Below are positions 1-64,000 of a stretch of DNA of 64,000 nt, piece after piece; position 1 is the stretch's first letter, and the number at the start of each line of letters is the position of its first letter. Source of the stretch: Cinclus cinclus (lineage: Eukaryota > Chordata > Aves > Passeriformes > Cinclidae); contig NC_085080.1 in the NCBI RefSeq assembly GCF_963662255.1, positions 999,503 through 1,063,502 of the forward strand, read 5' to 3'. The notes below the pieces were generated by a model. That model was not told where the DNA came from, searched no databases, and saw only the letters and a list, made by a program, of their open reading frames with translations. The position numbers and the translations under genes were made by a program.

Positions 1-62
1 NNNNNNNNNNNNNNNNNNNNNNNNNNNNNNNNNNNNNNNNNNNNNNNNNNNNNNNNNNNNNN
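1..62. other. Assembly gap
   Basis: A run of N. The rest of the leftmost gene (EHMT2) should continue beyond it to the left. Confidence 0.99.
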
Positions 63-1330
63 GGGGTTTCTCACCCCAGTTTTTGGGGGTTTCTGACCCC
101 AGTTTTTGGAGGTTTCTAACCCCAGTTTTTGGAGGTTTCTGACCCCAGTTTTTGGAGGTTTCTAACCCCAGTTTTTGGGGGTTTCTGACCCCAGTTTTTG
201 GAGGTTTCTAACCCCAGTTTTTGGAGGTTTCTAACCCCAGTTTTTGGAGGTTTCTGACCCCAGTTTTTGGAGGTTTCTAACCCCAGTTTTTGGGGTTTCT
301 CACCCCAGTTTTTGGAGGTTTCTAACCCCAGTTTTTGGGGTTTCTAACCCCAGTTTTTGGGGTTTCTCACCCCAGTTTTTGGGGTTTCTGACCCCAGTTT
401 TTGGAGGTTTCTAACCCCAGTTTTTGGAGGTTTCTGACCCCAGTTTTTTGGGGTTTCTAACCCCAGTTTTTGGGGTTTCTCACCCCAGTTTTTGGGGTTT
501 CTGACCCCAGTTTTTGGAGGTTTCTAACCCCAGTTTTTGGAGGTTTCTGACCCCAGTTTTTGGAGGTTTCTAACCCCAGTTTTTGGGGTTTCTCACCCCA
601 GTTTTTGGAGGTTTCTAACCCCAGTTTTTGGGGTTTCTAACCCCAGTTTTTGGGGATTCTCACCCCAGTTTTTGGAGGTTTCTGACCCCAGTTTTTGGGG
701 TTTCTGACCCCAGTTTTTGGAGGTTTCTAACCCCAGTTTTTGGGGTTTCTGTCCCCAGTTTTTGGAGGTTTCTGACCCCAGTTTTTGGGGTTTCTAACCC
801 CAGTTTTTGGGGTTTCTAACCCCAGTTTTTGGAGGTTTCTAACCCCAGTTTTTGGGGTTTCTGACCCCAGTTTTTGGGGTTTCTAACCCCAGTTTTTGGA
901 GGTTCCGACCCCAGTTTTTGGAGGTTTCTGACCCCAGTTTTTGGGGTTTCTAACCCCAGTTTTTGGAGGTTCCGACCCCAGTTTTTGGGGTTTCTAACCC
1001 CAGTTTTTGGGGGTTTCTAACCCCAGTTTTTGGAGGTTTCTAACCCCAGTTTTTGGGGTTTCTAACCCCAGTTTTTTGGGGGTTTCTCACCCCAGTTTTT
1101 GGGGTTTCTAACCCCAGTTTTTGAGGTTTCTAACCCCAGTTTTTGAGGTTTCTAACCCCAGTTTTTGGGGGTTTCTAACCCCAGTTTTTGGGGGTTTCTA
1201 ACCCCAGTATTTGGGGTTTCTAACCCCAGTTTTTGGAGGTTCCGACCCCAGTTTTTGGAGGTTTCTGACCCCAGTTTTTGGGGTTTCTAACCCCAGTTTT
1301 TGGGGGTTTCTGACCCCAGTTTTTGGGGGA
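63..1330. repeat. 22-bp minisatellite in an EHMT2 intron
   Basis: About 55 tandem copies of a 21-23 bp unit reading GGTTTCTAACCCCAGTTTTTGG, with TAACC/TGACC/TCACC variants. It starts 36 bp inside the intron after the exon at 1366-1471. Open reading frames across it only reflect the repeat. No gene content is seen. Confidence 0.95.
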
Positions 1331-1365
1331 TCCTGTCCCCAAATTTCGGGGTGCCCTGCCCTCAC

Positions 1366-4300
1366 CTCTGTCCTTGGCCCGGGGCTCCTTCCTCTTCCTC
1401 TTCCGGGCAGGTTTGAGCCATGGACTTTCCTTCCAGCGGCGCCGGGCGCGGCGTCGGGAGCTGGATGCGCTCTGGGGGGCGGGGGGAGGGTCAGGGACCA
1501 CCAAAATAACCCCAAAATGATCCTGAATACACCTGGACGCCCCCAAATACCCCTAAAACCGCTCCAAATACCCCCAAAGTGATCCTAAAATAAACCAAAA
1601 TGGACCCAAAATGATCCTAAATAACCCAAAATAACCCCCAAAATGATCCCAAATAACCCAAAATAACCCCCAAAATGATCCTAAATAACCCAAAATAACC
1701 CCCAAAATGATCCCAAATAACCCAAATAACCCCCAAAATGATCCTAAATAACCCAAAATAACCCCCAAAATGATCCTAAATAACCCAAAATAACCCCCAA
1801 AATGATCCCAAATAACCCAAAATAACCCCCAAAATGATTCTAAAAAACCCAAAATAGACACAAAATGGACACAAAATGATCCTAAATCACCCAAAATACC
1901 CCTAAAATGATCCTAAAAAATGATCCTGACACCCCAAAACTCCCCCAAATCCCCCCCAAATGCCCCCGACCCCCTCCCCAGCTCCCCCTCACCCGATCCG
2001 AGGCGTTCCCGGACTCTTCGTCCTCCTCCTCCTCCTCTTCCTCCTCTTCCTCCTCCTCCTCGTCCTCCTCCTCTTCCTCCTCCTCCTCCTCCTCCTCCTC
2101 GCTCAGGGCCTCTCCCGGCCCCTCCCCCTCCGACTGACACAGGGCTCAAATGGGGGGAGGGGCTGGGGCTGCTCCCCTTCCCCAAATTCCTCCCAGCGCG
2201 CCCAGTTCATTCCCAGTGCTCCCAGTTCATTCCCAGTGCTCCCAGTTCATTCCCAGGGCTCCCAGTCCCTCCCAGTCCCTCCAAGTCCATCCCAGTCCAT
2301 CCCAGTCCCTCCCAGTCCCTCCCAGTCCATCCCAGTCCCTCCAAGTCCCTCCCAGTCCATCCCAGTCCATCCCAGTCCCTCCCAGTCCCTCCCAGTCCCA
2401 CCTTGCTGTCCGAGTCCCCGTGTCCATCCACACTGAACCCTCCCCGTCCCTCCCAGTCCCTCCCAGTCCATCCCAGTCCATCCCAGTCCCATCCCAGTCC
2501 CATCCCAGTCCCTCCCAGTCCATCCCAGTCCCATCCCAGTCCATCCCAGTCCCTCCCAGTCCATCCCAGTCCCATCCCAGTCCATCCCAGTCCCATCCCA
2601 GTCCCTCCCAGTCCATCCCAGTCCCATCCCAGTCCATCCCAGTCCCTCCCAGTCCATCCCAGTCCCATCCCAGTCCCATCCCAGTCCCTCCCAGTCCATC
2701 CCAGTCCCTCCCAGTCCCATCCCAGTCCCTCCCAGTCCATCCCAGTCCCATCCCAGTCCATCCCAGTCCATCCCAGTCCCTCCCAGTCCATCCCAGTCCC
2801 ATCCCAGTCCCATCCCAGTCCCATCCCAGTCCCATCCCAGTCCCTCCCAGTCCCATCCCAGTCCCTCCCAGTCCATCCCAGTCCCATCCCAGTCCATCCC
2901 AGTCCATCCCAGTCCCATCCCAGTCCATCCCAGTCCCTCCCAGTCCCATCCCAGTCCCATCCCAGTCCCTCCCAGTCCCTCCCAGTCCCATCCCAGTCCC
3001 ATCCCAGTCCATCCCAGTCCATCCCAGTCCCATCCCAGTCCATCCCAGTCCCATCCCAGTCCATCCCAGTCCCTCCCAGTCCCATCCCAGTCCCATCCCA
3101 GTCCCTCCCAGTCCCTCCCAGTCCCATCCCAGTCCCATCCCAGTCCCATCCCAGTCCCTCCCAGTCCCATCCCAGTCCCTCCCAGTCCATCCCAGTCCCA
3201 TCCCAGTCCATCCCAGTCCATCCCAGTCCCATCCCAGTCCATCCCAGTCCCTCCCAGTCCCATCCCAGTCCCATCCCAGTCCCTCCCAGTCCCTCCCAGT
3301 CCCATCCCAGTCCCTCCCAGTCCCTCCCAGTCCCATCCCAGTCCCATCCCAGTCCATCCCAGTCCCATCCCAGTCCCTCCCAGTCCATCCCAGTCCATCC
3401 CAGTCCCTCCCAGTCCCACCTTGCTGTCCGAGTCCCCGTGTCCATCCACACTGAACCCTCCCCGTCCCTCCCAGTCCCTCCCAGTCCATCCCAGTCCCTC
3501 CCAGTCCATCCCAGTCCCTCCCAGTCCCATCCCAGTCCCTCCCAGTCCCATCCCAGTCCATCCCAGTCCCTCCCAGTCCCATCCCAGTCCCTCCCAGTCC
3601 ATCCCAGTCCCATCCCAGTCCATCCCAGTCCCATCCCAGTCCCTCCCAGTCTCATCCCAGTCCCTCCCAGTCCATCCCAGTCCCTCCCAGTCCCATCCCA
3701 GTCCCTCCCAGTCCATCCCAGTCCCATCCCAGTCCATCCCAGTCCCATCCCAGTCCCTCCCAGTCTCATCCCAGTCCATCCCAGTCCCATCCCAGTCCCT
3801 CCCAGTCCATCCCAGTCCCATCCCAGTCCATCCCAGTCCCTCCCAGTCCATCCCAGTCCCTCCCAGTCCCTCCCAGTCCCACCTTGCTGTCCGAGTCCCC
3901 GTGTCCATCCACACTGAACCCATCGTAGAACAGGGAGAATCCCCCTCCCCCTTCCGAGTCCCAGTCCCGGGGGGGGGCGGCCATTTCCTCCGTCACCGTG
4001 ATCTGGGGGGGATTTGGGGACATTTTGGGGGGTCCTGGAGGATTTTGGGGGGTCCTGGAGGGGGTTTTGGGGGTATTTTGGAAGATTTTTGGGGGGTCCT
4101 GGGAGGATTTTGGGGGATCCTGGGAGGATTTGGGGGGATCCTGGGAGGATTTGGGGGGAATTTGGGGGATTCTGGGGGGGAGGGGGGGTCCTGGAGGGGG
4201 TTTGGGGATATTTTGGGGGGTCCTGGGGGAATTTGGGGGGGGTCTTGGGGAGATTTTGGGGGGTTCTGGGATGTTTTTGGGGGGTCCTGGAGGGGGTTTG

Positions 4301-7300
4301 GGGATATTTTGGGGGGTCCTGGGGGAATTTGGGGGGGGTCTTGGGGAGATTTTGGGGGGTTCTGGGATGTTTTTGGGGCACTTTCAAGGTGCTTTTGAGT
4401 ATTTTTGAGGTATTTTTAGGGGTTTTTTTTTATTACATTCGAGGTGTTTTGGGGTATTTTGGGTTATTTTTAGGTTATTTTTGGGATGTTGTGGGATGTT
4501 TTGGGATAGTTTTTGGGTGGTTTGGGGGTATTTTGGGCGTTTTGGGGGTATTTTGGGTTATTTTTTGGGTGTTTTGGGGGTATTTTGGGTTATTTTTTGG
4601 GTGCTTCTGAGATACTTTGGGTCATTTTCAGGTGTCTTCAGGGTTATTTTTGGGTTGGTTTTGGGTATTTTGGGGTATTTTGGGTTATTTTTTGGGATAT
4701 TTTGGGTATTTTGGGGTATTTTGGGTTATTTATGGGGTGGTTTGGGGTATTTTGGGGTATTTTGGGTTATTTTTGGGATATTTTGGGTATTTTGGGGTAT
4801 TTTGGGTTATTTTTTGGTGGTTTTGGGTTATATTTTGGGTTATTTTTGGGGTAGTTTTTGGTGGTTTTGGGTGTTTTGGGGTATTTTGGGTTATTTTTGG
4901 GGTATTTTGGGGTACTTTGGGTTATTTTTTGGTGGTTTTGGGTTATTTTGGGGTACTTTGGGTTATTTTTTGGGATATTTTGGGTATTTTGGGGTATTTT
5001 GGGTTATTTTTGGGGTAGTTTTGGGGTATTTTGGGGTACTTTGGGTTATTTTTTGGTGGTTTTGGGTTATTTTGGGGTACTTTGGGTTATTTTTTGGGAT
5101 ATTTTGGGTATTTTGGGGTATTTTGGGTTATTTTTGGGGTAGTTTTGGGGTATTTTGGGGTACTTTGGGTTATTTTTTGGTGGTTTTGGGTTATATTTTG
5201 GGTACTTTTGGGTCATTTTTGGGGTAGTTTTGGGGTATTTTGGGGTACTTTGGGTTATTTTTTGGTGGGTTTGGGTTATTTTGGGGTACTTTGGGTTATT
5301 TTTTGGTGGTTTTGGGTTATATTTTGGGGTACTTTGGGTTATTTTTGGGGTAGTTTTGGGGTATTTTGGGGTACTTTGGGTTATTTTTTGGTGGTTTTGG
5401 GTTATATTTTGGGTACTTTTGGGTTATTTTTGGGGTAGTTTTGGGTTATTTTGGGTTATTTTGGGTTATTTTTTGGTGGTTTTGGGTTATATTTTGGGGT
5501 ACTTTGGGTTATTTTTGGGGTAGTTTTGGGTTATTTTGGGGTACTTTGGGTTATTTTTGGGGTAGTTTTGGGGTATTTTGGGGTACTTTGGGTTATTTTT
5601 TGGTGGGTTTGGGTTATATTTTGGGTACTTTTGGGTTATTTTTGGGGTAGTTTTGGGGTATTTTGGGGTACTTTGGGTTATTTTTTGGTGGTTTTGGGTA
5701 TTTTGGGGTATTTTGGGTTATTTTTGGGGTAGTTTTGGGTTATTTTGGGGTACTTTGGGTTATTTTTTGGTGGGTTTGGGTTATATTTTGGGTACTTTTG
5801 GGGTACCTCGGTGCTGGCGCGGGGGCTGCCTCTCTGCAGTCTCTTGTGGAGCCCCTCGGACCCAAAATCCAACTTGGGGCGTTTGGGGGGGTCTGGGGGA
5901 GGGGACAGGGAGACCCCAGACCCAAAATTGAACCCCTCAGACCCAAAATTGAACCCCACAATCCCACTCGGGACCCCCCAAAACCTCCCCAAATCCCTCC
6001 AGAACCCTCCAAAAAACCCTCCAAACTCCCCCCCAGGACCCCCCAAACCCCCCCAAATCCCCTCCAGAACCCTCCAAATCCTCCCCAGGACCCCACAAAT
6101 CCCCCCCAGGACCCCCCAAATACCCCCCAGGATCCATCCAAACCCCCCCAGGACCCCCCGGTCCCATTCAGGATCCCCCAAATCCTCCCCAGGACCCCCC
6201 AGGACCCCTCAGTTCCATTCAGGATCCCCCACAATCCCCCCCCCAAGACCCCCCCAAATGCCCCCCAGGACCCCACAAATCCTCCCCAGGACCCCCCAAA
6301 TCCTCCCCAGGACCCCCCGGTCCCATTCAGGACCCCCCAAATCCTCCCCAGGACCCCACAAGTCTTCCCCAGGACCCCCGAAATACCCCCCAGGACCCCT
6401 CCAAACTCCCCCAGGACCCCACAAATCTTCCCCAGGACCCCACAAATCCTCCCCAGCACCCCCCGGTCCCATTCAGGATCCCCCAAATCCCCTCCAGGAC
6501 CCCCCAAATCCCCCCCAGGACCCCTCCAAACCCCTCCAGGACCCCCCAAATCCCCCCCAGGACCCCTCCAAACTCCCCCAGGACCCCCCAAATCCTCCCC
6601 AGGACCCCCCAAATACCCCCCAGGACCCCTCCAAACTCCCCCAGGACCCCCCAAATCCTCCCCAGGACCCCCCGGTCCCATTCAGGACCCCCCCAAATCC
6701 TCCCCAGCACCCCCCCGGTCCCATTCAGGACCCCCCAAATCCTCCCCAGGACCCCCCAATCCCCCCCCAAATCCCCCCCTGCCCCATACCGTGCTGCCCC
6801 ATCCCGCAGAGCTCCTCGGACACCCTGAAGTGCAGCATCTCCGACATCCGCGGCTTTTCGGGGACCTGGGGGGGGGGGAGGGGGGGTCAGGGACGCACCC
6901 TTGGCGTCCCCCCAAATTCCATCGGGACCCCCCCGAGTTCCAGAGGGAGGGCCTCACCCTATAAACCCCTCTCCCCCCCCCCCCCCCCAACCCCAAAAAA
7001 AAAAGACAACTCAAAAAAGCCCCCCCCCCCCCCCCCCCCCAAAATAAACTCACCTGTCCGTTACTGGGCTTGGCCATGGTTTTGCGAGCTCGATGGATTT
7101 TGGGGGGTTCGGGGGGATTTTGGGGGGGTTCGGGTGGGTTTTGGGGGGGTTCAGGTGGTGGGGGGCGACCCCCGGGACCCCCTCCCCCAGCAGGGAGGGT
7201 GAGGAGACGCAAAGCCAAGCTCTGTCCTGGGGGGGTTTTGCCTCCCCCCGCCCCCGTCAGGGACATTTTGGCACGGCTTGGGGGGGGGAGGGGAGCGGGA

Positions 7301-9560
7301 TTTGGGGTGGGGGGATGGGGGAGACCCCCACCACCACCCCCACCCCCACCCAGAATTCCAGCTCGGCCTGGGGAAGCTGGAAGGGTTTTGGTGGCGTGGC
7401 CTGGAAAATTGAGGGGAGGGGAGGGAGGAAAAATGTGTGAGACCCCTCCCCAAAAAAAAAAAAAAAAAAAAAAAAACCCACAACAAAAAAAAAACCTAAA
7501 AAAAAAATATCTCGGAGTTTTTTCCCAAAATCAACGAAAATTTAAAATTGAAGCCCCCCCACCCCCCTTCAATAACCCCCAAAAATTCCCAGAGCCCCCC
7601 GAATTAGGGAGACCCCCCCCCCCCCAAGGTCCCCCAAAAATTTCCTCAACCCTCCCCAAATGCTCCCAAACCACCCCAAAATGCTCCCAAAATGCCCCAG
7701 ACCCCCCCAAAATATCCCAAACTCCCCCAGATCCCCCCAAATCACCCCAGACCCTCCCAAAAACCCCCAAGGCTCCCCCCAGAATGCCCCCAAACCCTCC
7801 CAGATCTCCCCAAAATATCCCAAAATCCCCCCAGACCCCAAAAAATCCTCCCCAAAATATCCCCAAACCCTCCCAAATCCCCCCCAAAATTCTCCTCAAA
7901 CCACCCCAGACACCACCCCCCAAATTCCTCCCAAATCTCCCCAAAATAGACCAAACCCCTCCAGATCCCCCACAAAATGCACTCAAAACCCCCCAGATCT
8001 CCCCAAAATATCCCAAAATGCCCCTGGACCCTGCAAAATCCTCACAAACCCTTCCAGTCCCCTCCCCAAATCCCCCTCAGAGCCCCCCAAAACCTTCCCA
8101 CAATCCCACAGAGCCCACAAAATCCCCCCAAATCTCCCCCAAACCCCCCCTCAGAGCCCCCCAGAATCCCCCCAAATCCCCCCCATCCCCCCTCACCTGG
8201 CAGCCCCTTGGCTCCGCTGCCCCCAGGGGGGGTCCCCTGCGCCCCCTCCCCATCCAGAGCCCCCCCCTGCTCCTCCTCATCCGGGGGAGCCCCCCCGGCC
8301 GTGGGGGGGGCACAGGGGGAGGGGCTGTCCGGGGGGATACCTGGGGGGAGGGGAGGAGGAAAAGGGGGAGGTCAGGGAGGGCTTGGGGGAGGGGTTTGGG
8401 TGGTCCTAAGGGGGATCTGGAGAGATTTTGGGGGGATCGGGGGTCTTTGGGGGGGGGGTATTGAGGAGGATCTGGGGGTCCTGGGGAGATTTTGGAGGGG
8501 TCTGATGGGGGTCTGGGGGGTCCTGGGGTGGGTCAGAGAGGGCTTGGGGGGGTCTGGGGGTCCTGGGGGGGGGGGGGTTTCTCAGGCATTTGGGGAGTCT
8601 GGGGGTCCAAGGAGAGGGGGTTGGGAACATCCAAGGGGAATCCTGAGGGGATCCTGAGGAGGGGATCAGAGGAATCCTGAGGGGATCCTGAGGGGGGGTC
8701 AGGGGATCCTGAGGGGATCCTGAGGGAAACCTGAGGGGATCCTGAGGGGATCCTGAGGGGGATCCTGAGGGGATCCTGAGGGGATCCTGAGGGGATCCTG
8801 AGGGAAACCTGAGGGGATCCTGAGGGGGATCCTGAGGGGATCCTGAGGGGATCCTGAGGGGATCCTGAGGGGGATCCTGAGGGGGATCCTGAGGGGGGGT
8901 CAGGGGATCCTGAGGGGATCCTGAGGGGGATCCTGAGGGGGGGTCAGGGGATCCTGAGGGGATCCTGAGGGGGATCCTGAGGGGGGGTCTCGGTGCTATC
9001 AGGGTGATCCTGAGGGGGGTATCAGAGGAATCCTGAGGGGATCCTGAGGGGGGGTCAGGGGATCCTGAGGGGATCATGAGGGAATCCTGAGGGGGGGGTG
9101 GGGTCAGGGGATCCTGAGGGAATCCTGAGGGGGATCCTGACGGGGGGGTCAGGGGATCCTGAGGGGGGGATCCTGAGGGGGGGATCAGAGGAATCCTGAG
9201 GGGATCCTGAGGGGATCCTGAGGGGGGGTCTCGGTGGTATCAGGGTGATCCTGAGGGGGGAATGGGATCCAAGATGTGGGGCTGGGGCGATCACTCACCG
9301 GCCTCTCCCGCCTCCTCCACCACGAGGGTCCCAACAGGGGGGTCCTGAGGGGAGGGGGAAAAAATGAGGAGGAGGAGGAGGGGCAGAACGCGACGTGAGG
9401 AGAAAACCCCTCCCGCCAGCACCCCCCGCCCTTCCCCCCCGCCCCACAACCACCCCAAGACCCCTCAAAATCCTCCAAAAGTCCCCAAATCCCCTCAAAC
9501 CCCTGCCCCCCGCCCGTTCTCATCCTCCCCTCAGACCTCGCCGCCTCCCGCCGCCTCCAT
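1366..9560 (-). CDS. EHMT2: EHMT2 (G9a) H3K9 methyltransferase, N-terminal half (partial gene)
   Basis: EHMT2 mono- and dimethylates histone H3 lysine 9 in the nucleus, as a dimer with EHMT1. Ten N-terminal exons are visible on the minus strand: 9560-9537 (ATG, MEAAGGGE), 9344-9299, 8340-8197, 7400-7350 (HATKTLPASPGRAG), 7276-7054 (KMSLTGAG...HRARKTM), 6865-6790 (PEKPRMSEMLHFRVSEE), 5829-5807 (GSPRASTE; start uncertain), 4002-3883 (ITVTEE...DSDSK), 2133-1993 (Glu-rich tract ending DEESGNASDR) and 1471-1366 (KESPWLKPARKRKRKEP, basic NLS-like). Together they give about 318 aa. The order matches the human N-terminus, including the ARKT automethylation mimic of H3K9. The cysteine-rich, ankyrin and SET parts lie off the left edge. 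Phases agree except between 7350 and 7276, which is off by one base; a homopolymer indel or missed exon edge is likely. Confidence 0.93.
1496..1900. repeat. AAAATGATCCTAAATAACCC tandem repeat
   Basis: An intronic array of roughly 33-bp units of the form AAATGATCC(T/C)AAATAACC plus CAAAATAACCCCC, between EHMT2 exons 1366-1471 and 1993-2133. No coding signal. Confidence 0.9.
2400..2440 (-). other. Captured copy of EHMT2 exon 3' end and splice donor
   Basis: Reads on the minus strand as the final codons SVDGHGDSDSK followed by GTGGGA, as at the true exon end 3883-3923. The upstream part of the exon is absent, so it is an exon fragment and not a full exon. Confidence 0.9.
3418..3458 (-). other. 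Second captured copy of EHMT2 exon 3' end and splice donor
   Basis: Same 41-bp content as the copy at 2400-2440, 1018 bp away, and 463 bp from the genuine exon end at 3883. Both copies share the flank CTCCCCGTCCC instead of the true exon sequence, so they probably come from one capture event that was then duplicated. Confidence 0.9.
4005..5800. repeat. G/T-rich intronic minisatellites
   Basis: 4005-4400 holds units such as GGGGGGTCCTGGGGGAATTTG, including an exact direct repeat near 4190-4290 and 4282-4376. 4440-5800 holds TTTTGGGGTATTTTGGGTTATTTTT-type units with 42-126 bp higher-order periodicity. It lies in one EHMT2 intron. Long aromatic Phe/Gly/Trp reading frames here are repeat artefacts. 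Confidence 0.93.
5895..6780. repeat. CCCCCCAAATCCTCCCCAGGA repeat
   Basis: An array of about 21-bp units, often in 60-65 bp blocks that also carry CGGTCCCATTCAGG, in the EHMT2 intron between exons 6790-6865 and 5807-5829. Strongly C-rich on the plus strand. No gene content. Confidence 0.9.
7437..8190. other. C/A-rich intronic sequence, no gene seen
   Basis: Poly-A tracts at 7449-7476 are followed by irregular CCCCCCAAA(A/T) blocks. It lies between EHMT2 exons 7350-7400 and 8197-8340. I see nothing functional. Confidence 0.7.
8630..9260. repeat. GGATCCTGAGG minisatellite
   Basis: About 45 units of GGATCCTGAGGG(GG), many creating a BamHI site, with variants GGAAACCTGAG and GGGGTCAG. It is intronic, between EHMT2 exons 8197-8340 and 9299-9344. 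Confidence 0.95.
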
Positions 9561-9584
9561 CGCCGCCGAGCGCGCCGCGCGCGG

Positions 9585-9592
9585 TGACGTCA
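9585..9592. promoter_or_regulatory. CRE palindrome in the EHMT2 promoter
   Basis: A perfect TGACGTCA 25 bp upstream of the EHMT2 ATG (9560-9558), in a CpG-rich stretch. Known consensus of CREB/ATF factors; use in this gene is inferred. Confidence 0.7.
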
Positions 9593-9612
9593 TCACGCAG
9601 CGCGCACACTGA

Positions 9613-9726
9613 GAGGCGTGGCTTTAATTCCTTTTATAGGCAAAGCCACGCCCATGTCGCTTTGTCTATCCGTGTTGACCCCGCCCATCACGTAAACCAC
9701 GCCCCTCATCAATAAGCCACGCCCAT
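9613..9726. promoter_or_regulatory. Cluster of CACCC/KLF-type boxes upstream of EHMT2
   Basis: Three CCACGCCC boxes (9646, 9697, 9717) and one GGCGTGG (9614) lie within 115 bp, plus a CCCGCCC at 9670. This is a plausible SP/KLF-driven TATA-less promoter, 55-170 bp upstream of the start codon. Confidence 0.5.
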
Positions 9727-9868
9727 CAATATTTTATGGGGGGGGAGGGGCTCCTCGTGGTTTAAGACCCCCGCCCCAAAACGCGAATTTTGGCTTTGGA
9801 AATAAATAAATAAATAAATAAACAAACAAATGGCCCAAACCAATTTTTAACTTTTTTTTTTTCAAAAT

Positions 9869-9878
9869 TTTATTTATT
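9869..9878 (-). terminator. Polyadenylation signals for ZBTB12
   Basis: Two overlapping AATAAA hexamers on the minus strand (AATAAATAAA). They would end a 1.6-kb ZBTB12 3' UTR about 300 bp before the EHMT2 start codon. Confidence 0.6.
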
Positions 9879-9879
9879 A

Positions 9880-11483
9880 CAAAAAAATTAAAAAAAAAAA
9901 TTAAAGCAAACAAACAAAAAAATTTGAGGTGGGGGAGGGGTCGCCCCTCCCACCTCCTAAAAAAATGTTTTTAGGTGCCCCCACCCCAAAAAATTCCCCC
10001 CAAAAACGGGATCCCCTCTTCTTCCTCTCTACCCTCTACTCACCCCTCCCCTTCCCCCAAAAAATTTTGGGGTGGCTCCTCCCCCACCCCTCCCCCAAAA
10101 ACCTTTGCCCCACCCCTCCCCCACACTCTACAGAGACCCCCGCCCCTCAATCCCCTCCCCCCACCATCACTACAACCTAAGGGGTCCCCAAAAACTCCCC
10201 CTAAAATAAAAACAAAACAAAAAAAAAACTACAGCGGGGGTAGGGGCAAAAACGCCCCCCCCAAAATTTTTTGGGGGGTTCCATCCTGCTCCTGTGGGGC
10301 AGGGACAAATTTTGGGGACCCCTCCCTTTAATCTGGGGTCCCCCTACCCTTCACCAGAGTATTTAAATTTACACTCCGATATTAAATTGGGATTTTTTTA
10401 GGTTGTTTTTGCTTCCCCCCCCCCCCCCCCCCCAATCCCTGGAATTCCAAAATTTGGATCATTTTGGGAAAAAAATTTTCCCAGCTGGATTTTAAATGAG
10501 AATCCCGCCAAAATTTGTCACCTAGGTGTGTCAGGACCCCAAAATTTGCCACCAGGGACACCCAGGACCCCAAACTTTTCATCCAGGTGTCCCAGGACCC
10601 CAAAATTTGTCCCCCAGGTGTTTTGGGGGAGGGGTTCCCACCTCCTTTGAGGGGTCCTCAGGTGTCCCAAAATCGCTCCCCGTCATTTCGGGGTCGTTCC
10701 CCTCCATATCGGGCACCCCCACTTTGTTCCAGGAAAGATTTGGGGCGTCCAGGGGTTGTCCCTCATCGATTTTGGGGTCGTTCCCAACCATTCTGGGGTC
10801 CTTTCCCCTCACTTTGGGGTCACTCCCCTCCATTTTGGGGTCCTTCTCCCCACTTTGGGCTCGTTGCCATCATCCTGGGGGTCACCCCCTCGGCGTCCAG
10901 CAGGGGTTCAGGTGTCCAGGGGTCATTCCTGACCATTTTGGGGTCATTTTGTGTCACTTTGGGGTGTCCCACCACCATCCTGGGGCTCGCCCCCCTCAAT
11001 GTCCAGCAGGTCCAAGGGGTCACTCCAAGGGGTCACTCCAAGGGGTCACTCCCCTTCATTTTGAGGTCACTTTGTGGTCGCTCCTCTCCACTTTGGGGTC
11101 ACTTTGTGTCACTCTGGGGTCACTTTGAGGTGTTCCCCCACCACCTTGACCTCACCCCCCCAGTGTCCAGCAGGTCCAAGGGGTCACTCCAAGGGGTCAC
11201 TCCAAGGGGGTCACTCCAAGGGGGTCACTCCAAGGGGGTCACTCCAAGGGGGTCACTCCCCTCCGTTCCGGGGTCGTTCCAGATCACTTCGGGGTCACTT
11301 CGGGGTCACTCTGAGGCGTCCCCCCACCACCTTGACCTCACCCCCTCAATGTCCACCACCCTTTCCCTCCCCTCCCCTCCCTCCACCAACCACCCAGCTC
11401 CACCCGGGAGAGGACCCAGCTCCGTGAGGTTTCGAGAGGACGAATCCCCTCCGAGGCCGACGCCGGGTCCTCCCCCGCGGGGG
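9880..11483 (-). other. ZBTB12 3' untranslated region with short repeats
   Basis: Non-coding sequence after the ZBTB12 stop. It holds CCAAGGGGTCACT repeats (11010-11260) and TTTGGGGTCACTT-type units (10780-11130), a 15-bp poly-C run near 10420, and poly-A/T tracts toward the 3' end. The long plus-strand frame through 10.5-13.4 kb is a shadow. Confidence 0.65.
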
Positions 11484-12677
11484 TCAGCGCAGCAACACCC
11501 CCCCCTCGGCAGCTCCAGCTTCCAGAACGTTCTGCGCCGTGGTTTTCCCGTGCTGCTCCTTCAGGTGCCGCCGGATCGCCGGCTTGTGAGCGAAGCGCAC
11601 GTTGCAGTAGGAGCAGCGGTAAGGCCGAGCTCCGCTGTGCAGGTTCAGGTGATCGTGCAAAGTGGATTTCTGGGTGAAACTCTTGCCGCAGACGCCGCAC
11701 CCGTGAGATTTCACTCCCCGGTGCACGTTCATGTGCCGGTTCAGGTTGCTGCTGTGGTTGAACTGCTTGCCGCAACGCGGGCACATAAAGACGAAATGCT
11801 GCGCTCGCATGTGGAAAACCAACTTCTCCACCCCTTGGAAAGCTTCGCCGCACTTCCCGCAGCGCGAGGACGACGAGGACGAAGACGGAGAAGGCGCGGC
11901 CGCCGTCGGCGCGGCCGCGGCGGCCCCCGGGGTTCCGACGGCGCCCGCGCTCCCCGCGGCTTCTTCGGCGCCGCCGCCGCCGCCGGGAAAGATGAGCAAC
12001 CCCTCGCCTTCGGCGTCTTCGGCCAGGCTGTAACAAGCCTTGACCACCCCCAGCTGCGGCGGGCACGGCGCCTCCGCTTGCGCCGCCGCCGCCCCGGCCG
12101 CCGCCGGCCCTCCTTGAGCGGCCGCCGCCAGCTCCCCGCCGACCGCCGCCGGCCACCTGCGTCCCCGCCGGCGCGGCGTCACCGCCGGTTCCACTTTGAC
12201 GATGCAAACGTCGGGCGCCGCGTCTTCCTCGTCTTCCTCTTCCTCGTCCTCCTCGGGTTTCGGCGTCTGCGCCGGCGCGGCCGGCGGGGCCTGGATGAAA
12301 CGAGCCAAAGCTCCCCGGCACCGTTCCACCACGTGTTCCATCTGCAGGTAACTCGCCGCCGTCAGGTAATTCACCAAATCCCTGCCGGCGAACTCCAGGG
12401 CGCCGGTGTAACACGAGAGCAGCAGGTCGGCCAGCACGCGGGCGCTGTGGGCCAGCGACACGCGCAGCTCGGCCGCCGGGTTCAGCAGGAATTGGTCGCG
12501 GAGGAACGGCGAGCAGGCCGCCAGGATGACTCGGTGGCCGCGGAACCGGAGGCTCCTGGCCACGATGGTGACGTCGCAGAAACGTTCCTCGGCCCGGAGC
12601 CGCGTCATGGAGCGAAGAGCCGCGGCCTCGTGGCCCGGCAGTTGGAAACGGAGAACCTCGGTGGCGCAGGAGGACAT
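11484..12677 (-). CDS. ZBTB12: ZBTB12, BTB-zinc finger transcription factor
   Basis: A nuclear BTB/POZ and C2H2 zinc-finger protein of 397 aa on one uninterrupted exon. The N-terminus carries the family's [13 protein letters not shown] stretch. The BTB domain (about residues 20-125) includes [31 protein letters not shown] and [17 protein letters not shown] low-complexity acidic and Ala-rich linker contains CIVKVEPA and [19 protein letters not shown], also found in human ZBTB12. Four C2H2 fingers follow at about 270-385, including [19 protein letters not shown] and [18 protein letters not shown], and the protein ends near [13 protein letters not shown]. Human ZBTB12 is somewhat longer (about 459 aa); the linker is shorter here. 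The start is the ATG after a CCCAG at 12692. A non-coding first exon probably ends at the donor near 13617. It lies directly upstream of EHMT2 on the same strand, as in mammals. Confidence 0.96.
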
Positions 12678-12689
12678 GGCGGGGGGGAC

Positions 12690-13310
12690 TGGGAGGGAAT
12701 GGGAGCGACTGGGAGTGGGGTTATTGGGGCTGGGAGGGACTGGGAATGGGACTACGGGGACTGGGAGGGACTGGGAGGGACTGGGAGTGGGGCTATGGGG
12801 ACTGGGAGTGGGGTTATTGGGGCTGGGAGGGACTGGGAATGGGACTATGGGGACTGGGAGTGGGGTTACGGGGACTGGGAGGGAATGGGAGGGACTGGGA
12901 GTGGGGTTATTGGGGCTGGGAGGGACTACGAGGGACTGGGAATAGGGCTATGGGGACTGGGAGGGAATGGGAGGAACTGGGAGTGGGGCTATGGGGACTG
13001 GGAGGGAATGGGAGCAACTGGGAGTGGAGTAATGGGGACTGGAGGTGATTGGGAGTGGGTTTGGAGGGACTGGGGGGTACTGCAGGATACTGGGGTTACT
13101 GGGAGTGGATTTGGAGGGACTGGGAGAGTTTGGAGGGACTGGGAGGCACTGGGAGCAGGGATGTGGGAACTGGGAGTGATGGGAGGTGGGACTGGAGGCA
13201 CTGGGCGTTACTGGGAGAACCGGGGGGGGGGGGGGGGGGGGCGGTCACTGGGGGTTACTGGGAGCACCGGGGGGGGTCACTGGGGGTTACTGGGAGCACT
13301 GGGTGTGGGG
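12690..13310. repeat. ACTGGGAGGGACTGGGA minisatellite in the ZBTB12 5' intron
   Basis: Units of about 10-11 bp (GGGACTGGGA, GTGGGGCTAT) fill the presumed intron between the non-coding first exon near 13.62 kb and the coding exon. 13229-13241 is a G-only tract. Confidence 0.85.
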
Positions 13311-13689
13311 CAGAGGGGAGGGGGGGTAGGGCGCTCCGAGAGTCACGTGGCTGCACCTGCAGGGAGGGGGGAGGGGAGGGGGCGGCAACACCGGGAGTTG
13401 GGGGGAGGGGAGGGAAAGGAAGACAGGGCCGCGCTGTGACGTCACCGCGCGCGGGCCCCCTCGCCATTACCGCCATCCCCCCACCATCAATCCCCCCCCC
13501 ACACACCCTCACAACCGCCACCGAGTCCTCCCTCTCCCCCACCCCCCTCTCCCCATCGACCCTTCCCCTCCTCCCGGGCCCCTCCTCCCCGTTCCGGTCG
13601 GGCCTTTCCCCGCCGTTACCGCCTGAGCCGCGGGCCCGCGGCAGCGCCGGGCCGGGGGCAGCGAGAGAGGCCGCGGGCAGGGAGGGAGG

Positions 13690-13840
13690 GGGCGCGCGCG
13701 GGGCATTGTGGGATGCAGGCGGACCCCCCCCCTTCCCCTCAGAGCGCGCGGGGCATTGTGGGATGCAGGCGGACCCCCCCCTTCTCCCCCCTCAGAGCGC
13801 GCGGGCCATTGTGGGATGCGGGCGCGCTTTGTGACGTCAT
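13690..13840. promoter_or_regulatory. ZBTB12 CpG promoter with three ZNF143-type sites and a CRE
   Basis: Three tandem copies (13697-13714, 13747-13764, 13800-13817) read on the minus strand as ATCCCACAATGCCCCGCG. This fits the ZNF143/STAF consensus YWCCCRNMATSCMYYRCR at all but the first base. A CRE (TGACGTCA, 13832-13839) and an X-box-like GTTGCCATGGCGAC (13863-13876) follow. A donor (GCG then GTAACG) near 13617 on the minus strand fits a first exon starting just below these sites. Confidence 0.6.
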
Positions 13841-13889
13841 GGCCGAGCGACGCCGCGGCGCCGTTGCCATGGCGACGCCCGAGCGGCGG

Positions 13890-14390
13890 GAAAAAATTTA
13901 AAAACTTTTTAAAAATTAAAAAAAAAAAAATAAAGCTTTTTTTAAAAATTTAAAATAACGGGCGGCGAAATGGCGGGAAAATGGTTCCCCCTCATAAAGA
14001 AAATCCGTGTGAAAATGGTCGGAAAAGGTCAAAAAGTGGTCAAAAACATCGTCCAATAATCAGTCACAAGAGCCATGAAAAACCGGTCAGAAATGGTCAA
14101 AAAATTATCCAAAGATCAGTCAAAATTCAGTCAAAAAACGGTTCAATAATCTGTCCAAAAATCCGTGAAAAAATGGCCAGAAATGGTTAAAAAAATCTAT
14201 CCAAAAATACCTGTGAAATGGTAAAAAAATGGACAAAAAATCCATGAAAAATGGTCCAAAAATAGTCCGAAAATCTGTCCAAAATCCCTCAAAAAATGGC
14301 AGATAAATCACCCGAAAGCTCACCTGAGATGGCCTCAAGTCAGCCCCAAACTGGCCAAAATTCACCCCAAAATCTGCAAGGGATGGCAGT
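13890..14390. other. AT-rich spacer, no gene seen
   Basis: Poly-A/T tracts and a loose repeat of AAAAATGGTC/AAAAATCCGT words between the ZBTB12 promoter and the next minisatellite. No coding or RNA signal is recognised. Confidence 0.6.
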
Positions 14391-14394
14391 GCCT

Positions 14395-15282
14395 GGGGAC
14401 ACCTGGGGACATTTCTGGGTCCAGGACACTGATGCCACTCCTTGGGGACACCTGGTGACAATGGTGTCACACCTTGGGGACACCTTGGGGACATCTGGAC
14501 ACACCTGGACACACCTGGTGACACCTGGGGACATCTGGGGACAGCGATGTCACACCTTGGGGACATCTCAGGACACTGGTGCCATTCCTTGGGGACACCT
14601 GAACACAACTAGGCACACCTGGACACACCTGGAGCCACTCCTTGGAGACACCCAGACACACCTGGACACATCCGGACACACCTGGTGCCACTCTTTGGGG
14701 ACACCCGGACACACACGGACACACCTGGACACACCTGGTGCCACTCCTTGGGGACACCCGGACACACCCGGACACACCTGGACACACCTGGACACACCTG
14801 GTGCCACTCCTAGGGGACACCCGGACACACCCGGACACACCTGGACACACCTGGACACACCTGGAGCCACTCCTTGGGGACACCCAGACACACCTGGACA
14901 CATCCGGACACACCTGGTGCCACTCTTTGGGGACACCCGGACACACACGGACACACCTGGACACACCTGGACACACCTGGTGCCACTCCTTGGGGACACC
15001 CGGACACACCCGGACACACCCGGACACACCTGGACACACCTGGTGCCACTCCTTGGGGACACCCGGACACACCCGGACACACCCGGACACACCTGGACAC
15101 ACCTGGTGCCACTCCTTGGGGACACCCGGACACACCTGGACACACCTGGTGCCACTCCTTGGGGACACCCGGACACACCTGGACACACCTGGTGCCACTC
15201 CTTGGGGACACCCGGACACACCCGGACACACCCGGACACACCTGGACACACCTGGACACACCTGGTGCCACTCCTTGGGGAC
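14395..15282. repeat. GGACACACCTGGACACACC minisatellite
   Basis: About 890 bp of 11-12 bp units (GGACACACCT) organised in larger blocks ending GTGCCACTCCTTGGGGACACCC. A block of about 230 bp is repeated near 14640 and 14870. It sits immediately 3' of the small gene at 15285-15503. Confidence 0.95.
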
Positions 15283-15361
15283 GTTTATTGGCTCGGTGTC
15301 TCCTGGCGGGGGGAGGGGTCGCTGGGTGTCCCCTGTGTCCCGGGGGGGGGCGGGGCCGTGT

Positions 15362-15402
<41 letters not shown>

Positions 15403-15938
15403 TCGCCGCCGGGCCAGGCGGGCAGAGGTGGCCACGGGGCGAGCGGGATCCCCGGGGGTGGGGGAGGGGAGGGGGAGGGGGGGGAGGGGCGGCGTTCGGC
15501 CATGGCTGGAGGGGGGAGGGGACAGAGGGGACAGCGCTGAGCGACAGGGACACCCCCCCACTGACCACCAGTGCCTCCCAGTTTGGTCCCAGTGACCCCC
15601 CCCCAGTACCTCCCAGTAACCCCCAGTACCCCCCAGTCACCACCAGTGCCTCCCAGTAACCCCAGGTGACCAACAGTGACCCCCCCCCAGTTCCTCCCAG
15701 TATCCACCAGTTCCTCCCAGTAACTCCAAGTGACTGTGACCTCCCCAGTTCCTCCCTGTTTGGTCCCAGTGACCCCCCCAGTTCCTCCCAGTAGCCACCA
15801 CTAACCCCCCAGTCTCTCCCAGTGACCCCCCCCCAGTGGTTCCCAGTTCCCCCCGGTACCTGGCAGTGCTGCCTGGTCCCTCCTGTGCTGCACTGGGAGC
15901 AAACTGGGAGCACTGGGATCCCCCCCGGGTCTCTTAAA
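15283..15938 (-). CDS. Possible small Pro-rich protein gene next to CDSN (PSORS1C2 position)
   Basis: The reading frame 15503-15285 encodes 72 aa, starting MAERRPSPPSPSPPPPPG and followed by five Gly-Asp-Ser units. A CCTCCAG acceptor precedes the ATG by two bases. The stop TAA lies inside an AATAAA signal (15288-15283). Upstream, a TTTAAG box (15938-15933), an AP-1 site TGAGTCA on the minus strand (15983-15977) and a donor (CTGCCAG then GTACCG, near 15859) suggest a short first exon. In human, the small Pro-rich secreted gene PSORS1C2 lies in this position next to CDSN, but I see no signal peptide and no clear residue match here. It could be a chance frame. Confidence 0.3.
15540..15858. repeat. 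CCCCCAGTTCCTCCCAGTAA repeat
   Basis: Irregular 10-22 bp CCCAGT-containing units, probably the intron of the possible small gene at 15285-15938. Confidence 0.8.
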
Positions 15939-16029
15939 GGCCCCCGGGGGTGGGGGAGGGGTGGGGGGAGGGGCCCTGACTCAGTTCCCGGCATTCCCTG
16001 CGCCGGGGGGGGGGTGTTTTGGGGACCCC

Positions 16030-17036
<1,007 letters not shown>

Positions 17037-17137
17037 TGATCCTTCAGGACCCTCTGGGATCCGTTGGGATCCTCCAGGAACCTTCGGGATCCTTCAGGAC
17101 CTTTTGGGATCCCTTGGGATCCTTTAGGACCCTTCCC

Positions 17138-20100
17138 CTATTTCCGACAGCCCCCACACCCATCCCCCTCCCCGCCCCCATCCCCGGGGCCGGATCCCTC
17201 AGTGGATCCCTGGGTGGATCCCGTCCCATATCCCGTCCCGGATCCCGTCCCAGATCCCATCCCGGACCCCTGGGTGGATCCCGTCCCAGATCCCGTCCCG
17301 GATCCCATCCCAGACCCCTGGGTGGATCCCGTCCCGTATCCCATCCCGGATCCCATCCCGGATCCCGTCCCGGATCCCATCCCGGACCCCTGGGCGGATC
17401 CCGGTCCCCGGCGGATCGGGATGTGCCCCCCGATGCGGGCGGGGTCGCGCAGCCCCGGCACGAAGGGGATCCCGGGATTCTTGTAACCGGGGCGCTGCCG
17501 AGATCCCGAAAATCCCCCGGAGGATCCCGATCCGCCCCCGTAGGATCCAGACCCTCCGTAGGATCCCGATCCGCCCCCGTAGGATCCTGATCCACCCCCA
17601 TAGGATCCCGAATCCCCTCCATAGGATCCCCCATAGGATCCCGGTCTGCCCCCATAGGATCCCCCATAGGATCCTGATCCACTCCCATAGGATCCCCCAT
17701 AGGATCCCGATCCACCCCCATAGGATCCCCCATAGGATCCCGATCCACTCCCATAGGATCCCCCATAGGATCCCGGTCTGCCCCCGTAGGATCCCGAATC
17801 CCCTCCATAGGATCCCCCATAGGATCCCGGTCTGCCCCCATGGGATCCCGATCCACCCCCATAGGATCCCCCGTAGGATCCCGATCCACTCCCATAGGAT
17901 CCCCCATAGGATCCTGGTCTTCCATAGGATCCTGATCCCCCATGGGATCCCGATCCACCCCCATAGGATCCCCCATAGGATCCCGATCCGCCCCCATAGG
18001 ATCCTGGTCTTCCATAGGACCCCGATCCACTCCCGTAGGATCCCGGTCTGCCCCCATAGGATCCCGATCCACCCCCATAGGATCCCCCATAGGATCCTGG
18101 TCTTCCATAGGACCCTGATCCCCCATAGGATCCCGATCCACTCCCATAGGATCCCCCGTAGGATCCCGGTCTGCCCCCATAGGATCCTGGTCTTCCATAG
18201 GACCCTGATCCCCCATAGGATCCCGATCCACCCCCATAGGATCCCCCGTAGGATCCCGAGGATCCCCCGTAGGAATCCAGGCCCCCGTAGGAGCTGGATC
18301 CACTTCCCCCAGGTCTTCCCGATCCAGATCCTGATCCGGATCCAGGTCTTTGTGATCCAGATCCTGATCCGGGTCTGCCCGGTCCCGATCCAGATCCAGG
18401 TTTTCCTGATCCAGATCCCGATCCGGGTTTTCCTGATCCGGATCCTGATCCGGGTTTTCCTGATCCAGATCCGTAGGACCCTGAGCTGGATCCCCCATAG
18501 GATCCCGATCCCCCCCCGTAGGATCCCAAATTTCCAGAGGATCCCGAGGTGCCATAGGATCCCGGATTTCCGTAGGATCCCCCATAGGATCCCGAATCTC
18601 CTCCATAGGATCCCGAGCTTCCCCCATAGGATCCCGAGCTTCCAGAAGATCCCGATCCACCTCCGGAGGATCCCGGTCTACCCCCATGGGATCCCAGATT
18701 CCCAGAAGGTCCCGAACTTCCCCCATAGGATCCCGAATTTCCATAGGAACCTGAACTTCCCCCATAGGATCCCGAATTTCCACCATAGGATCCCGAACTT
18801 CCCCCATAGGATCCCGAATCTCCCCCGGCGGATCCCGAATCTCCCCCGGCGGATCCCGGATTCCCGTCGGATCCCGATCCCGATCCCAGCTGGGGGCTGA
18901 GGATTCCCGGCGGATCCTTGCAGGGATCGACCCCGGCCGTGAGCGGGGCCAGGGCGGGGGAGGGGCTGGAACAGCGCCCCCAGGCGGCTGCGGGGGAGGG
19001 GCACCAGTTCACACCAGTTCACACCAGTACACACCGGTTCAAACCGGTTCACACTGGTTTGTACTGGTTTGTGTTGGTTTGTACCGGTACAGCCCAGTTT
19101 GTACCAGCTCATCCCAGTTCCTTCCAGCCCATCCCAGTTAATTCCCAGTTCTTCCCAGTTCTCATCCCACTCCATCCCAGTTCCTCCCAGTCAATCCCAG
19201 TCCACCCCAGCTCATCACAGTTCTTCCCAGTTCCTGTCCCAGTCCATCCCAGTTCATCCCAGTTCCTCCCAGTCCACCCCAGTCCATTTCATCCCAGTTC
19301 CTCCCAGTCTATCCCAATCCATCCCAGTCCATCCCAGTCCCACCCCAGCTCATCCCAGCTCATCCCAGTCCATCCCAGTTTGTCCCAGTTCATCCCAGTC
19401 ACCGCAGCCCTGCCCAGATTCCGTATCCATCATTCCCAGTCCCTCCCAGTCCATCCCAGTTCATCCCAGTCACTCCCAAATTCCCTATCATTCTATCTCC
19501 GGCCCTCCCAGTCCCTCCCAGTCCCTCCCAGTTCCTGTCCCAGTTTTCCTTCCTGACCCCATCCCAGCCATCCCAGTCTAACCCAGTATATCCCAGTGCT
19601 CTGTCCAAGGAGAATCTATTCCCAGTCCATCCCAGTCCATCCCAGTGCCCCCCAGTCCCCTCCTCGTCTCTCCCAGTCCATCCCAGTTCCATCCCAGTCC
19701 ATCCCAGTCCCTCCCAATCCCACCCCAGTCTCCCGAGTCTCCATCCCTGTCCATCCCAGTTCCCACACTCTCCATCCCAGTCCATCCCAGTCCATCCCAG
19801 TGCCCCCCAATCTCCTCCCAGTCCAACCCAGTCCATCCCAGTGCCCCTCAATCCCCTCCCAGTCCATCCCAGTCCATCCCAGTCCATCCCAGTGCCCCTC
19901 AATCCCCTCCCAGTCCATCCCAGTCCATCCCAGTCCATCCCAGTGCCCCTCAATCCCCTCCCAGTCCATCCCAGTCCATCCCAGTCCATCCCAGTGCCCC
20001 TCAATCCCCTCCCAGTCCATCCCAGTCCATCCCAGTGCCCCCCAATCTCCTCCCAGTCCATCCCAGTCCATCCCAGTGCCCCCCAGTCCCCTCCCAATCC

Positions 20101-20292
20101 ATCCCAGTCCATCCCAGTGCCCCCCAGTCCCCTCCTCGTCTCTCCCAGTCCATCCCAGTTCCCCCAGTCTCCATCCCAGTGCCCTCCAGTCCCCTCCCGG
20201 TCTCTCCCAGTCCATCCCAGTTCCCCCAGTCTCACCGGGCAGCAGCAGCAGCAGCAGCAGGGCGGGGGCCGGAGGGGCCGGGGCGGAGCCAT
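17138..20292 (-). CDS. CDSN: Corneodesmosin-like Gly-Ser-Tyr repeat protein
   Basis: Corneodesmosin is a secreted Gly/Ser-rich adhesion protein of cornified epithelium. Two coding exons: 20292-20236 and 18987-17138. Exon 2 begins with a segment holding GVDPCKDPPGILSP, closely resembling the DPCKDPTRITSP of mammalian CDSN after its signal peptide. It continues for about 450 residues as SGSYGG units and ends with a non-repetitive stretch (RPGYKNPGIPFVPGLRDP) and a GSGMGSGT repeat. Exon 1 holds one ATG and a CTG run whose leucine frame (LLLLLLLLPG) is the expected signal peptide and joins exon 2 in phase. From the ATG itself the run reads as cysteines, so the assembled exon is one base out of frame. 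The promoter (TATA, AP-1) suits an epidermal gene. Another Gly/Ser/Tyr-rich epidermal protein is the alternative. Confidence 0.68.
19010..20230. repeat. CDSN intron minisatellites
   Basis: 19010-19100 carries CACACCAGTTCACACCGGTTC words, including AACCGGTT at 19042-19049. 19100-20230 is TCCCAGTCCATCCCAGT(T/C) repeat. 19840-20140 contains an exact 54-63 bp higher-order unit (CAGTGCCCCTCAATCCCCTC plus three CAGTCCATCC). Confidence 0.92.
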
Positions 20293-20389
20293 CGGGGCCA
20301 GGTGAGCCCAGGTGTGCCCAGGTGAGCCCAGGTGTGCCCAGGTGAGCCCAGGTGGGACAGGAGGGGACAGGAGGGGACCTGGGGACACC

Positions 20390-20397
20390 TTAAATAG
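20390..20397 (-). promoter_or_regulatory. TATA box of the CDSN-like gene
   Basis: CTATTTAA on the minus strand, about 100 bp upstream of the only ATG in exon 1 (20292). Transcription would start near 20360. Confidence 0.6.
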
Positions 20398-20468
20398 CCC
20401 AGGTGAGGGGGGAGGGGCCCAGGTGGGGCTGGGGAGGGAGGGGGCCCCACCCCACCCCCAAAATCCTC

Positions 20469-20475
20469 TGAGTCA
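20469..20475. promoter_or_regulatory. AP-1 site upstream of the CDSN-like TATA box
   Basis: A perfect TGAGTCA about 75 bp upstream of the TATA box. AP-1 sites are common in keratinocyte differentiation genes; function here is inferred. Confidence 0.5.
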
Positions 20476-20499
20476 CCGGGATTGACCTGCTTGGGGTGG

Positions 20500-21240
20500 G
20501 GGGGGTGGGGACACACCTGGGGACACACCTGGGGGGAGGGGGACACACCTGGGGGGAGGGGGACACACCTGGGGACACCTGAGATACACGTGGGGACACA
20601 CCTGGGGAGGAGGGGGACACACCTGGGGGGATGGGGGCACACCTGGAGCACACCTGGATCACACCTGAGGGCACCTGGAATACCTGGAAGGCACCTGAAG
20701 TCCACCTGGAGGGAATTGGGATACCTGGATCACACCTGGATCACATCTGGAATACTTGGAACACACCTGGATCACATCTCCAATACCTGGAGCACACCTG
20801 GATCACTCCTGAGGGGTCACCTGGTTCTCCCCCAGCTGAGGGAGTCAGGGCTCACCTGGCTGGGATCAAGATCAGGATCAAGTCAGAGCTCACCTGTCCA
20901 GGTGTGGGGTCAGGGTCAGGATTGGGGTCAGAGCTCACCTGTCCAGGTGTGGGGTCAGGGCTCACCTGTCCAGGTGTGACATCACCACTCACCTGGCTGG
21001 GATTGAGATCAGTGCTCACCTGTCCAGGTGTGGGGTCAGGATCAGGATCGGGGTCAGGGCTCACCTGCCCAGGTGTGGGGTCAGGGCTCACCTGCCCAGC
21101 CATGACGTCATCACACACCTGCCCAGCCATGACGTCATCGCTCACCTGGGTCAGGATTTGGGTGCGACCGACGCCGAGGTGACCCCGACCCCCACCCCGG
21201 GGTGCGGCCCCAGGTGAGGGGGGGAGGGGCCGGCAGGTGA
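20500..21240. repeat. ACACACCTGGGG and CTCACCTGTCCAGGTGTGGGG repeats
   Basis: 20500-20820 is a degenerate ACACCTGGA/ACACCTGGGG array. 20830-21150 holds about ten units built around CTCACCTGTCCAGGTGTGGGGTCAGG, each containing two facing E-boxes. Intergenic between the CDSN and PPP1R18 promoters. Confidence 0.85.
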
Positions 21241-21259
21241 GGTCAGGTGGGGGTGGGGG

Positions 21260-22160
21260 AGGGGAGGGAGAGACGCGGCCACCGCCCCTCCCCCACCCCT
21301 CACCCCCCCCAGGGGATCCCGGGAATTTGGGAGAAATTTGGGGGAATTTTGGGATCTGGGGAGTCCAGGAAAGGGAATTTGGGGAGATTTGGGGCAATTT
21401 GGGGAATTTTTGGGAATTTGGGGCAATTTGGGGGAAATTTGGGGGAATTTGGGGGAATTTAGGGAAACTTGAGGGGATTTGGGGGAAAATTTGGGGGGAT
21501 TTGGGGAAAATTTGGCATCCAGGAGGGTCTGGAGGGTCCCGGAAAAGGAAATTTGGGGAAATTTGGGGCAATTTTTGGAGGAATTTGGGATCTGGGGGAG
21601 TCCCAGGAGAGAAAATTTTGGGGGAATTTTGGGCGGAACTCCCGAGATTTGAGCGGAATTTTTGGGGCCGCGCGGCTCCGACCCCACCCCCTCAAAAAAA
21701 AACAAAAACAAAACAAAAAACCCCCCCCAAAAAAAACCAAAACCAAAACTAAACAAAACAAATAAAAAACCCCAAAAATCCCTTCCGAGGCCCCTCCCCC
21801 TCCCCAAGCCCCGCCCCCTCCCCAAGCCCCGCCCCCATTTCCGCACACAAAGGCGAACTCCACCCCTCCCCCACCCCCCCAAAAAAACACCCCCGAGAGC
21901 CCCAAAATCCCCGAATTTCCCCCCAAAACTTTTTTTTTTGCCCCTCCCCCACCCTCCCCGATATTTTTTTTTTAAAGTTTTATTTTCACCCCTCCCCCAC
22001 CCTCCAAATTTCCCCTTTTTTTTTTTTTTTTTTTTTGGGGGGGGGGGGGAGGGGGATTTTGAAGGGAAGCCCCTCCTCCCCCCTCCCGCCCCTCCCCCTC
22101 CCCCCCCCAGGAAAAGCCGCTTTTCCTCCCCCTCCCCCCGCCCCTCCCCCACCCCTCCCC
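21260..22160. other. G- and C-homopolymer-rich spacer
   Basis: GGGAATTTGGGG-type words (21310-21660), then alternating poly-C, poly-A and poly-T tracts. No gene is seen. Assembly accuracy is probably low here. Confidence 0.6.
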
Positions 22161-22210
22161 TCCCCCCCCCCCTCCGCTTCCTCCCGGTCCCTCCCGCGCT
22201 CCAGCCCGGG
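22161..22210 (+). other. Probable non-coding first exon end of PPP1R18
   Basis: The sequence ending CCAGCCCGGG is followed by a strong donor GTGAGTAT (22211). The next good acceptor is CCCTGCAG at 23742, 20 bp before the PPP1R18 ATG. The left limit is a guess. Confidence 0.4.
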
Positions 22211-23742
22211 GTGAGTATTTTGGGGACCCCTCCCCCACCCCTTCCCAAATTTTGGGGGGGATCCCTCGAGGTTGGGTGGGGGAGGGGCGTGGGACCACCC
22301 CCCCCTTTTTTTTTTTGGGGGGGGGATTTCCCCTCCCCCCTTCTTTTATTTTTTTTTCCCGTTTTTTTTTTCACCCAAAAAAAAAAAAAAAACCCCGCTC
22401 CGAGTTCTCCCCTCCCCCCACCGGACACACCCCGCGCGCTCCTGGGGGGGTCCCCAAAATTTTTTTTTGGGGGGGGGGGGAGGGGGGAGAAGGGAGGGGG
22501 GGGCTCAAGGATTTCTCCCTCCCCTCCCCCACCCCGCGGTGATTTTTTTTTTTTTTTTTTTTTTCTTTTTGGGGCGTTTTCCTTCGCTTTTGGGATTCCT
22601 GGGATGCTCCCGGCGCGCCCCTCCCCCCGCTCCTCCTCCCATCCCCCGCGGATTTTTTTTTTTTTTTTTTTTTTGGGAATTCTCGCGGGGTTTTTTGGGA
22701 ATTCCCGCGTTGGTTTATTTATTTATTTATTTATTTATTTAATTTTTGGGGGGGGATTTCCCTCCTCCGGATTTTTGGGATTTTCCCCCTCCCCGCCCCC
22801 CCCAAGGATTTCCTGCGACCCCCGCCCGGATTTTTTTGGGGATTCGACCGAAATTTCCCCGAAATTCCCACAAAATTTACCTTTCCCCAAATTCCCCCAA
22901 TTTTTTCCCCCCAGAATTCCCGGGATTTCCCCAAAAAATTATCCCCCCAAATTCCTTTAATATCCCCGGGATTCCCCAAAAAACTATGCCCCAAAATAAT
23001 TCCCAGAATTCCCCTAAAATTATGCCCCTCAAAAATTCCCCCCAAATTATCCCCAAAATTCCCGTAATTCCCCAAAAATTATCCCCCAAAATTCCCCCCA
23101 AAATTTATCCCCAAAATTCCTTTAAAATCCCTGAGATTTCCCTGAAATTATCCCCCAAAATTCCCGAAATTCCCCCAAAATTCCCCTCCAGTTGCCCCCA
23201 AATCCTTGGTGGCCACTGTCCCTTCCCTGGTGGCTCCACTGTCCCCAAACCCAATCCCAGTCCCCCCGTGCTGGGTCCCCAAATGTCCCCAAATGTCCCC
23301 AAATGTCCCCAAATGGCCCCAAATGGCCCCAAATGGCCCCCGCAGTTCTCGGTGTCCCACTGTCCCCTCCCTGTCCCCTCACTGTCCCCAAATGTCCCCT
23401 CAGTGTCCCCAAATGTCCCCTCCCTGTCCCCAAATGTCCCCTCACTGTCCCCTCAGTGTCCCCTCAGTGTCCCCAAATGTCCCCTCCCTGTCCCCAAATG
23501 TCCCCTCAGTGTCCCCAAATGTCCCCTCCCTGTCCCCAAATGTCCCCTCAGTGTCCCCAAATGTCCCCTCCCTGTCCCCAAATGTCCCCTCCCTGTCCCC
23601 TCCGTGTCCCCTCAGTGTCCCCAAATGTCCCCTCCCTGTCCCCTCAGTGTCCCCTCCCTGTCCCCAAATGTCCCCTCCCTGTCCCCTCAGTGTCCCCTCC
23701 CTGTCCCCAAATGTCCCCTCACTGTCCCCGCTGTCCCTGCAG
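22211..23742. repeat. PPP1R18 intron 1: homopolymers, then GTCCCCAAATGTCCCCTCC repeat
   Basis: 22211-22760 is rich in G/T homopolymers. 22860-23190 has TTCCCCAAAATT words. 23275-23735 is a regular array of about 19-bp GTCCCCAAATGTCCCCTCA/CC units running up to the acceptor. Confidence 0.85.
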
Positions 23743-23761
23743 TCCCCGCTGTCCCCTCGGG

Positions 23762-26700
23762 ATGGCGCTCCCGAGCTGGAAGCTGCAGCTGCTGCAGCGG
23801 CGGCGCCGGGAGGAGGAGGCGGCGGCGCGCAGGGAGCGCGAGCAGCGGGAGCGCGCGGAGCAGGTGCCCACCTGGAAACGGGAACTGCTGGAGAGGAGGA
23901 GAGCGCGGGGCGGCACCGGGGGCACACCTGGGACCGGGGGAACAGGGGACACACCTGGGCACGGGGGCACACCTGGGTATGGGGGCACACCTGGGCACAG
24001 GGGCACACCTGGGTATGGGGGCACACCTGGGACCGGGGGCACACCTGGGTATGGGGGCACACCTGGGACCGGGGGAACAGGGGACACACCTGGGCGCGGG
24101 GGCACGCCTGGGTATGGGGGAACAGGGGGCACACCTGAGTACGGGGGCACACCTGGGTACGGGGGCACGCCTGGGTATGGGGGAACACCTGGGCACGGGG
24201 GAACACCTGGGTATGGGGGAACACCTGGGTATGGGGGAACACCTGGGACTGGGGGCACCGGGGGCACACCTGGGTATGACGGCACACCTGGTCATGGGAG
24301 GACACCTGGGTCAGGGGTAACACCTGGATCAGGGGTCACACCTGGATCAGGTGTCACATCTGAGCTCAGTGTCACACCTGGATCAGGTGTCACACCTGGA
24401 TCAGGTGTCACATCTGAGCTCAGTGTCACACCTGGATCAGGTGTCACACCTGGGCAGGTGGGTCTGGGCGGGTCCCTGGCACCAGGGAAGAGCCACAGCT
24501 CCGAGGTGTTGGAGAAATGTGGCCGTGCCGAAAATCCCACCTGGGATCCCCAAAGTCATCCCCAAAATCATCCCTGGAATCCCCAAAATTCCCCCCCAAA
24601 ATCCCAAAATTCTCCCCAGGATCCCAAAAATCCCCCCCAAAATCCCAAAAATCCTCACCGAGATCCCCAAAATTCCCCTCAAGATCCCAAAAATTCCCCT
24701 CCAGATCTCAAAAATTCCCCTCAAGGTCCCAAAAATTCTCCTCAAAATTCCTCCTGGGATCCCCAAAACTCCCCCCAAGACCCCAAAAATCCTCTCTGGG
24801 ATCTCGAAAATCCTGTCCAGGATGTCCAAAATCCTTCCTGGGATCCCCAAAATTCCTCCTGGGATCCCCAAAATCTCCAAAATTCCCCCCAGGATCCCCA
24901 AAATCCCCCCCGGGGCTGCGTGAGCCGCCTGCGGAGCCACTTTGTCCCCGAGGGTCCCACCCTGGGAGGGGACGAGGGGCGTGGGGTGGTCACCAAGGAG
25001 GGGTCACTCGAGGGTCAAGGGTCAGCCAAGGGTTTGGGGACAGGTGAGGGACAAGGAACGGTCAAGGGCCACGGAGTGACCGCTGGCGTGGGGACAGCGG
25101 TCAGGGGGATGGTCAGGAACTGGAAGGTGGTGGAGGGCCGGGGGGGTCAGGGGACATCGGGGACATCGGGGACAGCGAACGGCCACGAGCCCTCGGGGCC
25201 ACCCAGGACTTCAGGGTCACCATTGCTGACCACACTGACCACAGCCGCTGTCACCTCCCCGGCACCGCTGGCCGGTGATGGCCCCGTGTCCAGCAGTGTC
25301 CCTGTGGTCACTGTCCCCGTGTCCACTGATGTCCCCGTGTCCAGTGATGTCCCCGTGTCCAGTGATGTCCCTGTGTCCAGTGATGTCCCTGTGTCCAAGA
25401 CTGTCCCGACTTCCGGTGCCACTGTCCCGACTTCCGGTGCCACTGTCCCGACTTCCGGTGCCATCGTTCATGTGTCGAGGACTGTCCCCACTTCCGGTGC
25501 CACTGTCCCCACTTCCGGTGCCACTGTCCCCGCTTCCGGTACCATCGTCCCTGTGTCCAGGACTGTCTCCACTTCCAGTGCCACTGTCCCTGTGTCCAGC
25601 TCTGTCCCTGTGTCCAGGACTGTCTCCACTTCCGGTGCCACTGTCCCCACTTCCGGTGCCACTGTCCCTCTGTCCAGCTCTGTTCCTGTGTCCAGGACTG
25701 TCCCTACTTCCGGTGCCACTGTCCCCGTGTCCATCCGGGCGGTGTCCCCTCGCCGTGACCCCCCGTGTCCCCCGCCGTGTCCCCACCCCGCCCTGCAGCG
25801 CCGCAGCGGCAACACCATCACCGTGCGGCCCTGCCGCAGCCATGCTGGCCCTGCTGCTGGCCCGGCTGCTGGCCCTGCCGGCCCTGGAGGTGGCCCTGGT
25901 GGCCCCGGGGGTGAGCAGGGTCCCCCCAAGAAGCGCTACCCCACGGCCGAGCAGATCCAGGTGATCGGGGGGTACCTGGCGCTGTCCCGCTCCTGCCTGG
26001 CCAAGAACGACGCCCGGCGCAAGAAGGTACCGGTGTCACCTGAATGTCACCTGTGTCACGTGAGTGTGATCTGTGTGTCACCTGAGCGATGTGTGTGTCA
26101 CCTGAGTGTCACCTGTGTGTCACCTATGTCACCTGTGTGTGATCTGAGTGTCACCTGTGTCACTTCAGTGTCACCTGTGTCATTTGAGTGTCACCTGTGT
26201 CACCTGTGTGTGATCTGTATCACCTGTGTGTCACCTGAGCGATGTGTCACCTGAGTGTCACCTGTGTCACCTCAGTGTCACCTCAGTGTCACCCGAGCGA
26301 TGTGTGTGTCACCTGTGTATGATCTGTGTCACCTGTGTCACCTGAGTGCCCAATTCCCCCAAATCCCCCCAAAATGTCCCCAAATGTCCCCCCCAAGCTG
26401 AAGATCTGGTTCAGCGAGCGCGACCTGGAGCGAACCTTCTCGTACCCGTCCGAGGGGGCGGCGCTGGCGGCCTGGGGACCCCCCGAGGACCCCCCCGGGA
26501 CCCCCCCGGGACCCCCCGGGCAGGAGGAGGAGGAGGAGGAGGAGGAGGAAGAAGAGGAGACCCCTCCCCCCATGAAGGGGGTACCGGGGGGGCTGCGGGG
26601 CCGGGCGCTGATCGTGGGTGGGTGATGTGGATTTGATAAATTTGGGTTGGGGGATTTTTTTGGAGGGAATTTTTAGGGATTTTTTGGGGGGGTTGGTTAG

Positions 26701-27251
26701 TTCAGGTGTTTTTTGTTTTTTGGGTTTTTTTGGGGGGATTTGAGCGGGGGCTTTGGTTAAGTTGGGGGAAATTATTTGGGATTTTTTGGGGATTTGAGAG
26801 GGGGATTTGGTAAATTTAAGGGATTTTTTTTTTGAGAATTGTTAGGGATTTTTTTTGGCATTTGCTTAATTCAGGGGGGATTTTTATTTTATTTAGGGGG
26901 ATTTGGGGGAGTTTGGTTAATTTGGGGGAAAATCTTTTAGGATTTTGGGGCATTTGAGGGGGGGTTTGGTTAATTAAAGGGGGAATTTTGGGGAGTTTTG
27001 TGGGGATTTGAGGTGGATTTTGGGGGTTTGGGGGGAATTTTGGAGGTCTTGGGATGGGATTTGTGGGGGGCTGTTTTTAACATGGGGGTGGAATTTGGGG
27101 GGATTTGGGGGAATTTGGGGTCCTGGATGATCTTGGGAAGCTCTGAGGGTGATAATGGTGGATTTGAGGAAATTTTGGGGCAATTTTGGGGGAATTGGGG
27201 GTCCCTGACCCATTTTTCCCCCCTCCCCCAGACGAGTCCTGCCGTCGGTAA
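23762..27251 (+). CDS. PPP1R18: PPP1R18, phostensin (PP1 and F-actin binding)
   Basis: Phostensin targets protein phosphatase 1 to actin filaments. Coding exons: 23762-26026, 26398-26617 and 27232-27251; phases close and give 834 aa (human 613). The N-terminus MALPSWKLQLLQRRRREEE and PTWKRELLERRRA match the human start. The C-terminal block KKRYPTAEQIQVIGGYLALS, then LKIWFSERDLE (RVxF-type PP1 dock KIWF, residues 757-760), SYPSEG, an acidic Glu run, GGLRGRALIV and the last residues DESCRR follow human in order. Residues about 48-225 are a GTPGYGG/GTPGHGG repeat from a 15-bp minisatellite. About 530-670 is a TVPTSGA repeat. A strong acceptor-like CCCTGCAG at 25797 just before RRSGNTITV suggests that about 24950-25796 may instead be an intron. 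Confidence 0.92.
23925..24470 (+). repeat. In-frame 15-bp minisatellite in PPP1R18
   Basis: About 24 units of GGGGGCACACCTGGGTAT (15 or 18 bp), followed by GGATCAGGTGTCACACCT units. All are multiples of three and keep the phostensin frame open as GTPG(Y/H/T)G. Confidence 0.85.
25320..25740 (+). repeat. ACTTCCGGTGCCACTGTCCC repeat in PPP1R18
   Basis: First GTGTCCAGTGATGTCCCC units, then about ten 21- or 24-bp ACTTCCGGTGCCACTGTCCC units, giving TVPTSGA. Each unit carries an ETS core (CTTCCGG). It may lie in exon 2 or in an unrecognised intron. Confidence 0.8.
26035..26345. repeat. GTGTCACCTGAGTGTCACCTGT repeat in PPP1R18 intron
   Basis: TCACCTG(T/A)GTG words of about 10-15 bp between exons ending at 26026 and starting at 26398. 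No coding content. Confidence 0.85.
26618..27231. other. Last intron of PPP1R18, G/T-rich
   Basis: Loose GGGGGATTTGG/TTTTTTGGGGATT words, closing with a good polypyrimidine-AG acceptor (CCCTCCCCCAG) at 27231. Nothing else is seen. Confidence 0.7.
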
Positions 27252-27699
27252 CCCCGGCCCAGCCCCCCCGGGACCCCCTGAGACCCCCCGGAGGGGCAGG
27301 ACAGGGACGGACACTCGGACAGGGACGGACATTCGGACAATGACCCCCCCCCCCAAGCCACTCTGGGGGGGTTCCAGAACATTCTGCCCACCCTGGCGGG
27401 GTCTGGGGGGGGATTTTTTCATCCCATTTTTTATCTTTCTTATTACCAGGGGAGGGGGGGGTTAATTATCCATAATGAGGTTTTTTTAGCCTTATTAAGG
27501 GATTTTTATACTGGGGACGGGGAATTTTGTCAGTATTCAGCCAACCAGAGCTGGCCCAGTTTGGACTGGGCCAGGCCCCCTTTGGACTGGTTGGGGTGGG
27601 GGCCAAAGCTGAGACAGTGTTTGGGGGCGGGGGGCAAAGCTGCTTTAAAGGGGGGGTGGGGGATGGGGATGGGGATGGGGAGGGGGCGGATTTGTGGGG

Positions 27700-28420
27700 G
27701 AGAAGGGGCAAAAACAGCGCAGGTTGGAGTAGGCCGAAGCCTGTGGCCTGTTCTTGTAGCCGTGGCAACGAAGCCTGCGGCCTGTGTACTCCTAAGGCCT
27801 TTGTCTGTTGCCACGGCAACAGTCTGTGGTCTGTTCCTGTTGCCATGGCGATGAAGCCTGCGGCCTGGGAACTCCCAAGGCCTGCTTTGGTCACCGTGAC
27901 ACCGAAGCCTGCGGCCTGTGTACTCCTAAGGCCTTTGTCTGTTGCCACGGCAACAGTCTATGCCTGTTCCTGTTGCCTTGGTGATGAAGCCTACGGCCTG
28001 TGTACTCCCAAGGCCTGCTCAAGTTGCCATGGCAACAGTCTGCTGATCTGTGGCCTTCTCCTGTTGCTATGTCAACAAAGCCTGCAGCCTGCCTACTCCA
28101 AAGGCCTGTTCCTGTCGCCATGGTGATGAAGCCTGAGGCCTGCAAATTCCCAAGGCCTGCTCAAGTTGCCACGGCAACAGTATGAGGCCTTTTCCTGTTG
28201 CTGTGGTAATGAAGCCTGTGGCCTGTGTACTCCTAAAGCTTCGGCCTGCTCTCATCACCACGGCAACGAAGCCTGCGGCCTGCGTACACCCAAGGCCTGC
28301 TCCTGTTGTCGGGTTACGAAGCCTGCGGCCTGCTCTCGTCACCATGGCAACGCTCTGGTGCTTGGCCGCGCTTGTATCGCGACAGTGACGATAAATGCCG
28401 GTGTCGGTGACAATAAACGC
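27700..28420. repeat. PPP1R18 3' region array of X-box-like palindromes
   Basis: Alternating units of a 14-bp X-box-like element (best form GTTGCCATGGCAAC at 28023-28036) and a linker reading GAAGCCTGCGGCCTGTGTAC or CCCAAGGCCTGCTC. About 14 elements lie between 27756 and 28351. It falls between the PPP1R18 stop and the next AATAAA (28412), so it may be transcribed as 3' UTR. Confidence 0.88.
28411..28417 (+). terminator. Candidate polyadenylation signal for PPP1R18
   Basis: CAATAAA followed within 25 bp by GT-rich sequence (GGCTGCTGTGACCCTGGCTG), 1.16 kb after the stop codon. Confidence 0.5.
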
Positions 28421-29205
28421 TGACCTCGGCTGCTGTGACCCTGGCTGGTGACATCAGGGATGGGAGGTGGTGAAGGGGAGGGTGAAATATGGAAAAAAAT
28501 TGAAAATCCGACCCCAAAATTATATAAAAAAAAAAATCTTTAAAAAAGGCTTAAAAATCTTTTTTAAAGGCTCAAAAAAAAGCCTAAAAATGGGGCAAGA
28601 AAACCTAAAAAAAAAAAAAAAGCATCAGAAAGGTTCCAAAAACAAACAAAAGGATTCAAAAAAACCTAAACATTTCCAATCCCTCAAATTTTTGGGGTTC
28701 AGGGCACTACAAGCAGTTTCTGAGGGGAAAAAGGGAATTTTTCATTATTAAAGGGAAATTTTGGGGGAGGGAATGGGGGTTGAGGGGGAATAAAGGGACT
28801 TCCGGTGTGAAAAAAAAAGTGATCTTATTGGAAAAAAGAGAATTTTTGATGGAAAAGTTGTGATTCCGAGGAAAATTAGATTTGTTTAAAATTGAGGTGT
28901 CCTGAACTGGAGGGGAAAAAAGTTTGTTTGGAAATCTGGGGTTTTTCCATGAAAAAAAAAAAAAAGGATTTGGGGAGAAAAAGTAATTTTTTGGTGAAAT
29001 GGCATTTTCCGGCAATTTTTTCTTTGGTGGTAAAAACAACATTTTGAGGGTAAAAATGGAAGTGTTGAGAAATTCTTGAGTTAAAAGATGATTTTCAAAC
29101 GAGACAAACCCGAAATTCACAATTTTTAAATTATTAAATGTAACAAAAACTTCAATTTTAGCCCTGAAAATATTTCCAGCCCCTCCCCCACCGCAGGTAA
29201 TTAAG
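28420..29205. other. AT-rich spacer between PPP1R18 and DDR1 (tail to tail)
   Basis: A/T-rich unique sequence with poly-A tracts. The only region of the left half with normal base composition. No gene, RNA or repeat is recognised. Confidence 0.6.
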
Positions 29206-29210
29206 TCCCT

Positions 29211-29216
29211 TTTAAT
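29211..29216 (-). terminator. Candidate polyadenylation signal (ATTAAA) for DDR1
   Basis: ATTAAA on the minus strand, 328 bp after the DDR1 stop codon. I saw no canonical AATAAA nearer. Confidence 0.4.
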
Positions 29217-29289
29217 TAATTAAAGTTAATGAGGTATTGGGGGAGGAGGGGATGGGAAAGGAGGAGGAAGAGGAGGAGGAGGAGGAGGA

Positions 29290-29600
29290 AGAGGAGGAAG
29301 ATGACGGGTGGTCACTCAGTGTCCGGTGCGGGTGGTCAGTGATGATGATGAAGATGACGATGGTCACTCAGGGCCCGGTGCGGGTGGTCAGTGATGATGA
29401 TGAAGATGACGATGGTCACTCAGGGCCCGGTGCGGGTGGTCAGTGATGATGATGAAGATGACGATGGTCACTCAGGGCCCGGTGCGGGTGGTCAGTGATG
29501 ATGATGAAGATGACGATGGTCACTCAGGGCCCGGTGCGGGTGGTCAGTGATGATGATGAAGATGACGATGGTCACTCAGGGCCCGGTGCAGGTGGCCGAA
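29290..29600. repeat. 52-bp minisatellite built from the DDR1 last-exon end
   Basis: About 5.5 copies of a 52-bp unit containing GTCAGTGATGATGATGAAG and GGTCACTCAGGGCCCGGTGC. The copy nearest the gene encodes the last DDR1 residues ([13 protein letters not shown], stop). The others lie downstream and repeat the stop codon. Confidence 0.93.
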
Positions 29601-32600
29601 GTCCGGCCGCTCGGCCGCCTCTCGGGCCCAGCAGTTCAACATCAGCCGGTGCAGGGCAGGGGGGCAGCCGGGGGGACAGGGCAGGTACTCCTGGGAACTG
29701 GGGTTACTGGAGGGACTGGGAGGGACTGGGAGGGGACTGGGGGGGACTGGGTCCCATAACCCCATCCCATTTCCATCCCATTTCCCTCCCAGTCCCTCCC
29801 AGTCCCCTCCCAGTTCTGTCCCAGTCCATCCCAATCCACTCCCAGTCCATTCTGGTCAATCCCAGTCCCTCCCAGCTTCCTCCCAGTCCATCCCAATCCA
29901 TCCCAATCCTCTCCCAGTCCATCCCAGTTCCCTCCCAGACTCTCCCAATCCCTCCCGCTTGCTCCCAATTCCCCCCAATCCCTCCCAGTCCCATCTCAGT
30001 CCCTCCCAGTCCCATCCCAATCCCATCCCAGTCCATCCCAATTCCCCCCAATCCCTCCCAGTCCCATCTCAGTCCCTCCCAGTCCCCCCCAATCCCATCC
30101 CAGTCCATCCCAATCAATCTCAATCCTCTCACAGTCCCTCCCACTCAATCCCAGTTCTATCCCAGTTCTCTCCCAGTCCATCCCAGTCCTTCCAGACTCT
30201 CCAAATTCACTCCCAGTCCCCCCCAGTCCCATCCTAGTCCATCCCAATCCATCCCAATCCTCTCCCAGTCCATCCCAGTTCCCTCCCAGACTCTCCCAAT
30301 CCCTCCCACTGCTCCCAATTCCCCCCAATCCCTCCCAGTCCCATCCCAATCCCATCCCAGTCCATCCCAATCCCCCCACTCCCTCCCAATCCCATCCCAG
30401 TCCCTCCCAGTCCCTCCCAGTTCACCACACCTGCTGCCCGCGGTTCCGGAAGTGGTGTCCGGCGTTGGCGATCACCTGCTCGTCGCTCAGGGCCCCGTAC
30501 GGCTGCTCCCGGCAGCGCGTCAGAACCTCCCAGAGCGTCACCCCGAAGGCCCAGGCGTCGCTGGCCGGGCTGAACGTCCCCTGAAATCCCAGAATTCGGG
30601 AATTTCGGGAATTCCGGGAATTCCGGGAATTCCAGATTTGGGGGTTGGCGTTGGTGAATTTGAACGACTTTTGGTGAATTTTGGGGTTTCAGCTCCACCC
30701 AGGGCGTCACCCCCACGGCCCAGGCCTCGCTGGCCGGTCTGAACGTCCCCTAAAATCCCAATTTTTCCCCCGTTTTCCCCCTAAAATCTCATTCTCCCCC
30801 AAAATCCCAATCTTATTTTCCCCCCAAAAAATCCAATTTTTATTTTCCAATTTTCCCCTCAAAAAAACCTCAATTTTTCCCCTGATAAAACACATTTTTT
30901 TCCACAAAAAACCCACTTTTTCCCTGTAAATCCCCAATTTTTTTCCCCATTTTTTCCCATTTTTCCCATTTTTCCCCCCAAAAAGCTCACCCTGAGGATG
31001 CACTCCCAGGCCATCCAGCGGATGGGCACCACGCCACCCAAAATCCCAAGTTTTTTCCCCATTTTTCCCCTAAAATCCCATTTTTTTCACTTAAAATCCC
31101 AATTTTCCCCCATTTCCCCCTAAAATCGCTCTTTTTGCTTCCCATTTCCCCCCTAAAATTGCAAACTTTTCCCCCTAAACCCCCAATTTTTTTATCTCAT
31201 TTTTATCCTTAAATCCTCAATTTTTACCTCCAAAATTCCCATTTTGTCCCCATTTTTTCCCCATTTTTCCCCATTTTTCCCCATTTTCCCCCATTTTTCC
31301 CCCATTTCCCCCATTTTCCCCCCATTCCCCCCATTTCCCCCATTTTCCTCAATTTTTCCTCATTTTCCCCCCATTTCCCCCATTTTTCCTCATTTTCCCC
31401 CCATTTTTTCCCCATTTCCCCATTTTCCCCATTTTCCCCCCATTTCCCCCCCATTTTCTCCCCCATTTTCCACCATTTTCCCCCATTTTTTCCCCATTTT
31501 CCCCCATTTTTCTCCATTTCCCCCCATTTCCCCCCATTTTTTCCCATTTTCCCCCCATTTTTCCTCATTTTCCCCCCATTTTTCCCATTTTCCCCCCCAT
31601 TTTTCCTCATTTTCCCCCATTTTTTCCCCATTTCCCCCATTTCCCCCCCATTTCCCCCCCATTTTCCCCCCATTTCCCCCATTTTTTCCCATTTTCCCGC
31701 CATTTTTCCCCATTTTCCACCATTTTTTCCCCATTTTTCCCCCATTTTTCCCCCTTTCCCCCCATTTTTCCCCATTTCCCCTATTTTCCCCCATTTCCCC
31801 CCATTATTCCCCATTATTCCCCCATTTTCCCCCATTTTCCCCCATTTTCTCCCCATTTCCCCCCATTTTTTCCCATTTTCCCCATTTTTCCCCCATTTTC
31901 CCCCCATTTCCCGCATTTTTTCCCATTTTTCCCCATTTTTTCCCCATTTTTCCCCATTTTCCCCCATTTTCCCCCATTTTTTCCCATTTTTTCCCCATTT
32001 CCCCCCATTTCCCCCCATTTCCCCCCCATTTTCCCCATTCCCCCCATTCTCCCCCATTTCCCCCCATTTTTTCCCATTTTTTCCCCATTCCCCCCCATTC
32101 CCCCATTCCCCCCCATTCCCCCCATTTTTTCCCCATTTTCCCCCCATTTTCCCCATTTTTTCCCCATTTTCCCCATTTCCCCCCATTTTTCCCATTTTTT
32201 CCCCATTTCCCCCCATTTCCCCCCATTTCCCCCCCATTTTCCCCATTTCCCCCCATTCTCCCCCATTTCCCCCCATTTTTTCCCATTTCTCTCCATTTCC
32301 CCCCATTCCCCCATCCCCCCCCATATCCCCCCATTTTTTCCCATTTTCCCCATTTTTTCCCCCAAAAATCTCACCATGAGGATGCACTCCCAGGCCATCC
32401 AGCGGATGGGCAGCAGCGCCCGGCCCCGTACCCGGTAATAATCGGCGCTGTAGAGGTTCCGGCTCATGCCGAAATCGGCGACCTTGACGGTGAATCCGTC
32501 GCCCACCAGGCAATTCCGAGTGGCCAAATCCCGGTGAACGAAATTCCTGCGTGCCAGGAATCGCATCCCGGACGCGATCTGGGCTCCCACGTGGAGCAGG

Positions 32601-35600
32601 GTGGCAAAACTGGGATGAAAGAATGAGATTTTGGTTTTTTTTTTTTAATTTTTTATATTTTTTTTTTCCGGCATTTTATTTTTTTTAGGAAAAAAAATCT
32701 CATTTTTCTCCCCTTAAAATCCGCTTTATTCCCTTTCAAAAAAAAAAAAATAAAAGGGGTTTTTAATGCCCTAAAATGTGATTTTTTCTCCTAAAAATAT
32801 TTGTGGATTTTTAAATACCCGTAACATCTGATTTTTCTCCTAAAATATCCTGTCTTCTTACTCTAAAATCCGCTTTTTTTCTCCTAAAAATATCACTAAA
32901 ACCTTATAAAATTCCATTTTCAAAATCTGCTTTTTTACCTTAATTTATTTCTTTAATACCCTAAAATCCACATTTTTTCTCCTAAAAAAAATCCCATTTT
33001 CTTGCCTTAAAAGCCACTTTTTTCTCCTAAAAATTCGCTTTCTTCATACCCAAAAATCCGCTTTTCTCCTAAAAAAAATCCCATTTTCTTGCCTTAAAAG
33101 CCACTTTTTTCTCCTAAAAATTCGCTTTTTCATACCCAAAAATCCGCTTTTTCTCCTAAAAAAAATCCCCTTTTCCTTACCCTAAAGCCTGTTCTTTCTT
33201 TTTCCTAGAAAATCACTTTATTTCTACCCTAAAATCTGATTTTTCTCGGGGATGGAAATTCCTGCGCGCCAGGAATCGCATCCGGACGCGATCTGGGCTC
33301 CCACGTGGAGCAGGGTGGCAAAACTGGGATGAAAGAATGAGATTTTGGTTTTTTTTTTTATTTTTTATATTTATTTTTCCGGCATTTTATTTTTTTTTAG
33401 GAAAAAAAATTCTCATTTTTCTCCCCTTAAAATCCGCTTTATTCCCTTTCAAAAAAAAAAAAAATAAAAGGGTTTTTAATGCCCTAAAATGTGATTTTTT
33501 CTCCTAAAAATATTTGTGGATTTTTAAATACCCTAACATCTGATTTTTCTCCTAAAATATCCTGTCTTCTTACTCTAAAATCCGCTTTTTTTCTCCTAAA
33601 AATATCACTAAAACTTATAAAATTCCATTTTCAAAATCTGCTTTTTTACCTTAATTTATTTTCTTTAATACCCTAAAATCCACTTTTTCTCACTAAAAAA
33701 AAATCCCATTTCTCGCCTTAAAAGCCACTTTTTTCTCCTAAAAATTCGCTTTTTTCATACCCAAAAATCCGCTTTTTCTCCTAAAAAAAATCCCATTTTC
33801 TTACCTTAAAAGCCACTTTTTTCTCCTAAAAATTCGCTTTCTTCATACCCAAAAATCCGCTTTTCTCCTAAAAAAATCCCATTTTCCTGCCTTAAAAGCC
33901 ACTTTTTTCTCCTAAAAATTCGCTTTTTTCATACCCTAAAATCCACTTTTTCTCCTAAAAAAATCCCATTTTCTTGCCTTAAAAGCCACTTTTTTCTCCT
34001 AAAAATTCGCTTTTTTCATACCCAAAAATCTGCTTTTTCTCCTAAAAAAAATCTCTTTTCCTTACCCTAAAGCCTGTTCTTTCTTTTTCCTAGAAAATCA
34101 CTTTATTTCTACCCTAAAATCTGATTTTTCTCGGGGATGGAAATTCCTGCGCGCCAGGAATCGCATCCCGGACGCGATCTGGGCTCCCACGTGGAGCAGG
34201 GTGGCAAAACTGGGGTGCAAAAATGAAATTTTGGGGATTTTTCATTAAAATTTTTAATTTTATTACCATTTTATTTTTAAAAAAATCTCATTTTTCAAAC
34301 TGAAAATCCATTTTTTTTTCCCTAAAAATCTGGGGGTTTTTTAAACCCTAAAATCTGCTCTTTCGCCTAAAAACATCGCATTTTTCATACCCTAAAATTT
34401 GCTTTTTCTCCTTTGAAATTTGCTTTCTGATGATCTAAAATCTGCTCTTTTTCTGCTAAAAAAACCCTTTTTTCGTACTTTAAGATCTGTTTTGTTTGTT
34501 TTTTTTTTTTTTTTTAAATTTGCTTCTTTGGGGCGTGTCCTGATTGATAGGCATGGTGTAAAAGTGGGAGTGGCTTTTCTTAAAGGGACAGGACGCAGGA
34601 AATCAGATTGAAAAATGACTGGGAGTGGGCGTGGCAGGAGTGGGCGTGCCTCAGGTGGGTGGGTGTGGATGTGGGTGTGGCTTTTGGGGGTGGGCGTATC
34701 CTGATTTATAGCCATAGTACAAAGGAGGCGGGGCTTCTCTTAAAGGGACAGAGCCCAAGAAATAATAACCGGAAACAAGTGGGAGCGGGCGTGGCTTGTT
34801 TGGGGTGTGTCCTGATTGATAGCCATGACAAAAAAGTGGGCGTGGCTTCTCTTAAAGAGACAGGATCCAGGAAAACTCAGAATGAAAAACAACTGGGAAT
34901 AGGCGTGGCTGGAGTGGCTGTGTCTCAGGTGGGTGTGTCCGTATGTGGGCGTGTCCCACCTGAGGGCGTGGCCTCGGGGCCCTCCCAGGAACTGGTGCAG
35001 GTCTCCGTGCTCCATGTACTCGGTGACGATGCACAGGGGGCCGGGCCCCGAGCACACGCCCAGCAGACGAACGATGTTGGGGTCCCGCAGCCGGCCCAGG
35101 GTGCGCGCTTCCTGCAGGAAATCCCTCCTGGCCCCGCCCCCCGGACAGGAGTCACCACACCTGGGCACAGCTGGGCACACCTGGGTACACCTGGGTATGT
35201 CCTGGGATACACCTGGGTACACCTGGGTACACCTGGGTATGTCCTGGGATACACCTGGGTACACCTGGGTACACCTGGGTATGTCCCGGGATACACCTGG
35301 GTACACCTGGGTACACCTGGGTATGTCCCGGGATACACCTGGGTACACCTGGGTACACCTGGGTATGTCCCGGGATACACCTGGGTACACCTGGGTACAC
35401 CTGGGTATGTCCTGGGATACACCTGGGTACACCTGGGTACACCTGGGTATGTCCCGGGATACACCTGGGTACACCTGGGTACACCTGGGTATGTCCCGGG
35501 ATACACCTGGGTACACCTGGGTACACCTGGGTATGTCCCGGGATACACCTGGGTACACCTGGGTACACCTGGGTATGTCCCGGGATACACCTGGGTACAC

Positions 35601-38600
35601 CTGGGTACACCTGGGTATGTCCCGGGATACACCTGGGTACACCTGGGTACACCTGGGTATGTCCTGGGATACACCTGGGTACACCTGGGTACAGCTGAGC
35701 ACACCTGGAACCCTCCCCAGTCCCTCCCAGTCACTGCCAGTTTATCCCAGTCCCTCCCATTCCAATCCCAATTTATCCCACTCCATTCCCTGTGCTCCCA
35801 GTCCCTCCCAGTCCCTCCCAGTCCCTCCCAGTCCACCCCAGTCCACCCCAGTCCCATTCCAGATCATCCCATTATCCCATCCCATCCCATCCCATCCCAT
35901 CCCATCCCATCCCATCCCAATTCCCTCCCAGTCCCTCCCAGTTCTCCCAGTTTCCATACCGGGCGTTCTTGGTCGCGTCCGGCCGCAGCACCTTGACCGC
36001 CACCAGAAGGGGGCGCCCTACGTCTGTGGGGGCGGGGCTTGAACCGAGGGGCGTGGCCAAGTCCAAGGTGTGAGGGGCGATGACCTCACACAGCAGCACC
36101 TGGAGGGGGAGCCAAGGGGAAAGGGGCGTGGCCAAACTTTGAGGGTGTGGCCAATTAAATGTGGTGATTATTTTTTAAAATGAGGATGGGGCTAAAGCAC
36201 TGGGGGTGTGGCCTCAATGTGGGTGGAGTCAAACTCATGGGGGGTGTTTGATAAGGGGCGTGGCTACTTCAATTGGGGGGGGTTTAAACCACAATGGGTG
36301 TGGCCTCAAGAAGGGGTGGGGCTAACACTTTTGGGGGTGTGCCAAGTAATTTAGGGCGTGGTTTAAAAAAATCCCATTTATGGGTGTGGTTGAAGGCTTC
36401 AGGGGTGGGGTTAAGACATGGTGGGTGTGGCCTCCATGTGGGGCATGGCTAATTTCCCATTTATGGGCGGTGCTTACCTGTTGTGGTTGTGGGCTCAATG
36501 AGGGGCGTGGTGAAACAATTTTGGGGTGTGGCGTGGTTTAAAGTGGGTGTGGCTTACCTCTCCAAACTGCCCCTCCCCCAGCTTCTCCCGGAAGCGCAGG
36601 AGGTGCCGTGGGAAGGAGGGGAGGGCGTGGCTGTGGGCGGGGCTGTGGGCGGGGCCAGCCAGGGCGTATCCAGAGCCTCCTGTGACATCAGCCTCGGCGT
36701 AGGCCCCTGCCCCCCCCTCGGGCTCACCTGTGCAGGTGGGAGTGGCACAGGTGAGGTGGTTGCGGGCATGGCTAAAGTGGGCGTGGCCCGACCCCACCCT
36801 TACCGTCGGTGTTGATTGGCTTGCCGCCGTCGGGCGTGGTCCGGGCGAGGCCTCCCATTGGCCGGGCGTAGGTGGCCAGGAGCAGCCGATAGGCTGGGTT
36901 AGCTGGGGAGGGCGTGGTCAGAGTGGGTGAGGTTATAAAGGGGCGTGGCCAGGAGGTGACACCCCCCTTTCCCCCACTCCGTCCCCTTTCCCATTCCCAA
37001 GATATTTTTGGGGGCCATTTCCAGCTTTTTCCTCACTCCCAGAGCAATTTTCTGGGGAGGTTCCAGACCAAAATAAATTAGGAAAAAATTCCTTCCTCCC
37101 CTCCTTTTTTCTCTCCCTTTCCCTCCTTTCCCCCCTGTTTCCCCCCCTTTTTTTCTGTTTCTTGTTCCCTTTTCCCCTCCCTTTTCCTTTTACCCTTTTC
37201 CCTTTTTCCCCATTTCCTCCCCTTTCACCCCCTTTTTTCCCTATTTTTTCCCTTTTTCCCCCTTTTTTTCTGTTTCTTTTCCCCCTTTCCCCTTTTCCCT
37301 CTGTTTTCACCCGTTTTTCTCCCTTTCTTTTTCCCTTTCCCCCCCTTTTTTCTCTGTTTCCTTTTCCCTTTTCCTCTCCCTTTTTTCCCTTTTTCCCCTT
37401 TTTTTCCCGTTTTCCCCCCCATTTTTCCCTCCCATTCTCTCACCAGCCCCGGGGGGCAGCGCGGGGGGTCGGGGCCGTGCCCGGGTGGGTTCCTGGTACT
37501 CCCCGGTTCCGGTTCCGGTCCCGGTCCCGGTTCCGGTCGGGATCCGCTCGTAGCGGGGCAGCCCCCGTGCCCCTCCCCCCGCCGTGGCGTTGTTGATGAC
37601 CACGGTGTCCCCCGAGAGCTGAACCCGCAGCGCCGCCTCTGGCCCGCGGCCTGGGGCCTGCCGGGACACCAGTTTGAACCGGTTAGAACCGGTTAGAACC
37701 TGTTAGATCCAGTTAGAACACAGTTAGAACTCATTAGAACCTGTTAGAACTGGATAGAACTTGGTTAGAACACGCTAGAACCAAATAGAACCCGTTAGAA
37801 CCAGTTAGAACCCATTAGAACCTGTTAGAACTGGTTAGGACTGGTTAGAACCGGTTCGAGTACATTAGAACACATTAGAACCCATTAGAATTTGTTAGAA
37901 CCTCTTAGAACCCGTTAGAACCCACTAGAACCACTTAGAACCTGTTGGAACTGGTTAGAACCCTTTAGAACCCTTTAGAACCCTTTAGAACCCGTTAGAA
38001 CCAGTTAGAACTGGTTAGAACCAGTTAGAACCGTTCCAGTTCCCTCCCAGTCCCCTCCCAATCCATCCCAGTTCCCTCCCAGTCCCTCCCAGTCCCTCCC
38101 AGTGACCTTGCCCAGTGCCCCGGAGCAGAGGCGGTGCCTCAGGGTGAGGATGAGGATGGCCACCAGGAGGAGGATGATGGCTCCCAGGCAGCCCAGCAGC
38201 GCCGGCGACTGCCCAGACTCGGCTTTGGCCACCGGTGGGACCAGTTTGGGCTCCCCAGGGACTACTGGGAGGGAGGGTAAGGTCATGGCCACGCCCACCT
38301 CAGATAAACTACGCCCATTTAATCCACACCCTAATTAAGCCCCCTTCATTTGCATCTCCATTAAGCCCCTCCCAGTTCCCCACCAGTTAAGCCTTGCCCA
38401 TTAAAGCCCTGCCCACTATTCCCAACCCATTAAAGCCCCTCCCAGTCAAGCTCCTCCCACTCAAACTCTTCCCAGTTCAGCCCCGCCTACCCGTGGAGGT
38501 GACGTTGATAGCCCCACCCCCGTCACGAGCGCTTTCCAAGATGGCGGCGGAGGGGTCTGGGGTCGGGGGCCACCCGCTGGCACCCACAGGGTCGTCCAGC

Positions 38601-41600
38601 ACCTCTGGGGACATTGATGATGTCATCAATGGTCAGTGACATCACAGAGAATTGGTGATGTCATGGACAGTCAAAGACGTCATGGACAATCAACAGTGTT
38701 ATCGCTAAATCAGTGACGTCATCGATTGACAACAACCTCATCGGTCAAGCAATGATGTCATCAACCTGCTGTTGACCCCATGACCCAACCATTGACCCAA
38801 TCAATGACCACAACACCCAACCATTGACCCCAACACCCAACAAATTACCCCAACAATCAATGAATGACTTCAACACCCAACCATCGACCCCATGACCCAA
38901 TGAATGACGTCAACACCCAACCATTGACTGCAACACCCAACCGTTGACCTGAACACCCAACTGTTGCCCCCATGACCCAATCAATGACCACAACACCCAA
39001 CCATTGACCCCAACACCCAACCTGAGATGAAGGAGACCTCACTGAAGAGCATCCACTCGGCGCCAAAGAAGAAGCGGCACTGGATGAATCGTGCGTTGCG
39101 CCCGCCCAAGGGGACGGTGACCGAGCGGGCGCTGGGGTCCTTGATGGCCCCCGCCAGGCTATGGGTGGCCACCGTCGGCTCCCAGGCCGTGGCCAAGCTC
39201 TTCTTGAAGCGACACTCGACTGCCCGGAAGATTCCGACCCCGCGCGTGTGGAGGTTATTACAGTGGACCTGGGTGGGGGGCAACACATCCCATGATGCTC
39301 TGGGGCAGAGTGACCAATCCCAGACCCCAAACTCTGGTGGTCACTCATCCTTCCATCCATGGCTGACCAATCCCACAATCCCATCATTCCCTGGGGTACC
39401 TGCATGGCATGGAAGGCCCGGAGCTCCTGGAACTCAAACTCCAGCTCCACGTGTGGGTGTGGCCCGGAGGGGCGTGGCCACCCCACATAGTCGTAGCCCG
39501 GCCACAGGCGGCGCTCGCGGGTCTTCAGGAAGTCATCGAGGCCCAGGACCCCATCCGAGAGCTGGCCCAGCCCCCCGAAGTGCAACCTGGGCAGGTGGGA
39601 CGCACCTGGGTATGGGGATTGTCCTGTCCCACCCACCTTAGGACCTCCCAGTTACACCTGAGGACCTTCCAGTGGCACCTGGGACAGTTTGGGGACACCT
39701 AAGGATGGTTTGGGGACACCTGGGAAAGTCTGGGGACACCTGGGAAGCTCTTGGGCCAATTTGGTGATGCTTGGTGGAGGAAATTGGTCGGGAGGAATTT
39801 GGGAATTCTTGTGACAACCAGGACAGGTGGCCCTTGGGGACACCTGGGGACACCTGGGGAGGGTAGGGGACACCAGGGGACACCTGGGACTCACGGGCCA
39901 GCGCTGAAGCCATCGTAGGTGGAGTCGTTGAGGACGATGGGAACGGGGTCCAGGGCCATGACGTGTCCCCGCGGGGCCGTGTAGGACAAGAGCCCAGCTG
40001 GGGACAGGGACACGTGACCACGGGGTCACCGCGGGATCACCGCAGGGTCACCATGGGGTCACCGTGGGGTCACCATGGGGTCATCAAGGGTTAATGAGGG
40101 GCCACCATGGATGATATCATCAACCAACCGTTGACCCCAACACCCAACCATTGACCCCAACATCCAACCATTTACCTCATGATGGAACCATTGACCCCAA
40201 CACCTCAACACCCAAACATTGACCCCCAACTCCCAACCACTGACCCCATGACCCAACCATTGACCCCATGACCCAACTGTTGACCCCACACTAACAAGAT
40301 CCAAAACCACCACCAAAAGGTTTGGGTGAACGACGTGGCCGCCACCCCTTTGGGGCCATCAGGGACATCCACAGCACGGCTGCACCCGGGAGTGACGGGG
40401 TGGGACAGAGTTGACAGGGAGGTGACAGGGAGGTGACAGGGAGGTGACAGGGAGGTGACACTCACCCTCCCAGGGGCAGCCGTAGAGTTCGAGGCGCAGG
40501 CATACGCTCATGGCGCGCGGCGCCCGCGGGTACACCCGGAGGGCCCGGGCCACCGGCGCCGGCGCCAGGTCCTTCAAAACCACACCCTCGGGGTCTTCGT
40601 TGCCACCAATCACCTGCGGCAATCGGCACAGGACTGAGGTCACCAAGGCGTCACCGAAGGTGTACCCGAGGTCCGCGATCACCTCAGATCCACAATGATC
40701 CCAAATGTCCCCAAAGTCCCAGGTCACCCCTTTCACCCCACATCTCGGATGGCCCCAAGGTTCTCCATCACCTCAATGTCCCCAAATGTCCCCAAATTCC
40801 CCGGTGTCCCCTCAATCTTCCAATTCCCCAAACGTCCCCACAATGTCCCCCAATCCCCCAATGTCCCCCAATCCCTCAATGTCCCCAAATCCCCTGGACG
40901 CCCCCAACACCCTCAATGTCCCCAACCCCCCCCCCCACGATGTCCCCAACGTCCCCAAGGTCACCTCGGTGCCCCAGCGGTCCCTCCAGCGCAGCCAGCG
41001 GCGCCGGTCGCGGCTGTAGCGCAGCCGGTACTGGTGGGCGAACTCTCGGCCGTGTCCCCCCGCGTGACGTCCCTGTGTCCCCACCAGTGTCACCACATGA
41101 AGCCGGCCCAGATCCACCTCCAGGAATTCCTGCTCGGCCGGGAACACCGGCCCCGCCGGACACCAGGCGCCGTCACCGTCGCTGCGGCCCAGCCTGGGGA
41201 CGTTTGGGGACAGTTGGAGACATTCGGGGATACCAGACTCTAATACTGGTCCAAACTGGTCTGAACTGGTTTATACCAGTCTGTACTGTTCTTTTTCTGG
41301 TTTACACGGGTCTGTACTGTTCTATGCTGGTCAGTACTGGTTTATACTGGTGTGTACTGGTTTATACTGTTTTGTACTGGTCTGAAGATGTTTATACTGG
41401 TCTGAACTGGTTGATACTGTTTTGTACTGGTTTACACTGGTCTATACTGGTCTGAACCGGTCTATACTGGTCCATACTGGTTTATACTTGTTTACACTGA
41501 TTTATAGTCATCTATACTGGTCCAAACTGGTTTACACTGGTTTATACTGGTCTATACTGGTCCAAACTGGTTTGTCCTGGTGCGTACCGGCCGTGGCGGG

Positions 41601-43028
41601 CGGCGGTGGAGTCAGACCAAGCGCTGGAGGCCGAGAGGCGAAAATCGGGGATGGTCCCATCCTGCATTCCCAGAGCGAAGCGACAGCGGCCTGGGGACAG
41701 CGGGGGGACATCGGGGACATTGGGGGGACATCGGGGACATCGGGGACATTGGGGACATCGGGGACATTGGGGGGACATCGGGGACATTGGGGGGACATTG
41801 GGGGGACATCGGGGACATTGGGGACATCGGGGACATCGGGGACATTGGGGACATCGGGGACATTGGGGAGATATTGGGGGACATTGGGGGGACATCGGGG
41901 ACATTGGGGGGACATTGGGGGGACATTGAGGACATCGGGGACATCGGGGACATTGGGGGGACATTGGGGACATCGGGGACATTGGGGGGACATCGGGGAC
42001 ATTGGGGAGACATTGGGGACATTGGGGACATTGGAGACATGGGGGACATCGGGGACATTGGGGGGACATCGGGGACATTGGGGAGACATTGGGGACATTG
42101 GGGACATCGGGGACATTGGGGGGACATCGGGGACATTGGGGGGACATTGAGGACATCGGGGACATTGGGGGGACATTGGGGACATTGGGGGGACATTGGG
42201 GGGACATTGGGGGGACATTGGGGGGACATTGAGGACATCGGGGACATCGGGGACATTGGGGGGACATTGGGGGGACATCGGGGACATTGGGGACAGCGGG
42301 GGGACATCGGGGACATTGGGGGGACATCGGGGACATTGGGGGGACATCGGGGACATCGGGGACATTGGGGACATCGGGGACATTGGGAACATTGGGGACA
42401 TTGGGGGGACATCGGGGACATTGGGGACATCGGGGACATTGGGGGGACATTGGGGACATTGGGGGGACATCGGGGACATCGGGGACATTGGGGACATCGG
42501 GGACATTGGGGGGACATTGGGGGGACATTGGGGGGACATTGAGGACATCGGGGACATCGGGGACATTGGGGGGACATTGGGGGGACATCGGGGACATTGG
42601 GGACAGCGGGGGGACATCGGGGACATTGGGGGGACATCGGGGACATTGGGGGGACATTGGGGACATTGGGGACATTGGGGACATTGGGGGGACATCGGGG
42701 ACATTGGGGACATTGGGGGATATTTGGGGGGATTTGGGGACATTTGGAGATATTTTGGAGGACATTTGGGGACGTTTGGGGTCATTTTTGGGATTTGGGG
42801 ACATTTGGGACATTTGGGATTTGGGGACATTTGGGGACATTTGGGACTTTGGGGGACATTGGGGACATTTGGGGTCATTTTTGGGATTTGGGGATATTTG
42901 GGGACGTTTGGGACACGTCTCTCACCCAGGTCCAGCTGTGTCCCCTCCTCTGTCCCCTCTGTCCCCCGCGGGGTCCCCTCGGCCACCCCGGCCAGCAGCA
43001 GGAGGGGGAGGGGGAGCGGCAGCGCCAT
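29544..43028 (-). CDS. DDR1: DDR1, discoidin-domain collagen receptor tyrosine kinase
   Basis: DDR1 is a plasma-membrane receptor kinase activated by collagen. Seventeen coding exons: 43028-42926, 41690-41588, 41193-40965, 40613-40466, 39997-39895, 39586-39400, 39268-39022, 38604-38491, 38264-38107, 37657-37444, 36902-36804, 36727-36558, 36099-35960, 35127-34960, 32609-32375, 30580-30431, 29690-29544. All phases close, giving 904 aa (human isoforms about 876-919). In order: signal peptide ([16 protein letters not shown]), discoidin domain ([14 protein letters not shown] to LRLELYGC), discoidin-like domain ([26 protein letters not shown]), membrane segment about 433-453, juxtamembrane NPAY motif, and kinase from about 612 with [12 protein letters not shown] lysine, [11 protein letters not shown] and activation-loop DYYR. 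The kinase insert seen in human is absent. The C-terminal tail is divergent and lies in a minisatellite. Confidence 0.96.
29700..30428. repeat. TCCCAGTCC/TCCCAATCC minisatellite in the last DDR1 intron
   Basis: CCCAGTCCCTCCCAGTCCAT-type 10-bp units, with a direct repeat of about 110 bp near 29965-30060. Same family as in EHMT2 and SH3BP5L introns. Confidence 0.93.
30690..30755 (-). pseudogene. Degenerate copy of the 5' end of DDR1 exon 30431-30580
   Basis: Minus-strand reading [17 protein letters not shown] resembles the real [17 protein letters not shown], 169 bp from it. It keeps an AG before the GTF codon, but the rest of the exon is missing and several residues have changed. Confidence 0.85.
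30984..31030 (-). pseudogene. Degenerate copy of the 3' end of DDR1 exon 32375-32609
   Basis: Encodes [12 protein letters not shown] followed by a GTGAGC donor; the true exon ends [11 protein letters not shown] then GTGAGA. With the copy at 30690-30755 it looks like a duplicated exon-intron-exon junction unit. Confidence 0.85.
31235..32360. repeat. CCCCATTTTTC polypyrimidine repeat in DDR1
   Basis: About 1.1 kb of 9-12 bp units CCCCCATTTTC/CCCCATTTTTT, almost purely C, T and scattered A on the plus strand, between the two kinase exons. The Gly/Lys/Met-rich frames across it are artefacts. Confidence 0.95.
33251..33332 (-). pseudogene. Truncated copy of a DDR1 kinase exon start (copy 1)
   Basis: Matches the first about 80 bases of exon 32375-32609 ([21 protein letters not shown]) including its acceptor (CATCCCAG). 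One base is missing near GACGCGATCTGG, and no donor follows. Confidence 0.88.
34138..34213 (-). pseudogene. Truncated copy of a DDR1 kinase exon start (copy 2)
   Basis: Matches the same about 75 bases with acceptor (CACCCCAG) and no donor, 885 bp from copy 1. It lies upstream of the true exon in transcription order. Confidence 0.88.
34520..34960. repeat. About 150-bp tandem repeat with GGGCGTGGC boxes
   Basis: Three related units, each with GGGTGTGTCCTGATTGATAG, a GTGGGCGTGGCTTCTCTTAA run and AAAGGGACAGGA. It lies in the DDR1 intron next to exon 34960-35127. Confidence 0.82.
35155..35705. repeat. 42-bp minisatellite GGGTACACCTGGGTATGTCC
   Basis: About 12 near-identical units of roughly 42 bp (ACACCTGGGTACACCTGGGT plus ATGTCC(C/T)GGGAT). 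It starts right at the 5' edge of DDR1 exon 34960-35127. Frames are open on both strands because the unit is a multiple of three. Confidence 0.95.
35705..35958. repeat. CCCAGTCCCTCCCAGTCCA and CCCAT repeats
   Basis: CCCAGTCCCT units, then a perfect (CCCAT)n run at about 35875-35918, in the DDR1 intron before exon 35960-36099. Confidence 0.9.
36100..36557. other. DDR1 intron with dispersed GTGTGG/GGCGTGG words
   Basis: Loose GGGTGTGGCC, GGGCGTGGCT and GGGGTGGGGCTAA words about every 30 bp. No coding content. Confidence 0.7.
36935..37443. repeat. CCCTTTTTCCC polypyrimidine tract in DDR1 intron
   Basis: 37085-37440 is almost pure C/T (CCCTTTTCCCTTTTTTCCC) with occasional TTTCTGTTTC. It serves as a very long pyrimidine tract 5' of the following AG region on the plus strand, but the gene reads the other strand, where it is G/A-rich. 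Confidence 0.85.
37672..38035. repeat. 10-bp GTTAGAACC(N) array with Grainyhead-type sites
   Basis: About 36 units of GGTTAGAACC/CATTAGAACC between DDR1 exons 37444-37657 and 38107-38264. Perfect AACCGGTT occurs at 37677, 37687 and 37849, and many AACCNGTT variants. Confidence 0.93.
38640..39020. repeat. CATTGACCCCAACACCCAAC repeat
   Basis: Twenty- to 29-bp units in the DDR1 intron upstream (plus-strand side) of exon 39022-39268. The same family recurs at 40100-40290 in another DDR1 intron. Confidence 0.9.
40020..40462. repeat. DDR1 intron repeats (GGGGTCACCGTGGG, CATTGACCCC, GGGAGGTGACA)
   Basis: Three small tandem families follow each other, the last being exact 12-bp GGGAGGTGACAG units adjacent to the donor of exon 40466-40613. 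Confidence 0.85.
41225..41585. repeat. CTGGTTTATACTGGTCTGTA repeat
   Basis: Ten- and eleven-bp units of TATACTGGTC/TGTACTGGTT between DDR1 exons 40965-41193 and 41588-41690. Confidence 0.9.
41697..42925. repeat. GGGGACATTGGGGACATC G-quadruplex-type array
   Basis: About 1 kb of 12- and 15-bp units GGGGACAT(T/C)GGG(GG), passing at 42715 into GGGGACATTTGGG units. It lies in the first coding intron of DDR1, right after the signal-peptide exon. Repeated runs of four to six G separated by five-base loops. Confidence 0.95.
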
Positions 43029-43034
43029 GGGGAT

Positions 43035-43390
43035 CAACTGGGAGCACTGGGAATGAACTGGGAATGAACTGGGATGAACTAGGATTAATTGGGAGGCACT
43101 GGGAATTAACTGGGAGTGAACTGAGATGAACTGGGAGCACTGGGAGGGAACTGGGAGTGAACTGGGATGAACTGGGAGTGAACTTGAAGCACTGGGAATT
43201 AATTGGGATGAATTGGGAGGGACTGGGATGAACTGGAGGGACTGGGAATGAACTGGGAGTGAACTGGGATGAACTAGGAGGGACTGGGAGCACTGGGAGG
43301 GAACTGGGAGGGAAGTGGAAATGAACTGGGATGAACTAGGAATGACCTGGGATGAACTGGGATGAACTGGGATGAACTGGGATGAACTGG
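43035..43390. repeat. GGGATGAACTGGGAGTGAACT repeat upstream of the DDR1 start codon
   Basis: ACTGGGA(A/G)(T/G)GAACTGGGATGA units of 10-11 bp directly 5' of the DDR1 ATG; therefore 5' UTR, intron or promoter. I could not place the transcription start. Confidence 0.85.
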
Positions 43391-45600
43391 GAATCCCCAA
43401 AATTCCCCAAAAATTCCTTCAACTCCCCCCAAATGCCCAAATCCCCCCAAAATCCCCCAACCACCCCCCAGATTTCCTAAAATCCCCCCAAAATTCCCCA
43501 AAATTCTCAAAATTCCCCCAAACTCCCCCAAAACCCATCAACTCCCCCAAAATTCCCCCAAAATCTCCCCCAAAATTCTCCTCAAACCCCTCAAAATTCT
43601 CCCCAAATCCCCAAAAATTCCCCCCAAAAATCCCCCAAAATCCCCCCAAATTCCCCCCCAAATTCCCTCAACTCCCCGCAAATTTCCCCCAAATTCCCAA
43701 AAATCTCCCAAATCCCGCAAAATCTCCTTAAGTCCCCCCAAATCTCCCCAAATCTCCCAAAATTCCCCCCAAAATCCCCCCAAATCCCCTCACCTCCCCC
43801 AAAATTCCCCTAAAATTCCCTAAAATTTCCCCCAAATGCCCCTAATTCCCCAAATTCCCCCCAAATTCCCCTGAATTCCCCCCAAATCCCCCAAACTCCC
43901 CCCAAAAATTCCAAAATTCCCCCCAAATTCCCTAAAATTCCCCAATTTCCCCCAAAAATTTCCCCACCGGGCTCCTGGGTTCCTTCTCCTGGTTCCCAAA
44001 TCCCCTCTGGGTCCTCCCAAAATCCCAAAATTCCCGAGACCTTCCCCCTCGGGGGGGGGCTCCAGGGGGGCTCCCGGACTCCGAATTCCCACAGGAATTC
44101 CCAAAAAAAATCCCCAAAATTCCCAAAAAAACCTCCTAAAAACAAGGAGAGGGGAAAACCCCAAAATTCCGCTTTTTTTTTGAGGGGCAGAAACCACAAA
44201 ATTCCATTTTTGGGGGGTTTCTTATGAGTTTTTTTTTTTTTTTTGGAGGCAAAGTCCCACAAAATTCCCTTTTTGCCCCACTTTTTTTTTGCCTTAAAAT
44301 TCCCATTTTTTAGACTCTTTTATTCCCATAATCCACAGTTTTTGAAAATTTTGCCCCCCCAAAATCCCAGTTTTTTGAACCTTTTCCCGAAAATTCCACA
44401 ATTTTGGACCCTTTTCCCAAAAATTCCACAATTTTGGACCCTTTCCCCCAAAATTCCACATTTTGTGGGCCCTTTCCCCCTCAAAATTCCCAATTTTTGG
44501 AACTTTTTATTGCCAGAATCCTCCTTTTTCGGAACCTTTTATTTTCCCCAAAATTCCCATTTTTGAGCCATTTCCCCCATTTTTCCCCCCAAATTCCCAA
44601 TTTTTCTGACTGTTTTTCCCAAAAAATTCCCAATTTTTGTGACTGTTCCCCCCCCCCCCCAAAAAAAAATTACCATTTTTGTGACATTTCCCCCTCACAG
44701 AAAATCCCAATTTTTAGGATTTTTTCCCCAGAAAAACTCGCAAATTTTGTGACTTTTTGCTCCCCAAAATTCCCAATTTTTGGGATTTTTTTTTTTTTCC
44801 CCCCCAAAATTCCCAATTTTTGGGGTCCCCCCTCTCTGGGGCTCCAGACCCTCCCCCCACTGATCCTAAAATTATTTGGGAATCCCTGGAAAGTCACGTG
44901 ACCCCCGCAGCTGCCGCCCCCGCCCCTCCCCCCCCCCCCGCCCAGCTGTTTTTTGGGAGAACAGCTGGGAAGGGGGAGGGGGGAGAGGAGCGAATTCCCG
45001 GCGATTTTTGCGGAAAAAAAAAAAAAAATCCCGATTTTTGGTCGATTTCGTCATAATTTCCTCATTATTAGCGTTCATTTCTTAATTATTAGCGATTATT
45101 CGCTGTTATTTCCCAATTATTAGTGAATATTAGTCATTATTTCCCAATTATTCCCGGTTGTTTCTCAACTATTTGTGATTATAGTTAATTATTTCCCAAT
45201 CATTAATTATTATTTCTAATTATTTCTAATTAGCCATTATTTCCCCATTATTTGTCATAATTTCCCAACGATTCGTGGTTATTTCCCAATTATTAGTCAT
45301 TATTTCCAGTTTTTCACTGTTTTTTCTCAATTATTAATAACTATTTCCCATTATTAGCAGTTTTTCCCAATTATTAGTCATTATTTTTTATTATTAATCA
45401 TTACTTACCGTTATTACCCATTATTTCCCCAATAATTAGCGATTATTACCGCTAATTTTTACATTTTACCTCAAAATTATGAACTATTAATTATTCTCCC
45501 TCAGTCCCTTTTTATTTGGAATTTTTCCCGATTTCTTTCCCAGTTATTTTGGTGAAAATTCTCAAATGTTTGGGCAATTCCCGTCTTTATTCCACATAAC
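43390..45600. other. Intergenic/upstream C/A-rich then AT-rich sequence
   Basis: 43390-43970 has CCCCCAAAATTCC words. 44150-44870 alternates poly-T/poly-C blocks such as AAAATTCCCAATTTTT. 45050-45480 is an AATTATTAGTNATTATTTCCC repeat. GTCACGTGAC at 44893-44902 is a palindromic E-box. No coding gene is seen, but a DDR1 5' exon could hide here. Confidence 0.6.
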
Positions 45601-45868
45601 AATCCCCGCCCCTATTTTTGCATAGCCCCGCCCCCTCATTATAATACTTACGTCGATCATCCGCCATTTTCTCCGCCTCTTCCCGCCAAAACCACGCCCG
45701 CTCCTCGCAGGACTAAATCCCGCCTTCCGCCTCTCTCAACCAATCCGCGATGGCCTTAAGGGAGTGGCATCCAATCGGCGTTGTCGCTGGGGGAAATACA
45801 GCCAATCAGCGGCCTTGCTGAGTGGAGGGCGTGGCGTCGCTGCCGTGAGGGGGAGGAGGCGGCCGCCA
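45600..45868. promoter_or_regulatory. CpG-rich promoter of the KRAB-like zinc-finger gene
   Basis: Contains an inverted CCAAT box (GATTGG) and CCAAT copies (near 45739, 45771, 45802), GGCGTGGC, and a GCGGCCGCCATGTTAG start context whose reverse strand (ACATGGCGGC) fits a YY1 element over the ATG. Confidence 0.55.
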
Positions 45869-48800
45869 TGTTAGAGGCAGCTGAGGGCGAGCGGGCAGGG
45901 GACGTATGGGGGCCATAGGGGATCTATAGGGGCGGTTTGGGGCGTCTGGAGGGATCCAGATGGGTCTGGGGGTTTCTAAAAAGGGTCAGGAAGAGGTTTA
46001 GGGGGGTTTGAGGGGGGTATAGAATGGCGGGGGGGGTGCGCGTGGGCGTGGGGGCATATAGGGCGGTATAGGGGAGGTATAGGGGATATTTCGGGGGGTC
46101 GAGGGGGTTTTGGGATGTATGGAGGGTGTGGGGGCGGGTTCAAGGGAGGTCTGGGGGGATTTTATGGGGTCTAAGGGGGTGTGTATGGGATCTATAGGGG
46201 ATCTATAGGGGAGGTTTGGGGGGATATTGGGAATATCCGGAGTGGTTTCTGGGGATATCCGGAACCTATGGATTGTGGGGGGGGGAGGATTGATGGCACC
46301 TATAGAGGGTGGGGGTTGGATCTGTAGGGGATTTATGGCGCCTGTATTGGATCTATAAGGGGGGACTTGGGGAACATCCGGAGTGGTTTCTGGGGATATC
46401 CGAAACCTATGGGGGCTATATGGGATTTTGGGGGGGGGAGGGTGGGTTGGGCCCTATATGGGACCTGGGGGGAGGGTCTGGGGTCTATAGGGGAGTCTGG
46501 GGGGTGTTTTGATCCNNNNNNNNNNNNNNNNNNNNNNNNNNNNNNNNNNNNNNNNNNNNNNNNNNNNNNNNNNNNNNNNNNNNNNNNNNNNNNNNNNNNN
46601 NNNNNNNNNNNNNNNNNNNNNNNNNNNNNNNNNNNNNNNNNNNNNNNNNNNNNNNNNNNNNNNNNNNNNNNNNNNNNNNNNNNNNNNNNNNNNNNNNNNN
46701 NNNNNNNNNNNNNNNACTCCATTTTCCCTTATTTTTTTCCAGATTTTTTTCTCCGTTTTTCCCCTTTTTTTTTTTTTTTTTCCCGTTTTCTCCCGCGATT
46801 TTCAGGGTTTCCTCCATTTCCCCTCCCCAGTTTTTATCCCCCCCTCCCCCCCTCCATTCCCGTTTTTTTTTTTCTTTTTATTTCCGTTTTCCCCTTTTTT
46901 CTTCCCCCCACCTTTTCCCCTCGTTTTTTCATCCTTTTATTTCCCATTTTCCCCGTTTTTTCCCCTTTATTTCCCCATCTCCCCCCCCCCGCCAATTCCA
47001 CTTTTCCCCCATTTTTTATTTTGAATTTCCTTAAATCCCAGCGCCCACCCCTTAAAAAAAAATTTTTCCCCTCCCCGTTTTTTAAACTCTATCATTCCCT
47101 GGATTTCTTCTCCATGGAAACCCCAAATCCTTCCTTAAACCCTTCCCAAAATTTGGAAAACCGGGATTAGGGTGGGAATTAAGGTGGGAATTTGGGGGGG
47201 GGGTGGGTGGAAGGAAGTCCATGACCCCTAAAAAAATTCCCTAAAAATTCCCTAAAAAACCTCCCTCCCTCCCCCCCCCAAAAAAAATCCCTTTAAACAT
47301 CCTCTCCAAAAAATCCAAAATATGGAAAATTACCCCAAAAAAATCCCTAAACAAATTGCCAAAAAAAATCCCGCCCCCTAAAAATACAAAATATGGACAA
47401 TTACCCCAAAAATTCCCTAAAAAAAAAATTCCCTAAAAACAAACAAACAAACAAAAAAACCTAAAAAAAAATCACACGCCCCCCCAAAAAATCCCAAATA
47501 TGAAAAATCCCCAAATTTAAAGATTTTTTTTCCCCCCACCCAGGATCCCAAAATCCAACCCGGAGCTGTTGGAATTCCAGGGATTCGTGACTTTCCGAAC
47601 CCCGCCCCCCCCAAAAAAAAAAAAAAAAAAAAAATCACCAAAAATTTCGGGATAAGCTCGGAATTCCGGGACGAGATGCAGGAGAGCTACGAGAGCGTCA
47701 TTTCCTTGGGTAAGACCCCAAATTTCTTGGATTTCCCCTAAATTCGGGCTCCAATCCCCAAATTTTTAACCCTAAAATTAAAATTAATCCGATCTAAGAT
47801 TAATTCAGTTTTCAATTAATTGGGTGTTAAACAAATTTGGGTGTTTGGGTTTTTTTTTATTAAAAAATGGGAATGAAAACGGATCCCGCCCCGATTCCGG
47901 CGGGATTTTGCCGGATTTCGGGGTCCGAGCCGTGTCCGGTTGTTCCCGGCAGCCGAGGAGATCGCCATCAGTTGGCCGCGGATCACAGCGTTCGCCGAAT
48001 CGCACCGGAGACGCGGCCTGGGCACCGGTGAGTCAACGGTGGCCAACGGGGCTTGGCCAAGAGGGGGTTGGGTTCTTCCAGTTGGCCAACTCAACCGTGA
48101 GAGTGTTGGGTTCTTCCAGTTGGCCAACGCAATGAGAAGAGTGGTTGGACTCTTCCAGTTGGCCAAGGCAATCATGAATGGGTTTGGACTCTTCCAGTTG
48201 GCCAACGTAACCAAGACCTTGGTTGGTCATTCCAATGAAGAGCGTGGTTGGGTTCTTCCAGTTGGCCAACTCAACCCAAAGTGGGTTTGGGCTCTTCCAA
48301 TCCAACCATGAAGGGGTTTGGACTCTTCCAGTTGGCCAACCCAACTAGATCCCAAAAATCTCTTCTGGGGACTCCAAAACCCTCCCAGGATTCTGTCCCC
48401 GAGTCCCTCTAAGATCCTCAAACCCATCCAAGATCCCAAGAATCCCAAATTCCCTCAAAGATCCCAAATCCATCCCAAAGCCCCCCTCCAAGACCCCAAA
48501 ATTCCTCCAAACCCCAAATTCCCTGGAATTTCCCAAAGTTCCCCAGGACCCCAAAACCCCAAAATTCTGTACAGGAACCCAAAAATCTCACAAGATCCAA
48601 AATCCCCCCAAAATACCCTCAAAATCCCTCCAGGACCCCAGATCCTTGCCCCAAAACCCTAAAATCCCCCCCAAACCACCAAAACCTCCCCAAAACTCCT
48701 CCAGGACCCCAAAAAGCTTCCGGGATCCCAAATCTTGCCCAAAATATCCTCAAAATCCTGCCCAAAATCCCCCCCAGGACCCCAAATCCTCCTCCCCAGA

Positions 48801-51001
48801 ACATCCTAAAAACCCCAAAAACCGCCCCAGAACCCCTAAACCCCCTCCAGGACCCCAAAATGGCCCCCAGGATGCCAAACTCCCCCCTCCAAATTCTCCC
48901 AAAATCCCCCCCCAAAAAAATCCCGGGACCCCCCCTTGTCCCCTCTCCAGACACCGCCCCGGCCTCTCCGAGTGACAACGACGAAGAAGAGCCACCCCCG
49001 GACCCCCTGGAAAAACCCGAAATTTCGGCAACGCCGCCGCCGCCGAACCCCAAATCCTCACCGAACCCCAACGACCCCAAACCCGGCACGGCCGAAACGC
49101 CGAAACCCGAATCCCAATCCCGAAAAACTTCGGGAAAACGCCGAGGAAAATCCGGCTTCAAGAAATTCCCGCCGCGGAATTTCCGGTGCCACGACTGCGG
49201 CAAAGCTTTGGGGTTGCCGAAACGCCGGCAGCGCGGGACGGAACGACCCCATAAATGCCCGGAATGCGGGAAGAGCTTTCGGTTGAGCTCCAGTTTGGTC
49301 ACGCACCAGCGCCGGCATTCCGGTGAAAATCCCTACAAATGTCCAGATTGCGGGAAATCCTTCAGCGTCGGCTCGGCGTTCATCCAGCACCAACGGATCC
49401 ACGCCGGCGCGGCGCCGTGCCGGTGCGGGGTTTGCGGGAAGAGTTTCCCGGCGAGTTCGGGGTTGGTGAAGCACCAAAAGCTTCACCTGGAGGAGAAACC
49501 CTACAAATGCGGCGACTGCGGCAAAGGGTTCAACTGGAATTCCCACCTGGAACGGCACCGGCGGATTCACACCGGAGAGAAACCCTACGAGTGCCCGGAA
49601 TGCGGGAAGAGTTTTTCTTGGAGTTCCCACTTGGATCGGCATCGCCGAACCCATGCGGCGGCGGTGGCGGAACCGGAACATTCCGGGCGTTGCGCCGAGT
49701 GCGGAGAACGGCCGGAATGCGGCGAGTGCGGGAAGGACATGGCCAAAAACGCCAAAATTCCCAAATACCGGAGGGAATCTTCAGAGAAACCGCACAAGTG
49801 CACGGAATGCGGGAAGAGTTTCGGCGTGGCCGCGGCGCTGGCGCAGCACCGGTGCGGCAACGCTCCCGGTAAACCTTACGAGTGCCGGGAATGCGGGAAA
49901 AGCTTTTCCTGGAGTTCTCACCTGGATCGGCACCGGCGAATCCACATGGGGGAAAAACCTTTCCGCTGCGGGAATTGCGGCAAGAGTTTTTCCCAAAGCT
50001 CCCACTTGGAGCGGCACCGGAAAATCCATCAGGAGCCGTGCCGGGAATGCGGCAAAAGCGGGAAAAAAAATGGGAAAAGCTTCCAAAAACGTTGCCGGAT
50101 TTTGGGGGAGCCGTGCGGGGATTGCGGTTCGGCGTGGGAGGAGAAGTGCGGTGAGTGCGGCAAAAATTTGGGGTCGGATCTGGGGTCGAGTTTGGGGTCG
50201 AACGTCGGGAAGTTGAAGGATCAAGGAACCCAAACCGGGGAGAAGCCGTACGCGTGCCCGGAGTGCGGGAAAAGCTTCGGTCAGAATTCGGCGTTGGCCA
50301 AACACCGTCGGATGCACACGGGAGAGAAACCCTACAAATGCCCGGAATGCGGCAAAAGTTTCGGCGTCCGCTCCAACCTCATCAAACACCAACGGACTCA
50401 CCTGGGAGAGAAACCCTACAAATGCCCCGAGTGCGGCAAAGGATTCATCCAAAAATCCGACCTCACCAAGCACCGCCGGATGCACACCGGCGAGAAACCC
50501 TACAAGTGCCGGGAGTGCGGGAAATGCTTCAGCGTCTCCTCCAACCTCATCAAACACCAACGGATCCATCTGGGCGAGAAACCCTTCCAGTGCTCCGAGT
50601 GCGGCAAGAGTTTCATCCAGCGCTCCGAGCTCACCATCCACCGGCGCGTGCACACCGGGGAGAAGCCCTACAAGTGCCAGGAGTGCGGGAAATGCTTCAG
50701 CCGCAGCTCCCACCTCAACCGGCACCAGCGCACCCACGCCGGCGACAAGGCCGCTCGCGCCGCCGCCGCTTCCGGCGTCGCTTCCGGCGTCGGTCCCGGC
50801 GTCGGTCCCGGCGTCGGTCCCGGCGTCGGCGCCGTCTCTTCCTCGTCGTCGTCGTCGTCGGTGCCGGCGCCGTCCGGAGGTTTGGCCTTCCCGGCGTTCC
50901 CGGGTTCCTCGGCGGTGCCGGCGGCGTTGGAGCTGCCCTGGGCGTTGGCGTTGCCGGGTCGGGCGTTCCCGGGTTTCCCGGCGGGGTCGGTGGGTAATTA
51001 G
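45868..51001 (+). CDS. KRAB-like C2H2 zinc-finger protein, about 13 intact fingers
   Basis: A nuclear DNA-binding protein of 775 aa. Exons 45868-45903 ([12 protein letters not shown]), 47544-47709, 47953-48027 and 48951-51001; splice phases all close. Exon 2 ends [15 protein letters not shown], the typical end of a KRAB A box, then [14 protein letters not shown]. The rest of the KRAB box is not recognisable: a C8A22 run replaces its centre. The last exon has an acidic Pro-rich linker, one degenerate finger, then fingers such as [27 protein letters not shown] units with (T/L)GEKPY linkers. I count 13 with complete C2H2 ligands, interrupted by two decayed stretches (around residues 300-330 and 420-480). 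The tail is (GVGP)n, Ser and Pro/Ala-rich. The specific orthologue is not recognised; human SH3BP5L also neighbours zinc-finger genes. Confidence 0.87.
45904..46515. repeat. GGGGATCTATAGGGG-type repeat in ZNF intron 1
   Basis: Irregular units of GGTATAGGGG, GGGATCTATAGG and GATATCCGGA(G/A), left of the assembly gap. Confidence 0.75.
46516..46715. other. Assembly gap of 200 N
   Basis: A 200-base placeholder inside the first intron of the zinc-finger gene. Its length is probably arbitrary, and an exon could be missing. Confidence 0.99.
46716..47543. other. T/C-rich then A-rich intron sequence
   Basis: TTTTTCCCC tracts (46716-47100), then CCCTAAAAAATTCCC words (47220-47490) up to the acceptor CCCACCCAG at 47543. 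No gene is seen. Confidence 0.65.
48030..48350. repeat. GGTTGGACTCTTCCAGTTGGCCAAC repeat
   Basis: Six units of about 45-55 bp in the third intron of the zinc-finger gene. Each carries CTTCCAGTTGGCCAAC, with a TTGGCCAA palindrome. A related TTGGCCAACGCC occurs at about 51118 in the 3' region. Confidence 0.9.
48355..48940. repeat. CCCCAAAATCCCTCCAGGACC-type intron repeat
   Basis: Degenerate GACCCCAAAATCC/CCCCCAAA words up to the acceptor of the zinc-finger exon at 48950. Confidence 0.75.
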
Positions 51002-51620
51002 GGAGAGGGTTGGTTAATTAGGGTTGGGTTTGGTTCCTTAATGAAGTGGGGCCATGGGGGATTCCCAGCATTCCGCGGTTCCGGTGAGCTCCCAGTGCTC
51101 CCAGTGCCCAACTGGGATTGGCCAACGCCAAGACCCAACCTTGGCTTGGTCCCATTCACATTTGTTGCCCAATTAATGATCTCTAATTAATTAGGGATGG
51201 ATTAATTCATTAATGGAGTGGGGCCATGGGGGATTCCCAGCATTCCACGGTTCCGGTGAGCTCCCAGTGCTCCCAGTGCTCCCAGTGCCCAACTGGCTTT
51301 GGTCATCCCCAAAATCCGGCATCGGCGCCGTCATTTTTTGGGAATTCCGTGGAATTTTGGTTTTTTTTTTTTTTTTCCTCCTTTCCCGTTTGAGTTTTCC
51401 GTTCGTGTTTGTGGTGAATTTTTCAGGATTTTTTTTCCTTATTTTTTATTTTTTTAGGGTTTTTTTATTTTTTTGGGGATAGGGAGGGAAAAATTCAGGA
51501 TTTCCCGAAGGGGTGGGGGGGAGGGAGGGGGGAGAAATGGGAATGAGGGAGGGAAAAATGAGGAAAAATTAGGACGATGGATTTAGAAAAAAAGGCAAAA
51601 ATGGGAAAATATTCCAGAAA

Positions 51621-51626
51621 AATAAA
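51621..51626 (+). terminator. Proximal polyadenylation signal of the zinc-finger gene
   Basis: AATAAA 620 bp after the stop codon. Confidence 0.45.
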
Positions 51627-52271
51627 AGGAATTAAAGCTGGAAATGAAATGTTCTTTATCCCGGAAAAGGAGGGAAAACATCTTGGATAAAATTGGGAAG
51701 ATTTTGATGGAAAATGGACAAAACTTTGAGGAATTCCGGAGATTTCTCTGGAAGGATTTGTTGGTTTTAGGGGGGGAAATTATGGGAAAATGTGGGAGAT
51801 GTGGGAAAACGTGGAAAAATATGGAAAAACGTGGGGAAATGTGGAGAAAGTATAGGAAAATATGGAAAAGTATGGAAAAAATGTTGTACGTTTATGGGAA
51901 ATAGTGGGAAAATATGGAAAATATGGGAAAATACGGGAAAATATTGAAAAAAATGGGAATATGTGGAGAAATGTGGGAGAATGTGGGAAAAATGTGGAAA
52001 ATGATAGAAAATTATGGAAAAATACACAAAAATGTGGGAAAATGTGGGAAAATTCAGGGAAACGGGAAAGAGAAGGAAAAGCAGGATTTGAATATTTGTA
52101 AATTGGGAAAAAACGACCAAATTATCCCAAAATTCTGGGAGAAACGAATCCAAGAAATTCCCGAATTTCCGAAGGTCAAGACGAAACAGAAATTTTCTGA
52201 TTTTTCGGGAAAAATTCCGGAATTTTCTGCACGGTGCTGTCGGAATTTGTTCCTTTTTTGCCGTGAGTCGA

Positions 52272-52277
52272 AATAAA
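52272..52277 (+). terminator. Distal polyadenylation signal of the zinc-finger gene
   Basis: AATAAA 1.27 kb after the stop, followed by T-rich sequence. Confidence 0.4.
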
Positions 52278-52309
52278 TTTGGAATTCCCAGATTTTCACT
52301 GCCTGGAGT

Positions 52310-53640
52310 TTATTTTATTTTTTTTTTTTAATTGGAAAATGAAATCTGGGTTTTGGGGAATTTCCCTTTTTTTAAAATTTTTTTTTGGGGGGTTTCCCTT
52401 TTTTGGTTTATTTTTTTTTTTCCCAGGTATTTGGGGGGATTTTCCCATTTTTGGGGATTTTTCCCAGGTTTTTTTTTTTGTTTTTTTTTTTAGTTTTTTT
52501 TTCCTCATTTTTGGAGGGTTTTTCCCCAGTTTTTACTTTAGGGTTTTCCCCCATTTTTGGGATTTTTTCCAGTATTTTTTTAGAGGTTTTTTGTTTTTTT
52601 TTTTCATCTTTCTGATTTTGTCCCCATTTTTTTTTTAGTGCTTTTTCCAGGTTTTTGGGGAGGTTTCCATTTTTTTTGTTTTGTTTTGTTTTTTGTTTTT
52701 TGGTTTTTTTTTTCCCTTTTTTTTGGGGGGGGGGGAATTTTCCCATTTTTTGTGGGTTTTTTCCCTTTTTTTTGGGTGGGTTTTTCCCATTTCTTGGGGT
52801 TTTTTCCTCAGTTTCTTGGGGCTTTTTCCCATTTCGGGTTTTCTTGCAGTTTTTTTTGGGCTGTTCCCATTTTTTGGGTTTTTCTCTCCGTTTTTCTGGG
52901 AGGGGATTTTCCCATTTCTGGTTTTTTTTTCCAGCATTTTTTAGTGTTTTGGGTTTTTTTTTTTCCATTTTTATTGGGTTTTTTCCCAGGATTTTTCCCC
53001 ATTTTGGTTTTTTTCCCCATTTTTTTGGGGGGAGGGATTTTCCCATATTTTCTGTGGCTATTCCTGGTTTTTTTTTGGTATTTTTTCCCATATTTCAGCA
53101 CATTCCCACTTTTTTCTGGATTTTCCAATTTTTTGCATTTTTTTCCCCAGATTTTTTGGGACATTTCCCTTTTTTTTTTTTTTTTTTTTTAATAATTTCT
53201 CCCATTTTTATTTCAGGATTTTCCATTTTTTTTGGGGGGGGGGGTGAATTTTCCCACTTTTTCCCCAAGGTTTTTCCTGGGTTTTGGGATTTTTCCTGTT
53301 TTTTTCCAGGATTTCCCAACCTTTTTTGGGGAGGTTTTCCAGCTTTTTTGGGGTTTCCCATTTCTTTTGTATTTTTGCCATTTTTGGGGCAGTTTTTAAT
53401 TTTCAGGGGGGTTTCCTGAGGGGAAAAAAAATATTTGGCATTGAGCTTGGATTGGGGAAAAAAAAAATTGGATCGGGAAAAAAAATTGGGATAAAACTCA
53501 TCACTAAAAATTTGGGGGAAAAAAAAAAAAACAAAATAAAAGGGAAAACACAAAAAAAAATTCCGCAAAAAAAAAGTGGATGATCCAAAAAAAAAAAAAA
53601 ATCCAAGGATGAGGGGAGAAAAATCAGGATCAGAAAAGAA
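52310..53640. repeat. TTTTTTCCCATTTTTTGGGG T-rich spacer
   Basis: Irregular poly-T blocks with CCCATTTTT and GGGGATTTT between the two convergent genes. Frames across it are low-complexity Phe/Gly artefacts. Confidence 0.75.
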
Positions 53641-53658
53641 GAATTTACAAGAAGGAAT

Positions 53659-53664
53659 TTTATT
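53659..53664 (-). terminator. Polyadenylation signal for SH3BP5L
   Basis: AATAAA on the minus strand, giving a 3' UTR of about 1.2 kb. The UTR (54884-53660) carries GGGATTTAAACCCA and TTTTTTTGGGATTCC words. Confidence 0.5.
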
Positions 53665-54884
53665 GGTATCCACAATTTTTGGGGATTTTCCCAAATTCCT
53701 GAACTGTCCTGGAATTCCAGTGGGGGAATGGGGGAAGATTTTGGGAATTTTTTTTTTTTTTTTTTTGGGGGGGGGGGGGGAAATCCAAGGAAATTCCCAG
53801 GGCTGCCTCGAATTGGGGGATTCTCATCACAGCCCCTCCCCCACAAAATCCCGGAATTCCCAAAATTCCCGGAATTCCCAAAATTCCAAACCCCCCCCCA
53901 CTTAGTGCAATTGAGTTCCTGCCTTGGGTTTGGGTGGGAAAAAGGGGAATTATCCCCCAAAAAAATTAAATAAATAAAATTGGAATTTCTGGGGGCAACT
54001 GGGAATTTTGTGGGATGGGATTCCTGAAATTCCCAAAATTCCAGGGTTTAAACACAAAGAAAAATCCCAACATTTCAGATATTTACTCCCAGAAAATCCC
54101 AAATGCCAGGGATTTAAACCCAGAACCCCAAAAAATCCTAAGGATTTATCCCCCAAAATCCCAAATTCCAGGGATCTATTCCCAAGAAAAACCCAACATT
54201 TCAGAGATTTATTCCCAAGAAAATCTGAATTTCCAGGGATTTAAACCCAAAATTCCAAATATTTATTCCCAAAATTCCAGCAATTCATCCTCAAAATCCC
54301 CTCCACGAATCCCAATCCCACTTTTTAGGTGTTTTTTTTTTGGTTTTTTTTTTTTTTTTGGTTTTTTTTTTTTTTTTTTTTGGGAATTCCGGAGTCCAGA
54401 ATGGATTTCCGGGATTTTTTTGGGAATTGGGTGAGAAATTTTGTGGGATTTTTCAGCACTTCCTTGGGGTTTTTTGTGGCTTTTTTGGGATTTGTTGGGA
54501 TTTTTTAGGGGGTTTCACAGGATTCTGTGGGATTCCCTTGGGATTTTCCGGAATTCTGAGATTTTTTTCAGGATTTTGTGGGATTTCCCTGTGTGTTTTT
54601 CCAAGACTTTTTTGGGATTTCCTTGGGATTTTTTTTTTTTCAGGATTTTGTGGGATTCCCTTAGAATTTTCCAGGAATTTTTTGGGATTCCCTCGGGATT
54701 TTTGGGGGAGGATATTTCCTTGGGATTTTTCAGGATTTTGTGGGATTTCCTCGGCATTTTCCAGGAATTTCCAGGATCCCTCCGGATATTCCCGAAGTTT
54801 CCGGGATTTCCCACAATTCCCAACATTCCCCCCTCCGGAATTCCAAGATCTCCTCTCCGCCCTCCTCCCCCCCCCAAAAAAAAA

Positions 54885-57800
54885 TCAGAGGCTGACGCTC
54901 CGGTGATGCCGAAAATTCCGGCGTTTTTCCCTCCCCTCCCCCAACTCCTCGCTGTGCAGGCTCAGAGCGTCCGGAATTCCCGAAATTCCCGGAATTCCCG
55001 ACAAATGTTCCACGGAATCGAATTTCTGCAGATCCGAGGCGATGGTTTGGAGGCTCAGAACCGACAGGGAATCGCCGGAATCGGAAATTCCCGCCGGAAT
55101 TCCGCCCGTTCCGGAGTCATCACCGGGAATTCCGGGGATTTCTTCGGGAATTCCATGGATTTCACTGGGAATTCCAGGAATTCCACGAATTTCTCCTGAA
55201 ATTCCGCTGATTTTTCCAGGAATTCTGCTGATTTCTTCGGGAATTCCACTGATTTTTCCAGGAATTCCAGGAATGCCATGGATTTCACTGGGAATTCTGC
55301 AGATTTCGTTGGGATTTCCACTGATTTTGCCAGGAATTCCACCTGGAATTCCGCTGATTTCTTCCGGAATTCCGCTGATATTTCCCGGAATTCCGCTGAT
55401 TTCTCCTGGAATTCCGCTGATTTTTCCCGCAATTCCGGGAATTTCGGGGTTTTGGGAGCCTCCCTCAGCTCCCAGGGGGTTTTCCCGATGTTTTTTCCGG
55501 AGGATTCTCTGGAATCTTCGGGCGTGGATTTCTTCGCTGATCTGCTCCAAATTCCGAAGGGCCACGGAATACCGGAGCTTGGCCTGGGACACGGCGGATT
55601 CCAGGGAATTCACCCGGGATTTGTGCTCCTGGAAAAAGGGGGGAAATTGGGAATTCCGAGAAATTCCCAAAAAAATCGTAAAAAAAATCCCGGCGAAAAT
55701 CGGCAAAAATTCGGGGAAAATCCGTTAAAATTCGGTAGAAATTAAAAAAAAAAGAAAAATTGTTTATTCCTTAAGATTCCAAGGAATTCCTGAGGATTCC
55801 AAAAAATTCCTAAAAATCCCAAGGGATTTTTAAGAATTCCTTTTTTTCTGTAAAAATTTGGAGAAAATCCCCACCAAAAAAAAAAAAAAAAAAAAAAAAT
55901 TGGGGTGAATTCCATAAAAATTTGATGAAAATCCGTTAAAATCCTGAAAAAATTAGTGTTCAATCCCTAAAAATTCCAAAGGATTCCTAGAAATTCCTCT
56001 GAATTTTTAAAAATTCCCCAAAATATTGTTTTAAAAAAAATGCATAAAATTCATAAAAATTGGGGAAAAAATCCTTAAAAAACGGGGTTTAGCTCCTTAA
56101 AAATTCTGTGAAAATTCCTTAAAATTTTCCTTAAAATTCCTCAGAATCCCCAAAAAATGGATGGGAAAAAGCGGGATCCGAACCTCCCAGTTCCTCCCAG
56201 TTTGTCCCAGTCCCTCTCCCAGTGCTCCCAGTTCCCTTCCATCCCATCCCCAGTGCTCCCAGTTCCCTTCCATCCCTTCCCCAGTGCTCCCAGTTCCCTT
56301 CCATCCCATTCCCAGTGCTCCCAGTTCCCTTCAATCCCATTCCCAGCCCTCCAAACCCATCCCAGTCCCTCTCCCAGTGCTCCCAGTACCTCCAGTCTCT
56401 GGTTGAACTGGGCCTTCAGCTCGAAGTAGGGCCGGCTCCCAGTGCTCCCAGTTCCCTTCCATCCCATTCCCAGTGCTCCCAGTTCCCTTCAATCCCATTC
56501 CCAGTGCTCCCAGTTCCCTTCAATCCCATTCCCAGCCCTCCAAACCCATCCCAGTCCCTCTCCCAGTGCTCCCAGTACCTCCAGTCTCTGGTTGAACTGG
56601 GCCTTCAGCTCGAAGTAGGGCCGGCTCCCAGTGCTCCCAGTTCCCTTCCATCCCATTCCCAGTGCTCCCAGTTCCCTTCCATCCCATTCCCAGCCCTCCC
56701 AACCCATCCCAGTCCCTCTCCCAGTGCTCCCAGTACCTCCAGTCTCTGGTTGAACTGGGCCTTCAGCTCGAAGTAGGGCCGGCTCCCAGTGCTCCCAGTT
56801 CCCTTCCATCCCATTCCCAGTGCTCCCAGTTCCCTTCCATCCCATTCCCAGCCCTCCCAACCCATCCCAGTCCCTCTCCCAGTGCTCCCAGTACCTCCAG
56901 TCTCTGGTTGAACTGGGCCTTCAGCTCGAAGTAGGGCCGGCTCCCAGTGCTCCCAGTTCCCTTCCATCCCATTCCCAGTGCTCCCAGTTCCCTTCCATCC
57001 CATTCCCAGCCCTCCCAACCCATCCCAGTCCCTCTCCCATTGCTCCCAGTACCTCCAGTCTCTGGTTGAACTGGGCCTTCAGCTCGAAGTAGGGCCGGCT
57101 CCCAGTGCTCCCAGTTCCCTTCCATCCCATTCCCCAGTGCTCCCAGTTCCCTTCCATCCCATTCCCAGTGCTCCCAGTTCCCTTCCATCCCATTCCCAGC
57201 CCTCCCAACCCATCCCAGTCCCTCTCCCAGTGCTCCCAGTACCTCCAGTCTCTGGTTGAACTGGGCCTTCAGCTCAAAGTAGGGCCGGCTCCCAGTGCTC
57301 CCAGTTCCCTTCCATCCCATCCCCAGTGCTCCCAGTTCCCTTCCATCCCATTCCCAGTGCTCCCAGTTCCCTTCCATCCCATTCCCAGTGCTCCCAGTTC
57401 CCTTCCATCCCATTCCCAGCCCTCCCAACCCATCCCAGTCCCTCTCCCAGTGCTCCCAGTACCTCCAGTCTCTGGTTGAACTGGGCCTTCAGCTCGAAGT
57501 AGGGCCGGCTCCCAGTGCTCCCAGTTCCCTTCCATCCCATCCCCAGTGCTCCCAGTTCCCTTCAATCCCATTCCCAGTGCTCCCAGTTCCCTTCAATCCC
57601 ATTCCCAGCCCTCCAAACCCATCCCAGTCCCTCTCCCAGTGCTCCCAGTACCTCCAGTCTCTGGTTGAACTGGGCCTTCAGCTCGAAGTAGGGCCGGCTC
57701 CCAGTGCTCCCAGTTCCCTTCAATCCCATCCCCAGTGCTCCCAGTTCCCTTCCATCCCATTCCCAGTGCTCCCAGTTCCCTTCCATCCCATTCCCAGTGC

Positions 57801-60800
57801 TCCCAGTTCCCTTCCATCCCATTCCCAGCCCTCCCAACCCATCCCAGTCCCTCTCCCAGTGCTCCCAGTACCTCCAGTCTCTGGTTGAACTGGGCCTTCA
57901 GCTCGAAGTAGGGCCGGCTCCCAGTGCTCCCAGTTCCCTTCCATCCCATTCCCAGCCCTCCCAACCCATCCCAGTCCCTCTCCCAGTGCTCCCAGTACCT
58001 CCAGTCTCTGGTTGAACTGGGCCTTCAGCTCAAAGTAGGGCCGGCTCCCAGTGCTCCCAGTTCCCTTCCATCCCATTCCCAGTGCTCCCAGTTCCCTTCA
58101 ATCCCATCCCCAGTGCTCCCAGTTCCCTTCCATCCCATTCCCAGTGCTCCCAGTTCCCTTCCATCCCATTCCCAGCCCTCCCAACCCATCCCAGTCCCTC
58201 TCCCAGTGCTCCCAGTACCTCCAGTCTCTGGTTGAACTGGGCCTTCAGCTCGAAGTAGGGCCGGCTGCGGGCGATGTCGCGCCTCAGGGATTTCTGCAGC
58301 CTCTGCACCTCGGCCTCGGCCTCCTGGCACAGCCTCGTCACCCTCTGGTGCTCCCGCTCGCTCCAGAGCCTCTCCTGCTCCGCCTCGTTCACCTGCCGCG
58401 CCCAAAATTCCCAAAAGAGTTGGAAAATCGGGAAGGATCCCTAAAAACACCCGGCGAAAATCGGCCGAGAAACGGGTGGGAAATGGGGTTTTTTACCGAA
58501 AAACGGAGGGGTTTTTTTTTTTCTTCTTTTTTTTTTTTTTTTTCCCTCCCCATTCTTTTCTCGATCCCACATCCCCAAATTTTCAAATTTGAAATGTTGG
58601 CAGATTCATGACATTCCCAGAATTCCCAAAATTCCCAGAATTCCCGTCCTTCCTGGTGGCGTGCCTGAGTGTCTCCTGCCAGGTGGGATCCAGGAGGTTT
58701 ATCCCATCCCCAATCCCATTCCCACCACTCCCACCATTCCCAAATCCCAGAATCCCCAAAATCCCAAATCCCCCAAATCCAAGATCCCCAAATCCCAGAT
58801 TCCCAGAATTCCAGGATTGATTCCTGCCCTTCCTGGTGCCGTGGTTCAGCATCTCCTGCCAGGTTGGCTCCAGTTGGTTTCTCCCAAATCCCAACATTCC
58901 CAAACCTTCTCCAACCATCCCAAAAACCCCGTTCCCACCGCTCCAAAAATTCCGAAAAAAATTCCCAAAAAATCCCCAGAATTCCCGGAACTCCCGACCT
59001 TCCTGGTGGCGTGGTTGAGCATCTCCTGCCAGGTGGGATCCAGGCGGTTTTTCCCGGTTCCCATTCCCTGCTCCGCCACGAACACCATCTCCAGCATTCC
59101 CAAATCCCAAAACCCCAGAATCCCCAAAATCCCAAATCCAAGTTTCCTGAACTCTTCAACCCCCAAATTCTTTAAATCTCAGAATTCCCAGAATTCCAGG
59201 ATTGATTCCTGACCTTCCTCCACACCACTTCCTGGTGCCGTGGTTCAGCATCTCCTGCCAGCCAGGTGGCTCCTCCCAAATCCCAACGTTCCCAACCATT
59301 CTCCAACCATTCCCAACATCCCAGAATCCCCAGAATTCCCAGATTTAACTCCCAGAATCCCCAAATTTAATTCCCAGAATTCCTGACTTCCCTGGTGCCG
59401 TGGTTCAGCATCTCCTGCCACGTCGGCTCCAGGCGATTTCCTCCCATTTCCAACCACCCCAAAAACCCCATTCCCACCGCTCCAAAAATTCCCAAAAAAA
59501 TTCCGGGAATTCCCGACCTTCCTGGTGGCGTGGTTGAGCATCTCCTGCCAGGTGGGATCCAGGCGGTTTTTCCCGGTTCCCATTCCCTGCTCCGCCACGA
59601 ACACCATCTCCCGCGCCGCGTTGTGCATCCCCACCGCCCGCTCGTAGCGCAGCGCCGCCCGCTGCGTCTCCTGCTGGGCCTGCGGGGGGGAGATGGGAAT
59701 TCTGGGAATTCCGGGGGTTCCGGGGATTCTGGGGGTTCTGGGGGTTCTGGGGATTCTGGGGGTTCCGGGGATTCCGGGGGTTCTGGGGGTTCTGGGAATT
59801 CCGGGGGTTCCGGGGGTTCTGTGGATTCTGGGGGTTCTGGGGGTTCTGGGAATTCCGGGGGTTCTGGGGGTTCTGTGGATTCTGGGGGTTCTGTGGATTC
59901 TGGGGGTTCCGTGGATTCTGGGGGTTCCGGGGATTCTGGGGGTTCTGGGGGTTCCGGGGGTTCTGGGAATTCCGGGGATTCCAGGGGTTCCGGGGGTTCT
60001 GTGGATTCTGGGGGTTCTGGGAATTCCGGGGATTCCAGGGGTTCCGGGGGTTCCGGGGATTCCAGGGGATCCGGGGGTTCTGTGGATTCTGGGGGTTCTG
60101 GGGATTCTGGGGGTTCTGGGGGTTCCGGGGATTCTGGGAATTCCGGGGATCCGGGGGTTCCGTGGATTCCGGGAGCTCCGGGGATTCCGGGGATCCGGGG
60201 GTTCCGTGGATTCTGGGGGTTCTGGGGATTCCAGGGGTTCTGGGGGTTTTGGGGGTTCCGGGGATTCCGGGGGTTCTGGGAATTCCGGGGGTTCTGGGGA
60301 TTCTGGGAATTCCGGGGGTTCCGGGGGTTCTGTGGATTCTGGGGGTTCTGGGAATTCTGGGGGTTCCAGGGATTCTGAGGATTCTGGGGATTTTGGGGAT
60401 TCTGGGAATTCTGGAGTTTCTGAGGATTCTGGGGATTTTAGGAACTCTGGGGGTTCTGGGGATTCTGGGGATTTTGGGAATTCTGGGGATTCTGAGGATT
60501 CTGGGGATTTTGGGAATTCTGGGGATTCTGAGGATTCTGGGGGTTCTGGCGGTTCTGGGGATTCTGGGAGTTCTGGGGGTTCCAGGGATTCTGGGAATTC
60601 TGAGGATTCTGGGGGATTTTAGGAATTCTGGGGTTTTTGGGGATTCTGGGATTTCTGAGGATTCTGGGGATTTTGGGAATTCTGAGGATTCTGGGAATTC
60701 TGGGGATTCTGGGAATTCTGGGGGTTCCAGGGATTCTGCGGGTTCTGGGGATTCTGGGAATTTTGGGAATTCTGGGGATTCTGGGGATTTTGGAATTCTG

Positions 60801-62862
60801 GGGATTTTGGGGATTCTGGGGATTTTGGGAATTCTGGGGGTTCCAGGGATTCTGGGGATTCTGGGGATTTTGGGAATTCTGGGGGTTCCAGGGATTCTGG
60901 GGATTCTGGAAGTTTGGGGGATTCTGGGAATTCTAAGGATTCTGGGGATTCTGGAGAGGGAAGGATTTGGTGGGATTTGATCCGTGGGGTGGGGATTTGG
61001 GATGTGTGGGATGGGATTGGAGAAGTGGGAGAGGGTTTGGGATGGGATTGGGATGGAATTAAGATTTGGGATGGGTTGGAAAAGATTTGGCATTGGAAAA
61101 GATTTGGAATTGAGATGGGAAAAGATTTGGGATGGGATTGGAGAAGATCACGGAGGATTGGGATTTTTTCCCCCGTTTTTTTCAGGATTTTTTTCCCGTT
61201 TTTCCCATTTTTTTCCCCGGGTTTTCCCCCAAAACCCCATGACCTCCTTGGCTCTCCTCCTGGCCTCGTAGTGGATGTGATTTGGGATGGGAATTCCCAT
61301 TCTTCCTACGATTTGGGATGGGAATTCCCATTTTTCCTGTGGTTTTTCAGGATTATATTTTTGTTTTTTCCCCCGTTTTTTCCCCGTTTTCCCCGGGTTT
61401 TCCCCCAAAATCCCATCACCTCCTTGGCTCTCCTCCTGGCCTCGTAGTAGGGCCGGGCTCTGTCGATGCAATTCCCGAGCTGGGATCCCTGGGAATTCAA
61501 TTTCCGGGCGGAATCCGAGAGGATGCGGCGATAGCGGGAACGGGCGGCCTGGGAGGGAAAACCAGTTTGGGACTGGTTTGGACTGGGAACCACTTTGAGC
61601 CTGGTTTGGAACTGGTTTGGAACTGGCTTGGGACTGGGAACCAGTTTGGGACTGGTTTGGACTGGTTTGAGACTAGGAACCAGTTTGGGATTGGGAACCA
61701 GTTTGGGACTGGTTTGGACTGGGAACCACTTTGAGCCTGGTTTGGAACTGGTTTGGAACTGGCTTGGGACTGGGAACCAGTTTGGGACTGGTTTGGACTG
61801 GGAACCACTTTGAGCCTCGTTTGGAACTGGTTTGGAACTGGCTTGGGACTGGGAACCAGTTTGGGACTGGTTTGGAACCGGTTTGAGACTGGGAACCAGT
61901 CCATTCCAGTTCATCCCAGTTCCCTCCCAGTCCACTCCCAGCTTATCCCAGTCCATCCCAGTTTATCCCAGTTCCCTCCCAGTCCATTCCCAGCTTATCC
62001 CAGTCCATCCCAATTTATCCCAGTTCCCTCCCAGTCCATTCCCAGCTTATCCCAGTCCATCCCAATTTATCCCAGTTCCCTCCCAGTCCCTCCCACTCCA
62101 CTCCATCCTTTTCCAGTCCCTCCCACTCTATCCCAGTCCCTCCCAGTTCATTCCCAGTCTGTCTCAGTTCCTTCCCAGTCCCTCCCAGTCCATTCCCAGT
62201 CCCTCCCAGTTCATCCCAGTTGCTCACATCCAGCTCCAGCTCCCCCCGGTTGATTTCAGCGTTGGCCTCGTTCAGGTGCTCGAGCTCCTCCTGAAACCCA
62301 AAAATTTGGGATAAAAACCCCAAAAATCCGGGAAAGGACACCCCAAAAAGTCCCAAAATTCAGGGCATAACAAAATTTCTGGGATTTTCCCTCAAAATTC
62401 TCCCCAAAATTCCCAAATTTTGGCCCAAATCTCCCCCCAAATCCCAAAATTTCTGGGATTCCCCCAAAATACCAAAATTTGGACCCCAACTCCCCCCAAA
62501 ACCCCAAGATTTTTGGGATTCACCCCAAAATTTCCTCAAATCCTAAAATTCCGACCACAAGACTCCAAATTTCTGGAATTTCTCCCAAAAACCAATTTTC
62601 TGGAATTTTCCCTCCAAAAAAACCAAAATTTCCAACCAAAAAAGCCCCCCCAAAAATCCCCAATTTTCTGGGATTTTCCCCCAAAACCCAAAACTTCAAG
62701 CCCCAACCCCCCCAAAATTTTGGGATTTTTTTCTTCAAATTCCCCAAATTTTGGGATTTCTCCCCAAATTCCCACCTGGATCCGGGGGTCCAGCTCTTCC
62801 TCCTCCTCCTCCTCGTCCTCCTCGTCCTTCGGGGGATTCCCGGGATTTTCCGAATCCCCCAT
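54885..62862 (-). CDS. SH3BP5L: SH3BP5L, SH3-binding protein 5-like (RAB11 GEF family)
   Basis: SH3BP5-family proteins are cytosolic coiled-coil exchange factors for RAB11. Six coding exons, all in phase 0: 62862-62776, 62290-62228, 61548-61420, 59679-59518, 58392-58219, 55628-54885; total 452 aa (human 393). The acidic start runs into LDPRIQEELEHLNEANAEIN, then RRILSDSARKLNSQGSQLG, ARPYYEARRRAKEAQQET, HNAAREMVFVAEQG, NRLDPTWQEMLNHATRK, EREHQRVTRLCQEAEAEVQ, SRPYFELKAQFNQRLEEHK, RYSVALRNLEQISEEIHARR. These build the long helical coiled coil (about 25-235). The C-terminal half contains a bird-specific run of about 20 (E/K)ISGIPG units, then TIASDLQKFDSVEHLSG and the terminal HHRSVSL shared with human SH3BP5L. 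The SVSL ending favours SH3BP5L over SH3BP5. The introns hold multiple copies of exon ends. Confidence 0.95.
55100..55440 (-). repeat. In-frame GGAATTCC(N)7 repeat in the SH3BP5L last exon
   Basis: About 20 units of 15-18 bp around GGAATTCCG/GGAATTCCA, translated as (E/K)ISGIPG and IPEEISGIPG. Same GGAATTCC words occur in neighbouring introns. Confidence 0.88.
56215..58260. repeat. Higher-order repeat carrying ten extra copies of a SH3BP5L exon end
   Basis: A core of 127 bp contains GTACCTCCAGTCTCTGGTTG and the exon codons SRPYFELKAQFNQRLE (minus strand) with donor GTACTGG. Anchors lie at 56401, 56590, 56748, 56906, 57064, 57254, 57474, 57663, 57883, 58010 and the genuine exon 58230. Spacings of 127, 158, 189/190 and 220 equal 127 plus 0-3 copies of the 31-bp subunit CCCAGTGCTCCCAGTTCCC plus TTCCATCCCATT. 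Confidence 0.97.
58645..59450 (-). repeat. Five partial copies of SH3BP5L exon 59518-59679
   Basis: Anchors (CCTGGTG) at 58652, 58832, 59002, 59231 and 59391 repeat the end of the genuine exon (59521). The copy at 59002 is longest (about 95 bp, minus-strand VFVAEQGMGTGKNRLDPTWQ and following to NHATRK). The others keep LDPTWQEMLNHGT- or similar, with substitutions, and their donors have decayed (AAGG then GAATT or TCGGG). Confidence 0.93.
59692..60960. repeat. GGGGATTCTGGGGGTTCCGG 9-bp array
   Basis: About 140 nonamer units GGGGATTCT, GGGGGTTCC, GGGAATTCC between SH3BP5L exons 59518-59679 and 61420-61548. Gly/Ser/Asp frames on the plus strand are artefacts. Confidence 0.95.
61243..61272 (-). 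pseudogene. Copy of the 3' end of SH3BP5L exon 61420-61548
   Basis: Minus strand YEARRRAKE plus a GTCATGG donor-like sequence, 176 bp from the true exon end. The flanking GAATTCCCATT/TCCCCGGGTTTTCCCCCAAAA is duplicated with it. Confidence 0.88.
61560..62225. repeat. TTTGGGACTGGTTTGGACTGG and CCCAGTTCCCTCCCAGTCCA repeats
   Basis: 61560-61900 holds GGTTTGGAACTGG units with a direct repeat of about 95-105 bp (61574, 61712, 61794). 61900-62220 holds ten-bp CCCAGTTCCC/CCCAGTCCAT units. Both lie in one SH3BP5L intron. Confidence 0.9.
62300..62775. other. SH3BP5L intron, C/A-rich words
   Basis: CCCCAAAATTTCTGGGATTTT and CCCAAAATTCC words. No gene is seen. Confidence 0.7.
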
Positions 62863-63770
62863 TTTGGGATCCCCCAAAATTCCAGGGGTCCATCCAAGGG
62901 GGGGGTGTGGGGGGAGGGGCCTCAGTTCATTTTTGGGGGAATTTTTCAGGAATTTTGGGAATTTTTGGATGGGTGGAGGGGGCTGGGAAAGGAAAAAAAA
63001 AAAATTTTTTTTTTTGGGGGGGGGGGGGGGTTTGAACAAAATTTGGGTTTTTAAAGAGAATTTTGGGTCACCAAAAAAGGGAAAATGTTCCAGAATTCCC
63101 AGAAAAACCCAGAAAATTTTAGGGGAATTTGAACAAAGAGGACACAATTCCGTAGAATTCCCCAAAATTCCTGAAAACTCTCCCCAAATTCCACTGAAAT
63201 TCCTGAAAATCCCCCAAATTGATGAAATCTAACTTAAATTCACTCAAATTCCCAAAAGTTCCACCTGAAGATCGCAAAAATCTCTAAAATTCCCAAAAAT
63301 AATCCCCAAATTTCCCAAATATTCCCAAAATTTTCCCCACATCCCCTAAGTGACCCCAAAATCGCCTGAAATTCCTCCAAAATTCCCACCAATTTCCCGC
63401 AAAAAATTCTTATTTTCCCCCAAAAAATTCCCGAATTTCCCCCAAATCTCCTCAAATCCCCTCAAGCACCCCCAAAATCAACCCAGACCCCCAAAATCCC
63501 CCCCAATAACCCCAAAATCCCACAAAAATCCCACAGAATTCCCAGAAAAATAAAAAAAAATCCCACAAAAATCCCTCAATTTCCCCCCATATCTCCCTCA
63601 GACCCCCCCAAATCCCCCTCAGACCCCCCCCAAAAACCCTCCCACGACCACGACCCCAAAAATCCCTCCAGCCTCCCTTCTCCCGACCCCCCAAAATTCA
63701 GAAATTTTCCTCAAAATTCCCAAATTTCCCCCAAATTCCCGCCCCCTCCCCCCCCCGGGCCTGTGTTTAC
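62863..63770. other. SH3BP5L 5' untranslated exon part and first intron
   Basis: A pyrimidine-rich acceptor (TTTCCTTTCCCAG) on the minus strand at about 62980 would start the exon that carries the ATG at 62862. The remainder to 63770 is C/A-rich CCCCCAAAATTCC sequence with no gene. Confidence 0.55.
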
Positions 63771-63925
63771 CCCCCGCTCCGCCACCGCTGAGGGGCCGCT
63801 CCCCACCGGAAGCGGAAGTCCGCCTCAGTTGCATCCTGCCGTACAACATGGCGGCGCCCCGTTTTCGTTTTAAACCCCGCGTTTCCGTCGTTCTCCCGGT
63901 TCCCCGCGGGCTTGATTCCGTGGGG
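63771..63925 (-). promoter_or_regulatory. SH3BP5L CpG promoter and first exon
   Basis: On the minus strand GCCGCCATGTTGTACGGCAG leads through a GC-rich segment to a GTAAAC donor at 63770. Two ETS cores (CTTCCGC, CTTCCGG) and a plus-strand YY1-type ACATGGCGGC lie at 63797-63855. The ATG at 63849 opens 26 codons that end in another phase, so the exon is probably untranslated or an upstream frame. Confidence 0.5.
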
Positions 63926-64000
63926 AGTGATGAATCGTGACACCGAATCTGCCGTGCCTAGTTTTGGCTGCGATTCGCCTTATAATTTGTTTCAAAATAG

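Follow-up and report, generated by a model that had tools for sequence, protein, structure and literature searches.

A probable case of exon stuttering in SH3BP5L on a dot-type microchromosome of the white-throated dipper

The window considered here is a 64,000-nucleotide stretch of the white-throated dipper (Cinclus cinclus) assembly bCinCin1.1, which was built from PacBio HiFi reads. It spans positions 999,503-1,063,502 of a 1,346,321-bp scaffold and harbors SH3BP5L as well as DDR1. SH3BP5L lies on the minus strand and consists of six exons, all in phase 0, whose translation contains no internal stop. In a profile search, the protein segment encoded by exon 5 matches Pfam SH3BP5 (E 9e-17). 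SH3BP5L is a real, intact gene in this assembly. Its exon 6 carries an expanded in-frame coding repeat.

The last 48 coding bases of exon 5, together with the 5′ splice site, recur ten further times on the same strand in intron 5 (Table 1). A search string composed of the 47-nt exon end and 10 intron bases yields 11 matches on the minus strand; the exon's own 57-nt match occupies 58209-58265, and the others start at 57989, 57862, 57642, 57453, 57233, 57043, 56885, 56727, 56569, and 56380. From the exon outward, the copies are spaced by 220, 127, 220, 189, 220, 190, 158, 158, 158, and 189 bp, the lone 190 coinciding with one extra base in copy 6. Both the ten extra exon ends and the spacings of 127, 158, 189/190, and 220 derived from a 31-bp subunit had been proposed in a first-pass annotation, and both are reproduced here, the spacings copy by copy. 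Because the 127-bp core ends in one 31-nt subunit, describing the unit as this core plus 0-3 × 31 bp comes to the same thing as describing it as a 96-nt head followed by 1-4 × 31 nt. The array does occupy the interval first assigned to it (56401..58260), but its real span is slightly larger, with the low-coordinate end worked out from copy 11 and four subunits. The first head starts within exon 5, and the remainder of the array lies in intron 5. Given these copies and the intact SH3BP5L frame, the characterization as a tandem array of donor-bearing exon fragments within a gene holds.

Table 1. Positions within the window of SH3BP5L exons, the exon 5 array, and copied exon ends
Feature	Position	Strand	Remark
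Exon 3	61420..61548	-	End copied once in intron 3
Copy of exon 3 end	61244..61272	-	29 nt identical, with donor; in intron 3
Exon 4	59518..59679	-	End copied five times in intron 4
Diverged copy of exon 4 end	59391..59435	-	88.9% identity; match ends 3 nt before exon border
Diverged copy of exon 4 end	59228..59261	-	94.1% identity; 14 extra nt ahead of donor-like GTC
Copy of exon 4 end	58999..59092	-	94 nt identical plus 7 nt of intron; in intron 4
Diverged copy of exon 4 end	58829..58873	-	91.1% identity; donor GT changed to GG
Diverged copy of exon 4 end	58649..58705	-	89.5% identity; donor GT changed to GA
Exon 5	58219..58392	-	174 nt; source of array, copied segment 58219-58266
Tandem array	56217..58266	-	11 × [96-nt head = 47 nt exon end + 49 nt intron start] + 1-4 × 31-nt subunits
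Exon 5 end, copy 2	57999..58046	-	TTC>TTT, giving first TGA stop in read-through frame
Exon 5 end, copy 3	57872..57919	-	
Exon 5 end, copy 4	57652..57699	-	
Exon 5 end, copy 5	57463..57510	-	
Exon 5 end, copy 6	57243..57290	-	TTC>TTT
Exon 5 end, copy 7	57053..57100	-	
Exon 5 end, copy 8	56895..56942	-	
Exon 5 end, copy 9	56737..56784	-	
Exon 5 end, copy 10	56579..56626	-	
Exon 5 end, copy 11	56390..56437	-	
Exon 6 up to stop codon	54885..55628	-	In-frame coding repeat (ISGIPGE...) inside

Against intron 5, the exon tail gives ten matches above 42.1 bits, the six listed scoring 95.6 each. Chance is excluded as a source of such matches, as 100 base-shuffles of the SH3BP5L introns contain none of 20 nt or longer. 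A search of the bCinCin1.1 assembly returns at least 11 matches to the exon end, which correspond to exon 5 and its ten copies. On the coding strand, 51% of the array falls within G4 motifs, whereas 200 base-shuffles average 5%; the opposite strand has 0%. This G-rich strand bias is not universal: the coding strand of intron 3, another intron with an exon copy, has an overall excess of C (skew −0.47).

The ten copies, all in the adjoining intron, differ by at most one change per 96-nt head, donor included. TTC>TTT, found in two copies, is the only exon-part change, and the 47-nt exon part is identical among the other nine. Thus, the earlier observation that the SRPYFELKAQFNQRLE codons stay open with a single silent change is accurate, yet it carries no weight as evidence: aligning the copies, as had been suggested for detecting coding constraint, gives 1/47 variable sites in the exon part vs 2/49 in the intron part and no selection signal. 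These figures rule out coding conservation of the copies as evidence of function; judged from the alignment, the uniformity of the copies points to youth or homogenisation but gives no hint of selection. Three heads share a change at site 84, and in 3/3 of them the first subunit is the T variant, a combination found in 0/8 of the other heads. This pattern shows copying at two levels.

Near-identical copies in an array are a plausible substrate for gene conversion, and the copied ends could in principle serve as conversion templates, either preserving the uniformity of the exon 5 end or overwriting that end. The exon parts are indeed identical save one site; however, the intron part is about as uniform, so the uniformity belongs to the whole unit. 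Nor is overwriting seen, as the 16 residues encoded by the exon 5 end are the same in Cinclus as in Catharus, Oenanthe, and Coccothraustes. A template role is therefore very unlikely.

Repeat-rich dot chromosomes are difficult to assemble according to PMC13192246, and the window itself contains a 200-base N gap (46516-46715), raising the question of whether a single exon end was multiplied in error. The assembly draws on 49.72 Gb in 4.19 million PacBio HiFi reads at ~41-fold coverage (PMC11747308) and has a QV of 62.2. By division, the mean read is ~12 kb, roughly six times the length of the 1.9-kb array. In addition, private variants and subunit numbers differ between units, unlike the stutter of one read. 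On these grounds, an assembly artefact appears exceedingly unlikely.

All donors in the array (11/11) read GTACTG. Use of any copied donor would lengthen the exon by at least 220 nt and introduce a premature stop; the ten resulting exons would all contain an in-frame stop, the earliest at codon 121 counting from the start of exon 5. Competition for U1 snRNP by the ten extra donors could conceivably send a share of transcripts into stop-containing exon 5 extensions and so tune SH3BP5L output, as the identical donors and the stop in every such exon would allow. Under the 50-55 nt rule for NMD, copies 3-11 would be NMD targets, while the stop of copy 2 lies only 31 nt before the junction. A predicted partial protein from Zonotrichia (P0121) reads past the exon 5 donor, but seven dipper read-through peptides are absent from 155 fetched proteins, with the best 120 of 877 and the best 120 of 787 matches listed. 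Moreover, an acceptor at normal exon length precedes the first donor alone. A role peculiar to exon 5 is also made less likely by the comparable copies in DDR1 and at other exons, including two exon 4 copies that have lost their donors. Regulation by decoy donors is thus quite unlikely.

No convincing acceptor is found within the array, the best YAG being preceded by 9/18 pyrimidines. The copies are therefore thought unlikely to be true exons with their own acceptors, since the array lacks a polypyrimidine tract. This argument is weak, however, because the true acceptor of exon 5 is poor as well (8/18 pyrimidines).

Copies of exon ends occur in three of the five SH3BP5L introns, i.e., intron 3 (one), intron 4 (five), and intron 5 (ten). 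Matches were accepted on the basis of a blastn-short alignment of at least 20 nt with a bit score of at least 42.1, above the shuffled control. By this threshold, 16 exon-end (proximal) matches of at least 42.1 bits are obtained, the lowest of the 12 listed scoring 50.1, vs no distal match, i.e., no exon-start copy in SH3BP5L. Fifteen of the 16 finish within 1 nt of the donor border, and the remaining one is 3 nt short of it. The count leaves out the GAG-rich low-complexity matches of exon 1, the last 15-23 nt of exon 2 with a repeat-like intron start that matches elsewhere in the window, and the exon 6 matches, which reflect its internal repeat and GGAATTCC-like motifs. In DDR1, three exon-start copies and one exon-end copy are present, not counting weak matches of two segments (68.8-83.3% and 74.1% identity). 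The first-pass annotation had overlooked the copies of exons 3 and 4 as well as those in DDR1. Hence, although SH3BP5L has 16 exon-end and no exon-start copies, no general bias toward donors is claimed.

The exon 4 copies bear on annotation. NCBI isoform X2 (P0005) starts at an ATG at 59097, inside the region of an intronic exon 4 copy, and has its donor at 58998; as a gene model, it might represent real use of a copied donor. Short reads over the exon 4-5 junction cannot separate the true end of exon 4 from this intronic copy, given 94 identical nucleotides, and isoforms such as X2 call for long reads.

The scaffold length agrees with a 1.35-Mb chromosome in the genome note. Its composition falls into two parts: tandem repeats make up 1-11% in 10/10 stretches up to 570 kb and 44-86% in 10/10 stretches from 620 kb onward, the window lying within the latter half. 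Judged by size and composition only, the scaffold is a dot-type microchromosome with the window in its repeat-rich part. Within SH3BP5L, tandem repeats (TRF) account for 37-98% of the five introns and 87% of intron 5. The ohnolog SH3BP5 resides on chromosome C1 (152 Mb), where TRF coverage is 0-2.6% in six sampled SH3BP5 stretches and 0-1.2% in introns 4 and 5 of the gene. Searched with exon 4, exon 5, and the mini-exon, these two introns show no exon-edge copies; the sole match of at least 20 nt comes from the genuine exon 5, which lies at the end of the piece searched.

Exon stuttering, in which a lateral part of a coding exon and its splice donor or acceptor are repeated in tandem through the adjoining intron, is described for chicken dot chromosomes by Hron et al. 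2026 (PMC12954441). There, the source lies mostly within one base of the exon border and the splice site is copied along; a copy measures 20-187 nt (median 36), copies number 1-44 (median 4), and the span is 112-23,555 bp (median 1,751). The dipper array compares with these ranges at 48 nt, 10 copies, and a span of ~1,877 bp. It shares with the chicken cases the copies at exon borders, the repeat-rich intron, the dot-type chromosome, and an unaffected ohnolog elsewhere. The host differs, being an oscine songbird, although expansions in some other birds are mentioned in the same source. Whereas the chicken consensus alleles from nanopore reads were not exact enough to resolve unit anatomy, the dipper units are base-accurate (96-nt head + 1-4 × 31 nt). 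Coding regions are said to remain intact in chicken, in contrast to the expanded coding repeat of dipper exon 6. Stuttering is also defined by intron length variation between individuals, which chicken displays, while the class is assigned here from one haplotype of one bird. With the phenomenon so far described in detail in chicken, judging by that paper, the dipper array is a clear new example. It extends exon stuttering to an oscine, resolved to the base by HiFi reads, and over three consecutive introns, with an unaffected ohnolog as internal control. Apart from Hron et al. 2026, no paper on stuttering was found, nor any on SH3BP5L together with microchromosomes.

Two other classes share features with the array. 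Intronic minisatellites (VNTRs) have tandem units, a two-level unit structure, and variants common to units, as does the dipper array; unlike an ordinary minisatellite, its unit takes in 48 coding bases along with a donor that looks functional, and several exons of one gene are hit. Tandem duplication of an AGGT-bearing exon segment can supply a new donor and acceptor and thereby create an intron. Duplication across an exon border with extra splice-site copies is a shared feature, but no new intron is evident in the dipper, where the exon is unchanged and acceptor-like sites are as weak as noted above. Intron gain by tandem genomic duplication is on record in PMC4974935 and PMC3443670.

The SH3BP5L array is very probably exon stuttering and a near-neutral by-product of repeat instability, a reading inferred from its anatomy, local origin, recurrence at three SH3BP5L exons, and absence from two SH3BP5 introns. 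It would have started on the repeat-rich microchromosome from a G-rich minisatellite (ACTGGGA type) sitting where intron 5 begins; a tandem duplication reaching 48 nt into exon 5 would then have enlarged this repeat. The resulting unit of exon end, 5′ splice site, intron start, and 31-nt subunit may then have multiplied to eleven via unequal exchange, slippage, or conversion, with the subunit multiplying separately within units. With the real donor in place behind the real acceptor, the array was probably tolerated. It probably has no job of its own, because the copies lack a sign of selection and the copied donors add a premature stop. Counted against this by-product reading are the intact and identical state of all 11 donors and the modeling of X2 from an intronic exon 4 copy.

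Repeat-unit lengths in the repeat-rich half of the chromosome cluster near multiples of 10.0-10.5 bp. At 10.45 bp per step, 31 and 127 bp approximate 3 and 12 turns, and 158, 189, and 220 equal 127 + k × 31. With one array kept per motif family, 0/1000 nulls match the clustering for 83 families and 1/1000 for 30 families (best step 10.0 bp); at the loosest family threshold, which puts 174/181 arrays into one family and leaves 8, the figure is 6/1000 with a best step of 9.7 bp. A trivial cause, in which 21-bp units are two 10-mers, is disfavored, as self-identity at shift 10/11 reaches 70% or more in only 11/94 units of 19-23 bp; mean self-identity at this shift is slightly higher than in shuffled units (0.42-0.43 vs 0.35), and older shared ancestry is possible. 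It is conceivable, if doubtful, that the arrays of this half, including the one in intron 5, grow by one-helical-turn steps on DNA held in a fixed rotational phase, e.g., by nucleosomes, topological constraint, or stacked G4/R-loop structures. Exon ends would then be captured wherever a growing array borders a donor, and splicing might use some of the donors taken up in this way, as the isoform from the exon 4 copy hints. No literature on helical quantisation of repeat-unit lengths was found. If true, the helical-turn step would offer a direct, testable handle on the mechanism of instability.

SH3BP5L is readable in the window as a complete gene of six exons, all of phase 0, and the translation of its copied exon matches the SH3BP5 family (PF05276, E 9e-17). 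A database protein, C. cinclus SH3BP5L isoform X2 (P0005), shows 100% identity and covers 74% of the query. As the first-pass annotation had claimed, the end of exon 5 with its 5′ splice site occurs 11 times on the minus strand (56.2-58.3 kb), ten copies lying inside the following intron. The measured spacings (220, 127, 220, 189, 220, 190, 158, 158, 158, and 189 nt) also bear out the proposed rule of a 127-nt core plus multiples of 31 nt, although the core is not indivisible, its final 31 nt being one subunit. Each unit comprises a 96-nt head (47 exon and 49 intron nt) and one to four 31-nt subunits.

Three sites vary across the eleven heads, two in the intron part and one in the exon part, the latter a C>T change in TTCGAG (copies 2 and 6). 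The heads with the site-84 variant (copies 4, 10, and 11) all carry a T variant in their first subunit (3/3 vs 0/8 of the other heads), so head and first subunit travel together while inner subunits vary independently. The three 158-nt units adjoin one another, and the overall pattern would be the trace of unequal exchange or of local duplications that recurred. Calculated from the three site frequencies, heads differ pairwise by about 1% on average, which points to an array that is either young or homogenised. G4 motifs cover 51% of the coding strand of the array and 0% of the opposite strand.

Features of SH3BP5L, DDR1, and SH3BP5 (window coordinates unless a stretch is named)
Feature	Position	Strand	Phase
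SH3BP5L E1	62862-62776	-	0
SH3BP5L E2	62290-62228	-	0
SH3BP5L E3	61548-61420	-	0
SH3BP5L E4	59679-59518	-	0
SH3BP5L E5	58392-58219	-	0
SH3BP5L E6	55628-54885	-	0
SH3BP5L copied segment	58219-58266
X2 start ATG, intron 4	59097
X2 donor, intronic exon-4 copy	58998
DDR1 exon A	~32608-32375
Exon A start, upstream copies (two)	33397-33244; 34278-34129
Exon A end, downstream copy (one)	31035-30945
DDR1 exon B	~30580-30437
Exon B start, copy (one)	30760-30689
SH3BP5 mini-exon, 43 nt	L039:4150-4192 (fetched SH3BP5 stretch)

GTACTG is present at all 11 donors. Use of any copied donor would lengthen exon 5 by at least 220 nt and bring in an in-frame TGA at codon 121 from the exon 5 start. This stop arises because copy 2 carries TTT; the TTC-to-TTT change, first described as silent, is so in the coding frame but creates a stop in the read-through frame. 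Nonsense-mediated decay follows a 50-55 nt rule. The stop precedes the junction by 31 nt for copy 2 and by at least 158 nt for the remaining copied donors, and under that rule only these remaining ones would be NMD targets. The best acceptor-like site inside the array has 9/18 pyrimidines, and the real exon 5 acceptor is likewise poor (8/18). Exon 5's own donor is therefore expected to be in use, with the copied donors a rare leak at most.

Copying extends to other exon edges. A screen of SH3BP5L with published settings (at least 42.1 bits, adjacent introns) yields 16 matches (one for exon 3, five for exon 4, and ten for exon 5). Of these, 15 stop no more than 1 nt from the donor border, and the other stops 3 nt short of it. 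The screen yields no exon-start copy and no distal match, and 100 base-shuffles give zero matches of at least 20 nt. The five exon-4 copies differ in age: four have diverged by roughly 6-11% over the aligned stretch, the GT is lost in two, and one is identical across 94 nt plus 7 intron bases. DDR1 was searched with 12 peptide segments chosen by eye, with approximate exon limits; a PDB match (one segment) and kinase or DDR domains (3/4 segments) identify the gene. Its start and end copies indicate that either exon edge can be copied.

The N-terminus of NCBI isoform X2 (MLEMVFVAEQ) is encoded from an intron 4 ATG leading into the 94-nt identical exon-4 copy, whose donor the model joins to exon 5; the translation matches over the 60 residues compared. 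X2 is a hint that copied donors may matter. The genome project's RNA data are described as Illumina reads from blood (PMC11747308), and reads with at most 94 nt on the exon-4 side fit copy and exon equally, so X2 may instead be a mapping artefact. The difference between X1 and X2 lies in exon 6, where the only single deletion giving X1 is 276 nt without GT-AG ends; X1 could be a shorter repeat allele of another bird or a model artefact.

The ohnolog SH3BP5 is located on C1, a scaffold of 152,364,536 bases. Tandem repeats occupy 0-2.6% of six SH3BP5 stretches vs 37-98% of the five SH3BP5L introns. When exons 4 and 5 and the mini-exon serve as queries against SH3BP5 introns 4 and 5, the sole match of at least 20 nt is exon 5 itself, at the edge of the fetched piece. 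The SH3BP5 counterpart of the copied exon end is the separate mini-exon, and the copied SH3BP5L segment starts just 4-5 nt upstream of the SH3BP5 intron position, perhaps by chance.

The window (C38:999503-1063502) lies on a scaffold of 1,346,321 bases; the assembly has 277 contigs totalling 1,170,691,195 bases. The genome note describes bCinCin1.1 as assembled from HiFi reads (~41-fold) into 277 scaffolds, the longest of 152,364,536 bases, including a 1.35-Mb chromosome (PMC11747308). Sampled in 20 stretches of 10 kb, C38 is two-part: tandem repeats make up 1-11% in 10/10 stretches up to 570 kb and 44-86% in 10/10 from 620 kb on (one of the latter part, L023, has 3,498 N). The window falls within the repeat-rich part. 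This split resembles that described for chicken dot chromosomes, with repeat-rich euchromatin and less repetitive heterochromatin (PMC12954441).

On those chromosomes, Hron et al. (2026) describe sequence stuttering, including exon stuttering, the latter in 115 genes and 236 introns, of which 190 lie on dot chromosomes. The authors consider alternative transcripts possible, report that certain other birds show expansions too, and leave open whether replication stress/G4 repair or meiotic conversion is the mechanism (PMC12954441). The dipper array, read from one haplotype of one bird, fits seven of eight features compiled here for exon stuttering; the eighth is variation between individuals. 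SH3BP5L is absent from that paper's main text, and a literature phrase search returned no other paper on stuttering.

Unit lengths were sampled on C38 alone (the window and fetched stretches L011-L030). In the window, the unit lengths of 181 tandem arrays are quantised with a best spacing of 10.45 bp at phase 0 (0/2000 jittered nulls as strong); this holds for 118 arrays with units of at least 15 bp (0/1000) and is weaker for 56 with units of at least 26 bp (32/1000). The repeat-rich half outside the window is also quantised (176 arrays, 0/2000), with a best spacing of 10.0-10.2 rather than 10.45 bp, and 59 arrays of the repeat-poor half show no quantisation (421/2000). A trivial cause may be common descent of the motifs; 11/94 units of ~21 bp consist of two closely similar 10-mers, and the majority do not.

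In other birds, a partial predicted protein of Zonotrichia leucophrys gambelii (P0121) runs beyond the exon 5 donor into ...LRLEVLGYTGIYWEGH, a read-through which suggests that sparrow intron 5 also opens with an ACTGGGA-like repeat. The predicted exon 5 end of Geospiza fortis (P0007) is odd (LARNIARSQPCLELKAQFNLRLE) and differs from those of Passerculus, Coccothraustes, and Agelaius; it could reflect a diverged copy, conversion, or sequence error.

Exon 6 contains an in-frame ISGIPGE-type repeat, expanded in some measured oscines and in none of the other birds measured (anchor missing in 2/34 proteins). The linker spans 150 aa in C. cinclus X2 and 58 aa in X1, 200-347 aa in Oenanthe, Catharus, Geospiza, Lonchura, and Passerculus, and 31-75 aa in C. 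mexicanus, Coccothraustes, Pseudopodoces, Agelaius, Cettia, Climacteris, and Origma; it is 40-44 aa in four suboscines and 34-52 aa in the measured non-passerine birds.
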